Source: an uncultured Thermoanaerobaculia bacterium
Lineage (GTDB): Bacteria > Acidobacteriota > Thermoanaerobaculia > Multivoradales > Multivoraceae
Direction of reading: 5' to 3'
DNA: 64,000 nucleotides
Assembly: GCA_951812325.1 (NCBI GenBank)
Contig: OX638294.1
Location: forward strand, 434,001 to 498,000
The stretch's first letter is position 1, and the number at the start of each line of letters is the position of its first letter. The position numbers and the translations under genes were made by a program. The notes under the pieces were generated by a model that did no database searches, was not told the origin of the DNA, and worked only from the letters and a program-made list of their open reading frames with translations. Shown here piece after piece: positions 1-64,000 of this stretch.

Positions 1-171
1 CACCTCATCTGGGGTATCCACGACCTTGAGCGCATCCTGCTCGGCAGGCGCGGGAACCGCAGCAAGGCTCCGACCAGAAAGTTCCGCGCAGCGCGGCCAC
101 CTCGCGGTTGGTCTCCACGGGGCGGGAACCGCGGCAAGGCTCCGATCCCGGAGTCGGACCGGGCAGGATGA
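1..171 (+). CDS. C-terminal end of an unidentified protein (5' truncated)
   Basis: Frame 1 is open from the first base to a TGA at 169-171, which overlaps the ATG of the next gene (ATGA). It gives 56 residues that begin HLIWGIHDLERILLGR. The tail is very basic and carries two related motifs, GNRSKAP and GNRGKAP, encoded by the direct repeat at 50-73 and 122-145. The stop/start overlap is the main reason to believe the frame, because the genes that follow are joined in the same way. I do not recognise the family. The basic tail could instead be a non-conserved extension. Confidence 0.5.
   Translation, partial: HLIWGIHDLERILLGRRGNRSKAPTRKFRAARPPRGWSPRGGNRGKAPIPESDRAG
50..145. repeat. 24-bp direct repeat pair, 72-bp period
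   Basis: Bases 50-73 and 122-145 are identical at 23 of 24 positions, and the copies are exactly 72 bp apart. The shared core is GGGAACCGC followed by AAGGCTCCGA. The pair lies in the tail of the truncated upstream gene. A second pair with the same 72-bp period occurs at 10548-10648. Confidence 0.7.
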
Positions 172-797
172 AACGGACTCGCGGGATCCCGAGCCTGATG
201 GCCATCAGCGACCGGCGCCTGTGCGGCGGGGTCTCCGGTATGAGGCGCTGGGCCGTCTCGCTGCCGGCCGGCGCCGCGATTCAGCTCCGCGAGAGGAACC
301 TCGACTCCGAAGCACTCGTCGAGATCGGTCGCATGCTGCGCAAGGCCGCCACCGGCCAGCTGATCGTGAACGGCAGTGTGGATGTGGCCATCGCCTGTGG
401 GGCTGACGGCGTCCATCTGAGATCGAACCAACGATGGGCCGAGGTCGCCCCGTTCGTCCGGAAAGAGGGCCTGCTGCTCGGTGTGTCAACTCACAGCCAG
501 CGTGAGATCGCGGCCGCCGTCGACGCGGGTGTCGACTACGCTCTCTTCGGCCCCGTCTTCCGCTCGCCCGAAAAGGTCCGATTCGGCGCACCCCAGGGTC
601 TGGGCCAACTGCAGCGAGCCGCGCAGGCCGACCTCCCGATCCTCGCCGTCGGGGGCGTCGATGCCCGCAACGCGGCTCTGCTCGCCGAGGCCGGCGCACA
701 CGGCGTGGCCGCGATCCGGGCCTTTGCGGAGCCCCACGCCGCACAGGCTCTCACCCGCGCGTGGGTGGGCGCGGCTGGTACGCTTCGGGCCTCGTGA
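168..797 (+). CDS. thiE: Thiamine phosphate synthase / TenI family protein
   Basis: The 209-residue protein has the TIM-barrel features of ThiE/TenI. It has an early ISDRRLCGG strand, the GADGVHLRSNQ segment that binds the pyrophosphate moiety, GVSTHS, the DYALFGPVFRSPEK loop, and the late glycine-rich phosphate site AVGGVDARN followed by GAHGVAAIRA. ThiE joins the thiazole and pyrimidine parts of thiamine, while TenI relatives can lack that activity. The ATG at 168 overlaps the preceding stop, and the gene end overlaps the GTG of lspA. No other thiamine gene is nearby, so the TenI-like alternative remains open. Confidence 0.8.
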   Translation: MKRTRGIPSLMAISDRRLCGGVSGMRRWAVSLPAGAAIQLRERNLDSEALVEIGRMLRKAATGQLIVNGSVDVAIACGADGVHLRSNQRWAEVAPFVRKEGLLLGVSTHSQREIAAAVDAGVDYALFGPVFRSPEKVRFGAPQGLGQLQRAAQADLPILAVGGVDARNAALLAEAGAHGVAAIRAFAEPHAAQALTRAWVGAAGTLRAS

Positions 798-1324
798 AAC
801 CGAGATTTCTCGTCCTCTCCGCATGCGTGCTGGCGCTCGATCAGTGGAGCAAGTTGTGGATCGAAGCCAGCCTTGAAACCCACGGACGCCTGCCGGTCCT
901 TCCGGGGTTCTTCGATCTCGTCCACGTCCGGAACACGGGCATCGCCTTCGGGCTGTTGCCGGCCGGCGGCGAGCTGGCGGGCACGCTTCTGCTCACGGCG
1001 CTCGGCCTTGCCGCGCTCGTTCTTGTCTCGATCTACTTCCGCGGCACGCCCGAGGAAGAGCCGCTGCTTCTGCTCTCCCTCGCCCTGGTGCTCGGAGGGG
1101 CTGTGGGCAACCTGGTCGACCGCATCCTGTTCAGAGGCGTGACGGACTTTCTGGACGTGTATGTCGGCGCTCACCACTGGCCCGCCTTCAACGTTGCCGA
1201 CAGCGGCGTCACGGTCGGGATCGTCCTGATGCTGGCGCATGGCTTCGGCCCCCAACTCCGTCGGCGGTCGAGCGCGGCCGGAGCGAGCCGCCACGGGTTG
1301 ATCCAGGCCCGCACATCGAAGTGA
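794..1324 (+). CDS. lspA: Lipoprotein signal peptidase (signal peptidase II)
   Basis: This 176-residue membrane aspartyl protease cleaves prolipoprotein signal peptides before the lipidated cysteine. Four hydrophobic segments are visible. Both catalytic aspartates sit in their usual motifs, GNLVDR and FNVADS, and the family RNTGIAF segment is present. The GTG at 794 overlaps the TGA of thiE (GTGA). The longer frame from 761 would begin inside thiE and adds a non-conserved leader. The stop overlaps the next gene in the same way. Likely substrates in the window include the cyclotransferase and the LolB-like lipoprotein. Confidence 0.93.
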   Translation: MKPRFLVLSACVLALDQWSKLWIEASLETHGRLPVLPGFFDLVHVRNTGIAFGLLPAGGELAGTLLLTALGLAALVLVSIYFRGTPEEEPLLLLSLALVLGGAVGNLVDRILFRGVTDFLDVYVGAHHWPAFNVADSGVTVGIVLMLAHGFGPQLRRRSSAAGASRHGLIQARTSK

Positions 1325-2352
1325 CTTCGATTCGGGCGCCGGCGGCCGCGACCGGCGAACGGATCGACCGCTATCTGGCGCGCGTTCTCGATCTCTCTCG
1401 CAGCAAGGTGCAGAACCTGCTCCGTGACGGCCGCATCACCGCGAACGGAACGCCGCTCAAGTCCTCCTACCTGCTGCGCGGCCGGGAGCGGATCGACTTC
1501 CGGATTCCGCCTGCCCGACCCACGGCTCTGACGCCCGAAGCCGGGCCACTCGGACTGCTGCACGAGTCCGAGCACGTGCTCGTCGTCGACAAGCCGGCCG
1601 GGCTGATCGTGCACCCGGGCGCCGGTGTTCAGGGCGGCACCCTCGTGAACCGGCTTCTGCACCACTATCCGGAGATCGCAGTCGTCGGTTCGCCGGAGCG
1701 CCCCGGAATCGTCCACCGCCTGGACGTGGGCACCAGCGGCGCTCTCGCCGTCGCGCGCACGGAAGCGGCCTACCGGCGATTGAGCCGGGCCTTTGCCGAG
1801 CGAGAGGTGGGCAAGCTGTATCTCGCGGTTGTCTACGGTCTGCCCGACCCCGCAAGCGGAACGATCGAGCTCCCGATCGGCCGCCACCCCACCGTCCGTA
1901 CCCGCATGGCCATCGTCCCGGAATCGCGGGGAGGCCGTGCCGCGAAGACCCGCTATCGCGTACTCGCGTCAGGACGGGGCGTCTCGCTCCTGTCGGTCGA
2001 ACTCCTCACCGGCAGGACTCACCAGATCCGCGTCCACTGCAAGGCGATGGGGCGTCCCCTGGTCGGCGATCCCGCGTACGGCGAGCACCGCTGGCGTGGT
2101 CTGGCGCCGGCGCTGCGGCGGCCCCTCCGGGAGTTCTCCCGCCCCGCGCTGCACGCCCGGAAGCTGACGCTTCCTTCTCTCCCCGGGACACCGCCGGCCA
2201 GCTACGCGGCGCCTGTTCCGCCGGACCTGCGGGAACTCTGCGTCGCATGTCACCTGGTTTCGAACGCAGGGCGGGCTCAAGGGCCGCAACCTCGAGGCGA
2301 TCGGGCTGCCGACCCGCCCGGCGAACCTGCCGAACCAGAGCTCGAACGCTAG
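1321..2352 (+). CDS. rluD: RluA/RluD-type 23S rRNA pseudouridine synthase
   Basis: The 343-residue protein has an N-terminal S4 RNA-binding domain (about residues 12-60, ERIDRYLARV...SRSKVQNLLRDGRI) and a pseudouridine synthase domain. The catalytic aspartate is in HRLDVGTSG, followed by KLYLAVVYG and the late TGRTHQIRVH motif. It converts uridine to pseudouridine in 23S rRNA. The order lspA-rluD is common in bacteria. The start is a GTG overlapping the lspA stop. The last 35 residues are low-complexity and not conserved, and the stop overlaps the stop of the convergent bactofilin gene. The exact RluA, RluC or RluD subtype is inferred from context. Confidence 0.9.
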   Translation: MTSIRAPAAATGERIDRYLARVLDLSRSKVQNLLRDGRITANGTPLKSSYLLRGRERIDFRIPPARPTALTPEAGPLGLLHESEHVLVVDKPAGLIVHPGAGVQGGTLVNRLLHHYPEIAVVGSPERPGIVHRLDVGTSGALAVARTEAAYRRLSRAFAEREVGKLYLAVVYGLPDPASGTIELPIGRHPTVRTRMAIVPESRGGRAAKTRYRVLASGRGVSLLSVELLTGRTHQIRVHCKAMGRPLVGDPAYGEHRWRGLAPALRRPLREFSRPALHARKLTLPSLPGTPPASYAAPVPPDLRELCVACHLVSNAGRAQGPQPRGDRAADPPGEPAEPELER

Positions 2353-2804
2353 GAACCGCGCGGGGCGGCGACTTCCCGAGCGGCGGGCGATTCGATGGCC
2401 AGCGTCCCGCTCATCTCGATCCGGCCGTTGCATCTCCCGCCCTCGGCGATCGATACCAGCGGTGCGGCCAGGTTCCCCTCGATCGACCCGGTCGGAGCCA
2501 CCTCGATCTTCTCCGACGCCTGAACGTTGCCCTCCACCTTGCCGGAAATCTGCACCGACTGCGCGTTGACGTCGCCCTGGATCCGGCCGCGGCGACCGAG
2601 AACGAGTCTCCCCTTGAGCTCGACGGATCCCTCCAGGGAGCCGTCGACCAGAACCTCCGTCTCGCCGGAAATGCTGCCCTCGATGTGCGAGCCCACCGCG
2701 ACGTACGTATGGGTCGGTGGAGCCGAAGTCGACCTCACCGCGCCGGGGGCCGCCAGGGCGACCTGGGCCACCGACTCGCCGGAATCCTTCTTGAACAACG
2801 CCAT
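2349..2804 (-). CDS. Bactofilin (polymer-forming cytoskeletal protein)
   Basis: The 151-residue protein has the bactofilin layout: a short flexible N-terminus beginning MALFKK, a central right-handed beta-helix of repeated short strands (VGSHIEGSISGETEVLVDG through GSIEGNLAAPLVSI, about residues 37-120), and a short tail. Bactofilins polymerise without nucleotide and scaffold cell-wall or polar structures. The gene stands alone, converging on the rluD-type gene with overlapping stops, with tRNA-Gly upstream of it on the same strand. Confidence 0.9.
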   Translation of the reverse strand: MALFKKDSGESVAQVALAAPGAVRSTSAPPTHTYVAVGSHIEGSISGETEVLVDGSLEGSVELKGRLVLGRRGRIQGDVNAQSVQISGKVEGNVQASEKIEVAPTGSIEGNLAAPLVSIAEGGRCNGRIEMSGTLAIESPAAREVAAPRGS

Positions 2805-2860
2805 CTGTCTTTCTCCCGGTTACCCTGCGCAGCAGGACAGGAGCCGCCTGGACTTGCGGC

Positions 2861-2936
2861 TGGAGCGGGCAACGGGACTCGAACCCGCGACATCCAGCTT
2901 GGGAAGCTGGCACTCTGCCAACTGAGTTATGCCCGC
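2861..2936 (-). tRNA. tRNA-Gly (anticodon CCC)
   Basis: The minus strand folds into a 76-nt cloverleaf. The acceptor is GCGGGCA pairing with TGCCCGC, the D arm has ACTC/GAGT, and the anticodon stem CCAGC/GCTGG carries the loop TTCCCAA, so the anticodon is CCC and reads GGG. The T arm contains GGTTCGAGTCC. The 3' CCA is encoded. Confidence 0.93.
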
Positions 2937-3059
2937 CCGGAGCTGCGCAGACCGCCAAGGTAACGCAGCCACTCGCAGGTGGTCAAGCGCGAGGGCCGTC
3001 CAGAGCCCCTTGACGGGAGGCGATCCGGAACCGGGGCCGGGAATTCAGGGGAGATGATC

Positions 3060-3479
3060 GTGAGCGAGTTTGTCGAGGATCATCGGAGATCATCGGGTCG
3101 TTGGCGAACGAGGGTGACGTGGATGCCCATGGAACCGTCGGTCCTCGAGTACAGGCCGCGCTATGATCTCTCGCTGCGTCCTTCCGCGCCCCGGTCGATT
3201 CCCTCGATGGCTACAAGCTCCCCGCACGAGAACCAGCCCCTCTACTTCTTCCCGGAGCGTCACGTGACCGCCGAGGAGCTCCATGTGATGCTCCATGGCG
3301 GCAGCCGGGGGGAACGGTGCCACGCCGTCTCCTGCATGCTCCGCTACGCCCAGTGGGAGGACATCTGGGACTACGTTTCGCGGGACGAAGTGCGTGATCT
3401 GTTCGACGATCTCGACCTCCCCGACAGCCTCCGCACCGCCTGGGCGCGCATGCTGAAGATCGAGACCGTCGCTACCTGA
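3060..3479 (+). CDS. Hypothetical protein
   Basis: I do not recognise this family. The conserved-looking part is the last 80 or so residues, from YFFPERHVTAEELH to the end, a helical, acidic module with YAQWEDIWDYVSRDEVRDLF and LRTAWARML. I chose the GTG at 3060 because an AGGGGAG sequence at 3047-3053 sits 6 nt before it. Other in-frame starts are ATG at 3054, 3123, 3129 and 3207. There is no signal peptide or membrane segment. It lies alone between tRNA-Gly and the convergent AIM24 gene. Confidence 0.55.
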   Translation: MSEFVEDHRRSSGRWRTRVTWMPMEPSVLEYRPRYDLSLRPSAPRSIPSMATSSPHENQPLYFFPERHVTAEELHVMLHGGSRGERCHAVSCMLRYAQWEDIWDYVSRDEVRDLFDDLDLPDSLRTAWARMLKIETVAT

Positions 3480-3494
3480 GCGCGCGTCCGGCTC

Positions 3495-4499
3495 TCAGCG
3501 GCGATCACCCATCACGAGGCCGCCCAGACCTCCGAGCACCGAACCCTCGCCCTTGCTCTTGCCGCCGCCCTGGGGCGCGGCCGCGAACACCCGACTCGCC
3601 AGGCGGCTGAACGGGAGAGACTGAATCCAGACCTTGCCAGGTCCGGTCAGGCTGGCGAAGAACAGCCCCTCGCCTCCGAAGAGCGCCGTCTTGACCCCGC
3701 TGACCATCTGGATGTCGTAATCGATCTGGTGCTCGAACGCCACCAGGCAGCCGGTATCGAGCCGCAGCGTCTCGCCGGCCGCCAGATCCCGTTCGACGAT
3801 CGTCCCGCCGGCATGAACGAACGCCAGTCCGTCTCCCTCCAGCTTCTGCAGGATGAAGCCCTCGCCGCCGAAGAGACCGGCGCCCAGCTTGCGCTGAAAC
3901 GCGATGCCAACGGAAACGCCCTTCGCGGCGCACAGGAACGCGTCCTTCTGGCACAGGATCCGATGGTCGTGGGACGGCAGATCGAGCGGGACGATCCGGC
4001 CCGGATAGGGCGCCGCGAAGGCGACGTTCCGGCGCCCGCCGCCCGCGTTTCCGAACACGGTCATGAACAGGGACTCACCCGTCAGGACCCGCTTGCCGGC
4101 GGACAGCAGCTTGTCCATGAAACCGCCGCCGCCGCGCTCGGAACCGTCACCGAAGATCGTGTTCATCTCGATGCCGGGATCCATGTACATGAAGGCGCCC
4201 GCCTCCGCGATACAGGCTTCACCGGGATCGAGGGTGATCTCGACGAACTGCATCTCCTCGCCGACGAGGACGTAGTCGATCTCGTCCGCGGCGCTCCCGG
4301 GCGGCTGCGGGGTCGAACGCCCGAAGGCGGACGCGAACTGCGGTTCGTCGACCACCGGAACCCAGTTGCCCAAGCCCTCCCGATACACGTGCGCGCTGCG
4401 GGAAACGGCGCCGGCGCCGATCTTCTCCACGATCTCGGCGGCGAGAAAGGGTCCTTCCTGTTTGCCGGAAACGGCCAGATGCCAGATGCGATCGCTCAT
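3495..4499 (-). CDS. GYF-like domain fused to AIM24/TIGR00266 family domain
   Basis: Residues 1-60 ([14 protein letters not shown]...GNWVPV) match the GYF_2-type module found at the N-terminus of many bacterial proteins. The rest is an AIM24/TIGR00266 domain with glycine-rich double-stranded beta-helix repeats: [59 protein letters not shown]. The molecular role of bacterial AIM24 proteins is not established. The Gly-Ser-Lys-rich tail resembles tails of other family members. The start ATG overlaps the stop of the cyclotransferase gene, so the two are likely co-transcribed. Confidence 0.85.
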
Positions 4500-5380
4500 T
4501 CGTCTCCACTCCGTGGCCGGCGGCGCCCGCCTTCGGGCATGGCCGCCGATGGCGGGGCGTCAGGATCGTAGCCCACGATGCGCACCTCGAACACCCACGG
4601 CCAGTTCTTCCCGGTCAGCAGGAAGGTCCCGGCGCCGGGCCGCCAGGCGATCCCGTTCAGGACGTCGGCCGCGGCTGCCTCCTCCTCCGTCAACAGACCC
4701 GAGGCGTCGATGACGGCGACGACCGAACCGGAGCCCAGTTCGATCACGGCGATCTCATCACTCCCGTAGAGGTTCGCGAACAGGAGATCGTCGACCAGTT
4801 CGAGCTCGTTCAGGTCGGGGAGCGGCATGCCCTGTCTCGTCACGCGCAGCCGGCGCCGGACCTCGAGCGTGCGGGGATCGCGCAGAGTCAGGACCGGGGT
4901 GCCGTCACTCATGATCAGGTCGGAACCGTCGTACGCCAGGCCCCAACCCTCACCGGCGTAGCGGACCCGACCCTGCTCCCGCAGCGGGTCCAGAGACCAG
5001 ACCAGCGCCTCGCCCCGCCGCCAGGTGAGCTGAACGAGCCGTTCCCCGGCGCCCGGTATCAGGGCGAGTCCCTCGCCGAACAGTCGCTGGTCCAGGTCGA
5101 CCCGCGCCAGTTCCTCTCCGTCGCTCCAACGCCACGCCCGGAGGCTCGAACGGCCGTACGAGCCGGTGCTCTCGTAGATCACGCCCTCGCGCCAGAGCAG
5201 CCCCTGCGTATAGGCCTCGACGTCGTGGGGACGCCGGCCGAGCACTTCGATCCGCCAGCGTTCGGGAACTCCCGACGGCTGCGCACCGGTTCCCTCCATC
5301 ACGGACCCGCTCGACCCCGCCGGCATGCAACCGGCCGCGGGGAAGAGGGTGAGACTCAAGGCCAGGCAGCAGCTACGCAT
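4496..5380 (-). CDS. Glutaminyl-peptide cyclotransferase, predicted lipoprotein
   Basis: The 294-residue protein begins with a signal peptide ([13 protein letters not shown]) whose lipobox cysteine is residue 18. The body matches the bacterial/plant-type five-bladed beta-propeller glutamine cyclotransferase family: [65 protein letters not shown]. The enzyme makes N-terminal pyroglutamate. It is expected to act at the cell envelope, attached to a membrane. Its stop overlaps the AIM24 start. An earlier GTG a few codons upstream is possible. Confidence 0.87.
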
Positions 5381-5565
5381 CCGGACCACGCTACCAGCCG
5401 GTTCCGCGACCTCCGGCGGATCACGTGGCGGCGCCGCGGGCCGGCTTCTCCCACGAGACCCGAAGACCGGCGCCCGGACAACACGATGCCGGACGGGGTG
5501 AATGGCCGCTCGAACGCAGCGCGAAGTCCGCCGCAGACTGCTAAGTTGGAGGAGTGGCGTCCACC

Positions 5566-7155
5566 ATGAGTGCGTCCTTTCTGCGCCGGATCTCCCTGCT
5601 CGCCGTCGGCGCGCTGCTCGCGGCGGCGTGGTTCGCCTTCGCGCAGTCGGCCGCCGACGCCTCGCTGACGAGTCCAAGGCAGACGATGCGCGCCTTCCTC
5701 GAGGCGTTCGCGGCCGAAGACGGCCGGCCGAACCTGGATGCCGCAGCAGTCTGCCTCGACCTCAGCGACGTGCCCTTCCCGGTCCGCGCCCGCCAGGGCC
5801 GCAACCTGGCCAACGAACTGAAGCACGTGATCGACCGGCTCGAGCTGGTGGAGTTCGACACGATCCCGGACGACGGCGAGCTCGAACAGTGGGTGTTCAG
5901 CGACGAACTGTCGGTACCGATCGTCCTGGCTCCGAACAGCGAAGGCCGCTGGCTCTTCAACCCGGCAACCGTCGCCGCGATCACCGCCCTGTTCCAGGAG
6001 GTGCGCGACCGCACGGTGGTCGAAGGGGTCGAGGAAGCGCCGGTCACGGCCACGATATGGCTGCGCGACCGCCTCCCGGAGTCCTTCCGGAGCGGCGGCT
6101 TCATCCTCTACCCGTGGCAATGGCTGGCACTGCCGATCCTGCTCCTGCTCGGCCTCCTGATTGACCGGATCGTCGTCTGGATCTCCTTCGGTCTGCTCGC
6201 GAAGCCCCTGAGCAACCGCTACGAGAACCTCGACCTGCCCGGGGCGCGCCGCATTCTGCGACCCACCGGACTGCTGGGCATGGCCGCGGCGTGGTGGCTG
6301 GGCATCCAGTGGCTGGGCCTGCCGCCACAGGTGGACGCATGGCTCGACACGATCCTCCTCGTGCTCCTGCTGCTGGCGCTGGGCCGAGCCGCCTTCGCCC
6401 AGATCGACCTCCTGGGGACGGCGCTGCGGGCCCGCGCCGCCAGGAGCGAGAACCGGTTCCAGGACCAGTTGGTCCCCTTCGTCACGAAGACCCTGAAACT
6501 GGCTGCCGGCGTCTTCGGCGCCGTCTTTCTGATCGCCCGACTCGGCGGAGACGTCTCCGCTCTGCTCGCCGGCCTGGGTCTGAGCGGATTGGCGGTGGCG
6601 CTGGCGGCACAGGACCTGCTCAAGAACCTCTTCGGCTCGATCACGGTGCTCCTCGACCGCCCCTTCCGGGTCGGCGACTGGATCAGGATCGGCGAGGTGG
6701 AGGGTGTGGTCGAAGAGGTCGGGTTCCGGAGTACCCGCGTCCGCACGTTCTACGCTTCCCTGATCACCCTCCCCAACGCCCGCCTGATCGACGCCTCGGT
6801 GGACAACTACGGCGCCAGGCGGTTCCGTCGCTGGAGCACCCGCATCCAGATCACGTACGACACGCCGCCGGCCAGCGTCGACGCATTCTGCGAGGGCATG
6901 AGGCAGCTCGTGCGCGACAACGAATCGATGCGCCAGGACGGGTTCGAGATTCACCTCAACGAGTTCGGTCCCCACGCGCTGGAGGTCATGCTCTACGTCT
7001 TCTTTCTGGCGCCGGACTGGAGCACCGAGCTGCGCCTTCGCCACGACCTGGCCCTGGACATCCTCCGCCTGGCCGACCGGCTGGGCGTCCGGATCGCCTT
7101 CCCCACCCAGACGATTCAGCTGGAACCGCCGCCCGGCGATTCCCCGCCAGCCTGA
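5566..7155 (+). CDS. MscS-family mechanosensitive ion channel
   Basis: The 529-residue protein starts with a hydrophobic signal-like segment. A periplasmic stretch of about 150 residues follows, then several membrane helices and the MscS core: the pore-lining helix GLSGLAVALAAQDLLKNLFG, then ITVLLDRPFRVGDWI, the beta domain (GVVEEVGFRSTRVRT), and the PNARLIDASVDNY segment. MscS channels open on membrane tension and release solutes during osmotic downshock. The ATG at 5566 follows GGAGGA at 5548-5553. A GTG at 5554 is the alternative but abuts the ribosome binding site. The last 40 bp overlap the end of the convergent kinase gene. Confidence 0.9.
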   Translation: MSASFLRRISLLAVGALLAAAWFAFAQSAADASLTSPRQTMRAFLEAFAAEDGRPNLDAAAVCLDLSDVPFPVRARQGRNLANELKHVIDRLELVEFDTIPDDGELEQWVFSDELSVPIVLAPNSEGRWLFNPATVAAITALFQEVRDRTVVEGVEEAPVTATIWLRDRLPESFRSGGFILYPWQWLALPILLLLGLLIDRIVVWISFGLLAKPLSNRYENLDLPGARRILRPTGLLGMAAAWWLGIQWLGLPPQVDAWLDTILLVLLLLALGRAAFAQIDLLGTALRARAARSENRFQDQLVPFVTKTLKLAAGVFGAVFLIARLGGDVSALLAGLGLSGLAVALAAQDLLKNLFGSITVLLDRPFRVGDWIRIGEVEGVVEEVGFRSTRVRTFYASLITLPNARLIDASVDNYGARRFRRWSTRIQITYDTPPASVDAFCEGMRQLVRDNESMRQDGFEIHLNEFGPHALEVMLYVFFLAPDWSTELRLRHDLALDILRLADRLGVRIAFPTQTIQLEPPPGDSPPA

Positions 7156-10100
7156 TCGCCCGGCAGGACGATCCGTACCGAGAGGCCTCCACCGGCCCGC
7201 CTCGAGGCCTTGATCGTGCCCCCGTGTTCCTCCACGATCCGCCGCGCGATCGGGAGGCCCAGGCCCGTGCCGTCGCTCGAGGTCGAGAAGTAGGGCTCGA
7301 AGATGCGGTCCAGATCGGAGTCCGGAACACCGCGCCCCCGGTCTTCCACGGTCACGACGAGCGCGTCGTCGCCGCCCGCGCGCGCCACGGTGACGCGGAC
7401 CTCGCCGTCGCCGTCTCCCTCGCTCGCGCCGAGGGCGTTCTCGAGCAGGTTGCGGACGGCCCGCTGAACCAGCCGCCGATCGAAGGCGATCCGTGCCGCC
7501 TCGGCGTCCGCCGCCGACCGGAAGACCACGTCCACCCCGGCCGGCGGGGGGTGCCGATAGCCATCCACGACCTCGCGAACGGCCGCCGCCAGGTTCCCGG
7601 GCGCCGGCTGGGCCAGCGGAATCCTGCTGTAGGTCGAAAACTCGCCGGCCGTGTGCGCCAGTTCCTGGACCTGCACCAGGATGTTGTCGGTGCAGCGCTC
7701 GAAGATCTCGTCGAGTCGCTCCGGAGCGTCCCGCCACACCTGCCGCAGATGCTCGGTGGAGAGGCGGATCGGGGTCAGGGGATTCTTCACTTCGTGAGCG
7801 ATCAGCCGTGCCATCTCGGCCCAGGCCTCCAGTCTCTGTGCCTCCTCTTCCCGGGCCCGGTTCAAGGCGATCCGGGCCGCCATGCCGTCGATGGCGGCGG
7901 CCAGCGTCTTCAACTCCGTCTCCTGCGGCTCGAAACCGAGCGAGGAGGATCCGCCCGCAATCCGTCCGGCGCCGTCGATCATTCGCATCAGCGGCCGCGT
8001 GAACCCGCGGGCCAGCCGAGCGCCGACGATGACCAGCAGAAGCACCAGCGCCGTCGTGATGACCCCGGCCTGCCGTTTCAGGCCGGCAAGCGCGCGGGTG
8101 GCCGCCTCCTGCTGCGCCAGCAGCGGCACGGAAACGAAGAGACCCGATTCCCCCGGACGCTGCTCTCCCACCGACACGGGGGTGTACAACTCCAGGTAGG
8201 AGACGCCCCGGCCCGCCGTCCGGACGCGGGAGGCCGTCGGGTGGCCGAGCAGGGCCAGCCTGCTGTACACGTTGCCGGGAATGCGCTTGGGCATCAGGCC
8301 GGCCGTGAAGAGGTCCGGCTTGCTCGAGGCGTAGACCCCGCCCCGCCAGTACAGATTGACCTCGTGCCCGACGACCTCGGCGAGCCAGGCCAGGAGCTCG
8401 TCGTCCAGCTCGGCGTCCATCGAGAATCCCGGCTCCAGGCCGAGCAGAAAATCCGTCAGGACGTATTCGAGCGACACCAGCGCGGTGCGACCCGCCACCT
8501 CCTGCTCGGCCTGAATCCGGGCGCCCAGGTTGCGGAAGAGCAACCCGTTGAGCAGCGTCAGCGGCACGATCGCGATCAGCGCCAGAACGGCCGTGAGCCG
8601 GACGGAGTAGCGTCTGACATCGGGCAGCAGGCTGCCCCGCAGCTTCGCTGTCGGAAGACTGATCACGAGAACGGCGAACGCTGCCGCGGACACGGCCAGC
8701 ACGAGCCGCGCGGCCACCGTGGCGATCCGCCAGAGGCTCTCGGCCACCGACTGCTCGGGCAACAGCGCCACAACCCAGAGTCCTTCGAGGCTGGTGGGGC
8801 TGAACCAGGCCAGGGCGGCGCCCGCCGGTGTCTGCACGCGCAGGGTCTGGCTCGGATCCACGGCCTCCGAGGGCGCCGGCAACAGCCAGTCCTCCTGCCA
8901 CCGCGAGACAAGCGGTCGCCCCGCGCCGTCGACATAGGCGAGGAGCGCCTTTCCCGGCAGACTCGAGTCGCTCCGACTTCGGCCCGGCCCCCCTCGAAGC
9001 AGGCGCAACTCGAGTTCGGCGCCAGCTCCCGAAGCGGCGTCGCTCCAGACATCGAGTCGCGGGAACGCCTCCGTCCAGAAGCGGACCGCCCCCCAGTCCT
9101 GTCCCGCCGAGACCACGGCGACTTCGTCCGACGCGCGACGCCGCTGCTGCCAGGCGGGCAGATCGCCGCGAGGCGGGCGGTCACTGCCGACCTTCAGTTC
9201 CCCGGTCGCCCCCTCCACCGGCAAGCCGTAGGAGAACGTCGACGAAACGCCGTCCTCCCGCATCACGGCGAGAGCCGAGAACATCCCGGAGGCGGCCAGG
9301 GGTGACCGGCGCCAGAGTTCGAGCGCCAGATCCTGGTGATCGCCGAGTTCGTTCGGATCGCCGAGGGCCAGCTCCCTCAGGTCGGTGGCCGCGACGAACG
9401 AACGCGTCTCCCGCGCCAGCGACGCGACCTCCCCGGGGTCCGGGGCATCCGGACCACCTCGAACACTCGCGGAGAGCAACGCCCGCACAGCGGGTCCGTG
9501 GGTGACCTCGGCAAGCAGCCCGACACCTGCGGCTGCCGCCGTAGCCGTCAGGAGCAGGTGCGTCCAGTCGCGGCCATCGGACCAGCCGGCGGCCCACAGG
9601 GCGGTCCCGACGAGCAGAATCCAGGCCGCCAGCAGCACCACCCAGTGTTCGATCGGCCCCCCGAATGAAGCTCCGGGATCAGCCGGCGCCCCCGTCGCGT
9701 CCGTCGCCCGGAGCTGCCAGCGATAGAGGCCGTAGCCCACCGCCGAACCGACCCCGGCCAGACCGGCCGCGGCGGCCGCCTGCCCGGGCCTCTTCGGCGC
9801 CCGGCTGCTCCAGCGGCGGAAGACTCCGGCCAGCGACAGGGCGACTCCGAGGCCCGCCGCCACCAGACCGAGCGAACCCGCAAGCCCCCGTTGCCGCTCG
9901 GAGGCCGGCTCGAATCGGAGCCGCAGCCAGGGGGCCGGAATGCCGTCCGGGGGAGCGAGCTCCCGAATGCCGATGGCCTCCAGGGCCGGCGCCAGGGGTT
10001 CCGCGGAGTGGTCCCGGACCGACCACCGGACCCCGTGGCGCCGTAGCCCGAACGGCGTGGGGATCGGCAACGCGTCGGTCGGGAAGCTGCTGCCGACGAC

Positions 10101-10658
10101 CAGGCGCCAACCGCCCTCGCCCGTGCTCATGTCGACCGCCGCGTACAGCGACACCGTCGTGAAGCCGGCGGTCTGGTAGACCCCGCCGGGAAGCGGGCCA
10201 TCAAGCGGCAGATCGTGCCTCAGCCCCGGGCCGGCCCAGGCCTGCGCCAGGCCGTCAGGATCGACCAGGACCAGGGTGCGGTCGTCCGCGCGACTGGCCC
10301 TGTCCAACTCCTCGAACACCCTCTGCCTGGCCGGCGCCGAGTCGGGCGGAACCATCCCGGTTCGGCGCACTCCCCCGGCGGCTCGCTCGGCATCGGCAAG
10401 CACGTCCAGAACCAGCTTCCGGTACGCCGCTTCCATCGCGGCCATCTGCCCGCGCGTGGGAATCGGCGGTTCGTCGCTGCGCGGCCACCACTCCACCGCC
10501 GACAGGATCGCAGCCAGGGCAAGCAGGCCGAAGATGACCCGCAACTCGGCAGTTTCCCGACCGCGCTCCGCCGCGGCGTCGCCGGGCGCCGTCGTTGCCG
10601 CCCTGCCCGACCGAGACCCGGCAGTTCCCCGACCGTGCTCCGCCGCGGCCGATGTCAT
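7116..10658 (-). CDS. NtrY-like sensor histidine kinase with a very large multi-membrane-span sensor part
   Basis: The 1180-residue protein has about seven hydrophobic segments, two long extracytoplasmic stretches (about residues 60-260 and 400-620), and a third before the last membrane helix. A HAMP-like region (RGFTRPLMRMIDGAGRIAGG) follows. The kinase core is at the C-terminus: H box LIAHEVKNPLTPIRL with the phospho-acceptor His near residue 954, N box RNLLENALGAS, then DRGRGVPDSDL and GTGLGLPIARRIVEEHGG. NtrY homologues sense nitrogen status or envelope conditions. No response regulator gene is adjacent. The start overlaps the cmk stop (ATGA). Its first 40 residues carry a duplicated AAAE-H/R-GR motif. 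Confidence 0.82.
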   Translation of the reverse strand: MTSAAAEHGRGTAGSRSGRAATTAPGDAAAERGRETAELRVIFGLLALAAILSAVEWWPRSDEPPIPTRGQMAAMEAAYRKLVLDVLADAERAAGGVRRTGMVPPDSAPARQRVFEELDRASRADDRTLVLVDPDGLAQAWAGPGLRHDLPLDGPLPGGVYQTAGFTTVSLYAAVDMSTGEGGWRLVVGSSFPTDALPIPTPFGLRRHGVRWSVRDHSAEPLAPALEAIGIRELAPPDGIPAPWLRLRFEPASERQRGLAGSLGLVAAGLGVALSLAGVFRRWSSRAPKRPGQAAAAAGLAGVGSAVGYGLYRWQLRATDATGAPADPGASFGGPIEHWVVLLAAWILLVGTALWAAGWSDGRDWTHLLLTATAAAAGVGLLAEVTHGPAVRALLSASVRGGPDAPDPGEVASLARETRSFVAATDLRELALGDPNELGDHQDLALELWRRSPLAASGMFSALAVMREDGVSSTFSYGLPVEGATGELKVGSDRPPRGDLPAWQQRRRASDEVAVVSAGQDWGAVRFWTEAFPRLDVWSDAASGAGAELELRLLRGGPGRSRSDSSLPGKALLAYVDGAGRPLVSRWQEDWLLPAPSEAVDPSQTLRVQTPAGAALAWFSPTSLEGLWVVALLPEQSVAESLWRIATVAARLVLAVSAAAFAVLVISLPTAKLRGSLLPDVRRYSVRLTAVLALIAIVPLTLLNGLLFRNLGARIQAEQEVAGRTALVSLEYVLTDFLLGLEPGFSMDAELDDELLAWLAEVVGHEVNLYWRGGVYASSKPDLFTAGLMPKRIPGNVYSRLALLGHPTASRVRTAGRGVSYLELYTPVSVGEQRPGESGLFVSVPLLAQQEAATRALAGLKRQAGVITTALVLLLVIVGARLARGFTRPLMRMIDGAGRIAGGSSSLGFEPQETELKTLAAAIDGMAARIALNRAREEEAQRLEAWAEMARLIAHEVKNPLTPIRLSTEHLRQVWRDAPERLDEIFERCTDNILVQVQELAHTAGEFSTYSRIPLAQPAPGNLAAAVREVVDGYRHPPPAGVDVVFRSAADAEAARIAFDRRLVQRAVRNLLENALGASEGDGDGEVRVTVARAGGDDALVVTVEDRGRGVPDSDLDRIFEPYFSTSSDGTGLGLPIARRIVEEHGGTIKASRRAGGGLSVRIVLPGDQAGGESPGGGSS
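10548..10648. repeat. 29-bp direct repeat pair, 72-bp period
   Basis: Bases 10548-10576 and 10620-10648 differ at only two positions and are exactly 72 bp apart. They lie inside the start of the histidine kinase gene and encode AAAEHGRGTAGSR and AAAERGRETAELR. The period equals that of the pair at 50-145. Confidence 0.7.
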
Positions 10659-11329
10659 GGGTCCGTCGCTACAACCGCCCCCCGCACCGAGCGGAGAATC
10701 CGGGCCGCGATCCGATCGGCCTCAGCGGTCGAGGTGTCGATCACCTCGTAGCTCGCATCGCGCCGCAGCGGCGAGGCGCTGCGCCGGCGGTCCCGCTCGT
10801 CCCTGGCCCGAATCTGCTGCCTGAGCCGCTCGCGAGCGTCGGCGTCCCGACCGCCCAACTGCCGCAGGCGTCGTTCCGTGCGAACTTCAAGCGGCGCGTC
10901 GAGAAAGAACTTGTGCCTCGTTTCGGGAAACACGACCGTGCCGATATCGCGGCCCTCGACCACCGCGCCTTCGCTGGCGGCGAACTCCCGCTGCCTTCCG
11001 ACCAGCCACGCTCGCACCCGGGGATGAACCGCAACCCTCGAAGTCGCCGCGTCGACCCGGGGGGTGCGAAGCAGCGGTCCGGGAGCGAAGCCGTCGAGAA
11101 CCACTTCCGCTTCCGCGTCCCGAGTGCGCAGCTCGAACCGGATCGCCCCGATCAACTCCTCGATGGCGGACTCCTCGCCCGGGTCCAGACCCTCCTCCAG
11201 CGCCTTCCACGCCACCGCGCGGTACATGGCGCCCGTGTCGAGATAGGGAACGCCGAGTTCCGCGGCAACCCGACGGGCCACTGTGCTCTTGCCGACGCCG
11301 GCCGGGCCGTCGATGGCGACCACGGTCAC
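10655..11329 (-). CDS. cmk: Cytidylate kinase
   Basis: The 224-residue protein phosphorylates CMP and dCMP. It has the P-loop GPAGVGKST (residues 8-16), the GVPYLDTGAMYRAVAW substrate region, EGRDIGTVVFP, and the arginine-rich lid RDERDRRRSASPLR. The length is typical. The start overlaps the stop of the upstream pseudouridine synthase gene, and the stop overlaps the start of the kinase gene. Confidence 0.95.
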   Translation of the reverse strand: MTVVAIDGPAGVGKSTVARRVAAELGVPYLDTGAMYRAVAWKALEEGLDPGEESAIEELIGAIRFELRTRDAEAEVVLDGFAPGPLLRTPRVDAATSRVAVHPRVRAWLVGRQREFAASEGAVVEGRDIGTVVFPETRHKFFLDAPLEVRTERRLRQLGGRDADARERLRQQIRARDERDRRRSASPLRRDASYEVIDTSTAEADRIAARILRSVRGAVVATDP

Positions 11330-12138
11330 CGTCGCCGCCGTCCCTTTCGGCGTCCACGGGGGCCCTCTCCCGGGGGCGGCCCCGAACCGGCCCGCAGCGC
11401 CGCCACTTCACCGGCCGAGAGTTCGCGCCAGCTCCCGGGCCGTAGCCCGGCATCCTCGAGACGGCCGATCGCCACCCGGCGCAATCGCTGCACCGGGTGA
11501 CCGACCCGGAAGAACATCTCGCGGATCTGCCGCGTCCTGCCTTCCCGCAGTTCCATCTCCCACCAGCTCGACGTGCGCGCGCTGCGGCCACCCCGGCGAG
11601 TTCGCACCTGGCGCGGCCTCACCGCCGCCGTTCGCCGGCCCGCGATGAACATGCCCCGCCCGAGACGCTCGATCGCCGCCCGGCCGGGAAAGCCCCGGAC
11701 CTTGACCAGATAGCGCTTGGAGCATCCGAAGCGGGGATGGGTCACGCGGTGGGCGAGATCGCCGTCATCGGTGAAGAGAAGCAGACCCTCGGTGCGGTAG
11801 TCCAGCCGTCCGACCGGCTTGAGCCGTCCGCGCCACCTCTCGGGGAGAAGGTCCATCACCGTGGGGCGCCCTTCCGGGTCACTGCGCGTCGTGACATGGC
11901 CGGTCGGCTTGTTGAGCAGAATGTAGAGCGGCGCGGCGGCCTGCACGATCGGCTCGCCGTCGACCCGCACCGTCTCCGTTCTCCTTCCCCGCTGCTCCAC
12001 ACGGTCGCCGAGCACCGCGACGCGGTCGCCGATCGTGACCCGCCCGGCCCGGATCAGCTCCTCCGCCGCCCGACGCGAGGCGATGCCGGCCCGCGAGAGG
12101 ATCTTCTGCAGCCGCTCCCCCCTGAGCCCCTCAGCCAT
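11326..12138 (-). CDS. rluB: RsuA/RluB-type rRNA pseudouridine synthase
   Basis: The 270-residue protein has an S4 domain (LQKILSRAGIASRRAAEELIRAGRV) and the RsuA-family catalytic motif VGRLDYRTEGLLLFTDDG, followed by LREGRTRQIREMF. The tail is arginine- and glycine-rich, common in RluB proteins and likely RNA-binding. The ATG at 12138 overlaps scpB by 8 bp. A longer frame upstream lacks conservation. The scpA-scpB-rluB order is very common and supports RluB over RsuA. Confidence 0.88.
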   Translation of the reverse strand: MAEGLRGERLQKILSRAGIASRRAAEELIRAGRVTIGDRVAVLGDRVEQRGRRTETVRVDGEPIVQAAAPLYILLNKPTGHVTTRSDPEGRPTVMDLLPERWRGRLKPVGRLDYRTEGLLLFTDDGDLAHRVTHPRFGCSKRYLVKVRGFPGRAAIERLGRGMFIAGRRTAAVRPRQVRTRRGGRSARTSSWWEMELREGRTRQIREMFFRVGHPVQRLRRVAIGRLEDAGLRPGSWRELSAGEVAALRAGSGPPPGEGPRGRRKGRRRR

Positions 12139-12748
12139 CGATCGGTTCCGTCGGCTCAAGCGCGATCGCGGTCTGCACCGACTCATCCTCGGCCGCAGCC
12201 AGGAACGTCTCTTCGAACTCCTCGAGCGGCGGCAGCTCCGAGAGCGAGCGCAGACCGAAGTGCAGCAGAAAGTCGCGTGTCGTGGCGTAGAGAAAGGGAC
12301 TCCCGACCACCTCCTTGCGACCGGAGATGCGGATCAACCGGCGCTCGAGCAGCGTCTTCAGGACGCCCGCCGAGTTCCTCCCCCGCAGCTCCTGGATCTC
12401 GGGGCTCGTGACCGGCTGGCGGTACGCGACGATCGCCAGCGTCTCCACCGCGGCCATGGACAGCCTGCCGCGCCCGGTCACCTCGAAGAATCTGCGCAGG
12501 TACGGGTGCAGGTCGGACCGGGTCACCAGGCGGTAGCCGCCCCCGGCCCGGTCCAGGACCACACCGCGACCGGGCGAGCCGCCGCCCGCGCCCGCCCGAT
12601 AGCGGTCGAGCACCGCTTCCAGCGCCTCTGCCGCGCGTTCCCGATCCTGCTCGGGGAACACGTCAAGCAGCTTCTCCTCCGGCTGGGGACCGGGGCTGGC
12701 GAACAGCAGCGCCTCGAACACCGCCTCCATCTCGGCCGCGTCGGTCAT
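12131..12748 (-). CDS. scpB: Segregation and condensation protein B
   Basis: The 205-residue protein carries paired winged-helix domains: MEAVFEALLFASPGPQPEEKL, LSMAAVETLAIVAYRQPVTSPEIQELRG, then RLIRISGRKEVVGSPFLYATT with FLLHFGL. ScpB binds ScpA and with SMC forms the chromosome-condensing complex. The ATG at 12748 overlaps the scpA stop. The acidic tail is typical. Confidence 0.93.
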   Translation of the reverse strand: MTDAAEMEAVFEALLFASPGPQPEEKLLDVFPEQDRERAAEALEAVLDRYRAGAGGGSPGRGVVLDRAGGGYRLVTRSDLHPYLRRFFEVTGRGRLSMAAVETLAIVAYRQPVTSPEIQELRGRNSAGVLKTLLERRLIRISGRKEVVGSPFLYATTRDFLLHFGLRSLSELPPLEEFEETFLAAAEDESVQTAIALEPTEPIDG

Positions 12749-13548
12749 CCCGGCAGTTCCTCGAGCAGGACCGGATCCAGCGCGCGCGTGGTGCGGAACA
12801 GGAACACCGAACCGGCGTCGGTCGCATGCAGGCGAACCAGATTGAGCCGGGCCATCTCGAGCACGGCCAGGAAACACGCGATCGCTTCCGCCCGGCTCGA
12901 CAGGGCGAACAGATCGTCCTTCAGGTCCAGCGACCGGCCACCCTCGAAGCGGCCCAGGAGGCGCTCGATCTGGTCCCGGACGCCGAACGTCTCACCCTGG
13001 TAGATCAACGGACTGGGGTGTTCCTCGTCGTAGCGGGTGAGCACTCCCCGCAACACCTGGAGCAGGTCGAACAGCGACAGATCGCCCATGTCGAAGTCCT
13101 CCTCCCCGCCATCTCCGAACGTTTCCGCGGCGCCGCGGATCCACAGCCCGTGGCGCAGGTCGTCGACCTCGGCCAGCGTCTGGGCGGCCTCCTTGAGCCG
13201 CTGGAACTCCAGCAGCCGTTCGATCAGTTCACGGCGCGGATCTTCCGGCTCCTCGCCGGGCACGGGCTCGGGCTGCGGCAGCAACACCCTGGCCTTGAGT
13301 TGAATCAGGAGGGCCGCCTCGTAGATGTACTCGGCGGCGATGTCGAGGTCGAGACCGTCCATCAGGCCGAGGTACTCATGGAACTGATCGCAGATCATGG
13401 CGACCGGGATATCCGTGATCTCGATCTCGTTGATTCGCACCAGGTGAAGCAACAGATCGAGTGGACCCTCGAACTGCGGCAACTCGACCCGCCAGGAGGC
13501 CGGCAGCAGACTGGTTGCCGCCCGGGCGCTGGCCGGTCCTGTACTCAT
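12745..13548 (-). CDS. scpA: Segregation and condensation protein A
   Basis: The 267-residue kleisin has the diagnostic N-terminus FEGPLDLLLHLVRINEIEI, the helix AAEYIYEAALLIQLKARVLLP, and the C-terminal winged helix (LFALSSRAEAIACFLAVLEMARLNLVRL). It bridges the SMC heads together with ScpB. The ATG at 13548 overlaps the stop of the short ORF at 13545-13721. The upstream extension in the same frame is not conserved. Confidence 0.93.
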   Translation of the reverse strand: MSTGPASARAATSLLPASWRVELPQFEGPLDLLLHLVRINEIEITDIPVAMICDQFHEYLGLMDGLDLDIAAEYIYEAALLIQLKARVLLPQPEPVPGEEPEDPRRELIERLLEFQRLKEAAQTLAEVDDLRHGLWIRGAAETFGDGGEEDFDMGDLSLFDLLQVLRGVLTRYDEEHPSPLIYQGETFGVRDQIERLLGRFEGGRSLDLKDDLFALSSRAEAIACFLAVLEMARLNLVRLHATDAGSVFLFRTTRALDPVLLEELPG

Positions 13549-13721
13549 CTGCGCGGATTCTTCCACACCGGCGACGCCGATCCGGCCGTTCCCTCCAGCA
13601 CCTCCAGCCACTGTTGCGCGGCGTGCCCCGACGCAGGCCCCAGGCCAGCTGCAGCACCTGTTCGCCGGCGCCCGAGAGATCGCGGGGGGGGCATGACGTT
13701 GGCAACCAGGAGAACCTTCAC
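13545..13721 (-). pseudogene. Short ORF, probable frameshifted N-terminal remnant of a glycosyltransferase
   Basis: A 58-codon ORF fills the gap between recG and scpA exactly: its GTG overlaps the recG stop and its TGA overlaps the scpA start. It begins VKVLLVANVMPP, like the first strand of GT-B (GT4) glycosyltransferases. It then meets a run of eight G/C pairs at 13684-13691. One frame away the sequence reads RDLSGAGEQVLQLAWGLRR, which is how the next GT4 segment looks. Further on, the original frame gives SGHAAQQWLEVLEG. At least two frame changes are needed to join these pieces, and nothing of the catalytic domain remains. It may still be translated to couple recG and scpA. Confidence 0.45.
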
Positions 13722-15871
13722 GGCGCCACGGTCTCCTGGGACGAGAGAGGCTCCTGGGACGAGAGGGCGATCCCGGGAATCCGGCGCTCCAACTGGCGCC
13801 GCAGCGTTTCGTTCCCGGGCGCCGCGAGCCGGTCCAGAAGCACCGAGGCGTCGGTACGAGCCGCCACGAGCCACTTCCAGTCCCGGGCCGGGTCGCCGAA
13901 GCGGAACTGCGGCAGACCGGCCTGGCGCGTGCCGAGCACCTCGCCCGGCCCCCGCTGCCGCAGGTCCTCCTCGGCGATCCGGAAGCCGTCGTTCGATTCC
14001 TCGAAAACGGCCAGCCGTCGCTCGGCGTCGGCCGAAGACCCGCCCGAGACCGCGATGCAGATGGACTCCCCGAGGGCTCGATTTGTTCCGCGGCCGATGC
14101 GCCCCCGAAGTTGATGAAGCTGGGCCAGCCCGAAGCGCTCGGCGCCGAGGATCACCATCGCGGTCGCCTCGGGTACATCGACGCCGACCTCGATCACGGT
14201 CGTCGCCAGCAGCACCTCGATCGAACCGTCGGCGAAGCGACTCATCGTCCCGTCGCGCTCGTCGCGCCCCACACGACCGTGGACGACGCCGCACGGCGCT
14301 CCAAGCGCATCGGCCCACCAGGAAGCCGACTCCTCGAGCGACGGCAACGCGGCTGCGCTCCCCTCCCCGGCGTCGATCAGGGGAAACACGACGTATGCCC
14401 GGCCACCGCGACGAAGCCGCTCGCGCACGAGCTCCACAGCCTGATCCCGCTGGTCCGCGCTGATCACCCGGGTCTCGACCGGACTGCGGCCAGGCGGCAT
14501 CTCGTCCAGAATCGACACGTCGAGGTCACCGTACACGGTCAGCGCCAACGACCTGGGAATCGGCGTCGCGGTCATCACCAGAAGGTCCGGTCGCAGCCCC
14601 TTCTCCGCCAGGGACTGCCGCTGGGCGACACCGAAGCGATGCTGCTCGTCGATCACGGCCAGTCCCAGGCGCGCAAAGCGGGTTCGTTCCTGGATCAACG
14701 CGTGCGTGCCGACCGTCAGGTCGACCCGGCCGGCGGCGATGCGCTCCCTCACCGCCGCGCGCCCGTCGCTGGCGATGTGCTGGCTGGAGGTCACCAGGGC
14801 CAGTGTGAGATGCGACCCCAGCAACCGCGCCAGGGAAGTGAAGTGCTGTTCCGCGAGCAGCTCCGTCGGCGCCATCAGGGCCGACTGCAGGCCGCTTCGC
14901 GCCGCGACCAGGCAGGCGAGGGCGGCAATCACCGTCTTGCCGCTGCCGACATCCCCCTGCACCAGGCGCAGCATCGGCCGCGGGCCGGACAGGTCCCCGA
15001 CGATCTCCTGGAGCACGCGTTCCTGGGCCCCGGTCAACTGGAACGGCAGCAGACCCCGCGCCTCGCGCCGCACCGCATCGCAGATCCGGTAGCCGTGCGG
15101 CTTCCCCTGCCGCCGGCGGCGCCTGCGGACGGCGGCGAGCTGCAACTGCTGGAGCAGGAACTCCCCGTACGCGAGGCGCGCGTGGGCCGGACTCCGCCGC
15201 TCGTTCAGTTCGCCAACCGATGCCTCCGGTGAAGGTCGATGGACCTCGGTCAGGGCTTCCGCCAGGCTCGGCAGGCCGTGCCGGGCCCGTTCTTCCTCGG
15301 GCAACCACTCGTCGATCCAGTTGGAACCGCGGGCCTCCGTCATGTCGCTCACGACCCCGCCCGCCAGCCGCTCCACCCGCGACGGCGGCACGTCTCCGAT
15401 GCGCCCGTACACCGGCCGTACGGCGCCCCTGGGCGTTTCCTCGCCCACCCGCTCGACGGTCGGGTTCGCCAGTTCCCAGGCGCCGTCGCCGCCCCGGCGC
15501 CGGGGCACGCCGTGGAGCAGGTAGGAGGCGCCCTCCTCCAGTTGATTCAGCAGATAGGGCCGGTTGAACCAGACCACGCCGGCCCGGTTCTCGCCGTCGT
15601 CCGCGATGGCCTGCACGCGCGAGAACCGGCCGCGGCCGAACACCCGCCGCGGCTTCTCAAGGCGCACGACGACGGTCAACGCGCCAGGCGCGGTTTCGGG
15701 CGACGGCTCCTCCTCCGGCCCCGGCAACCGCCCGAGCGTGCGCCGGTCCTCGTAGCGGATCGGCAGGTGGGCCAGGAGGTCCCTTATTCGCCGGCAACCC
15801 GCGTCCGCCAGTTTGCCGCCCAGCACGGGGCCAACACCGCGCGCACTGGTGATCGGGTCGCCCGCTTCCAT
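13718..15871 (-). CDS. recG: ATP-dependent DNA helicase RecG
   Basis: The 717-residue helicase has the N-terminal wedge/OB region (SARGVGPVLGGKLADAGCRRI, LLHGVPRRR) and a superfamily 2 motor: motif I GDVGSGKT, motif II VIDEQHRFGV, motif III TATPIP, and IEVGVDVPEA with QLHQLRGRIGRG near the end. RecG remodels stalled forks and branched DNA. It is first in the minus-strand run that continues through the NtrY-like gene. The upstream 15872-16072 gap presumably holds the promoter. Confidence 0.95.
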   Translation of the reverse strand: MEAGDPITSARGVGPVLGGKLADAGCRRIRDLLAHLPIRYEDRRTLGRLPGPEEEPSPETAPGALTVVVRLEKPRRVFGRGRFSRVQAIADDGENRAGVVWFNRPYLLNQLEEGASYLLHGVPRRRGGDGAWELANPTVERVGEETPRGAVRPVYGRIGDVPPSRVERLAGGVVSDMTEARGSNWIDEWLPEEERARHGLPSLAEALTEVHRPSPEASVGELNERRSPAHARLAYGEFLLQQLQLAAVRRRRRRQGKPHGYRICDAVRREARGLLPFQLTGAQERVLQEIVGDLSGPRPMLRLVQGDVGSGKTVIAALACLVAARSGLQSALMAPTELLAEQHFTSLARLLGSHLTLALVTSSQHIASDGRAAVRERIAAGRVDLTVGTHALIQERTRFARLGLAVIDEQHRFGVAQRQSLAEKGLRPDLLVMTATPIPRSLALTVYGDLDVSILDEMPPGRSPVETRVISADQRDQAVELVRERLRRGGRAYVVFPLIDAGEGSAAALPSLEESASWWADALGAPCGVVHGRVGRDERDGTMSRFADGSIEVLLATTVIEVGVDVPEATAMVILGAERFGLAQLHQLRGRIGRGTNRALGESICIAVSGGSSADAERRLAVFEESNDGFRIAEEDLRQRGPGEVLGTRQAGLPQFRFGDPARDWKWLVAARTDASVLLDRLAAPGNETLRRQLERRIPGIALSSQEPLSSQETVAP

Positions 15872-16072
15872 TGCTGCGCCGGATGCTATGCGCCGGGCAA
15901 AAGCCGGGACTCCCGCATATCACCGTGACCAGCCCGAAGACGAAGAAGCAGGTGCCCACCAATTTGCAAGTGGGTGTATCGGCCGCGAATCGGCCGCGAG
16001 TGCTGTTGGGCGTCGGAGGATTTTCGGGAGTCCCATCAAGCGGTGAGGCTAGCCGTTGGCCGTGTGCCGTCC

Positions 16073-17005
16073 TCAGCCGATCACTTCAAGCATCCCCGAC
16101 TTAGGATCGAGCCGGACCGGCGCTCCCAGGGGCAACGTGTGATTGGGCGCCTGGTGGCCCGCCGGCAACCCGACCAGGAGCGACACATCCAGCGCCTCGG
16201 CAAAGTCGATCAAGCTGTCGCGCGCGTCGCAGTTGGTGAAGTGGCCGGCGACCACGGCCCGCACACCCGCGATGTGACGGGAAGTCCGGAGCTGGGTCAA
16301 CAGGCGGTCGATCCGGTACTCGGGCTCGTCGACGTCCTCCAGCAAGAGGACGGAGTCCCGAAGATCGGGAAGGAAACCCGTTCCGGTCGTCGCTGCCAGC
16401 ATCGTCAGACAGCCACCGAGCAGACGCCCCTCCACCACCTCGGGTCGGCCGGCCGACACCCCGACGACCGGCGCCAACTGCCAGGCCGGGCCCGGGTTCC
16501 CGGCCAGCGCCTCAAGAAAGGACGTCCGCTCCTCCGAACGCAGCCCGCGGGCGAAGTCAACCACCATCGGGCCGTGGTAGGCCACCGTACCGGTGCGAGA
16601 CACGAGGCCCAGGAGCAAGGGCGTCAGGTCGGAGTAGCCCACGCAGGGCCGCGGACGGGAGGCAAGCAACGGCCAGTCGATCTTCCCCAGCAGCCTGGTC
16701 ACGCCGTATCCGCCCCGGGCGAAGAGGATGCCCGCGACCCTGCGGTCCGCCGCCAGTTGGTGGAACGCAGCCAGGCGCTGACGGTCCGAGCCCGCGAAGA
16801 GCGACCTTCCTTCGCGGATGGCCCCGGCCCGCAGGTTGGACGCCAGCACCACCTCGAAGCCGAGGTCTTCGAGCGCCTGCACCCCGCCAGAAAGGCGCTC
16901 CGCGTCGATCGGGCCGGAGAGCGCCGCGATGCCGATCCGGTCGCCGGGCCGCACGGCAGGCGGACGCGCCGCGCCACGCTGCGTTCCTCTGCTACGAAGG
17001 GTCAA
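16073..17005 (-). CDS. LD-carboxypeptidase (peptidase family S66)
   Basis: The protein of up to 310 residues recycles murein by removing the terminal D-alanine from L,D-linked tetrapeptides. It has the S66 motifs: RPGDRIGIAALSGPID, FARGGYG, the nucleophile serine in VGYSDLT, and the late LPAGHQAPNHTLPLGA segment holding the histidine. VLLLEDVDEPEYRIDRLL is also typical. The start is unclear: the frame opens with TTG at 17005, almost touching the RNase P RNA gene, and a GTG at 16954 lies nearer the conserved start. No signal peptide is seen, fitting a cytoplasmic recycling enzyme. Confidence 0.88.
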   Translation of the reverse strand: MTLRSRGTQRGAARPPAVRPGDRIGIAALSGPIDAERLSGGVQALEDLGFEVVLASNLRAGAIREGRSLFAGSDRQRLAAFHQLAADRRVAGILFARGGYGVTRLLGKIDWPLLASRPRPCVGYSDLTPLLLGLVSRTGTVAYHGPMVVDFARGLRSEERTSFLEALAGNPGPAWQLAPVVGVSAGRPEVVEGRLLGGCLTMLAATTGTGFLPDLRDSVLLLEDVDEPEYRIDRLLTQLRTSRHIAGVRAVVAGHFTNCDARDSLIDFAEALDVSLLVGLPAGHQAPNHTLPLGAPVRLDPKSGMLEVIG

Positions 17006-17007
17006 GT

Positions 17008-17423
17008 GCCGGAGGACCTCGTAAGCCGGATTCTGTTCGTCCCGTCACCGTCAGGCGAAAGGAGGCGGCCATTCATCTTTGCGACCTACCCGGAGAGCGT
17101 CCCGGACTGCGAACGGTCCGGCATCGGGACGGACAGCCCGAACCGCACTCCCTATTTGGTCTTGCTCCACATGGGGTTTGCCATCGCCTCGCACCGTCGC
17201 CGGCCGAGCGGTGCGCTCTTACCGCACCGTTTCACCCTTGCCGGCGCTGCGGCCCTGAAGCCCTGGGTGGGCGCCGGAACCACTGCGCCGGCGGTCTGCT
17301 CTCTGTTGCACTTTCCGTCGCGTCACCACGCCTTGCCGTTAGCAAGCATGCCGTCCGTTGGAGTCCGGACTTTCCTCCCCCGGCGGGCAAGCCGCCGGGA
17401 GCGACCGCATCCGGTCCTCCGGC
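17008..17423 (-). ncRNA. rnpB: RNase P RNA, bacterial class A
   Basis: The minus strand carries the hallmark segments of the catalytic RNA of RNase P. GAGGAAAGTCCGGACTCC (complement of 17360-17377) follows the 5' helix. The GCATGCTTGCTAACGGCAAG region, GGTAAGAGCGCACCG, and the 3' segment AGAATCCGGCTTACGAG follow. The termini GCCGGAGGAC and GTCCTCCGGC pair as helix P1, which sets the ends to within a few bases. It matures tRNA 5' ends, including the two tRNAs in this window. Confidence 0.93.
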
Positions 17424-17696
17424 AGGCAGGAGACTAGCAGCCTTGATGCGACTAACTCCAGAGCCTGGTTTCATACGAAGATGAGTCTGAGCGCGGGTTG
17501 GGGTGGAGGATGATCAACCACCGGGTCGCCGCGCTACCGTTGGTCCTGGTGCCGATTTCCGCTTTGCTCCGATCAGCAACCGGAAAACCGCCCCGAACCA
17601 CGTGCCCGGTGTGGGGTCCTCGCACCCGGAGAACGCAACGGCGAACATGCCGTTCTCGGCGATTGCGCCGTCAGGTGGCTCGAGGCATCCCTCGGG

Positions 17697-20600
17697 TCAC
17701 GCGGTGCAGCTGAAGGCCGAGGTGTCGCTGGCCGCGTCGGCGGTCTGTCCCAGGCGGTTCGTGTGGGTCCAGACCTCGCCGTTCGGGCTTTCGACGCGCA
17801 GGTTGAAGGCGAGGTCGGTGACCGGCGCGACGAAGACCCAGCGGTGGCCGTTCACGCCGCAGCCGTCGAGCACCTTGATCAGGACTTCCGCGTTGTTCCG
17901 CTCGAAGAAGTAGAGCAGCGCAGACTGCGAGGAATCGAGGCCCCAGTCGAGGGCATCGCCGGTCTCGCCGGCGTAGGTCTCGTAGCACATGGAGACCCGG
18001 TAGCCGCCGGCCAGGGTAAGTGCGGTACCGCCCGGCTCGCAGTCCGTGGACGCGCCCGCGCTCCGGCGCTCCAGCGAGGCGAGGCCGGCCCCGGTCAGGC
18101 CGCGGGAACGCAGGAACGCCGCGTGCCCGCCCTCGGCGACCGCCGCCTGCGCCTTTGCTGCGGCGATCTCGGCCGGCGTGCAGGGGAAGGCCGTCGTGTC
18201 GCTCACCGTGCGGGCGGTCCTGCCCTGCGGGTTGCCATTCGCCCCATAAAAGGTAAGGTCCTTCTGAGGCCGCCGCTTTGAGTCGTAGAGCCAGTAATCG
18301 TTGCTTGAGATCCATCCGTTAGTCGGCGGCCTGATGGCCAGCCGAAACCCCAGGGTCGTCACCGGCGCGACGAAGACCCAGCGGTGGCCGTTCACCGCGC
18401 AGCCATCCAGCACCTTCACGAGCACCTCGACGTTGTCGCGCTCGAAGAAGTACAGGAGCCCGGACTGGTCCGCCTCCAGGCCGTAGTCCCAAGCCCGCCG
18501 GCGCTCGCCGCCGGGAGTCTCCAGGCAAACCTCAACGACGTGGCCGTCAAGCTCCAGGCCGGCTAACCGGTATGTGCACCGCGTCGGCTCTCCCGCGGGC
18601 GTGGCCTTCGGGAACGGCCCCGGCATGAACTCCAGATCGAGCGTCTCGCTGGCGGCGAAGCCCGCGGCGTTGTACGCGACGACGACGAAGGAGTACCGGC
18701 CGCGCTGCGCGCGCGCTCCGGCGATACTCTGCCAAGCGGAATAGGTGATCTGTACCTCCTCCTCCGCCGCGAGTCCGCGGACATCCGCCGACCGGGCGCT
18801 CGCCGGCAATGCGGCCCCGTAGCGCCGCCAGACTTCATCCGGCTCGTCGCCGGACCACTTGCGGTACCAGACCTCGAAGCCGTCTGGCGGCGACGAGCCG
18901 TCGACGCGCCAGGTCAGGCGGGCGCCGTCGTTTCCCGTTGTCCGGGCGCTCAGATGCGCCGGCGCCGCCGGAGCGCCCGACGCGGCATCCGGCGGCCGCA
19001 GATCGAACACATCGCTGTCAAGGGCGCCCCCGCTGCTCGCCGAGACCTTGTAGCGGCCGCCCGGCCGCAGCCCGGTGATGTCCACGCCCGTCACCTCCGG
19101 GGTCGCGAATTCATCCGGCGAATCGAAAAGCGGCGTCACGTTGCTGTCGGTCTGCTCCTCGTCAAGCACGTACTTCCAGCCGCCACCCTCAGTGCTAGCC
19201 GGCTTGAAACTCCACCCGTACCATTCGCTTCCGCCTCCCGTCAGGCCGACGTTGACCCGCCCACCCGTCCTCGGCCGGTCAAGAGCAAAGGAAACACGCA
19301 CCGTGTTCCGGTCGGTCCACCGGGCCGTGATCCGTCGCGGGTTCTGCAGCCTGGGCTCCTGAGCCTCCCCGCTGCGCACCGCCACGGGCACGGTCTCATG
19401 AAACAGGCGTTCCACCTCGCTCGTGCCGGCGACGCCGATCGTCCAGCCGTTCGGCTGGTGCCGGACGGACGAGTAGAACGGTTCTCTCACGGCCCAGCGC
19501 TCGGGGTCGTCCCAGAGGTCCTGGCCATAGCTCATGACCGTACTTGGGCAGTACAGTGCGTCGCCCCTTCCCTCACGCTTGGCGCACGAGGTCAGGTCGG
19601 TATGGCCGAAAATGTACGGGCGCAACGAATCCGACTGGGCTTCGGCAAAGTTGCTGAAGGTCACCGGCTCGTGATCGCCGCCGAGGTTGTGCCCGATCTC
19701 ATGGGCGAAGACGGTCGGAGTGGGAACGGACCAGCCTCTGTGAACGAACGGCTCAAGATTCCCTCTCAAGCCGGCGCCGCCGGATGCGTACCAGCCCCTA
19801 TCGGGCAGGAAGTGGACGAGGTCGGCTTGATGGCGCTCTTGCAGCCGCCATACGTCGTGGCCTCGCAAGAACTCCCAGTGCCATTGCGAGAATTGCCCGT
19901 GGTTGCGGTGACCGCCACCCACACCGGGATGACTCGCCCAGACCGGGTCCCATCGCTCGGGGATCAGATTCGCCGTTGCCGGGATCTGTCCGTTGCGGAA
20001 CACCATGTTCAGGTAGTCCTCGAGTTGCTGGATGCCGACGGAGGTTCCTCCGATGACCCGCCAATACCGTTCCGTGCGGCCGGGATAGAGAGCGAGGATG
20101 TCCAGACTGCTGCCGGTCGATCTTCCCGCAACAGAATCCGGGCGGTCCCGGGCGGGCGCCGCCGAGACGGCCGGGCCGGCGGGCGGCTTTCCATCCACGA
20201 CGCCGCACCAGTTTCCGGTTGGTCCCTGTTCCACGGCGAGTGTTCCCCGGCCGTCGGGTCCGGCGTGGACGGTGTACTTCGGTCCTCCCGGTTCTCCGAA
20301 CCAGCCGACGAGGTGCTCGTCGTGGACCGTGAACAGGACGCTTTCGTATCCGGCGCCGGGCACTTCGCCGGTCCACAGGAAGTTGCCGTTTCCGCGGTCC
20401 TCGAACACCGCGTTTTCGGCTTCGATTACCGTGCCGTCCCAAAGCGGCAGTTCGAGGCGTCCGAAGCCGAGCCGCAGGTAGTCCAACGTGACCTGGATCC
20501 GCGCAGCCTCGGCGGTCAGGGGTCCGGCGCCGGCCGTGGCGGCGCTGCGCAGGACGCCGGCGGCCTCGACCGGCGGACGCGGCCGGACCGTCACCTCATC

Positions 20601-20900
20601 GACGCTCCAGAGCCGCTGACCTTCGGCAACGCCTGCGAAACATGCGGCGCCGAGCAGGACTGCGGCCAGGCGGGCGCCGCGAGGCCCGGACGATCTCGAG
20701 CAGCTTGCGCGCCTGAACCGCAGCAGCTCCCGGTTCGGAGGGCCGACTGTTGCGGGTTCGGCCGGCTCGGCAGAAGTGGCCGGTGGTCGTCCAGTGGATG
20801 GCTTTGTTGCGAACCTTGTGGCGAACTCCCGCTGTGCCCGGCAGGCAGCGGTGTGTTTTGTGGTTCCAGGCTGTCGTTTCGGGCTTCCCTGGGATGTCAT
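17697..20900 (-). CDS. Secreted M12-type zinc metalloprotease with fibronectin-like and repeated C-terminal modules
   Basis: The 1067-residue protein has a signal-type segment (ARLAAVLLGAACFAGVAEG) only after about 75 residues. A prodomain-like region follows (LPLWDGTVIEAENAVFEDRG), then a reprolysin/M12B-like catalytic domain with the zinc motif HEIGHNLGGDHE and a downstream VMSYG methionine turn. Next come a fibronectin type III-like stretch (LSARTTGNDGARLTW...EVWYRKW) and two copies of a C-terminal module with YFFER, VKVLDGC or IKVLDGC, and NGHRWVFVAPVT. The ATG at 20900 has an AGGAGG about 10 nt upstream. Modules of this kind are frequent in secreted Acidobacteriota proteins. Confidence 0.83.
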   Translation of the reverse strand: MTSQGSPKRQPGTTKHTAACRAQREFATRFATKPSTGRPPATSAEPAEPATVGPPNRELLRFRRASCSRSSGPRGARLAAVLLGAACFAGVAEGQRLWSVDEVTVRPRPPVEAAGVLRSAATAGAGPLTAEAARIQVTLDYLRLGFGRLELPLWDGTVIEAENAVFEDRGNGNFLWTGEVPGAGYESVLFTVHDEHLVGWFGEPGGPKYTVHAGPDGRGTLAVEQGPTGNWCGVVDGKPPAGPAVSAAPARDRPDSVAGRSTGSSLDILALYPGRTERYWRVIGGTSVGIQQLEDYLNMVFRNGQIPATANLIPERWDPVWASHPGVGGGHRNHGQFSQWHWEFLRGHDVWRLQERHQADLVHFLPDRGWYASGGAGLRGNLEPFVHRGWSVPTPTVFAHEIGHNLGGDHEPVTFSNFAEAQSDSLRPYIFGHTDLTSCAKREGRGDALYCPSTVMSYGQDLWDDPERWAVREPFYSSVRHQPNGWTIGVAGTSEVERLFHETVPVAVRSGEAQEPRLQNPRRITARWTDRNTVRVSFALDRPRTGGRVNVGLTGGGSEWYGWSFKPASTEGGGWKYVLDEEQTDSNVTPLFDSPDEFATPEVTGVDITGLRPGGRYKVSASSGGALDSDVFDLRPPDAASGAPAAPAHLSARTTGNDGARLTWRVDGSSPPDGFEVWYRKWSGDEPDEVWRRYGAALPASARSADVRGLAAEEEVQITYSAWQSIAGARAQRGRYSFVVVAYNAAGFAASETLDLEFMPGPFPKATPAGEPTRCTYRLAGLELDGHVVEVCLETPGGERRRAWDYGLEADQSGLLYFFERDNVEVLVKVLDGCAVNGHRWVFVAPVTTLGFRLAIRPPTNGWISSNDYWLYDSKRRPQKDLTFYGANGNPQGRTARTVSDTTAFPCTPAEIAAAKAQAAVAEGGHAAFLRSRGLTGAGLASLERRSAGASTDCEPGGTALTLAGGYRVSMCYETYAGETGDALDWGLDSSQSALLYFFERNNAEVLIKVLDGCGVNGHRWVFVAPVTDLAFNLRVESPNGEVWTHTNRLGQTADAASDTSAFSCTA

Positions 20901-21487
20901 GTCGTGGATCCTCCTGTGATTCTCCGGCGCACACTGCAGGCGCCGGCGCTGTCGAGACCGCCCGCCCGGCGTTTCCCCGCACGCTCGATCTTCGCGCCGA
21001 CGACGCGCCAACGGCCGTTCTCCGGGTGCGCGGACCTTCTGCCGGGCACACGATCTCATTCGCCGAGAAGCTTGCAGATCGCCGGCATCCGGCGGGCCAC
21101 CGAAGAACGCTACGATGAGGCTGGACGGGATGAGCGGGCCGTCTCCGCACGCCGCCGTCCGAGCCATTCCTCCAGATCCTCATGCCGGCGGAGAGTGGGC
21201 TCACGGGGTCCATCAGCGCCAACCCGATCCCTGCCACGAAGAGACGGGGAGAGATGTGATCAGCGGACGCTTAGATTTCCGGGGGGGGGGGGGGGGGGTA
21301 GACCGGGTGCCGGGCCGAGAGGCCGGATTGTCACGAAACGGACCGCTTCTCCCGATCCGCCCTTGACGTCTGCTTCCCATGAAGACGACTCTCCTGCTGC
21401 TGAGCGAATCCTCTGCGAGGAGGCGCTGCCCGAATGCGACTCTCTGTTGGGAGAAGCCGGAAGGCTACCAAGTCTACGCTCAGCCGG
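20901..21487. other. Gene-free interval between the protease and mod genes
   Basis: No supported gene is seen in these 587 bp. The left end holds the protease leader with its ribosome binding site. The middle holds an 18-base G tract at 21281-21298. A 51-codon plus-strand ORF at 21379-21534 has no recognisable features. The right part probably derives from lost 3' sequence of the mod gene. Confidence 0.6.
21281..21298. repeat. 18-base G homopolymer tract
   Basis: Eighteen consecutive G on the plus strand, about 190 bp beyond the end of the out-of-frame mod C-terminal reading frame and 380 bp upstream of the protease start. It is one of three long G/C tracts clustered around the mod gene. Confidence 0.9.
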
Positions 21488-23646
<2,159 letters not shown>

Positions 23647-23649
23647 CTA

Positions 23650-23659
23650 CCCCCCCCCC
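23650..23659. repeat. 10-base C tract in the mod leader
   Basis: On the minus strand the mod leader reads AAAAA, then ten G, then TAG, then the ATG at 23646. The tract therefore occupies the ribosome-binding position, 3 nt before the start codon. Confidence 0.85.
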
Positions 23660-23683
23660 TTTTTCTCCGCCGGTCCCTTGAGT

Positions 23684-23848
23684 CTTCGCAGCCCGTTCAA
23701 CCCCGGCAGACCCGGAAGCCCCGGTACGCCCGGACCATCCCCGCTTCGCTGCGTTCCAGGGTGCGTTCCGCGACGCCGTCCTCGGCGCGACCGGCACCGT
23801 GGGCCAGCGGTTCGCGAACTCCTGTTCGCAGCCCGTTCAACCTCGGCA
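23684..23848. repeat. Direct repeat of about 25 bp flanking the res-mod junction
   Basis: Bases 23684-23708 and 23824-23848 are nearly identical and 140 bp apart. The right copy contains the last codons and stop of res (ACRG-stop). The left copy lies in the res-mod gap and encodes a similar end (VCRG-stop). The 3' end of res thus appears to have been duplicated. Confidence 0.6.
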
Positions 23849-26782
23849 CGCCCGGGCGATCTGCTCGCGCGCGTCCCCGATGTTCTCGATCCACACGGCG
23901 CGCCAGGCGCCGTGGTCGTCCACCCCTCCCGGGCCGCCCGCGGGTCGCCGGGAAACGGCCGGGACCCAGCGCTGCTCCAGGTAGCGGCGCTTCTGCTCCT
24001 CGCTCACCTCACCGGCCCGCAGACCCTTGAACTCGATGACCAGGCAACGGCTGCGCCCGCCGGGCGCCTGCGCCTTCGCGCGGGCCACGAAGTCCGGTTC
24101 CGTGCGTGCCCAGCAGGCGTTCCCGCTGTCGTACCAGGGCACCGTCCAGCCCAGGCGGAAGTTACGCACCCAGGCTTCGACATCGGGGTGGCGGTCGAGA
24201 ATCTCCGCAAGTCTGGCCTCGTCGCTCGAGTGGCAGACGGCGGCGTTCAGTTCCGACTTCGCCGTGTCGTCGTACCAGTACCGCAGCGTGGTGCGAAAAC
24301 GGACACTGCCGGTGTCGCTGGTCCGCCCGGCGCCCGGCGCACGCTGATCGTCGAACACGGCGCCAACACAGGGTTCCCCCTCGAGAAAACGCACCCGGGA
24401 GGCGATCGCGTGCAGCGTGTCCTCGTCGAACTGCAGGTCGGTCCAGTCCTCGCAGTCGAGGTTCGGCCGGCAGACGTCGAGGATCGCGAGAGCATCAAGA
24501 AAGGCTTGGCGCCGGTCATCCACGCCGCGCTCCAGCTTCGGCACCAGCTGAGCGGCGGCCTTCCACAGCGCCGTTCGTTCGTCCTCGGTCTGCGGCGTCA
24601 CAAGGATGGGCTCGCCCAGCGGCCCCTCGACCGAAGTGCCGACCAGCGGCCCCCTCGGCGTCACGCGGCGACGCGGCGCGTCACGCCGCTCGATGCTCCA
24701 GCGCGGGGCGCCGCCGCCGTGAGCGTAGCCGGCCAGGTGCGGGAAGCGGAGTCGAAGGTGCTCGCGCCCCGGCAGCGTATGGACGTCCTGAGGCTCCACC
24801 GGAACCGGCGGCGTCCCCGGCGTCCTGCCTCCCGGCCAGGCAAAGGGGACGCCGAACAGATTCGCGTACTCGATGGGCTGCTTCTCGTCCCGGCCGCTGA
24901 ACGCCGTCTTGCGCAGCGCGCGGCCGGTGACCTGCTCGCACAGCAGCTGGCTGCCGAAGGCGCGATAGCCGAATATGTGCGTCACGTTTCGGGCGTCCCA
25001 GCCCTCGGTCAGCATGCCCACCGAGATGACGCAGCGAATGTGCTCTCCGGGTTCGCCCCGGCGACCGACGGACATGAAGACATCGCGGATCGCCTGCTGC
25101 TTCTCGGCCCGCGTGAGGGGCGCGTCAGCTTCGGCAGAGGGGGCGAACAACGCGGCCTGGTCCTCGATCGCCCTGCTGATCGCGTCGTTGCCGCCGGACG
25201 CCGGGTCGTCAAGGCGCGAGTGGACCAGGATGGTGGGTGGCCGTTCGACCGGTTGGCCGGTTGAGCGGTCGGCGTTCGAGAACAGCTCCAGGTTCCCCGC
25301 CTTCCAGACCTCGGCTTCGTCGTCATCCCCGCCGAGCGCCTCGCGGTAGCCGGCGATGTAGCGGTGAAGTGCCGTCGCGTTCCCGATCGTGTTGGCGACC
25401 ACGATCAGAACCGGAATCCGGCCCCTCGCCTCGTAGGCCGGCACGGTCTCTTCGGCATGGTGCTTGTAGAGTTCGTGCAGCGGTTCCGCGACCGCCGGCG
25501 CCAGCGGCTCGCCCAGCGCGCGCCTGTCGTTGTGCAGATACACGTTGCGATAGCGCGGCGCGAGGTGGATCGGCTGGCCATCGGCGTCCACCGCCCGGTC
25601 GTCGACCGGCACGCGCGGCACCTTGACCAGGCCCGACTCCACGGCATCGAGCAGCGAGAAGTCGGAAACCGTCCACGGAAAGGTCTCCGCTTCGACCATC
25701 GCCGGTCGCCGCAGCCACATCGGCGTGGCCGACAGGTCAAAGACCTGGCCCAGCCGCCGGTGCGTGCGGAGCGCCCGCAGCGCGCCAAACCAGAGTTCGG
25801 CCCGTTTCCTGTCCTCCTTCTCCTCCGCGTCGGCTGCTCCCTTTGCCAGCCTGACGTTCCTCAGCGTGTAGCAGTGATGGGCCTCGTCGTTCAGGACGGC
25901 GATTGGCCCGCCGCCACGGTGGGCCTTGAGCAGGCGGTCGAGCATCTGCCGCTCGCTCTCGATCCATGATTGGAGGTCCCTGCGGCCTCGCATCGGACCG
26001 TAAAGCAGGTCCTTCTCCTTCCCCGTCGCCGCCTTTCCACCGACGTGCAAGCTGGACTTCCGCTGGAAGGCCTGAAAGTTGAGGATCGTCCAGCGCATGC
26101 GCTTCACGTCGCCCTGAAACCCGGGTGGCGCCACGGACCGCCAGAGCTCGTCCTTCGGGTTCCGCAGCACCTGCAACCGATCACGGATCACAAGACCGGG
26201 CGCGAGCGCCAGCAGGTCGATCGGACCGTCCGGCTGGCGCACGGCCCACCACAGGGCGATCATCGCCATCAGGTGCGTTTTCCCGGTGCCGGTCGCCATC
26301 TTCGAGGCCACGCGGGGAATGCCGTCGTTCCAGCGGCCGTTGGCCCGCTCGAGCCGCGCAGCGATCCTCGCGCGGGCGTCGGGAGCGTTTGCCCGACCCG
26401 CGTCGAACAGCCAGATCAGCGTCTCGACCGCCTCGCGCTGGCACCAGAACGGACGCATCTCGGCGCGCTCGCCGGCCCAATCCTCGAGCAGGCGCCGCAC
26501 GCGGGGCGCAACACCCTTCCAGCTGGCCGCCCTCCAGTCGTCGACCAGCTCGCGAAGCTCGTTGATCGTCCGGTGCGGCTCGACGCTCGGGTCAGGCGGC
26601 GTCCAGTCCGATTCGTCGCCACGGGGATTGGGCACCGGCAGCTGAGTTGAACTGGGCCGCCGCCCGCTCGCCGTGGCAGCCTTCGCGCGTCCGTGCCCGT
26701 CCAGCTCCCAGTGCCGGTCCGGCGCCGCGTAGGGCGTGTGCAGCACCCAATCCGGCCCGGCGCCCTGCTCGCTGTCGCTCAC
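23837..26782 (-). CDS. Type III restriction endonuclease subunit (Res), BPTD_3080-like
   Basis: The 981-residue protein has a DEAD/DEAH superfamily 2 motor: Walker A ATGTGKT at 163-169, DEAH at 299-302 in LNDEAHH, SATPMW, and the late GWDARNVTHIFGYRAFGSQ with QVTGRALRK (motif VI). A PD-(D/E)xK nuclease follows near the C-terminus (EPDFVARAK ... CLVIEFKG). The N-terminus (YAAPDRHWELD, GRRPSS) resembles what I recall for the BPTD_3080 restriction family. With Mod it would translocate on and cut unmodified DNA. The frame is intact, so loss of Mod function alone would need explaining. It is followed by mod on the same strand and diverges from the Zorya genes. Confidence 0.88.
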   Translation of the reverse strand: MSDSEQGAGPDWVLHTPYAAPDRHWELDGHGRAKAATASGRRPSSTQLPVPNPRGDESDWTPPDPSVEPHRTINELRELVDDWRAASWKGVAPRVRRLLEDWAGERAEMRPFWCQREAVETLIWLFDAGRANAPDARARIAARLERANGRWNDGIPRVASKMATGTGKTHLMAMIALWWAVRQPDGPIDLLALAPGLVIRDRLQVLRNPKDELWRSVAPPGFQGDVKRMRWTILNFQAFQRKSSLHVGGKAATGKEKDLLYGPMRGRRDLQSWIESERQMLDRLLKAHRGGGPIAVLNDEAHHCYTLRNVRLAKGAADAEEKEDRKRAELWFGALRALRTHRRLGQVFDLSATPMWLRRPAMVEAETFPWTVSDFSLLDAVESGLVKVPRVPVDDRAVDADGQPIHLAPRYRNVYLHNDRRALGEPLAPAVAEPLHELYKHHAEETVPAYEARGRIPVLIVVANTIGNATALHRYIAGYREALGGDDDEAEVWKAGNLELFSNADRSTGQPVERPPTILVHSRLDDPASGGNDAISRAIEDQAALFAPSAEADAPLTRAEKQQAIRDVFMSVGRRGEPGEHIRCVISVGMLTEGWDARNVTHIFGYRAFGSQLLCEQVTGRALRKTAFSGRDEKQPIEYANLFGVPFAWPGGRTPGTPPVPVEPQDVHTLPGREHLRLRFPHLAGYAHGGGAPRWSIERRDAPRRRVTPRGPLVGTSVEGPLGEPILVTPQTEDERTALWKAAAQLVPKLERGVDDRRQAFLDALAILDVCRPNLDCEDWTDLQFDEDTLHAIASRVRFLEGEPCVGAVFDDQRAPGAGRTSDTGSVRFRTTLRYWYDDTAKSELNAAVCHSSDEARLAEILDRHPDVEAWVRNFRLGWTVPWYDSGNACWARTEPDFVARAKAQAPGGRSRCLVIEFKGLRAGEVSEEQKRRYLEQRWVPAVSRRPAGGPGGVDDHGAWRAVWIENIGDAREQIARACRG

Positions 26783-27496
26783 GGTCGCAGGATCGTAGCG
26801 TAGCGCAGCGCGCGGGGACGAAGCAAAATTCGTCCCGGTAGGCCTCGTCCTGATCCCGGCGCAGCGCAGCGCGCGGGGCCGAAGCTTCGCGGCGGCGAAA
26901 GCAGTTCATCGAGCGCTCCGCCAAGGCTCAGCAGCGTCTCGCAGCGGCGTCGATCAGCCACTTCCCGCTGCCGTCCTTCGGGATCGAACTCCGGGATAGA
27001 CTCTCAAGACCGCTGCCGCGCTCTTCTTCGCCGCTTCTTCTCCGGTCATGACCCGCGCAGAAAAACCTCCTCGACGGCAAGCGGAGCGAGGCGATCAGTC
27101 GAACCGGGCGCCGCGTCGAGACGCTCCGCTCCCCTTATCACACCGTCCGCCTGGTTTGACCAGTCTCCAAAGGGAACATGCCGGAACACGAACCTGCCCT
27201 CAGCGTCGGAAAGGCCTGCCGCGCCAGGCCCAACGCTTCCGCCTCGGCGCGACGCGCGTCCGAAGCCGCGCTGACGCCGCGGTTTCTTGTTGCGGCTCTG
27301 AGCGCGTTGGAATAGGGTCCGTCGCCTTGCCTCTCATGGCCGGTCTCCACGGTTTCCCGCCACGGCTTCGCGTACCGCTCTTCGTCCCTTCCGTTTCAAC
27401 GCGTTGGGCTGAAGAACAGCGACCCGTTGAAGGCCGACTTCCCTGTCCGTCCAGTGTGCCCCTGCTGCACCTGAGAGAACGGGGAGGCACCTGACA
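26783..27496. other. Intergenic region between divergent res and zorA
   Basis: No supported gene is seen in 714 bp, though both divergent defence units must be expressed from here. It contains the direct repeat at 26803-26885. A 45-codon plus-strand ORF at 27178-27315 follows an AAGGGAAC sequence but has no recognisable features. A GGGGAGG at about 27480 serves zorA. Confidence 0.55.
26803..26885. repeat. 22-bp direct repeat pair upstream of res
   Basis: Bases 26803-26824 and 26864-26885 match at 21 of 22 positions, 61 bp apart. The unit contains GCGCAGCGCGCGGGG followed by CGAAGC. It lies 21-103 bp upstream of the res start. Confidence 0.7.
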
Positions 27497-28981
27497 ATGG
27501 GGGTAATGGGTCGGGGTTTCGAGTCGTTCCTGGGCGGGTTTTCCCCGGGCGGCGTTACCGAGTTCTTCCTGAGGCTGTTGTTGATACTGCTTCTCGGGCT
27601 TCTGTTCTGCCTTTGGAAAGGGTGGTGGCCGACTTTGACGGCGCATGCGCCGGCGGTGCTCGCGTCCGTGGGGATCCTGGGTACTTTCATCGGGATCGTG
27701 GTGGGGCTTCTGGGCTTTGATCCGGCCCAGTTGGACGAGAGCATCGAGGGCTTGCTGCAGGGGTTGAAGACGGCCTTCATCAGCAGCGTCGCCGGACTGT
27801 CGGCCAGCCTCGTCTTCAGGGGGCTGGAGCCGGTCGTGGCGCCACGGGTCGCACCAGCGGGAGCGGAGGATGTCGGCCCCGCAGACGTTGTTGCCGTGCT
27901 GAGAGAACAGAGGGACCTTCTCAAGGCGACGCGCGATGCCATCGCAGGTGACGAGGAATCGAGTCTGGCCGGTCAACTGAAGCTGCTGCGGGGAGACTTG
28001 AGGGACCGGCAGCGAGCGTTCGAGGCCGAACTCTGGGAGCGCCTTTCCGGGTTCGCCGAGATGCTGTCCAAGTCCGCGACGGAGCAGGTGATCGAGGCGC
28101 TCAAGGAGGTCATCGTCGACTTCAACCGGAATCTCACGGAGCAGTTCGGCGACAACTTCAAGAGGCTTGACGACTCCGTTGGGAAGCTTGTGGAGTGGCA
28201 GGAGGGCTATCGCCAGCAGCTCGAGCAGCTGCACGTCCTGTACGAGCAGTCGTTGCGGCAGATCACGGCGATCGAGCAGTCGGTCGCCAGCATCGCCGAC
28301 CGTAGCGAGAGCATCCCGGCGTCCATGGAGAAGCTGATCGATGTCGTGAAGGTGGTCAGCGCCGAAACCGAGGAACTCGAACGCCATCTCGCCGCCTTCG
28401 CGGAACTGCGCGACCGCGCCGTGGAAGCCGTGCCGGAGGCGCAGGCGCATGTGCGGGCGATCACGGAGGACATCGGCGCGGCCGTGCACCTGGCCGGCGA
28501 GCACGTGACGAAGATGCAGAAGGACTCCACCGAACAGCTGGCGAAGTCCCGGGAGTTGCTGGCAGGGCTGGCGGAGACGGGCGACCAGGTGCGGGCCGAC
28601 ATCGGGAAGGTCCATGAGCGTGTGACCGAGGCCATCGCCGACATGCTGTCGCGGCTGGAGACGGCGTTGAGACAGTCGGTCAACACGCAGACTCAGGCCA
28701 CCGATGACCTCGTCCGAGGGACGATCAAGGAGACCGAGAAGGCCGTCACCAGGACCGGCGAGGCCCTGACCAGGGAACTTGAAGCTCTCGACGACGCCCG
28801 GTCCAGGGAGATGGAGCGAGTGATTCAGGGCATGGCGAATGCGCTGGGCCAGATCTCTGGCCGGTTTGTGGACGACTACACGAAGCTCGTCCGGGCGATG
28901 GATCAAGTCGTCAAGACGGGTAGAGCCAGTCCGGCAGGGAGCGCTCCCCCTCCTCTCAGCGACGACGACATACCCTTCTAG
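27497..28981 (+). CDS. zorA: Zorya anti-phage system protein ZorA (MotA/TolQ/ExbB-type) with long coiled-coil tail
   Basis: The 494-residue protein has membrane helices at about 23-42 and 52-75 (VLASVGILGTFIGIVVGLLG) and a third at about 95-110 (TAFISSVAGLSASLVF). The GTFIGI and TAFISS elements are those of MotA/ExbB proton-channel subunits. Residues 130-470 are almost entirely helical with heptad patterns and no enzyme motif, as in the ZorA tail that projects into the cytoplasm. With ZorB it forms a proton-driven complex that senses phage infection. The C-terminus is a Pro/Ser-rich linker ending DDDIPF. The ATG at 27497 follows GGGGAGG; a second ATG at 27506 is possible. Confidence 0.88.
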   Translation: MGVMGRGFESFLGGFSPGGVTEFFLRLLLILLLGLLFCLWKGWWPTLTAHAPAVLASVGILGTFIGIVVGLLGFDPAQLDESIEGLLQGLKTAFISSVAGLSASLVFRGLEPVVAPRVAPAGAEDVGPADVVAVLREQRDLLKATRDAIAGDEESSLAGQLKLLRGDLRDRQRAFEAELWERLSGFAEMLSKSATEQVIEALKEVIVDFNRNLTEQFGDNFKRLDDSVGKLVEWQEGYRQQLEQLHVLYEQSLRQITAIEQSVASIADRSESIPASMEKLIDVVKVVSAETEELERHLAAFAELRDRAVEAVPEAQAHVRAITEDIGAAVHLAGEHVTKMQKDSTEQLAKSRELLAGLAETGDQVRADIGKVHERVTEAIADMLSRLETALRQSVNTQTQATDDLVRGTIKETEKAVTRTGEALTRELEALDDARSREMERVIQGMANALGQISGRFVDDYTKLVRAMDQVVKTGRASPAGSAPPPLSDDDIPF

Positions 28982-28996
28982 CCAGAGAGCCGAGCG

Positions 28997-29710
28997 ATGA
29001 AGGATCGAATGGAACGCCTGTTCGGCACGGGCCGGGCCGCCGCTCCGACAGGCGAGCACTGGTTGACGATCTCGGACCTGATGGCCGGGCTGATGATGGT
29101 CTTCCTCCTCATCTCCGTCGCCTTGATGCGGAGCGCGTTTCTCGACCGGGATCGCATGCGCGAAGTTGCAGTGGCCTACCGGGAAGGCCAGATCGCCATC
29201 GATCAGGCATTGCGCCTGGAGTTCGAGGCCGATCTGGAAAACTGGGACGCGGCGATCGATGCGGACAGCCTCACGTTCGAGTTTCGCTCGCCGGAGGTGC
29301 TGTTCGAGGCCGGCGCCAGCACGCTGCAGCCACGGTTTGCCACCATCCTCACCGACTTCTTCCCCCGCTATCGGCGAGTGCTTCAGGGGTTTGATGACGT
29401 GATCGAGGAAGTGCGCCTCGAGGGCCACACCTCCAGCGAGTGGCCGTCAGCCACCGAGGACAAGGCGTACTTCAACAACATGATGTTGTCTCAGGGTCGC
29501 ACGCGATCGGTTCTGGAGTACGTCTACGGTCTTCCCGCGCCCCCCGACGATCGAAGCTGGGTGAAGCGCAAGGTCGCCGCGGTGGGCTTCTCCTCCTCGC
29601 GGCTCGTGACGGACACCTCTGGCCGCGAAGATCCGGAGGCGTCTCGCCGAGTGCTGTTCCGCGTGGTGACGAACGCGGAGACGCAGATTCGCACGATCAT
29701 CGAGCAGTGA
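28997..29710 (+). CDS. zorB: Zorya anti-phage system protein ZorB (MotB/OmpA-type)
   Basis: The 237-residue protein has one membrane helix at about 22-45 (WLTISDLMAGLMMVFLLISV). It carries the MotB-like proton-binding aspartate at residue 27 in ISDLMAGLMM. An OmpA-like peptidoglycan-binding domain follows: EVLFEAGASTLQPRF, VRLEGHTSSEWPS, NNMMLSQGRTRSVLEYVYGL, and VGFSSSRLV. ZorB anchors the ZorA channel to the wall, like a stator unit. It starts 15 bp after zorA and ends 4 bp before zorE, so the three genes form one operon. Confidence 0.9.
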   Translation: MKDRMERLFGTGRAAAPTGEHWLTISDLMAGLMMVFLLISVALMRSAFLDRDRMREVAVAYREGQIAIDQALRLEFEADLENWDAAIDADSLTFEFRSPEVLFEAGASTLQPRFATILTDFFPRYRRVLQGFDDVIEEVRLEGHTSSEWPSATEDKAYFNNMMLSQGRTRSVLEYVYGLPAPPDDRSWVKRKVAAVGFSSSRLVTDTSGREDPEASRRVLFRVVTNAETQIRTIIEQ

Positions 29711-29714
29711 CGTC

Positions 29715-30578
29715 GTGCGTCTGAACGTCGATCTCAGCAGTCTGGAGGAAGCGGCAAACCGTATGGGGCCGCGCCGGGAAGGCCCGAAGATCGACGTCCG
29801 GCGTGGACTCGACCCGGTGGACCCCATCGACATCAAGCTGAAGACGGGGATCATCACCGACCTGACAGCCATCAGGATCGAGCCGGCCTCGCACCTGTTG
29901 ATCTACGAGGGACGGCAGGTCGTCGTGTACATCGAGGATCACGGCTGGCGCATTCGCGAGGTGATCAGGGTCGGGTCAAAGGGCAAAAAGGTTCACGTCG
30001 CGGACTGCCGGACTCTGAAGGAGATGCGGCGTCAAGGGCGCTACGATCGTTACGTCGCGACCAACTCCGTCAGCGGAGAGTTCCTCGTTACCGGTTGGGA
30101 CGAAGCCGACGGGGAACGAGTCGGCCATCACGCCAGGTTGAAGGTCTGCAAGAACTGTCTGTCGACGCTGAACTATCAAGGCTACAACTACAAGAACGAG
30201 AGGAATCGCGACCGTGTGTTCCGAGCGTTCGCGTGGGACGAGTTCTTCAGGGAGTACCGCCCGCAGTTCGCCCGGATGCCAACGCGCACTCCGGGCGGGT
30301 TCGACGGGGACTATGCGCTGAGCTGGGACGTGGTATCCACTCGGTACCGAAAGAGCGTCGGCTTCACGTGCGAGGGCTGCGGGGTCGATCTGAAGGAAGA
30401 ACGCCGGCTGCTCCACGTGCATCACATCAATGGAGTCAAGACGGACAACAAGGACGAGAATCTGAGAGCGTTGTGCGTCGGGTGCCACAAGAACCAGCCG
30501 CTACACCAGCACATGCATATCGACAACGGGGACCTTGACCGCATCAGGCGGTTGCGCCGGCAGCAGGGCCTGTCGTGA
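29715..30578 (+). CDS. zorE: Zorya type II effector ZorE (HNH endonuclease)
   Basis: The 287-residue protein ends in an HNH nuclease module: zinc-binding CEGC (219-222) and CVGC (254-257), with HVHHINGVKTDN and the ENLRALC helix between them. Those give the HNH metal-binding histidines and asparagine. A further CKNC pair lies upstream in KVCKNCLSTLNYQG. The N-terminal half is unrecognised and may bind DNA or ZorAB. An HNH protein directly after zorA-zorB defines Zorya type II, as opposed to ZorC/ZorD in type I. The start is GTG, 4 bp after the zorB stop. Confidence 0.85.
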   Translation: MRLNVDLSSLEEAANRMGPRREGPKIDVRRGLDPVDPIDIKLKTGIITDLTAIRIEPASHLLIYEGRQVVVYIEDHGWRIREVIRVGSKGKKVHVADCRTLKEMRRQGRYDRYVATNSVSGEFLVTGWDEADGERVGHHARLKVCKNCLSTLNYQGYNYKNERNRDRVFRAFAWDEFFREYRPQFARMPTRTPGGFDGDYALSWDVVSTRYRKSVGFTCEGCGVDLKEERRLLHVHHINGVKTDNKDENLRALCVGCHKNQPLHQHMHIDNGDLDRIRRLRRQQGLS

Positions 30579-30705
30579 GGTGCGAGAGGCTACCGTCTGT
30601 CGGCCCGGAACCTCCGGTACCGACCAGGATCAACCCAGGCGCCGCACCTGTTGACGACCATCTCAGGATCAGGAAAGACGGCTCTTCGTGCGGTAGGTGG
30701 AGACG

Positions 30706-32498
30706 CTATTCCACTCTTGTTGCCTGGTAGACCGACCGGGCGAGTTTCGCGCCGAGAATCTCCCGGAGTTCCTCCTCCGACGCCCGGGTCACGCCGGCGT
30801 AGCTGCCGAACCGGCGCACGAGCAGCTTGCGCCGCTGCGGGCCGATGCCGCGCAGGTCGTCAAAGCGGCTGTGCAGGGATCGCCTGGAACGACGGCGGCG
30901 GTGGCGCGAGACGGCGAACCGGTGCGCCTCGTCACGCACCTGCTGGAGGACGCGCAGGCCGGCGTGGTTCCGCTTCAGCCGCAGCGGCGCCGGCCTCACC
31001 GGAACGTGGATCTCCTCCTCCCGCTTGGCCAGTCCCACGACCGGCGTCTCGTCGACGCCCAGTTCGGCCAGTGCCTCGAGGGCCGCGTTCAACTGGCCGC
31101 GCCCGCCGTCGATCAGGATCAGGTCCGGCATTTCGCCGACTTCCTTCAGGCGGCGCCGGTAGCGGCGCTCCACCGCCTGGCGAATCGAGGCGAAGTCGTC
31201 CGCCTGCTCCAGGCCGCGGATGTTGAAGCTGCGGTACTCCTTCTTGACCATTCGGCCGTCGCTCCAGACCACCAGGGAGGCAACCGTCTCGCTGCCGCCG
31301 AAGGTCGAGATGTCGAAGCCTTCGATCCGCCGCGGCGGTTCTTCGAGGTCGAGTGCCGTCCGCAACGCCTCGCTGGCCTCGCCGGCGGCAGCGGCGCCGC
31401 GGAATCGACGGCGGAAAGCCATCCGGGCGTTCCGGTTCGCCAGCGCCACCCGCTCCGCCTTCGGTCCGCGCGACGGCATCCGGAGGTAGACCTTCGATTC
31501 CCGGCGTTCGCTCAGCCACTCCACCAGAGCCTGCTCGCCCTCGATCGGCGCCGGCAGGTGGATCTCCCTGGGAATGAGCGTGGTGCGATCGTAGAGTTGC
31601 GGCAGCAGCTCCGACAGCAGGCGTTCGGCGGTGATCTTCGAAACGCCCTCCCAGAACAACTCGCGGCGATCGAGCACCTGGCCGCCGCGCATGACCAGGA
31701 CGACGACCGCCGCGTTGTCGCCGCGAACGTGGACGCCGAAGATGTCGACGTTCTCCCCCCGGTCCGAACTCAGCTTCCGCCGCTGGCTGATGGAGGCGAT
31801 CTCCTGGACCGTGTCGCGAAGACGGGCGGCGACCTCGAACTCCAGGCGGGTCGCCTCTGTCCGCATCCGGCCGCGCAGGTCCCGCAGCAACTCGTCGTTC
31901 CTGCCGGCGAGAAAGAGACGGGCCTTCGCCACCGCCTCGGCATAGGCCGCGTCGGTCGTCAGGCCGTCGACGCAGGGCCCCAGGCAGCGCTTCATGTCGT
32001 GGTAGAGGCATGGCCTCGGCAGGCTGCCGTCGATTTCGATCCGGCACACCCGGATGCCGAACAGCTTCTGCGTCAGCTTGATCGCCTTCCGCGCCAGGCC
32101 GGCGGGAAGGTACGGGCCGTAGTACTCCGCGCCGTCGCGGCGGATGCGCCGGGTGAAGGCGAGGCGCGGATGCCCGTCGGCGAGCGTGAGCTTCAGATAG
32201 GGATACGTCTTGTCGTCGCGCAGGCGGATGTTGAACCGCGGCTGGCGGCGCTTGATCCAATTGTTCTCGAGCAGCAGCGCGTCGGCTTCCGAGTCCGTCA
32301 CGACGAACTCGATATCGGCCGCGTCCTGGAGCATCAGGGCGATCCGTGGATCCTCCGCCGGTCTGCGGTAGGCGCCCACGCGCCGCTTCAGGGACTTCGC
32401 CTTGCCCACGTAAAGCGCCTCGCCCGCCTCCGACTTGAAGATGTAGATGCCCGGCTGATCCGGGAGCTCCCCCAGACGACGTTGCAGCTCGGGGCGCA

Positions 32499-32502
<4 letters not shown>
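30706..32502 (-). CDS. uvrC: Excinuclease ABC subunit C
   Basis: The 598-residue protein makes both incisions in nucleotide excision repair. It has the N-terminal GIY-YIG nuclease ([20 protein letters not shown]), a Cys cluster (CRIEIDG...[13 protein letters not shown]), a UVR-like UvrB-binding helix ([13 protein letters not shown]), the RNase H-like domain ([31 protein letters not shown]), and a C-terminal helix-hairpin-helix ([12 protein letters not shown]). The usual DISH motif reads DIST here, an uncommon change at a generally conserved histidine. It overlaps uvrB by 4 bp. Confidence 0.95.
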
Positions 32503-34538
<2,036 letters not shown>

Positions 34539-34539
34539 G

Positions 34540-35016
34540 TCAGAACTCCGAACCGGTGTCGCTGGAAGGCGCGATCCGCTCGAGACGCTCGGTCAGGCGA
34601 CGCAGATCGTCGCGGTCGAAGAGCCCCCGGTCCGCCCGCCGCAGCGCATCGGTGAGCGCCATCTGCAGTCGACGGTTGTCGGCCGGCGTGGCCCGCCTGG
34701 TGCGATAGTGCTCGAGCACGGAATCAAAGGCCCTGTCGAGACGGTTGCGTTCTTCCGACGTGACGTCCCCGGGCAACTTCTCCGTGATCTGCCCGCGACT
34801 GAAGTCCAGCACGAATTCGAGCAGTTCGTCGGCTTGGGTCAGGGCCACGACCACGCCGATCCCCAGCAGGACCGCGAGCAGTCCACACCCGGTCAGAGCC
34901 GCGATCAGGCAGCCGCGCCGCGACCGGCCCGGTTCCCGTGGCCGCGTCGACGACGGCTCGGGAAACGGCTCCGGCAGGGGTGGCAGGCCTCGCGGCTCCT
35001 CGGCTTCGGGAGTCAT
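34540..35016 (-). CDS. Hypothetical single-span membrane protein
   Basis: The 158-residue protein has a proline-rich cytoplasmic N-terminus, one hydrophobic helix at about 36-60 ([20 protein letters not shown]), and a helical, charged C-terminal part ([20 protein letters not shown] ... [13 protein letters not shown]). I do not recognise a family. It is upstream of uvrB with a 1-nt gap and diverges from the penicillin-binding protein gene, whose start is 23 bp from its own. Confidence 0.65.
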
Positions 35017-35039
35017 GAGTCGGGCCGTATGATACGCAC

Positions 35040-37523
35040 GTGATGAAGGCGCCGCGCAACGCCCTGCAACCCCTGGTCGGCTGGAGTCTACGGCATTGGC
35101 GCTGGCTCACGCCGGTCGCCGCCGCCCCGGTCGTGGGCGTCCTGCTGGGGATCGGCGTCGCGGCGGCAATCGATCTGCCGCAGGTCGAAGCGGTCGCCGA
35201 GTTGAATCCCGGTCAGATCACCCGTCTCCTGGACAGCCACGGCGAGGTCTTCCGAAGCTACTCGGTCGAAAAGCGGATCATGCTCGCCGAAGGCGAAGTG
35301 CCGGAGATCTTCGAGCGCGTCCTGCTCACCGCGGAGGACCGGAACTTCTACTCCCACGGCGGCTTCGACATCATCGGCGTGGCCCGGGCAGCGGTGCAGA
35401 ACTGGCGGCGGGGCGAGAGGTTCTCGGGCGCCTCGACGATCACCATGCAGGTCGGGCGAACGCTCTTTCTCGGCCGCGAGAAGGTCTGGAGGCGGAAGAT
35501 CCGCGAGACGCTCCTCGCCATCGAGCTCGAGAAGCGGCTGAGCAAGCAGCAGATTCTGACTCTCTACTGCAACCTGACCTACTTCGGCCACGGAAACTAC
35601 GGCCTGGAGGCCGCCTCCCGCTACTACTTCGGCAAACCGGCAGCCGATCTGGACCACATGGAATCCGCCACCCTGGTGGCCATCCTGCCGGGTCCGAGCG
35701 TGTGGACGCCGTACCTGCGGCCCGAGGTCGTGCGCAATCGCCGCAACACGATCCTGCGCGTCCTGGCCGAACGAGGCGTGATCAGCAGACAGCAGGCCGA
35801 GGAGGCGGCCACGCAGCCGCTCAACGTGGTCAAGCAGCGTGAAACCAAGCCGGTGGCGCCGTACTTCGCCGAACGGGTTCGGGGCGACCTCTACCGCACC
35901 TACGGGCGGCAGGGCCTCTACGAGCGGGGTCTGGTGGTCCGAACGACTCTGGATCCCCGGATGCAGGACGCCGCCGAGCAGGCGCTGCGCCGGGGACTGG
36001 TTCGGATTGACCGCCTGCGCGGCTACCGCGGGCCTGTGTCCCGAGTCGACCGGGACGATCTCGAGGCCCAGGACCTGGCCGAGTCGGTCGGAGGTCCGCT
36101 CGCCGCGTGGATCGGCTTCGAACCGGAGGCTGGCGCGTGGGCGCCGGGCGTCGTGCTCCGGCGCGGCCGCCGGGAGGCGGAGATCCGCATCGGCGACGAC
36201 CGTCATGTGCTCCGTCCCGAAGGGTACTCGTGGACCCGGCGCGACGCGCCGCCGCTCGCGCGAGGCGACATCGCCTGGTTCGAGTTCCGCCCCGCCAACG
36301 AGGACGACAACGGCGACGGAGCAATTCCGGAGCAACCCTTCGCGCTTGAACTCGTCCAGGAGCCGCTGGTCGAGGGCGCCGTGCTGTTGCTCGAATCGGC
36401 GACCGGCGCAATACGCGCGATGGTCGGCGGCTGGGACTACGAACGGAGCGAGTTCAATCGCGCGGTCCAGGCCCGGCGCCAGGTCGGTTCGCTCTTCAAG
36501 CCGCTGGTCTTCGGCGCCGCCTTCGAGCACGGCTTCACCCCCGCCGACACCCTGTTCGATGCGCCGGCGGTGTTCCCGGGCGTCGACAACCTGCCGAGCT
36601 ACAGCCCGCGCAACTACTACCGCAGGTATCTCGGCATCCTGACGCTGCGCAAGGCGCTCGAGAAATCGATCAACGTGACCGCCGTGAAGCTCCAGGACAT
36701 CGTCGGCGCCGACCGGGTCGCCGACTTCGCCTACCGGACCGGCATCCGCTCGTCGCTGCCGCCCTATCCCAGTCTCGCCCTCGGCGCCGCCGACCTGACC
36801 GCGCTCGAGGTGGCCACCGCCTATGCCACGATCGCCAACCTGGGGGTCCAGGTCGAGCCGTACCTCATCGAGAGTGTGGCGACGGGGAACGGTCGCGAGC
36901 TCGAGGCCCACATGCCCCAGGCGTCGACGGTGCTGACGCCGGAGGTCGCGTACCTGCTGACCCACGTGCTCTCCGGCGTCGTCGAGCGCGGAACCGCCCA
37001 ATCGGCGAAGAGTCTGGAACTGGCGGCCGTCGCCGGCAAGACCGGCACCACGGACGGCTTCACCGACGCCTGGTTCGCCGGCTACACCCCCCGCTACACG
37101 CTCGTCGTCTGGGTCGGCCACGACCGGAAGCGGTCCATCGGCCGCAGCATGACCGGGGCGGCGGCGGCGCTGCCGATCTGGCGGGACGTCCTGCGCCAGG
37201 GGATCGAGAACGGCTGGATCGATCCCGGCGCCACCTTCACCCGGCCCAACCGGATACGCATGGCGCGGATCGAGTACAACTCCGGCCTGCGACCCGCGCG
37301 TCGTCCGGTCGCCGGACAACACCTGATCGACGAGGCGTTCATCGCCGGTACCGAACCGGTGCTCTCCTTCGACCCCGACACGCGCCCCGTCTACGACCTC
37401 CCGTGGTACCAGCAGCGCGCTCTCTACGGCGAACCGAAGGCCGGCGAGAACATGCCCGAGGACCTCACCGACTGGTCTCTCATCCGCCATGCCTGGAGAG
37501 GAGACGGGGAGGGGGGCTCCTGA
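35040..37523 (+). CDS. Class A penicillin-binding protein (PBP1 type)
   Basis: The 827-residue bifunctional peptidoglycan synthase has one N-terminal membrane helix. The GT51 glycosyltransferase carries EDRNFYSHGGFDIIGVARA and GASTITMQVGRTLFL. The transpeptidase has the SxxK serine in QVGSLFKPLVF, the SxN-type SINVTAVK, and the KTG motif in VAGKTGTTDGFTDAWF. A 100-residue insert with an acidic NEDDNGDG loop lies between the two domains, which resembles PBP1B. GTG at 35040 or ATG at 35043 can start it. Confidence 0.92.
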   Translation: MMKAPRNALQPLVGWSLRHWRWLTPVAAAPVVGVLLGIGVAAAIDLPQVEAVAELNPGQITRLLDSHGEVFRSYSVEKRIMLAEGEVPEIFERVLLTAEDRNFYSHGGFDIIGVARAAVQNWRRGERFSGASTITMQVGRTLFLGREKVWRRKIRETLLAIELEKRLSKQQILTLYCNLTYFGHGNYGLEAASRYYFGKPAADLDHMESATLVAILPGPSVWTPYLRPEVVRNRRNTILRVLAERGVISRQQAEEAATQPLNVVKQRETKPVAPYFAERVRGDLYRTYGRQGLYERGLVVRTTLDPRMQDAAEQALRRGLVRIDRLRGYRGPVSRVDRDDLEAQDLAESVGGPLAAWIGFEPEAGAWAPGVVLRRGRREAEIRIGDDRHVLRPEGYSWTRRDAPPLARGDIAWFEFRPANEDDNGDGAIPEQPFALELVQEPLVEGAVLLLESATGAIRAMVGGWDYERSEFNRAVQARRQVGSLFKPLVFGAAFEHGFTPADTLFDAPAVFPGVDNLPSYSPRNYYRRYLGILTLRKALEKSINVTAVKLQDIVGADRVADFAYRTGIRSSLPPYPSLALGAADLTALEVATAYATIANLGVQVEPYLIESVATGNGRELEAHMPQASTVLTPEVAYLLTHVLSGVVERGTAQSAKSLELAAVAGKTGTTDGFTDAWFAGYTPRYTLVVWVGHDRKRSIGRSMTGAAAALPIWRDVLRQGIENGWIDPGATFTRPNRIRMARIEYNSGLRPARRPVAGQHLIDEAFIAGTEPVLSFDPDTRPVYDLPWYQQRALYGEPKAGENMPEDLTDWSLIRHAWRGDGEGGS

Positions 37524-40489
37524 ACCGGGGAGGCGCCGCTCCCAGGCCCCGGAACGCCGTCTCTCACGAGCCTGGAAGCTTCGGCTCACCCGCCTCTTTC
37601 GGCCGCGGCTTTCTTGCGATCGCCGGGCTGAGCAGCCTCGCGTTCGGCCAGCCGGTCTTCGACCTGCTGAGGCGCACACCCGAGTTCTTCGCGATCAGGC
37701 AGCTCGCGATGGGAGACCTGCTGGTCCTGGCCGCGGCGCTCACGCTCGCTCCGGCCGTGGCCCTGTCCGCTCCGGCCGCGGTCGCCTGGTCCCTGCGTCC
37801 GGCGTGGAGAGGATTCGCGCTCGCCGCACCCGTGGGCCTGCTTGCCGGCACGATCGTGCTGCAGGCCGGCCGCGCCCTCCCGGCGACCGCGGCGGCCGCT
37901 CTCGCCGCCGGCGTCGGTTCGGCCGCTCTCTGGAGCTTCCTCCGTCTTCCGGCCGCCCGCACCTTCGCGTCACTCCTTTCGGCGGCGGTCGTCGTCGCCC
38001 CGGGAATCCTGCTGCTCGACGAAGATGTCCGACGCAGTGTCCGGGTGCCGGACGGCGCCGTACCGGGTACCGGTACCGGAGCGACGGCCCCTGTCGTCCT
38101 CGTGGTCTTCGACGAGTGGTCCGTCATCTCCATTCTCGACGCCGAAGGCGAAATCGACCGCGAGCGGTTCCCCAACCTGGCCCGGCTCGCCGATCGAGCC
38201 ACCTGGTACCCGAACGCCACCACGGCGTCCAACATGACGACCCACGCGGTGCCGGCGCTGCTCACCGGGGTGTCACCGGAACGAGACCGACTTCCGACCG
38301 CCTCCGATCACCCCGTCAATCTGTTCACCTCGCTTGCTCCGACTCACGATGTCGTCGCCATCGAGCCGATCACGTCCCTGTGCCCGCCGAACCTGAACCT
38401 GCTGGAGAGCGCGCGGCCGTCCTTCGCTGCGCGCGCAGGTCTGCTGATCTCCGATCTCGGCTTCGTCTGGCTCCGTCTGACCGCGCCGGAGTCGTGGGCG
38501 GCCCGGCTGCCGCCAATCACTCGCGCCTGGAGCGGCTTCCGCGATGGCAGCTCCGATGCCGGACGAGCGACTTTCGCCGAACGGGAACTCGTCCGATCCC
38601 AGCCTCATCGACGCAACGACGAGAGGGTGGCCGATTTCCGCCGGTTCGTCGACGCAATCGGGCCGTTCGGCGCTCGGCCCGCCCTGTACTTCGCCCATAC
38701 GCTGCTGCCCCACGAGCCCTGGGAGTACCTTCCGTCCGGCCGCAGGTACGGCCGCACCAGGGTCTACGGCCTCGTCGACGGCGCCTGGACGCGCGATCCA
38801 TCGACCGTCGGACACCACCACAAGCGCTACCTCCTGCAGGTGGAATTCGTCGACCGGCTGATCGGCGAGTTGATCGCGAGACTGGAGTCGCTCGACCTGT
38901 TCGACCGGAGCGTCGTGGCCATCACCGCCGACCACGGCATCTCGTTCGAGCCCGGGGCGTCACTCCGACACCCTGACCCGGAAGCCTCCGAAGATCACGT
39001 TCTGGACCTCCTGGCGGTGCCGCTGATCGTCAAGGCGCCGTTCCAGGACCGCGCCCGGATCGACCGGCGCCCGTTGTCGCTGGTCGAGCTGATGCCGCGG
39101 CTGCTCTCGCTGGCGAGGGGCGAGTCCGGGGACCCGCCTGGTCTCCCGGCCGCCGCCGACAGACCGTTGCTGTTCGGCGAGCGCGCTTCCGAGGTTCGGA
39201 TATCCGTCGACCAGGACTCCTGGCGGCGCGGGCGACTGGCGCGGCAGCGCAAGTTGCTCGGCGAGGAGAATACGCCGTGGGCCATCGGCGTGGCGCCCGA
39301 ACTGCACGGTCGCGCGGTTGCCGACCTGCCGCAGCGCGACAGTGAGGTGGCCGCCCGGATGGGCTACGCCGACCTCTGGGAAGATGTCGACCCGGAAGCC
39401 GCGAGACTGCCCGCGATGGTCGACGCCGACATCGTGCCGCCCGACGCGGCCGGCGACCGTTCCGTGGTCGTGGCGCTCAATGGAGTGGTCGCCGACTCCG
39501 TGCGTCCCTACCGCTACCCCGGCGGCCGGAACCGGATCCGCGCCTTCCTGCCCGAGGCCCTGTTCCGACCTGGCCGCAACCGGGTCGAGCTCTTCCTCAC
39601 TTCCGGTCGGGGCGACGGCTTGACTCTTGAACACCTTCGCTCCCCGCGCGTCTTCTCCTTCGAACGGGACGCCGGAAACCGGTACGAGCTGCTCCGTGGC
39701 GCGCGGGGCGAGGTCACGGGCCTGCGACGCAGCGATGCCGGCGAAACCACCCGCTCGCCACGGCATGTTCGAGTGGTACCGGGTTCGCCCGAGCTGCGCG
39801 GGCACGTCGATGCGGTCGTGCCCCTTGCGGGACGCGCCACGGATGCCGGCCTCCTGAGGATTCACGGGAGGGCATTCGACGCAGCGAATCCAGGAGAAAC
39901 CAGCACGCTCGTCTTCGTTTCGGGCGATGGGACCGTGACCGCCTACACCGGTCGCGCACTGAAGGACAACGGATTCCGGCTGCAACTGCCGGCCGACCCG
40001 GAACTCGTGGAGAAGCAGGGCATTCTCGCCTTCCTGGTTGGTCATCGGGAGGTCGCGGCGCCGCTTCAGTTCTTCTATCGACCGCTCCAGGGAGTGCGCG
40101 GCGGCGGGGAGTTCCTGACCGTCTCCGATGGCCGCCGGCTCCCGGTGCGGTCGCCGGGCGACGGTCTCGAAGGCGCGGTCGAACTGGTCGAGGCCGCAGG
40201 CGAGACGACGCAGATCCGCGGTTGGGCGGCAGACCGTTCTCAACGAGAGGCGGCACGGGAGATCGTCGTCTACCGGGACGGCAGCTCGCTCACCAATCTG
40301 GGGCCCGGCGAGCTTGAACGCTCCGACATCGCCGAGCGATTCGCCGATCCGCGCCTTCTGCGGACCGGCTTCGGCGGTCCGGTGCCGGGCAGCCCGCTGC
40401 CTTCAGCCTTCGCCAGGCGCCATCGCGTCTTCGCGCTGATGACCCGCGGCGTTGCCTTGGAACTGCCGCTCGAACCGCCGTCCGACTGA
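37520..40489 (+). CDS. Membrane-anchored sulfatase/alkaline phosphatase superfamily protein
   Basis: The protein has four or five hydrophobic N-terminal helices (to about residue 155). A sulfatase-type domain follows: VVLVVFDEWSVISILD, ATWYPNATTASNMTTHAVPA, YFAHTLLPHEPWEYL, and ITADHGISFEPG. The metal-site residues of phosphoethanolamine or phosphoglycerol transferases are in these positions, with threonine rather than cysteine at the nucleophile. About 500 C-terminal residues are beta-rich and unrecognised. No good start exists: the frame opens at GTG 37403 inside the PBP gene, while a purine-rich stretch precedes a CTG at 37520 that overlaps the PBP stop. I give the CTG as the likelier position, with low certainty. 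Confidence 0.75.
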   Translation: MNRGGAAPRPRNAVSHEPGSFGSPASFGRGFLAIAGLSSLAFGQPVFDLLRRTPEFFAIRQLAMGDLLVLAAALTLAPAVALSAPAAVAWSLRPAWRGFALAAPVGLLAGTIVLQAGRALPATAAAALAAGVGSAALWSFLRLPAARTFASLLSAAVVVAPGILLLDEDVRRSVRVPDGAVPGTGTGATAPVVLVVFDEWSVISILDAEGEIDRERFPNLARLADRATWYPNATTASNMTTHAVPALLTGVSPERDRLPTASDHPVNLFTSLAPTHDVVAIEPITSLCPPNLNLLESARPSFAARAGLLISDLGFVWLRLTAPESWAARLPPITRAWSGFRDGSSDAGRATFAERELVRSQPHRRNDERVADFRRFVDAIGPFGARPALYFAHTLLPHEPWEYLPSGRRYGRTRVYGLVDGAWTRDPSTVGHHHKRYLLQVEFVDRLIGELIARLESLDLFDRSVVAITADHGISFEPGASLRHPDPEASEDHVLDLLAVPLIVKAPFQDRARIDRRPLSLVELMPRLLSLARGESGDPPGLPAAADRPLLFGERASEVRISVDQDSWRRGRLARQRKLLGEENTPWAIGVAPELHGRAVADLPQRDSEVAARMGYADLWEDVDPEAARLPAMVDADIVPPDAAGDRSVVVALNGVVADSVRPYRYPGGRNRIRAFLPEALFRPGRNRVELFLTSGRGDGLTLEHLRSPRVFSFERDAGNRYELLRGARGEVTGLRRSDAGETTRSPRHVRVVPGSPELRGHVDAVVPLAGRATDAGLLRIHGRAFDAANPGETSTLVFVSGDGTVTAYTGRALKDNGFRLQLPADPELVEKQGILAFLVGHREVAAPLQFFYRPLQGVRGGGEFLTVSDGRRLPVRSPGDGLEGAVELVEAAGETTQIRGWAADRSQREAAREIVVYRDGSSLTNLGPGELERSDIAERFADPRLLRTGFGGPVPGSPLPSAFARRHRVFALMTRGVALELPLEPPSD

Positions 40490-40506
40490 GCGAGGCACGG
40501 GCGGCT

Positions 40507-41709
40507 CTATCCGGGGCGCGTGCCGATCAGCGCGTAGTCGCGACAACCGTAAAGCAGGTCGTCGAGCTCGTCGCGGAGACGGTTGAGCCGGTCCGCCAGT
40601 TCCCGGGATTGCCCGTCCAGCCCATCGAGCGGGATGTCCGGCAGGCGCTCTTCTTCGGGATAGGGACGCAGGTAAAGCTGTTCGATGCCGGCGAAACCGG
40701 CACTCTCGTAGCAGGAGCGCAGCATCTCCGGGTGAACCGGCCGTACGTGCGTCGGGTCGAGCCAGAAGCTGCCCGCAGTCACGGCAATCGAGAGGGGATT
40801 CGGCGTCTCCAGCAGGAGAAGCCCCCCCGGGCGCAGCGCCGCGTACGCGAGGCGCACCAGGCGGTCGACCGCCTCCGGCGGCAGATGCTCGATCACGTGG
40901 AAGGACACGATTCCCCCCAGCGATCCGGGCGCGACGCCGGCCAGGGCTTCCGGCAGCCCCCCCTGCTCGACCTGAAGGCCCTGCTGGGAACAACGACGCA
41001 CCATGGCAGCGGAGGAATCGATGCCGCGACACGCGATTCCCTCGTCCCGGAGCAGCGCCAGCGCCTCGCCGCGGCCGCAGCCCAGGTCCAGCACCGGCGC
41101 CTTCCCGCGAAGCCGCGGCAGATAGACCTGAAGGCGCTGCCGGATCTCCGCTTCAGCGCCGCGAAACCGGTTCTCGAAGGCCAGGTAGGAGGTCTCGGCG
41201 ACGAGCGTCCGAAGCTCCTCCGGCGCCCCGCTCCCGTCCCTGGCCAGGGCCGAGCGCAGGAGACCGGTGAGTTCGTCCGCCTCCCGCCGGTACCGGTCCA
41301 GCTTGCGGTCGACGCGCCCGAAGAGCGCGTCGTCGTGACGCATGACCTCTTCCAGCCCCTGGTGCATGAAGTTCTCCAGGTGCCTGGTCCGTCGATCGAG
41401 CTCGTCGATGCGCCCCTCGAGCCGTTCCTGGCCATGGCGCCACTCCCGGCGCCACTCCCGGCGCCACTCCCGGGAACGCTGGTCGAGATCCTGGACGTGC
41501 CCCAGCAGGATCAGATTGAAGACCCGCTGGCGTTCCCACAGGTCGTTCTGCGGCAGGTGGACCAGCGGACGCAGCAACCGCTTGAAGGCGACCAGGAACC
41601 GCCCGGCAAGGCCGCGGTGGCTACGTACGGGGAACGTGAGGTCCCGTTCCCAGAGCTGGCGCCAGTCCCCGAGGCGATGGGTCGGCCGGGGGCCGAGAAA
41701 GGCCTCCAC
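40507..41709 (-). CDS. Class I SAM-dependent methyltransferase with N-terminal coiled coil
   Basis: The C-terminal 200 residues are a Rossmann methyltransferase: motif I VLDLGCGRGEALALL, GIDSSAAMV, FHVIEHLPPEAV, and LLLETPNPLSI. Before it is a long charged helix with three tandem REWR units and LEGRIDELDRRTRHLENF, probably a coiled coil. That layout is seen in surface-glycan methyltransferases linked to chain termination, but the substrate here is unknown. The start is uncertain: GTG at 41709 gives 400 residues, while ATG at 41874 would overlap rplI by 71 bp. Confidence 0.72.
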   Translation of the reverse strand: MEAFLGPRPTHRLGDWRQLWERDLTFPVRSHRGLAGRFLVAFKRLLRPLVHLPQNDLWERQRVFNLILLGHVQDLDQRSREWRREWRREWRHGQERLEGRIDELDRRTRHLENFMHQGLEEVMRHDDALFGRVDRKLDRYRREADELTGLLRSALARDGSGAPEELRTLVAETSYLAFENRFRGAEAEIRQRLQVYLPRLRGKAPVLDLGCGRGEALALLRDEGIACRGIDSSAAMVRRCSQQGLQVEQGGLPEALAGVAPGSLGGIVSFHVIEHLPPEAVDRLVRLAYAALRPGGLLLLETPNPLSIAVTAGSFWLDPTHVRPVHPEMLRSCYESAGFAGIEQLYLRPYPEEERLPDIPLDGLDGQSRELADRLNRLRDELDDLLYGCRDYALIGTRPG

Positions 41710-41803
41710 TTCCGGTGGTCCGCTCTCGCCGCCGACCGCTTCTCCGCCGCCATCGGGGGCTTGCCCGGGTGGCCCGGTCGGGACCTTCCCGGCGCTGGAA
41801 TCC

Positions 41804-42250
41804 TCAGGTCTCAGGCACGACCTCGACGGTAACTTCGGCGACGACTTCCGTGTGGAGGTCGACGCGAACGACATGCTCCCCCAACACCTTGATGCCGCCG
41901 GACAGGTCCACCATCCGGCGATGAACCTGCACGCCCTTCGAGGCGAGCGCCTCGACGACTTCCGTCGGCGTGACGGAGCCGTAGAGAGTTCCCGTCTCGC
42001 TGGCCCGCTTGGCGATCTTGAGCTTCAGCGCCGCCATTTCGGCCGCGATCTCGGCAGCGGCCGTGCGCTCCGCCACGTGCCGGGTGTCGATCTTGGCCCT
42101 CTGCGACTCGAACCAGTGCCTGTTCGCGACCGTGGAGGGCGCCGCAAGTTCCCTCGGATAAAGATAGTTGCGGGCGTAGCCCGGCTTGACGTCGACGACC
42201 TCGCCGCGCCCGCCGAGCCCCCTCATGTCCTGAAGCAGGATGACTTCCAT
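41804..42250 (-). CDS. rplI: 50S ribosomal protein L9
   Basis: The 148-residue protein has the L9 N-terminal fold (MEVILLQDMRGLGGRGEVVDVKPGYARNYL is split across positions 1-30), a long linker helix, and the C-terminal rRNA-binding domain (GSVTPTEVVEAL, GIKVLGEHVVRVDLHTEV). It is last in the rpsF-rpsR-rplI series. Confidence 0.97.
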   Translation of the reverse strand: MEVILLQDMRGLGGRGEVVDVKPGYARNYLYPRELAAPSTVANRHWFESQRAKIDTRHVAERTAAAEIAAEMAALKLKIAKRASETGTLYGSVTPTEVVEALASKGVQVHRRMVDLSGGIKVLGEHVVRVDLHTEVVAEVTVEVVPET

Positions 42251-42288
42251 CTTGCGCTCCTCTCCCCTTCCCCGTCCTCTTGACCGGT

Positions 42289-42519
42289 TCAGTCGTTGGT
42301 GTACGGAATCAGGGCCAGAAAACGCGCACGCCGGATGGCGCGGGCCAGCATTCTCTGGTGCCGGGCCGAGTTGCCCGAGATCCTGCGTGGGAGGATCTTC
42401 GCCCTCTCCGGCACGAAGGACCGCAGGGTCGCGACGTCCTTGTAATCGATGTACTCGATCCCGTCAGCGGTGAACTTGCACACCTTGCGGCGGCGGAAGA
42501 AGGTCTTCCGTTTCGGCAT
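42289..42519 (-). CDS. rpsR: 30S ribosomal protein S18
   Basis: The 76-residue protein has the S18 signature [20 protein letters not shown] followed by [19 protein letters not shown]. It binds with S6 on the small subunit. It begins with [10 protein letters not shown], where a cysteine is retained. It lies between rpsF and rplI with gaps of 24 and 38 bp. Confidence 0.97.
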
Positions 42520-42543
42520 TGTCTCGATGTCTCCTCTAGCTCT

Positions 42544-42912
42544 CTAGCTCGCGGCCTCGGCGAGTACGGTCGACTGGACCGGCGCCTTGCCCTTGCTCGC
42601 CGCGCGCTTCAGATCGCGGTCCGTACGCACCACCAGGTGGCGGAGAATACGCTCGTTCTGGAGCATTCTCTGCCCGACCTCGGCGAGGCTGTTGTCGCCC
42701 CCGTCCGACTCCAGGTAGTAGATGTGGTAGCGGCCTTCGGTGAATTTCCGGATCGGATAGGCGAGCCGGCGCTTGCCCCAGGATTCCTCCTGGGTGATCC
42801 GGATCTTGCCGTCCGCCACCAGCATCTCGCCGAAGCCGTCGCTCAACTGCACCGTGTCCTCGTCGGAGAGGCGTGGATCTGCAATGAAGACCAGTTCGTA
42901 TGTCCGTGTCAA
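42544..42912 (-). CDS. rpsF: 30S ribosomal protein S6
   Basis: The 122-residue protein has the S6 ferredoxin-like fold with [35 protein letters not shown] and [12 protein letters not shown]6 forms a heterodimer with S18. In many bacteria the S6-S18 complex represses this mRNA through a leader structure, and the 130-bp gap upstream (42913-43042) would be where to look. I did not identify the motif by eye. Confidence 0.97.
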
Positions 42913-43042
42913 TCGTTCATCCTCGTCAGGTTCTCCACGAAGCCGCGCATCGTCGCGAGTTCGGTTGGCTGTTTTCTCCGTTCCACGCTGGCAGGCGCCA
43001 GGGCCGCAACGAATCGGCGGCGGAATCTATCACGGTCGTCGG

Positions 43043-45115
<2,073 letters not shown>

Positions 45116-45128
45116 TATCCGTTTCCCC

Positions 45129-45710
45129 TCATCCGTTGTACTCGTTCATGGTCGCGTCCACGCCCCGGTCGGCCCAGCTCAGGACACAGTCGGCGGCGCG
45201 GCGCACCATGCGCGTAGCCGTTTCGATTTCTCCGGCGGCAAACGGAGCAAGCACGAAGTCCGTGAGTTCCTCCTCCATCCGGCTCACACTCCCATCCGCC
45301 CGTTCCGCCCCGTCCGCCGCGATGCCCATCCTCAGCCGGGGCACCGCGGTCGTGCGCAGATTCTCGATGATCGATTCCATCCCGCGATGGCCGCCCGGAC
45401 TTCCCCTGCCGCGAAGGCGGAGCCTTCCCAGAGGCAGATGGACTTCGTCGTAGACGACCAGGATGTTCTCGGGAGCATAGCCATTCCGTTCACTGAGGCA
45501 ACGCGCGCTGTAGCCGCTGCGGTTCATGTACGTCCGGGGAGTCGCCAGGTCGACTGGACCGGCAGCGGCCCAGAATGCGCCGCAGACTTCCACGCCGAGG
45601 CGGACATCCAGTCGCTGTGCCAGTTCCTCGACAACGCGGAAGCCGAGATTGTGCCGGGTGTCGGCATATCGCTCCCCGGGATTGCCGAGACCCAGGACCA
45701 GCCGCTGCAC
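45129..45710 (-). CDS. pth: Peptidyl-tRNA hydrolase
   Basis: The 193-residue enzyme releases tRNA from peptidyl-tRNA drop-off products. The conserved [20 protein letters not shown] contains the catalytic histidine. [31 protein letters not shown] with the catalytic aspartate, and GGHRGMESI follow. GTG at 45710 is the likely start, 1 nt after the rplY stop. The longer frame upstream lies inside rplY. Confidence 0.95.
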
Positions 45711-45711
45711 A

Positions 45712-46377
45712 CTAATCGCCTTCGCCCTCCGCATCGGCCCTGGCGCCGACCATTTCCGGTTCCCGGCCGAACGCTTCGAGCAGTTCGTCCTCCTCGGAGG
45801 CCTCCTCCTCCTCCACGACCCTCGGAGCGGCCACGGACAGGACGACGCGGCTTTCGTCGTCGTCGAGCCGGACGGCTTCGGGGAGCGTGAGTTCACCGAC
45901 CTCCACGTGCTGGCCGATGTGCAGCGGTTCCACGTCGAGTTCGATCGAGGGGGGGATGTCTCCGGGCAGACAGACGACGGCGATCTCGCGGGTGACGAAT
46001 TCCACCAGACCGCCCTCGTTCCTGACCCCTTCGGGGCTTCCGACCAGCGCGATCGGCACGGAGACCTGGACTTCCCGGTCCATCTCGATCCGCTGGAAGT
46101 CGATGTGCACCAACGCTCCGGTCAGCGGATTCCACTGCAGGTCCCGGATCATCGTGTGGCGGGTGCGGTCCGTGCCCTCCAGTTGAAGCAGGAAGACGGC
46201 GTTCTCCCCGCCTTCCCGAATCAGGCCCTGCACGCTCCGGCCATCGACGCGTATGGCGGCCGAGTCGGCGTCGCCGCCGTAGACCACGGCCGGGATCTCA
46301 CCTGCGGCCCGCAAGCGGCGGTTGGCGTTCTTTCCGGTCTGCTCGCGCAGCCGGACGGTGACTGTGGATTCGCTCAC
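45712..46377 (-). CDS. rplY: 50S ribosomal protein L25/Ctc
   Basis: The 221-residue protein has the L25 domain that binds 5S rRNA (REQTGKNANRRLRAAGEIPAVVYG, GALVHIDFQRI) and the C-terminal TL5/Ctc beta-domain (LVEFVTREIAVVCLPGDIP, GQHVEVGELTLPEAV). It ends in a very acidic tail. The prs-rplY-pth order is conserved in many bacteria. Confidence 0.95.
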   Translation of the reverse strand: MSESTVTVRLREQTGKNANRRLRAAGEIPAVVYGGDADSAAIRVDGRSVQGLIREGGENAVFLLQLEGTDRTRHTMIRDLQWNPLTGALVHIDFQRIEMDREVQVSVPIALVGSPEGVRNEGGLVEFVTREIAVVCLPGDIPPSIELDVEPLHIGQHVEVGELTLPEAVRLDDDESRVVLSVAAPRVVEEEEASEEDELLEAFGREPEMVGARADAEGEGD

Positions 46378-46426
46378 TTTCGAGCTCCTTGCCGGTTTCT
46401 TGTAGCTTGTGGAGAGGGCGAACAGC

Positions 46427-47401
46427 TCAGACGAAGAGGGACGTCACGGAGCTGTTGTCGTGGATTCTGCGGATGGCCTCGCCGAGCAGGGCCGCGACGC
46501 TGTGGGGGCGCAGCCGCGTGCTCCGGGCGAGCTTGTCCTCGAGCGGCGTCGTGTTCGTCACCAGGACGCCCTCGAGCTTCGAGTCTTCGATTCGTTCGAT
46601 CGCGGAAGCCGAGAGAACGCCGTGTATCCCGGCGGCGAAGATCCTCCGCGCTCCCTGGACAGCCAACGACTCGACCGAGTTCAGCAGCGTGCCGCCGGTG
46701 TCGATGATGTCGTCGAGGATCAGCACGTCCCGGCCCTTCACATCGCCGATCACGTTCATCACCTGCGCCTTGTTCGCGGCCACCCGGCGCTTGTCGATGA
46801 TCGCGAGTTCCGTGTTCAGGCGCTTCGCGATCGCCCGCGCCCGCGCCACGCCGCCGGCGTCCGGAGCCACGATCATCAGATCGTCGATGCCGAGTGCCCT
46901 GATCGCGTCGAGAAGGACCGGCGCCGCGAACAGGTGATCGACCGGGATGTCGAAGTACCCCGAGATCTGCGCCGCATGAACATCCATCGTCAGCAGCCGG
47001 TCCGCTCCGGCGGCGGTGACGACATCCGCCACCAGCTTGGCGGTGATCGGCACCCGCGGCTTGTCCTTCTTGTCCTGGCGGGCGTAGCCGTAGTACGGAA
47101 TGACGGCGGTCACCCGCTCCGCCGAGGCCCTCTTGACCGCGTCCAGCATGATGAGCAGCTCGACCAGGTTCTCGTTTACCGGAGGGCAGGTCGGCTGGAC
47201 GATGAACACGTCGGCGCCGCGGACGTTCTCCTGGATCTGGCAGAAGATCTCGCCATCCGCGAAGTTGTAGGCCGTGACCTGGCCCGGCGCCATGCCCAGA
47301 TAGCTGCAAATCTCGTTGGTCAGGGCCGGGTGCGCCCGGCCGCCGAAGATCTTCAGTTCCGTGTACATGGCCCGCTCGACGTGGTTCACGTGGACTGTCA
47401 T
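46427..47401 (-). CDS. prs: Ribose-phosphate pyrophosphokinase
   Basis: The 324-residue enzyme makes PRPP for nucleotide, histidine and tryptophan synthesis. It has FADGEIFCQIQENVRGADVFI, PYYGYARQDKKDKPRVPI, the flexible-loop region IDKRRVAAN, and the PRPP-binding motif VLILDDIIDTGGTL. The start may be the ATG at 47401 or the one at 47368, which precedes the first conserved segment YTELKIFGG. tRNA-Gln lies upstream on the same strand. Confidence 0.96.
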   Translation of the reverse strand: MTVHVNHVERAMYTELKIFGGRAHPALTNEICSYLGMAPGQVTAYNFADGEIFCQIQENVRGADVFIVQPTCPPVNENLVELLIMLDAVKRASAERVTAVIPYYGYARQDKKDKPRVPITAKLVADVVTAAGADRLLTMDVHAAQISGYFDIPVDHLFAAPVLLDAIRALGIDDLMIVAPDAGGVARARAIAKRLNTELAIIDKRRVAANKAQVMNVIGDVKGRDVLILDDIIDTGGTLLNSVESLAVQGARRIFAAGIHGVLSASAIERIEDSKLEGVLVTNTTPLEDKLARSTRLRPHSVAALLGEAIRRIHDNSSVTSLFV

Positions 47402-47557
47402 CAGGCGGCCCCGCAGCTGAACTTCGAGCCGGTACGGGCCGCGTCCGCACCGGCAACGGCGCGTCGGCAGGAACGATCGACGCGTACGGACACTCTCGAC
47501 ACGGACAACCTTGGGCTCGGAATCTGTTGAGTGGTGAGAGAAGCCGGCGCGTCCCGG

Positions 47558-47632
47558 TGGTTGGGGCGGGAGGATTCGAACCCCCGATAGCGAGATCCAA
47601 AGTCTCGTGCCTTACCACTTGGCGACGCCCCA
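47558..47632 (-). tRNA. tRNA-Gln (anticodon TTG)
   Basis: The minus strand folds into a 75-nt cloverleaf. The acceptor TGGGGCG pairs with CGCCCCA, the anticodon stem CGAGA/TCTCG carries loop CTTTGGA with anticodon TTG, and the T arm contains GGTTCGAATCC. The 3' CCA is encoded. It sits upstream of prs, a common arrangement. Confidence 0.94.
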
Positions 47633-47793
47633 GACGGGCTGAGCGGACTCTACATGAAGCGGGAAGGTTGCACGACCGCCGCGTCGTTCGTCACCGGCCC
47701 GATTCCGTGGCCCGGCGTCTGCGCAGCGTCGAGATGCGAAACGCGAAGGGACCGTCATCATCAGCAGCGCCTGGCGCGGCACGGTCCGACGCG

Positions 47794-48618
47794 TCACCGC
47801 TCGCCGGGATGGCAGACGCCCGGCACGAAGCCGTCCGGCGCCTCCGGCGCCGGCAGCGCGGCCTCCAGGGCCCGTGCAGGCCTCCTCTGCTGCCAGAACA
47901 GTTCAAGCCCGCTGCCGGGCTCGACCAGCCGCGAGAAGCCGGCGGCGTCCAGGCTCCACGACGCCCGCGTTTCAACGCCCTGGTGGAGAGTCCAGCGGCG
48001 CGGGCCGCTCGGGGTCGCTACCGCCGTCCACCGCCGATCCCGGCGGTCCTTGAAGTCGAGTTCCACCGCGTTCGAGGCGACCGACGCCGCCACGGCTGCG
48101 GGGTCGAGCGGAGGCGCCGGCAGTCGCCGCAGGAGCAGCGCGGCAACCGCGGCGGCGGGCACCGGGCCCAGGGACAGGGCCGGAATCTCCAGGTCGCCGC
48201 GGTAGCGGCAGAAGGTCCGCTCGCGCACCCACAGGACCAGGGCGTCGCCCTCCTGCACGTTCAGATTCCACCATCGACGCCCCAACAGATCCGAAGCCTC
48301 CACCTGAAAGCGGTCAGGAGACTCGAAGCGCAGAACGAGACGCAGCCTGCCTCTTCCCTCCGGTCCGACGTACCGCATCTGGACGATCCGCTGAGTACGC
48401 CACTCGCCCGCCGGAATCTCCCACGGCATCACGGTGGCCACGCCGCGGGCTACGCCGGGCGCCGGACCGCGGCTCGAGCCGCCCGTGACGCAACCTGCGA
48501 GCCAGACCAGCAGCAGCGGCAGCAGCGCGGCCATCGGCCGCCGGGCGCCGCCGAATCCACCGCAGGCTCCGTGTTCCGACACCGTCCCCACCATCGAACG
48601 CAGCGCGACGTCTGCCAC
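47794..48618 (-). CDS. Predicted outer-membrane lipoprotein, LolB/DUF4292-like
   Basis: The protein has a lipoprotein signal (AALLPLLLVWLAGC, cysteine at residue 43 of the longest frame). A beta-rich body of the LolB/LppX type follows: IVQMRYVGPEGRGRLRLVLRF, FQVEASDLLGRRWW, ELDFKDRRDRRW. LolB-type folds carry lipoproteins or lipids at the outer membrane. Assignment rests on fold-like patterns, so the function is tentative. The start could be any of the ATGs at 48618, 48594 or 48534. It follows the TPR gene with a gap of 8 bp and is probably co-transcribed. Confidence 0.65.
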   Translation of the reverse strand: MADVALRSMVGTVSEHGACGGFGGARRPMAALLPLLLVWLAGCVTGGSSRGPAPGVARGVATVMPWEIPAGEWRTQRIVQMRYVGPEGRGRLRLVLRFESPDRFQVEASDLLGRRWWNLNVQEGDALVLWVRERTFCRYRGDLEIPALSLGPVPAAAVAALLLRRLPAPPLDPAAVAASVASNAVELDFKDRRDRRWTAVATPSGPRRWTLHQGVETRASWSLDAAGFSRLVEPGSGLELFWQQRRPARALEAALPAPEAPDGFVPGVCHPGER

Positions 48619-48626
48619 GGCCTGCT

Positions 48627-50714
48627 CTAGCGCCGGGACAACTCGCCCAGCTTGCGGCGCACGGTCTCCACGTTCTCCTCGTCGTCGATCGCCAGTGCAT
48701 GCTCATACGCCTCACGAGCTCGCCGGGTATCGCCGAGCGCGGCGTAGACATCGCCGAGATGCTCCAGGATGGTGGGATCGTCCGGCTCCAGCTGGTTCGC
48801 CCGCTCCAGGTGGCGCCGCGCCTCCTCGAACTCACCCAACCGGAACAGCGCCCAGCCCAGCGAGTCGATGTAGGCGCCGTTGTTCGGTTCGAGGGTCACG
48901 GCTCGCCGCACCAGTTCAAGCGCCTGCTCGAGGTTCTCGCCGTTGTCGGCCCACATGTAGCCCAGGTAGTTCATCGCCGTGCTGTTCTCGGGCTGGATCT
49001 CGAGCACCGCCTGGAATTGCTCGGCCGCCTCGTCGTAGCGGCGGGTCCGCTCGTACGCCTCCCCGAGCTGGAAGAAGAGACCTGCCCGAAGCATCTCCGG
49101 GTCCAGATCGAAGCCGGTCTCGGCGCCGCCGCGGATCCGGGCCAGCGCCAGCTCGATCAGGGGCGCGGATTCCGCGAACCGGCCGCGCGAGCGCCAGAAA
49201 TCGGCGATTCCGACCAGCTGCCTGACGTCTCCGGCAGCCGCAAGCCGATCGAGAACGCGAGCGGCAAGCCGGGCTTCATCGAGGTCAAGGTACAGACCGG
49301 CCTTCCTGAGAATCGCCTGCACGTCCGGCTCACCGGCCTCACCGCCGCGGAGCAGCCGCTCGGTGGCCAGGGCGTCACGGCGGAGGATGGCCATCGCGCG
49401 CCGCTTCCGGCCCGACTCGGAAAGCAGATCGGCCTGGCTCAGCAGAAGTTCCGCTGATTCACCGCGCCGCTCGACTTCGGACTCCAGTTCGGCAAGGGCC
49501 TGAGCGGTCCTGCCCAACTGCCGGAGCGCCTCGACCAGGAGACCGAGGCCGAAATCCGCGCTCTCCCGGCCCTGCTGCGTCCCCCGGTCGGCACGATCGA
49601 CCATGCCGCGGCCGATCTGGCGGATCCGCTCCCACCCGTCCGTCTCCATCAGTCGCCCGACAAGCTCTCTGAGAATCCGGGGGTCGTCCGGTTGCTCCCT
49701 CCGCAGATCCTCGAGAATGTCGATCGCCTCCGATTCCCGACCGGAAGCGCCCAGGATACGAGCTTCGAGTACCTGAGCTCCCCGGTTCCGACGAGCGACC
49801 CGCGGCAGCTCCCGCAGATGGCGGAGAGCCGCGGCCAGGTCCCCGGCGCGCTGATCCGGAGTACGCCCGACGGCCATGGCGCGCCGGTAGTACTCCTCCG
49901 CCAGCGCACCCTGGACGGGAATGCTGTCGGCCAACTCCGCGGCCAGGCCCTCCAGCATCTCGATCGCCCTGGTGTGGTTCCCCTGCCGGCTCTCGCGCCC
50001 CGCCAGCTCCAGCCGCTCCTCGGTCGAGCGCTCCGCGGCCGAACGTTCATCGAACCGCAGGATGTCCGCCTCGACCTGCCGGGCCCGCTCGTCCTCGCCG
50101 GCCTCCCTCAGCGCGCCGACCAGCATGTGCTGCAGCTGACGGTTGCCGTTGTGGTAGCTGACCAGCTCCTCGAGCACGGCCGCCGCCTCCCTGCGCTCCC
50201 CCAGCGCGGCATGAATCCGGGACAGGAGCAGCATGCCCGGGATGTCGTTCGGCGCCGACTCGCGCAGTGCGTTCAGCGCTTCCAGGGCGCGGTCCACCGC
50301 GTCCCGGTCCCGAGCGCCCTCGGAAAGCTGCATCTGGATGCGGCCGTAGCGGCGCAACACCTCGACATCGCGCGGCGCGTTGCGGTACGCGACGGCCAAG
50401 TGTCCAGCCGCATCTCCCAGGCGCTCGAGCCGAATCAGGAAGTCGGCCAGCCCAACCCTCAGAAAGGGCGCCTCGGGATCCATGTCCACGGCCCGCTCGA
50501 AGAGCTCCAGCGCCTCGTCGGTTCGGCCCGGCTCGCCGGCCAGCATGCGGGCGGCCGCGAACAGGAACGGGCCGCTGTCCGCGGCCGGATCGGCCGCCTC
50601 CTGCGCCCCGACGCCAGAGGTGACGAAGCAACCCGCAACGAGCGCCGCAACAGGCGCACGCCCATGCCAAATCCGTCGTCTCGACAACGCCTGGCCGATT
50701 TCCGGGGAATCCAT
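48627..50714 (-). CDS. Tetratricopeptide-repeat protein, predicted exported
   Basis: The 695-residue protein has a hydrophobic N-terminal segment (APVAALVAGCFVTSGVGA) and then TPR-type helix pairs throughout. The clearest are DEALELFERAVDMDPEAPFL near the start and AAEQFQAVLEIQPENSTAMN, ALELVRRAVTLEPNNGAYID, ARRHLERANQLEPDDPTILE and AREAYEHALAIDDEENVETV near the end. TPR arrays mediate protein contacts. The adjacent LolB-like gene suggests an envelope role. Confidence 0.82.
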   Translation of the reverse strand: MDSPEIGQALSRRRIWHGRAPVAALVAGCFVTSGVGAQEAADPAADSGPFLFAAARMLAGEPGRTDEALELFERAVDMDPEAPFLRVGLADFLIRLERLGDAAGHLAVAYRNAPRDVEVLRRYGRIQMQLSEGARDRDAVDRALEALNALRESAPNDIPGMLLLSRIHAALGERREAAAVLEELVSYHNGNRQLQHMLVGALREAGEDERARQVEADILRFDERSAAERSTEERLELAGRESRQGNHTRAIEMLEGLAAELADSIPVQGALAEEYYRRAMAVGRTPDQRAGDLAAALRHLRELPRVARRNRGAQVLEARILGASGRESEAIDILEDLRREQPDDPRILRELVGRLMETDGWERIRQIGRGMVDRADRGTQQGRESADFGLGLLVEALRQLGRTAQALAELESEVERRGESAELLLSQADLLSESGRKRRAMAILRRDALATERLLRGGEAGEPDVQAILRKAGLYLDLDEARLAARVLDRLAAAGDVRQLVGIADFWRSRGRFAESAPLIELALARIRGGAETGFDLDPEMLRAGLFFQLGEAYERTRRYDEAAEQFQAVLEIQPENSTAMNYLGYMWADNGENLEQALELVRRAVTLEPNNGAYIDSLGWALFRLGEFEEARRHLERANQLEPDDPTILEHLGDVYAALGDTRRAREAYEHALAIDDEENVETVRRKLGELSRR

Positions 50715-50760
50715 CGCGGCGCCAAGGTTAGCAGTCCGGAGTACGTAGCCGTGTGATGCC

Positions 50761-50790
50761 TTTACGGTTGCCGCCCGCCCGGGCTAAGAT
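50761..50790 (+). promoter_or_regulatory. Possible sigma-70-type promoter for the HU gene
   Basis: TTTACG at 50761-50766 and TAAGAT at 50785-50790 are separated by 18 bp and lie about 70 bp upstream of the HU start. The match to consensus is partial. Confidence 0.35.
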
Positions 50791-50859
50791 TCCCGATTCA
50801 CTCCCCGTCAGCGTCCGGCATTCCGCTTGCAGGCCGACGGCCCTCAGGAGGCGCTCCAC

Positions 50860-51126
50860 ATGATCAAGGCGGACATCGTGAACCGGGTCGCCGAGAATTC
50901 GGATCTTCCCCGCGTCAAGGCCGCGCGAGCGGTCAACACGATCCTCGGCGCGATGAAGGACGCCCTTGGCGACGGCAAGCGGATCGAACTCCGCGGCTTC
51001 GGCGTCTTTCAGGTTCGCGACCGCAAACGCGGCGTGGGGCGCAATCCGAAGACCGGGGTCGAGGTCACGATCGCCCCCGGCAAGACGGTCCGCTTCAAAC
51101 CGGGCAAGGAACTCAAGAACCTCTAG
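50860..51126 (+). CDS. HU/IHF-family DNA-binding protein
   Basis: The 88-residue histone-like protein has the HU fold: the helical N-terminus (KADIVNRVAENSDLPRVKAA), the GKRIELRGFGVFQVRDRKRG strand region, and the beta-arm GRNPKTGVEVTIAPGKTVRFKPGK, which bends DNA. An AGGAGG at 50845-50850 supports the ATG at 50860. A TTG at 50827 opens the frame earlier but is unlikely. The RNPKTG arm fits both HU and IHF. Confidence 0.94.
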   Translation: MIKADIVNRVAENSDLPRVKAARAVNTILGAMKDALGDGKRIELRGFGVFQVRDRKRGVGRNPKTGVEVTIAPGKTVRFKPGKELKNL

Positions 51127-51167
51127 CAGCCGGTGACGGGAGTCACGCCGCTCCGGAGCGTGGAGAG

Positions 51168-51608
51168 CTACTGGAAGTCCAGCACGAAGGTCACCGGACC
51201 CTCGTTCACCAGATGAACCCGCATCCGGGCGCCGAAGCGGCCGACTTCAACGACCAGTCCCGCCTCTTCCAGCTGCCGGCGGAGGTCGGCCAGCAGCGGC
51301 TCCGCGACCTCCGGACGCGCCGCCCGGTCGAAGGAAGGACGTCGCCCTTTTCGTGTCGAGGCCGCCAGCGTGAACTGCGAGACCAGAAGGACCGCGCCGC
51401 CAGCCTGACGCACGTCGTGATTCATCCTTCCCCGCGCGTCCTCGAAGAGCCGGAGACGGGGCAACCTGGACGCCGCGGCCGCCACCTGGTTCTCGCCGTC
51501 GCCGACCTCGACTCCCGCCAGCACGAGCAGACCGCCGTCGATCCGACCGACGACCGCGCCATCGACCGTCACCGATGCCGAGCTGACCCGCTGCACGACG
51601 AGGCGCAC
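51168..51608 (-). CDS. dtd: D-aminoacyl-tRNA deacylase
   Basis: The 146-residue enzyme removes D-amino acids and glycine mischarged on tRNA. It has VVQRVSSASVTVDG at the start, the VSQFTLAAST motif with the catalytic threonine, GRRPSFDRAA, and the C-terminal VNEGPVTFVLD, which reads NEGPVT in place of the usual NxGPVT. GTG at 51608 gives the usual N-terminus, and GTG at 51614 is two codons earlier. It diverges from ssb. Confidence 0.92.
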   Translation of the reverse strand: MRLVVQRVSSASVTVDGAVVGRIDGGLLVLAGVEVGDGENQVAAAASRLPRLRLFEDARGRMNHDVRQAGGAVLLVSQFTLAASTRKGRRPSFDRAARPEVAEPLLADLRRQLEEAGLVVEVGRFGARMRVHLVNEGPVTFVLDFQ

Positions 51609-51798
51609 CGCCACACGATAGCGGCCGTGGCCGACGACCCCAGCGGTTACGATCGAGCCTCGGGTCGGGCGACGTCCCGGACCCGGGTTCCGTACAACAG
51701 GGCGAAGACGCGACTCCGGCCGTGTCGCGGCCAGCCATCTGCCGAAGACCAACCGACACGCACCCTCCCGAACCACCAGAAAGGACGATCCTCCCTCC

Positions 51799-52272
51799 AT
51801 GCTGAACCAAGTGATCCTGATCGGCCACCTCGGCCGCGACCCGGAGCTCCGCACCACCCAATCCGGCCAGACCGTCGCCAACTTCAGTGTCGCCACGAAC
51901 CGGCGCTGGTCCGACCGTGACGGCAACCGCAAGGAAGAGACCGAGTGGCACTACGTCGTCTGCTGGGGCCGCCAGGCCGAAGTCGCCGGCCAGTACCTGA
52001 CTCGAGGCAAACTCGTGTCGGTCGAGGGTCGGCTGCAGACCCGCTCCTGGGACGACCAGCAGTCCGGCCAGAAGCGCTATCGCACCGAGATCATCTGTCG
52101 CAACTTCCAGATGCTCGGAGGCCGCGGCGACACCGGCGGCCAGTCCGGCGCCGGCGGACAGCCCGGCTATGGGCGAAGTCAGGCGGCTCCCACCCAGTCC
52201 GCTCCCGCCCAGTCCGCCCCCCGGGACCCCGGCTTCGACCCCGCCGGCGCCGACGACGACATCCCCTTCTGA
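51799..52272 (+). CDS. ssb: Single-stranded DNA-binding protein
   Basis: The 157-residue protein has the SSB OB-fold ([64 protein letters not shown]). A Gly/Gln/Ser/Ala/Pro-rich linker follows, and the acidic tip DDDIPF, which recruits replication and repair proteins. A purine-rich GAAAGGA sequence lies about 10 nt upstream of the ATG. The same DDDIPF ends ZorA at 28981. Confidence 0.97.
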
Positions 52273-52275
52273 GGC

Positions 52276-52340
52276 CCCAGGTCCCGGACTCCCGCCGGGT
52301 CCTGGGCTCCCGCCGGGACCTGGGCTCCCGCGGGATCTAG
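52276..52340. terminator. Inverted and tandem repeats between convergent ssb and mutS
   Basis: CCCAGGTCCCGG (52276-52287) and CCGGGACCTGGG (52313-52324) form a perfect 12-bp inverted repeat. The same stretch holds about three tandem units of 18, 18 and 17 bp (52286-52303, 52304-52321, 52322-52338), each containing CTCCCGC followed by a GGG-rich part. It fills the gap between two gene ends, so a bidirectional terminator is the simplest reading. There is no T run, so it would not be a classic intrinsic terminator. Confidence 0.45.
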
Positions 52341-55006
52341 GCTCTTGAGGACCGCTTGATCCGGGGCGGTTTCGCGCCGGACCTGAGCCGGTCCTGAAGG
52401 GTCTGCACCAGGTTCAGGGCCGCGACGGGCGTCAGCTCGTTCACGTCGACCGCCTTCAGCGCCTCCACCACCGCTTCGTCTTCGCCGCCCCAGAGAGCGA
52501 GCTGGTCGGGACCCCGATCAGGCGGCGCGCCGGCCGCGCCCTGGGCGACCCGGGGCTTGCCGGAGAAGCTGTACTGCTGCGCCTCGACGTTGGCCAGAAC
52601 GGCCGCGGCGCGCTCGACGACTTCGGCCGGGACTCCGGCCAGGCGCGCGACGTGCAGTCCGTAGGACTTGTCCGCGCGACCGGCAGCGACCCGATGGAGG
52701 AACAGAATCTGATCCCGCCACTCCTTGACCGCCATTCTCCGATTCGCCACGCGCGCCAGCGTGGCCGGCAGCCCGGTCAACTCGTGGTAGTGGGTGGCAA
52801 AGAGCGCCAGGCACCGGTTGTGCTCGTGCAGACGTTCGATGATCGCCCAGGCCAGGGACAACCCGTCGTAGGTCGACGTGCCGCGACCGACTTCGTCGAG
52901 CACCACCAGGCTGTTTCGCGTCGCATGACGCAGGATGTTCGCGGTCTCCACCATCTCGACCATGAACGTGGACTCACCCCGAGCCAGATCGTCACTGGCG
53001 CCGACCCGCGTGAAGACACGGTCGACGAGACCGATCTCGGCACTCTCCGCGGGCACGAAGCTGCCGGCGTGGGCCATGAGCACGATCAGCGCCACCTGCC
53101 TCAGGTAGGTCGACTTGCCGCCCATGTTGGGCCCCGTGAGCAGGACGATCTGCTCCTTCTCGCGGTTCAGCGCGACATCGTTCGGAACGAAGCCCGAGGC
53201 GCCCCGCACCGCCGCCGCCGACCGTTCAACGACCGGATGCCGCCCCTCGCGAATCTCGATCCGCCCCCCGGACGCCCGCATGCGCGGCCGCACATAGTCA
53301 TGGCGCCCCGCGGTCTCGGCCAGAGCCACGAGACAGTCGATCTCCGCCAGCGCGCCGGCCAGTTCCAGGAGCCGCGGAGCCTGCTCCGCAGCTTCCATGC
53401 GCAGCTTCTCGAACAACTCCTGTTCCAGCGCGAGTTGCCCGCTCTCGGCGCCGAGGATCTGCTGTTCCAGCGTCTTCAGTTCGTCGGTCGCGTAGCGCTC
53501 GGCATTGGTCAGCGTCTGACGACGAACATAGTGATCGGGAACACGATCCTGCTGCGTCTTGCGCACCTCGACGTAGTAGCCGAAGACGCGGTTGTAGCCG
53601 ACCTTGAGCGTCGCGATGCCTGTCGCGTCGCGTTCCCGGGCTTCGAGCGCGGCGATATGCCCCTTGCCGTCCCGCGCCAGCGAACGGAGCCGGTCGAGCT
53701 CGGCGTCGACTCCCTCGGCAATCACGCCGCCCTCGGTCAGGGCGCCGGGCGTTTCCGCCAGCACCGCGTCGAGCCTCGACAGGAGTCCGGTCAACGGACT
53801 CGTCGCGGCCAGGCTCTCCAGACGTTCCGCCTGAAGCCCATGAATACCCTTCAACACGGAGGGAGCCTCGCGCAGGGTGTCCCGCAGGGCGCCCGCCTCC
53901 CGCGGCGTGATCCGCCCGAGCACCGTTCGCGAGGTCAGCCGCTCCAGATCCGCGATCCTCTTCAGCCGCGAGCGGAGCGCTTCACGCCGGGCGATCTGCG
54001 AGAGCAGCGCCGCCACCGCGTCGTGGCGCTGGCGAAGCGCCTCCAGATCACACAGCGGACGACCCAACCAGCGCCGCAGCATGCGCGCCCCGGGACCGGT
54101 GAGGGTCAGGTCCAGCACGTCGACCAGGGTCCGGCCGGCCTGATGCTGGAGGTGGCGGAAGACCTCCAGGTTGCGCAACGTCGTCTCGTCAAGCACCACG
54201 CACCGATCGTCCTGCTGTACCTCGACGGCAACGACATGGTCGATACCGGATCGGGCTGCGCGGCGGGCATAGTCCAGGACGAGGGCCGCCGCGATCACGG
54301 CGGCTTCCCCCTCCACGAGACCGAAGCCGCGCAGATTCTCAACGCCGAACTGCCGCCTCAACAGGCGCTCGGCGGACGCCGGCCGGGGAGTCCCGGCCTC
54401 GTCCACCTCGGTGTGCGGCGTGGGGGCCCGGCCGATCCATGCCGCCACATGGCCATCCGGATCTCCACCGCCGACCTTGAAGTCGGCGGCACAAGTGAGG
54501 ATTTCCCGCGGCGCCAGCCGTTCCAGATCCTCGACCGCATCCACCGCATCCGGCCAGCGCCGCACGAAGAACTCGCCGGTCGAGACATCGAGGAACGCGC
54601 CCGCCCCGGACTCGCCCTCGAAACGGACTCCGGCGAGGTAGTTCGGACGGACCTGATCAAGCATTTCGAGGTCGCTGACCGTGCCCGGCGTGACCACCCG
54701 CGTGACCTCACGGCGGACCAGACCACGGGCCTGCGCCGGCTCCTCCACCTGGTCGCAGACCGCGATCTTGTAGCCGGCATCCAGCAACCGGCCGATGTAG
54801 GCGTCGGCCGCATGGTGGGGAACGCCGCACATGGGCGCCTCGCTGGGCGTCCCCTTCTGGCGCGCGGTCAGGGCGACATCGAGCACCGGCGCCGCGGTCA
54901 CCGCGTCCTCGAAGAACATCTCGAAGAAATCGCCCATCCGATAGAGGAGGATGGCGTCGGGATGCTCCGCCTTCACCGTCAGGTAGTGCCGCAGCATCGG
55001 CGTCAT
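52337..55006 (-). CDS. mutS: DNA mismatch repair protein MutS
   Basis: The 889-residue protein has the mismatch-binding domain with the Phe-x-Glu motif in GDFFEMFFEDA, the connector, lever and clamp regions (VGYNRVFGYYVEVRKT), and the ATPase: Walker A LLTGPNMGGKSTYLRQ, TRVGASDDLARGESTFMVEM, Walker B LVVLDEVGRGTSTYDG, and FATHYHEL. The ATG at 55006 is closest to the conserved start TPMLRHYLTVKAEHPDA. A GTG at 55093 would add 29 residues. It converges with ssb and diverges from tsaB. Confidence 0.95.
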   Translation of the reverse strand: MTPMLRHYLTVKAEHPDAILLYRMGDFFEMFFEDAVTAAPVLDVALTARQKGTPSEAPMCGVPHHAADAYIGRLLDAGYKIAVCDQVEEPAQARGLVRREVTRVVTPGTVSDLEMLDQVRPNYLAGVRFEGESGAGAFLDVSTGEFFVRRWPDAVDAVEDLERLAPREILTCAADFKVGGGDPDGHVAAWIGRAPTPHTEVDEAGTPRPASAERLLRRQFGVENLRGFGLVEGEAAVIAAALVLDYARRAARSGIDHVVAVEVQQDDRCVVLDETTLRNLEVFRHLQHQAGRTLVDVLDLTLTGPGARMLRRWLGRPLCDLEALRQRHDAVAALLSQIARREALRSRLKRIADLERLTSRTVLGRITPREAGALRDTLREAPSVLKGIHGLQAERLESLAATSPLTGLLSRLDAVLAETPGALTEGGVIAEGVDAELDRLRSLARDGKGHIAALEARERDATGIATLKVGYNRVFGYYVEVRKTQQDRVPDHYVRRQTLTNAERYATDELKTLEQQILGAESGQLALEQELFEKLRMEAAEQAPRLLELAGALAEIDCLVALAETAGRHDYVRPRMRASGGRIEIREGRHPVVERSAAAVRGASGFVPNDVALNREKEQIVLLTGPNMGGKSTYLRQVALIVLMAHAGSFVPAESAEIGLVDRVFTRVGASDDLARGESTFMVEMVETANILRHATRNSLVVLDEVGRGTSTYDGLSLAWAIIERLHEHNRCLALFATHYHELTGLPATLARVANRRMAVKEWRDQILFLHRVAAGRADKSYGLHVARLAGVPAEVVERAAAVLANVEAQQYSFSGKPRVAQGAAGAPPDRGPDQLALWGGEDEAVVEALKAVDVNELTPVAALNLVQTLQDRLRSGAKPPRIKRSSRA

Positions 55007-55119
55007 CGCCGCGAGTTTCCGCGCCGCCTCTCGCGATTCGGCGCCAGACGCCCGCGAATCCTCCGCGTCTTCGGCGGTGCTTGATCTAACCACGGGAGGC
55101 GGCCAGTATATTGACCGGC

Positions 55120-55806
55120 ATGGCGCCGTTGCTCGCACTCGACACCGGCTCCGCGATCGTCAGCGTGGCGGTCGGCGAGCCGGACCGCTTCGATGTCCTC
55201 TCCGCGCCCCAGGGCCGCTCGTCGCGCGAGCTGATCGCGATGATCGACGAGCTCCTGACCCGCGCCGGCATCGAGCCGCGGGACCTCTCGGGAATCGGCG
55301 CCGCTCGCGGCCCGGGCAGTTTCACCGGCCTGCGCGTGGGGCTTGCGACCGCACTCGGGCTTCACCAGGCGTCCGGCATCAGAGCCGGCGCCGTGTCGAC
55401 GTTCGAGATCCTGGCCGCCCACTACTTTCGGCACGCAGACGACGACGCCACCGAGGTGGTGGCCGTGATCGACGCTCTCCGTGAACGCTGGTACGCGCAG
55501 CCCGTGCGACGGGACGGAAACGGCAGGGTTCGCGTCGCCGGGCCGCCGGCAATCAGGGATCGAGCCGACCTCGTCCACGGCCATCTGCCGCTGGTCGGGC
55601 ACGGCGTGTCCCGGCTTCCCGCCCCGGCCGGCGCGAAGGAAGCGTCCGAGCTCGCGCCGACCCTGCTCCAGCTCGTCGCGGACGGCGCCCTGAGGCTGGA
55701 AGCCGGCACTCTGACCGAGCCGCTCTACCTGCGCGCGCCCGCAACCAGCCCGCCGGCTCGCCCGCCCGGCGGGCCGAGGAAGCCGGCGACAGGTTCGCGG
55801 AGCTAG
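55120..55806 (+). CDS. tsaB: tRNA threonylcarbamoyladenosine biosynthesis protein TsaB
   Basis: The 228-residue protein has the inactive ASKHA fold of TsaB: LLALDTGSAIVSVAVG, the SRELIAMIDELL helix, and the signature GARGPGSFTGLRVGLA-like segment (IGAARGPGSFTGLRVG) followed by ALGLHQASGI. TsaB scaffolds TsaD in making the t6A base at position 37 of ANN-decoding tRNAs. The last 25 residues are Pro/Ala-rich. No acetyltransferase (rimI) gene follows, although that pairing is common. Confidence 0.92.
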   Translation: MAPLLALDTGSAIVSVAVGEPDRFDVLSAPQGRSSRELIAMIDELLTRAGIEPRDLSGIGAARGPGSFTGLRVGLATALGLHQASGIRAGAVSTFEILAAHYFRHADDDATEVVAVIDALRERWYAQPVRRDGNGRVRVAGPPAIRDRADLVHGHLPLVGHGVSRLPAPAGAKEASELAPTLLQLVADGALRLEAGTLTEPLYLRAPATSPPARPPGGPRKPATGSRS

Positions 55807-56010
55807 CCGGCTGGCCGCCAACGTCCCTGCCCACGTCCCGGATGGATTCCTGGCGGTTCAGATCCGGTCTCCCGGTGTCGCGGGAGAACCCGGCCCATCG
55901 CGCCCCGCGGGAGCGCCGATCGGGGGCGGCGGCCGGACCGTTTCGGCCTGCTAGGCTGTTCGCCGGAATCGTCGAACTCCGGAACAACCAGGAAGGGAGG
56001 CGCGTAGCGA

Positions 56011-56238
56011 ATGAGCGATGACGCAGTCAAGGAAGAACTTCTGGCTCAGGAGGGTGAGTTCCGCAAGCTCTACGAGGAACACCAGGCATGTGAGAGCCAG
56101 CTCGAAGAGCTGATCGGCCGTCCCGTCCCGTCACCGGTCGACCACTCCGAGGCCAAGCGCATCAAACTCCACAAGCTCGCCCTCAAGGACCGCATGGAAT
56201 CGATCATCCGGTCCCACGCTCTTCAGGCCGCCAGGTAG
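56011..56238 (+). CDS. YdcH-family (DUF465) small protein
   Basis: The 75-residue protein is a single helical hairpin: EFRKLYEEHQACESQLEELI, then SEAKRIKLHKLALKDRMESI. LKDRMESII is the mark of the YdcH/DUF465 family. The function is unknown. A GGAAGGGAGG sequence lies 10-20 nt upstream of the ATG. It precedes the phospholipid genes by 70 bp. Confidence 0.85.
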   Translation: MSDDAVKEELLAQEGEFRKLYEEHQACESQLEELIGRPVPSPVDHSEAKRIKLHKLALKDRMESIIRSHALQAAR

Positions 56239-56308
56239 CAGCCGGGCTGCAGCCCCTTCCACCGTTTCACCCCCGACGGAGGAGTGACGTCGGGGCGGAC
56301 CTGAACGG

Positions 56309-57055
56309 ATGAGATTCGCACGGGAAGCCTGGCCCTTCGTGGTGCCTTTCCTGGCCGCTGCCGGCTTGTTCTGGCTGGTCGGGATTCTTCCGGCTGCGAT
56401 CGCGATGACAGTGCTCGGCCTCCTGGTTCTTCTCTTCTTCCGCGACCCGAAGCGGAGCTACGACGGCCCGCCCGATGTCGTCCTCGCGCCCGCCGAGGGC
56501 ACGGTGACCGCGGTTGAGGTGATCACGGACAGCGCTCTCGGAGATCGGGCGTGGCGTCGCATCTCGATCTTTCTGTCGGTGTTCAACGTGCATACCCAGA
56601 AGACGCCCGTCGATGGTGTGGTGATCGGCAGCATCGCGACCTCGGGCAAGAGGCTGCCGGCGTACCGCAAGGAAGCGGGCGACGTGAACGAGAACCACCT
56701 GACGCTGCTCCGGTGCAGCCCGCGGTCCGGCAGCTACCAGTTCGAACGCGCACCGGCCGGCGGCGCCCAGGGCGATCTGATCGCAGTGCGCCAGATCGCC
56801 GGACTCATCGCGCGGCGCGTCGTCTCACGCCTGCAGGCCGGTCAACGAGTCATGCAGGGGGAACCCCTGGGCCTGATCAAGTTCGGTTCCAGGGTCGACG
56901 TGTTCGTGCCGATGTCCTACGACCCGCTGGTGGAGAAAGGACAGCGCGTGATCTCCGGTGAGACTCCGATCGCCATGCCCACCGATCCGTCGACGCCGCC
57001 GCCCGGCGACTTCCCCGTCAGGAAACCCTCGGCTCCTCCCGCCGGCGCCCGATGA
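56309..57055 (+). CDS. psd: Phosphatidylserine decarboxylase family protein
   Basis: The 248-residue protein has two N-terminal hydrophobic segments and the short-form decarboxylase domain: VVLAPAEGTVTAVE, FLSVFNVHTQKTPVDG, NENHL, IAGLIARRVV, and the self-cleavage region GLIKFGSRVDVF. There the Gly-Ser bond yields the pyruvoyl group. It makes phosphatidylethanolamine from phosphatidylserine. The adjacent pssA, overlapping by 4 bp, supplies the substrate. Confidence 0.93.
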   Translation: MRFAREAWPFVVPFLAAAGLFWLVGILPAAIAMTVLGLLVLLFFRDPKRSYDGPPDVVLAPAEGTVTAVEVITDSALGDRAWRRISIFLSVFNVHTQKTPVDGVVIGSIATSGKRLPAYRKEAGDVNENHLTLLRCSPRSGSYQFERAPAGGAQGDLIAVRQIAGLIARRVVSRLQAGQRVMQGEPLGLIKFGSRVDVFVPMSYDPLVEKGQRVISGETPIAMPTDPSTPPPGDFPVRKPSAPPAGAR

Positions 57056-57834
57056 CCTGGAAGCGCACCGGAAGGCCCCGCAGACCCCTGCGCGCGGGGG
57101 CCTACCTCATTCCCAGCCTGTTCACGACAGCGAACATGCTGCTCGGCTTCTACGCCTTGTTGGCCGGGCTGGAAGGACAGTTCCGGGCCGCGATCCTGAT
57201 GATCTTCGCGGCCGCCGTGCTCGACACCCTGGACGGGCGGATTGCCCGGCTCACCGCTACCGAAAGTCCCTTCGGTCGTGAGTACGACTCACTCGCCGAC
57301 CTCGTCTCCTTCGGACTGGCGCCCGCACTGCTCTGCTACCTCTGGGGCCTGCACGAGCTCGGCCGCGCCGGTTTCGCGGCGCCGGCCGTCTATCTGCTCT
57401 GCAGCGCCGCCCGTCTCGCCCGTTTCAACGTCAGTCGGCGTACCAGCGATCCGGCGTACTTCGTCGGTCTGCCGGCGCCCGCGGCGGCGGGTGCGGTCGG
57501 CTCGATCCTGTTCTTCGTCGATACGCGGGGCGACTCCCGCCTGCTTCAGCTCGCGGTGCTCGGCGCCCTGGTCCTCGTCGGCCTGCTCTCGGTGTCCACC
57601 TTCCGCTACCTGAGCTTCAAGGAGATCGACTTCCGGCGCCGCAGGGGCTTCCGCGTCGTCGTGGTCATCGCCGCGATCACGGTCCTCGCCCTGATCCACA
57701 TCGGTCTCTTCTTCCTCGTGGGGGCCGCGAGCTACGCACTTTCCGGACCGACGGCCTGGCTGGGAAGAAGGCTGCGCCGACGAGGCCGGACCGGTCGCAC
57801 CGAGGCCGAGGCGGCAACCGACCCCGGCGCCTGA
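57052..57834 (+). CDS. pssA: CDP-diacylglycerol-serine O-phosphatidyltransferase
   Basis: The 260-residue integral membrane enzyme has the CDP-alcohol phosphotransferase signature from [19 protein letters not shown] to [13 protein letters not shown], with the four metal-binding aspartates. About seven or eight membrane helices are visible, and the tail is basic. [19 protein letters not shown] is typical of PssA. Its ATG overlaps the psd stop. Confidence 0.94.
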
Positions 57835-57898
57835 CGCGGCGGAAACTCCCGAGAGACGGCACACCGGTTCAGCCGCCCGCTGCTACTCTCCGCGGCCC

Positions 57899-58846
57899 AT
57901 GACGACTGCCTCGCCCAGCAACCATCATCGCCTCACGATCCTCGGCTCGGGGCCGGCCGGTCTCACCGCGGCCCTCTACGCCGCCCGGGCCGACCTGGCG
58001 CCCCTCGTCCTCGAGGGCAGCCAGCCCGGCGGCCAGCTGACGATCACCACCGATGTCGAGAACTACCCGGGATTCCCCGAGGGCATCATGGGCCCGGAGC
58101 TGATCGACCAGATGCGGGCGCAGGCCCAGCGCTTCGGGGCCGATACCCGGTTCGAAACGGGCCTCGCCGTGGACTTGGGCGCGCGCCCGTTCCGGCTCGA
58201 AACGGACGCCGGCGAGTACCGGACGGACGCGCTGATCATCGCCACCGGCGCCTCGGCACGCCAACTGGGGCTGGCTTCCGAAGCGGAGCTGATGGGCTAC
58301 GGGGTCTCCGCCTGCGCCACCTGCGACGGCTTCTTCTTCCGGGACAAGGAGCTTGTCGTGGTGGGCGGCGGCGACACGGCGATGGAGGAAGCCACGTTTC
58401 TGACCAGGTTCGCGAGCAAGGTGACGATCGTCCATCGCCGCGGCGAGTTGCGGGCCTCGGTCATCATGCGCGAGCGGGCGGCCTCGAACGGGAAGATCGA
58501 TTGGCGCTTCTTCGCCACCGTGGAAGAGATCCACGGTTCCAGGGCGGAGGGCGTCCACGGCGTCCGACTGCGCGACACCCGGACGGGCGAGGAATCGGAC
58601 TTCCCGTGCCAGGGCGTCTTCACGGCGATCGGCCACCAGCCGAACACCGATCTGTTCCGGGGCCAGTTGCCGATGGACGACATCGGCTACCTCAAGGTCC
58701 GCCACCCCGGCACGGCGACGGAGATCGAGGGCGTCTTCGCCTGCGGCGACGTGATGGACCCGATCTACCGTCAGGCCGTCACCGCCGCCGGCACGGGCTG
58801 CCAGGCCGCCATCGACGCCGAGCGCCGGCTGAGCGAAGCGCATTGA
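57899..58846 (+). CDS. trxB: Thioredoxin-disulfide reductase
   Basis: The 315-residue flavoprotein has the FAD motif [34 protein letters not shown], the redox-active CATC in [13 protein letters not shown], the NADPH motif [15 protein letters not shown] with HRRGELRAS, and the C-terminal [24 protein letters not shown]. It reduces thioredoxin with NADPH. It is monocistronic by spacing. Confidence 0.96.
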
Positions 58847-59079
58847 GGGCCGGTTTGCGGAGGGCACCGAGCGCGGCGCACGTGACTCGCAGTGGTCTCA
58901 CCGTGACCCGTGAGCTCGCCCCCGTGGGCCGCCCTGGGGTCGCCGGCCACTGCCTGAGCGTACGGTTGCGCGGAAAGCACTGAAGCCTGGCCGGCGAAAT
59001 GGGTGGTTCGCGTAGACTCCCGCCGCGCCCATCGAGAGGAACGGGGACCGAAGGGGACGGACCAGAACGGGGAAGGCGG

Positions 59080-59154
59080 ATGACCGAACGAGACTCCATC
59101 ACGTTGCACGGGCAGAATCCCGGCCCCCGGGACCGACGAGAACAGGAACGCTGA
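59080..59154 (+). CDS. Possible 24-codon leader peptide coupled to the TRAP binding-protein gene
   Basis: An ATG at 59080, preceded by GGGGAAGGCGG, opens a 24-codon frame beginning MTERDSITLHG. Its TGA (59152-59154) shares one base with the ATG of the binding-protein gene (TGATG). The first codons duplicate those of that gene: 59079-59092 and 59153-59166 are identical over 14 bp. It may be a true translationally coupled leader or the scar of a local duplication. Confidence 0.35.
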   Translation: MTERDSITLHGQNPGPRDRREQER

Positions 59155-60272
59155 TGACCGAACGAAACCGCAGGGACTTCCTGGGTACTGCCGCTCTGGC
59201 CGGCGCCGGCGCCGTCGCCGCCTGTGGCGGGGCCGCATCGACCACCTCCGACGGCGCTCCCGGCGTCGTCGCGAGGCCGCGCCTGACCTGGCGCCTGGCC
59301 TCCAGCTTTCCGCGCGGCCTGGACACCATCTTCGGCGCTTCGGAGGTGTTCGCCAACCGGGTCGAGAGCCTGACCGAGGGCCGTTTCCGGGTCCGGCCAT
59401 ACCCCGCCGGAGAACTGGTACCGGCCCTGGGTGTGCTCGACGCCGTCCAGCAGGGCACCATCGAACTCGGCCACAGCGCGACCTACTACTACACCGGCAA
59501 GAATCCGGCGCTCGCCTTTGACACGGCAATGCCGTTCGGCCTGATGGCCCGCCAGCAGAACGCCTGGCTCCACCACGGCGGCGGCCTGGAGCTGATGCGC
59601 GAAGTGTTCGCCGATTTCGACATCGTGAACTTCCCCTGCGGCAACACCGGCTGCCAGATGGGCGGCTGGTTCCGCCGCGAAGTGAACACGCTGGCGGAAC
59701 TGCGTGGAATCAAGATGCGCATTCCGGGCCTCGGCGCCGAGGTCCTGAGCCGCCTGGGCGTGACCGTTCAGACCATCCCCGGCGGCGAGATCTACCCCGC
59801 GCTCGAGCGCGGCGTGGTCGACGCGGCCGAGTGGATCGGCCCTTACGACGACCTGAAGCTCGGCTTCCACCGCGTGGCGAAGAACTACTACTACCCCGGC
59901 TGGTGGGAGCCCGGCCCCACCCTGTCGCTCTACGTCAACCGCACCGCGTGGGACTCCCTGCCCTCCGAGTACCAGGCGGTCGTCGCCGCCGCCGCGGCCG
60001 AGACGAACATCGACATGACCGCGCGCTACGACGCGCAGAACCCGGCCGCCGTGCGCACCCTGGAGGACGAAGGCGTCACGTTGCGACCGTTCTCGAACGA
60101 GATCATGACCGGCTGCCGCGACACCGCCTTCGAGCTGATGAACGAGAACGCGGCCGCCGACGCCGGCTACCGGAAGATCTTCGACTCCTGGGACGAGGCC
60201 CGGCAGTCCTCCTTCCGCTGGTTCAGCACCGCCGAACAGGCGTACGCCCGTTTCTCGTTCGGAGGCGCCTGA
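59154..60272 (+). CDS. TRAP transporter substrate-binding protein, TakP-like (DctP family)
   Basis: The 372-residue protein begins with a twin-arginine signal (RRDFLGTAALAGAGAVAAC) that also has a possible lipobox. The mature part is a DctP-type binding protein. Its closest remembered pattern is TakP, which binds 2-oxo acids: GCQMGGWFRREVNTLAELRG, KMRIPGLGAEVL, PGGEIYPALERGVVDAAEW, and YYYPGWWEPGP. It delivers the ligand to the DctQ-DctM permease encoded convergently just downstream. AGGA at 59144-59147 supports the start. Confidence 0.9.
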   Translation: MTERNRRDFLGTAALAGAGAVAACGGAASTTSDGAPGVVARPRLTWRLASSFPRGLDTIFGASEVFANRVESLTEGRFRVRPYPAGELVPALGVLDAVQQGTIELGHSATYYYTGKNPALAFDTAMPFGLMARQQNAWLHHGGGLELMREVFADFDIVNFPCGNTGCQMGGWFRREVNTLAELRGIKMRIPGLGAEVLSRLGVTVQTIPGGEIYPALERGVVDAAEWIGPYDDLKLGFHRVAKNYYYPGWWEPGPTLSLYVNRTAWDSLPSEYQAVVAAAAAETNIDMTARYDAQNPAAVRTLEDEGVTLRPFSNEIMTGCRDTAFELMNENAAADAGYRKIFDSWDEARQSSFRWFSTAEQAYARFSFGGA

Positions 60273-60355
60273 CCGGCAAACCGCCGGCCCTCCGGCCACT
60301 GCCGCCGTGAGCGTGTCGGCGGTCGCGTTCGCCGGGCGCCCGGCTGCTCGGCGCC

Positions 60356-61675
60356 CTACAGGAGCGCCGTGACCAGCTCGGGATACAGGCAGATCAGTGC
60401 CAGGCCGATGAGCTGAATGAGGATGAAGGGGATCACGCCCCGGTACATTTCGACCGTGGTGATCCGCCGCGGCGCCACCCCTCGGAGGTAGAAGATCGCG
60501 AAGCCGAAGGGCGGCGTCAGGAACGATGTCTGCAGGTTCATGCCGATCATCACGCCGAACCACACCATGTCGACATCCAGGATCCTCGCTGCCGGCGCGA
60601 TCAGCGGGATGACGATGAAGGCGATCTCGAAGAAGTCGATGAAGAACCCGAGGATGAAGATCGCGAGATTCGCGACGATCAGCAGGCCGATCTTCCCGCC
60701 CGGCAGGCCGGTCAGCAGGTCTTCGATCCAGACGTCGCCGTACAGGCCCCGGAACACGAGCGCGAAGGCGGTCGAGCCGATGAGCAGGAAGATGACCATC
60801 GTGGTCAGCTTCGCCGTCGCGTCCATCGTCTCCTTCACCGCCTTCATCGTCAGCCGCCCGCGCGAGAGGGCCAGCGCGATGGCGCCGACAGCGCCCAGCG
60901 CCCCCGCCTCGGTAGGCGTCGCGATGCCGGCGAAGATGCTGCCCAAGACGACCAGGATCAGCACCATGGGCGGCAGCATGACGACGGCCACCTGCCGAGC
61001 CAGCGCGGCGCCGCCGAGCGTCCGCTCCTCGGCGGGCAGCGCCGGGGCGGCGGCCGGTTTGGCGATCGCGACGCCGGTGACGTACACGGCATAGAAGCCC
61101 GCCAGCATCAGCCCCGGAATCAGGGAACCGACGAACAGGTCGCCAACCGAGATGCCGAGCTGGTCGGCGAGCACCACCAGCACCACGCTGGGCGGGATGA
61201 TCTGCCCCAGGGTGCCGGCGGCGCTGATCACGCCGGTGGCGAGCATCGGCGAGTACTCGTAGCGGAGCATGACCGGCAGCGAGATCAGACCCATCGCGAC
61301 CACCGAGGCGCCGACCACGCCGGTCGCCGCGGCGAGCATGGCGCCGACCACGACGACCGCCAGAGCCAGGCCGCCACGCAGCCGGCCGAACAGCATGCCG
61401 ATCGTGCGCAGGAGATCCTCCGCAAGCCGCGACTTCTCCAGCATCGTGCCCATGAAGATGAAGAACGGGACCGCCAGCAGGACGCCGTTCGACATGACGC
61501 CGAAGACCCGCTCGGGAAACGCGTAGAGGAGGTTCCAGGAGAAGAGCCCGAGCTCGATGCCGATGAAGGCGAAGATCAGGGCGGTCCCGCCGAGCGAGAA
61601 GGCGACCGGATAGCCCGCGAAGATGAACAGGAAGACGACCACGAACATCAGCGGGCCCAGGAAGTCGCCGCTCAC
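60356..61675 (-). CDS. dctM: TRAP transporter large permease subunit DctM
   Basis: The 439-residue protein has about 12 membrane helices with the DctM landmarks VPFFIFMGTMLEKS, AAATGVVGASVVAMG, GTLGQIIPPSVVLVVLAD, FAGIATPTEAGALGAVGA, and MNLQTSFLTPPFGFAIFYLRG. It is the ion-coupled translocator. GTG at 61675 overlaps the dctQ stop (GTGA). The longer frame upstream is dctQ in another frame. Confidence 0.95.
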   Translation of the reverse strand: MSGDFLGPLMFVVVFLFIFAGYPVAFSLGGTALIFAFIGIELGLFSWNLLYAFPERVFGVMSNGVLLAVPFFIFMGTMLEKSRLAEDLLRTIGMLFGRLRGGLALAVVVVGAMLAAATGVVGASVVAMGLISLPVMLRYEYSPMLATGVISAAGTLGQIIPPSVVLVVLADQLGISVGDLFVGSLIPGLMLAGFYAVYVTGVAIAKPAAAPALPAEERTLGGAALARQVAVVMLPPMVLILVVLGSIFAGIATPTEAGALGAVGAIALALSRGRLTMKAVKETMDATAKLTTMVIFLLIGSTAFALVFRGLYGDVWIEDLLTGLPGGKIGLLIVANLAIFILGFFIDFFEIAFIVIPLIAPAARILDVDMVWFGVMIGMNLQTSFLTPPFGFAIFYLRGVAPRRITTVEMYRGVIPFILIQLIGLALICLYPELVTALL

Positions 61676-62256
61676 AGCAGCCCCTCCTGCTCCAACTCTT
61701 CCTCTTCGGCGCCGGCCTTGAGCTCGCGCAGCCGCTGCCAGCTCCGAACCGCCTCGGCGAGCCCCTGCAGGGCCAGGAGCGTGAACGCGACCAGCAGCAC
61801 GCTCTTGATCGGATAGCGCGGCAGACCGCCGGGATCCGAGGACACCTCCAGCACCGCCCAGGAGTTGCGTACCGCCGGCCACGACATGACGAGTCCGAAG
61901 ACCGCGAACGGGACCAGGAACAGCAGCGAACCCCACAGGTCGATGTGCCGCCGCCACCGCTCCGGCAATCGGCTGTAGACCACGTCGACCCGGACGTGGG
62001 CGTTGGTCTTGAGCGCGTAGGCGGCGCCGAGCAGGAAGACCAGGCTGAACATGTACCACTGCAACTCGAGGTACGCGTTCGAGCTCAGGTTCCAGCCCGT
62101 GAAACGACCCAGGTAGCGGACCACCGCGTTGTACGCTCCGACCGCGACCATGGCCAACGTCAGCCAGGAGACCGCAATTCCCAACCGCGAGTTGAAGCGA
62201 TCGACCCGGCCGACGAACCGGTCCAGGAAGACGGCCGTAGCACGTTCTGACGCCAT
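61672..62256 (-). CDS. dctQ: TRAP transporter small permease subunit DctQ
   Basis: The 194-residue protein has four membrane helices and DctQ features: the first helix with NAVVRYLGR, then YLELQWYMFSLVFLLGAAYALK and AHVRVDVVYSRLPERW. The ATG at 62256 is preferred; a longer frame starts at 62304 but would overlap the MATE gene. An acidic tail precedes the overlap with dctM. Confidence 0.92.
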   Translation of the reverse strand: MASERATAVFLDRFVGRVDRFNSRLGIAVSWLTLAMVAVGAYNAVVRYLGRFTGWNLSSNAYLELQWYMFSLVFLLGAAYALKTNAHVRVDVVYSRLPERWRRHIDLWGSLLFLVPFAVFGLVMSWPAVRNSWAVLEVSSDPGGLPRYPIKSVLLVAFTLLALQGLAEAVRSWQRLRELKAGAEEEELEQEGLL

Positions 62257-62285
62257 GAGCGCGCGCAGGCTAGCAGCAGCCGGCC

Positions 62286-63626
62286 GTGACTGAGGCGGCG
62301 ACACCCGGCCTGACCCGCCGATTCGCGCGGCTGACGGCGCTCAACGCGGCTTCCAACCTGACCGTGCCGGTGTCCGGTCTGGCCGACATGGCGATGCTCG
62401 GCCGACTTGACGACGTGCGCTTTCTGGCCGGCGTGGTCCTGGGCGCCCTGATCTTCGACTACCTGTACTTCGGGTTCGCCTTTCTGCGCATGGGGACCAC
62501 CGGAGTCACCGCCCAGTCCTGGGGCCGCGGCGACACCGTGGAGGTCGCCGCACACCTCTATCGGGCGCTCCTGCTGGCAGCCCTTTTCGGCCTCGTGACG
62601 GTCGCGCTCCGCGGCCCGCTCGGCGACCTCGGCTTCCGACTCCTTTCCGGCGCCGCGGAGGTAGAGGACGCCGGCCGCCGCTACTACGACGCCCGCATCT
62701 GGGGTGCGCCCGCGACCTTCGCGAATCTGGCGTTCGTCGGCTGGTTCCTGGGCCGAGGCGAAGCGGGACGAGCTTTGCTCGTCGTCGCGGCAGCGAACGT
62801 CGGCAATATCGTGCTGAACTGGTGGTTCATCCTTCAACTGGGTTGGGCCGCGTTCGGCGCCGGAGTCGCCACCGCCGCCGCACAGTGGCTGGCAGCCGGC
62901 ATCGGTCTGACGCTGACCCTCGGCGCGGGCGCCGCGTCTTGCTCCTGGCGGACCGTGCTCGACCGTGCCGCGTTGCGCCGGCTCGTCGCCCTGAGCGGGT
63001 ACCTGGTCGTCCGGACCCTGCTCCTGGTCACGGCCTTCGCCCTGTTCACGAACGCCAGCGCGCTCCTCGGCACCGCCCGCTTGGCGGCGAACGGCCTGAT
63101 CCTCCGCATGTTGAGTCTGGCTTCCTACCTGGTCGACGGCGCGGCCTTCGCCGGCGAGACTCTCGCCGGCATGGCCTTCGGCGCCGGCGACCGCAGAGAA
63201 CTGCGGCGCGTTCTGATCCTGACGGTGACGGCAGCCGAAGTCTGCGCCGTCGCCTTCCTGTTGCCGGTGTTGATCTTTCCCCGCGGCACGTACGGCCTCC
63301 TGATCGGTTACGACGATGTCGTCGCACTCGCCGTCGACAGCAACGTCTGGCTGCTGCCCGTGCTTCTCTTCGCCGCCCTCGCCTACGCCTTCGACGGCTT
63401 CTTCGTCGGCCTCACCCAGGGCAAGCTGCTCAGCCGGGCGATGGTGATCAGCCTGGGGCTCGGTTTCGCGCCGCTCGCCTGGGCCGCGGTCCACTTCCAG
63501 GACAGCAACCTGCTCTGGCTCAGCATGGTCGGCATGATGGCCGGCCGGGCGGCCACACTGGGCTTCGCGGCGCGCCGCTACCTGTTGTCGGAGAATCCCG
63601 GCGCCTCCCGAAGCGACAGGGGCTAA
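62286..63626 (+). CDS. MATE-family efflux transporter
   Basis: The 446-residue protein has about 12 membrane helices in two similar halves, with the DinF/MATE features VPVSGLADMAMLGRL and FLRMGTTGVTAQSWGRGD early, and VDGAAFAGETLAGMAFGAGD in the second half. MATE proteins export cationic or organic compounds with proton or sodium antiport. GTG at 62286 is the start, 29 bp from the divergent dctQ start. Confidence 0.9.
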   Translation: MTEAATPGLTRRFARLTALNAASNLTVPVSGLADMAMLGRLDDVRFLAGVVLGALIFDYLYFGFAFLRMGTTGVTAQSWGRGDTVEVAAHLYRALLLAALFGLVTVALRGPLGDLGFRLLSGAAEVEDAGRRYYDARIWGAPATFANLAFVGWFLGRGEAGRALLVVAAANVGNIVLNWWFILQLGWAAFGAGVATAAAQWLAAGIGLTLTLGAGAASCSWRTVLDRAALRRLVALSGYLVVRTLLLVTAFALFTNASALLGTARLAANGLILRMLSLASYLVDGAAFAGETLAGMAFGAGDRRELRRVLILTVTAAEVCAVAFLLPVLIFPRGTYGLLIGYDDVVALAVDSNVWLLPVLLFAALAYAFDGFFVGLTQGKLLSRAMVISLGLGFAPLAWAAVHFQDSNLLWLSMVGMMAGRAATLGFAARRYLLSENPGASRSDRG

Positions 63627-63676
63627 ACTGCGGGCCGCAAACCGACCCGGGACAGCATCACGGGAGACCGCAGGCC

Positions 63677-64000
63677 ATGGGAAAGCTAGAAGGAAAGACC
63701 ACTCTCGTCACCGGCGGCGGCACCGGCATCGGCCGAGCGACTGCGCTGCTCTTCGCCCGCGAAGGCGCGACCGTCATCGTGTCGGGCCGGCGGCTCGAAC
63801 CACTTGAAGCCGTCGCCGGCGAGATCAAGGCGGCGGGCGGCAACGCCTGGGCCCATTCCGCCGACATGGAGGACGCCGACGCCGTCCGCGGCCTCGCGGA
63901 GGCGGTGCTCGACCGCCACCCCACGGTCGACGTTTTGGTCCACAACGCGGGTCACAGCTCCAGGGTGCGGAGCACGCGCTACATCTCCCAGGAGGAGTGG
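63677..64000 (+). CDS. Short-chain dehydrogenase/reductase (3' end beyond window)
   Basis: The first 108 residues are a classical SDR: the nucleotide motif TTLVTGGGTGIGRATALLFA, the ADMED segment, and the DVLVHNAGHSS strand at the cofactor site. The catalytic Ser-Tyr-Lys lies outside the window, so the substrate cannot be guessed. Arginine at SGRRLEP after the second strand suggests NADP(H) preference. The ATG at 63677 follows a weak CAGG. Confidence 0.92.
   Translation, partial: MGKLEGKTTLVTGGGTGIGRATALLFAREGATVIVSGRRLEPLEAVAGEIKAAGGNAWAHSADMEDADAVRGLAEAVLDRHPTVDVLVHNAGHSSRVRSTRYISQEEW

Follow-up and report, generated by a model that had tools for sequence, protein, structure and literature searches.

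The ZorA protein of a Zorya type II operon in an uncultured Thermoanaerobaculia bacterium ends in DDDIPF, the same six residues that end the single-stranded DNA-binding protein (SSB) of the cell. The two proteins had been paired in a preliminary description of this DNA, and the ends of both reading frames confirm the match. On balance, we are slightly inclined to read the last 18 residues of ZorA as a flexible linker followed by a functional copy of the SSB tip, which would dock host proteins that bind the tip of SSB; the docking, the partner, and the effect on defence are what we infer from this resemblance. The features concerned are listed in Table 1, in which positions are those of the window, that is, the whole stretch of 64,000 nucleotides that was analysed.

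Table 1. Positions of the Zorya genes, the ssb gene, and the parts of the two C-termini in the window
Feature	Position	Strand	Description	Evidence
zorA2	27497..28981	+	MotA-like membrane subunit with a long helical cytoplasmic tail	PADLOC ZorA2, E 2.6e-144; helices predicted to residue 476
Linker, ZorA residues 477-488	28925..28960	+	Pro/Ser/Ala-rich, 12 residues, from the last tail helix to the tip	
DDDIPF tip of ZorA, residues 489-494	28961..28978	+		Sequence; pattern counts and controls
zorB2	28997..29710	+	MotB/OmpA-like peptidoglycan-binding subunit	PADLOC ZorB2, E 3e-89
zorE2	29715..30578	+	HNH effector	PADLOC ZorE2, E 2e-101
ssb	51799..52272	+	Single-stranded DNA-binding protein of the cell	Pfam PF00436, E 6e-42
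DDDIPF tip of SSB	52252..52269	+		Sequence

ZorA and SSB end in the same six residues

The adjacent genes zorA2, zorB2, and zorE2 form, by their PADLOC assignments, a Zorya type II operon; the ZorE nickase of the E. coli Zorya II system has been characterised (PMC11890865). ZorA is encoded by a frame of 494 amino acids, the C-terminus of which reads SPAGSAPPPLSDDDIPF, or, in two other lengths of the same end, ASPAGSAPPPLSDDDIPF followed by the stop codon and VVKTGRASPAGSAPPPLSDDDIPF. The tip together with its stop codon occupies 28961-28981. SSB ends in AGADDDIPF and a stop codon, and the final six residues of the two proteins are identical. The end of ZorA therefore has the form by which an SSB tip is recognised, namely acidic residues and then I/L-P-F at the extreme C-terminus. 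A Pfam search gave no match to an SSB domain in ZorA, which thus lacks the OB fold expected of a member of the SSB family. Judged by its sequence, ZorA is not an SSB, and only the tip is common to both.

The window also holds a gene for a type III DNA methyltransferase (21712-23646, minus strand; PADLOC MTase_III, E 1e-102). Within it, at 22098-22128, 31 consecutive C (read as G on the coding strand) encode poly-Gly in the current frame. Slippage at tracts of this kind usually renders a gene phase-variable, and a frame shift at this run would swap the C-terminal part of the methyltransferase.

The tip follows a linker that is predicted to be flexible

An AlphaFold model of the ZorA monomer, made with 37 homologues as input, had a mean pLDDT of 74, which is moderate confidence. 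It consists of helices spanning residues 2-114 and then long helices spanning residues 128-476, in keeping with the MotA-like membrane part and long helical tail that are expected of Zorya II. The last tail helix ends at residue 476, and pLDDT is <50 for residues 478-494, which are predicted to be disordered. The model thus agrees with the preliminary description, which had placed a Pro/Ser-rich linker before the tip at the cytoplasmic end. SSB needs 11-20 linker residues, the sequence of which is irrelevant (PMC10164576), and the 12 non-helical residues 477-488 in the model suffice for a flexible linker of ~11-20 residues or more. The main anchor of the SSB tip is its terminal Phe with the carboxylate of that residue (PMC10164576). 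The ZorA tip has the features that are read by SSB-tip pockets (see PMC10164576), which are a C-terminal Phe with a free carboxylate, a Pro, and Asp residues.

Structures of Zorya I and II show ZorA and ZorB in a 5:2 ratio, with the C-termini of ZorA bundled into a cytoplasmic tail on which defence depends (PMC11890865). By homology to these 5:2 complexes, the window ZorA would carry five tips at the far end of its tail.

The tip is absent from the other ZorA proteins examined

We surveyed chromosomal ZorA genes in one genome per species and obtained 80 loci, 79 of them with a complete C-terminus. These 79 homologues are 25-47% identical to the window ZorA in local alignments, and none has an SSB-like tip; the tip is likewise absent from all four plasmid ZorAs (ZorA2 of E. 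coli, Vibrio, and Pseudomonas, and ZorA1 of Klebsiella). A comparison of ZorA C-termini had been proposed at the outset as a check on the tip, and its outcome is negative: conservation throughout Zorya is rejected. Nearly all homologues stop within ~15 residues past the conserved last helix, and the linker of the window ZorA reaches beyond the end of nearly all of them. On this comparison, the tip is no trait of Zorya but an extension, specific to this lineage, that follows the last tail helix. Since no other examined ZorA has it, Zorya works without the tip, which can only add something. A search of the phylum yielded two more clear ZorA2 loci, which stand outside the C-terminal count.

Neither 20 further genomes of the genus nor 78 more distant relatives yielded another ZorA, and the Zorya system of the window was therefore probably acquired horizontally. 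A second ZorA/TolQ-like core protein of ~581 residues with a long helical-looking tail is encoded at G000:C1:2353820-2354041 (L197:661-2406, plus strand), and is followed by a gene for 301 residues; it is also found in G016, and it ends without the SSB tip.

Origin of the tip

The preliminary description allowed that a six-residue match might be due to chance. Given the amino-acid frequencies of ten genes of the window, a DDDIPF end is expected ~1.5e-8 times per protein, or 6e-5 times in a genome of 4200 proteins. The bacterium's own genome (4.6 Mb) has five places at which DDx[ILM]PF precedes a stop codon and none for the reversed pattern. All five are exactly DDDIPF, and they belong to ZorA, SSB, XseB (the small subunit of exonuclease VII), and two related uncharacterised proteins. 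In 72 genomes of the order, exact DDDIPF with a stop codon occurs 77 times, as against zero for the reversed motif and zero for the composition-matched permutation DDIDPF, so the caution about chance was not borne out. The wider pattern DDx[ILM]PF with TRR also takes TGG and some chance sites (the reversed control gave ~17 matches in 99 genomes), and for this reason our conclusions rest on exact DDDIPF.

A chance origin of the ZorA tip thus appears very unlikely. The idea that chance identity of six residues explains the tip draws on the shortness of the motif, but it has to contend with the tiny number expected per genome, the empty permuted and reversed controls, and ~2.3 Gb of Pseudomonas sequence in which DDDIPF not preceded by F, L, I, M, or V is found twice only, both times in TIR orthologues. 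We give it practically no weight and regard it as already close to refuted.

We also considered that the tip might be a recent DNA copy of the 3′ end of ssb. In the 42 nt 5′ of the ZorA tip, 14 of the 42 positions match ssb, and the Ile of the tip is encoded by the rare ATA codon. The preceding nucleotides being so unlike ssb and the codon so rare, the tip is no fresh copy, and this origin was ruled out.

Other carriers in the order and the genus

The 77 places in the order comprise 64 SSBs, three XseB proteins (all in the genus of the window), two ends that are artefacts or unresolved, and eight other proteins, including ZorA itself. The two that were left out of the 13 non-SSB ends are L150, in which the frame runs through an apparent CRISPR array, and L155, at a contig end. 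Among the other carriers is a HerA ATPase (L189) inside a BREX-like cluster of SIR2, HerA, PglX, PglZ, and BrxA, and an AbiJ_NTD4/PDC-S32 protein with a type IIG restriction-modification gene and a HicA as neighbours. The tip is also found on two Ser/Thr kinases (L190 and L192), one of them ~5 kb from a PDC-S35/TIR gene; they match the PADLOC PD-T4-6 models, which match ordinary Ser/Thr kinases as well, and were excluded from the defence count. A small tip-bearing protein with a DnaD-like match (E 0.008) lies near type I restriction-modification genes. Of the seven carriers other than ZorA, with which the survey began, two are in defence families and three more are near genes recognised by PADLOC; these figures are descriptive counts and do not amount to a statistical test.

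The two uncharacterised carriers in the bacterium's own genome (L193:7254-8021, plus strand, and L194 around 8001, minus strand) have a common C-terminal domain of ~90 residues that is 56% identical between them and has no convincing Pfam match. The first of them adjoins a PDC-S37/Hhe-like defence gene of 2015 residues. XseB ends in DDDIPF or DDEIPF in seven species of the genus (L005/L195, L123, L125, L127, L130, L131, and L135); the tip, here that of SSB on a subunit of a core DNA nuclease, is kept while the preceding sequence varies.

The tip recurs on TIR and HerA proteins outside the order

Most SSBs of the Gammaproteobacteria have Phe or Leu before DDDIPF, and our survey pattern excludes a tip that follows F, L, I, M, or V; with this pattern, 369 gammaproteobacterial genomes gave 23 ends, comprising 22 SSBs and one TIR-domain protein. 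The 399 Pseudomonas genomes gave two ends, NGDDDIPF in both cases, on orthologous TIR_2 proteins. Full-length plasmid relatives of the Pseudomonas TIR protein keep the tip, and the sequence before it is not conserved. These relatives end in EDEDDLPF (Acidithiobacillus ferriphilus, 52% identity) and MQDDDLPF (Enterococcus faecalis, 30% identity). As DDDLPF is the usual SSB end in Gram-positive bacteria (PMC5531588), the Enterococcus mimic has the SSB form of its own lineage. In Klebsiella, a member of a second TIR family likewise retains the tip (IESDDIPF, 53% identity); prophage and other TIR relatives are without it.

A genome of Nitrococcus that had been chosen for its Zorya encodes a HerA (L372) with the tip, 44% identical to the HerA of L189, in a BREX cluster of SIR2, HerA, PglX, BrxC, and BrxHI. 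BREX clusters with SIR2 beside HerA are thus found in two distant lineages, and in both HerA ends in DDDIPF. The tip is absent from two other near HerA homologues of the class, from several plasmid HerA proteins, and from three plasmid AbiJ homologues. Carriers are sporadic, most HerA, AbiJ, and TIR homologues being without the tip, and within defence families it is thus both gained and lost.

These distributions bear on whether the tip does anything at all. An extension that arose by recombination or by a shift of the stop codon, and that never came under selection, would look like what we see in ZorA, where a single protein has the tip and no close relative is available to show conservation. 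However, other non-SSB proteins of the genome share the end, XseB retains it in seven species of the genus, TIR families keep it across phyla, and the DNA before it is not ssb sequence; we regard a functionless hitchhiker as distinctly unlikely.

Phage proteins also carry the tip

Phage contigs contain 80 ORFs that end in DDDIPF (L247-L326), 21 of which match an SSB profile that we built. Ten of the remaining ORFs were examined, and among their products are two sliding-clamp-like polymerase processivity factors, a DNA helicase, an Erf annealing protein, and SSBs of two phage families, one of them gp2.5-like. DDDIPF is common outside SSB in phages, on many unrelated folds. Its presence on so many unrelated replication proteins suggests that phages use the tip in assembling their replication machinery and, when the defence carriers are considered too, that it is a portable docking tag that serves both parties in the conflict.

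With so many phage replication proteins bearing DDDIPF, and TIR and AbiJ-type proteins bearing it as well, the ZorA tip might be a bait or sensor that attracts phage proteins that bind SSB tips, their arrival then reporting infection or exposing them to ZorE. We consider this unlikely, since no phage binder of the tip was identified here and Zorya is thought to sense disturbance of the envelope or peptidoglycan via ZorB, upstream of phage replication (PMC11890865).

Proposed function of the ZorA tip

In the mimicry of the SSB tip that we slightly favour, the five ZorA tails would bundle and so display five tips where the Zorya motor ends in the cytoplasm. The tips would dock host proteins that are normally bound to the SSB tip (RecO, RecG, PriA, ExoI, or similar), and docking would tie the membrane-anchored motor and the ZorE nickase to the ssDNA-handling machinery at phage DNA that is entering the cell or replicating. 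The genome encodes RecO, a host protein of this tip-binding kind. The preliminary description had suggested that the tip could recruit the partners of SSB or compete for them, and either mode would fit the present results. The most economical reading is that ZorA would dock a host SSB-binding protein, thereby bringing an ssDNA-processing activity and ZorE together at phage DNA. Support for mimicry comes from the recurrence of the tip on other defence proteins and from the Enterococcus form, which follows the SSB of its lineage; independent cases that connect the tip with defence are few.

The SSB tip itself affects DNA binding by SSB, and the acidic tip of ZorA could similarly act within the complex, folding back on ZorE or the ZorA tail, or imitating DNA, so as to keep the complex quiet until infection. 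It would fit such regulation that ZorE is cytoplasmic at rest and is brought to the membrane by ZorAB during infection (PMC11890865). However, the exact Ile-Pro-Phe end, and Leu-Pro-Phe in the Enterococcus TIR protein, suit an SSB-tip pocket better than they suit a generic acidic tail, and the carriers have no partner protein in common, which leaves internal regulation very doubtful.

We are evenly divided on a broader proposal, that unrelated defence proteins (Zorya, BREX-associated HerA, AbiJ-type, TIR, and perhaps kinases) repeatedly acquire the SSB tip in the form of their lineage to plug into, or monitor, the ssDNA-processing hub, to which phages, too, gain access by the tips of their replication proteins. 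Neither Zorya II nor the SSB tip with its binding partners is new in itself. What appears new is the tip on ZorA and its recurrence on defence proteins: the literature that we searched, an incomplete coverage with most subscription papers outside it, holds no description of an SSB tip on ZorA or on unrelated defence proteins, in line with the preliminary description, which knew of none in Zorya. The tip bears on the question of how Zorya, anchored in the membrane, engages DNA where it is needed, and a six-residue tag whose binding pockets are well studied lends itself to direct tests with known partners and with point mutants such as delta-F or Pro to Ser. Should unrelated defence proteins share the tag, it would link phage defence to the SSB hub and offer a simple sequence signature for finding more of them.

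Comparison with known systems

ZorA resembles the hub formed by the C-terminus of SSB in having the same DDDIPF at the end of a linker that is flexible and long enough, and in being an oligomer that shows several tips (five for ZorA, by homology, and four for SSB). The two differ in that the putative docking tip of ZorA is on a membrane-anchored motor, whereas that of SSB is on an ssDNA-binding OB fold. Gene order, PADLOC families, the helical ZorA tail, and the HNH effector are those of Zorya type II, but every other ZorA examined ends at, or just after, the tail helix and is without the tip. The phage proteins (gp2.5-like SSBs, Erf, clamp, and helicase) similarly present DDDIPF on unrelated folds; they serve phage replication, whereas ZorA serves host defence. 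The BREX-associated HerA, PDC-S32/AbiJ_NTD4, and TIR_2 proteins are soluble, are not membrane motors, and have no homology to ZorA, yet they share with ZorA a tip, exact or in lineage form, that follows a variable linker at the very C-terminus.
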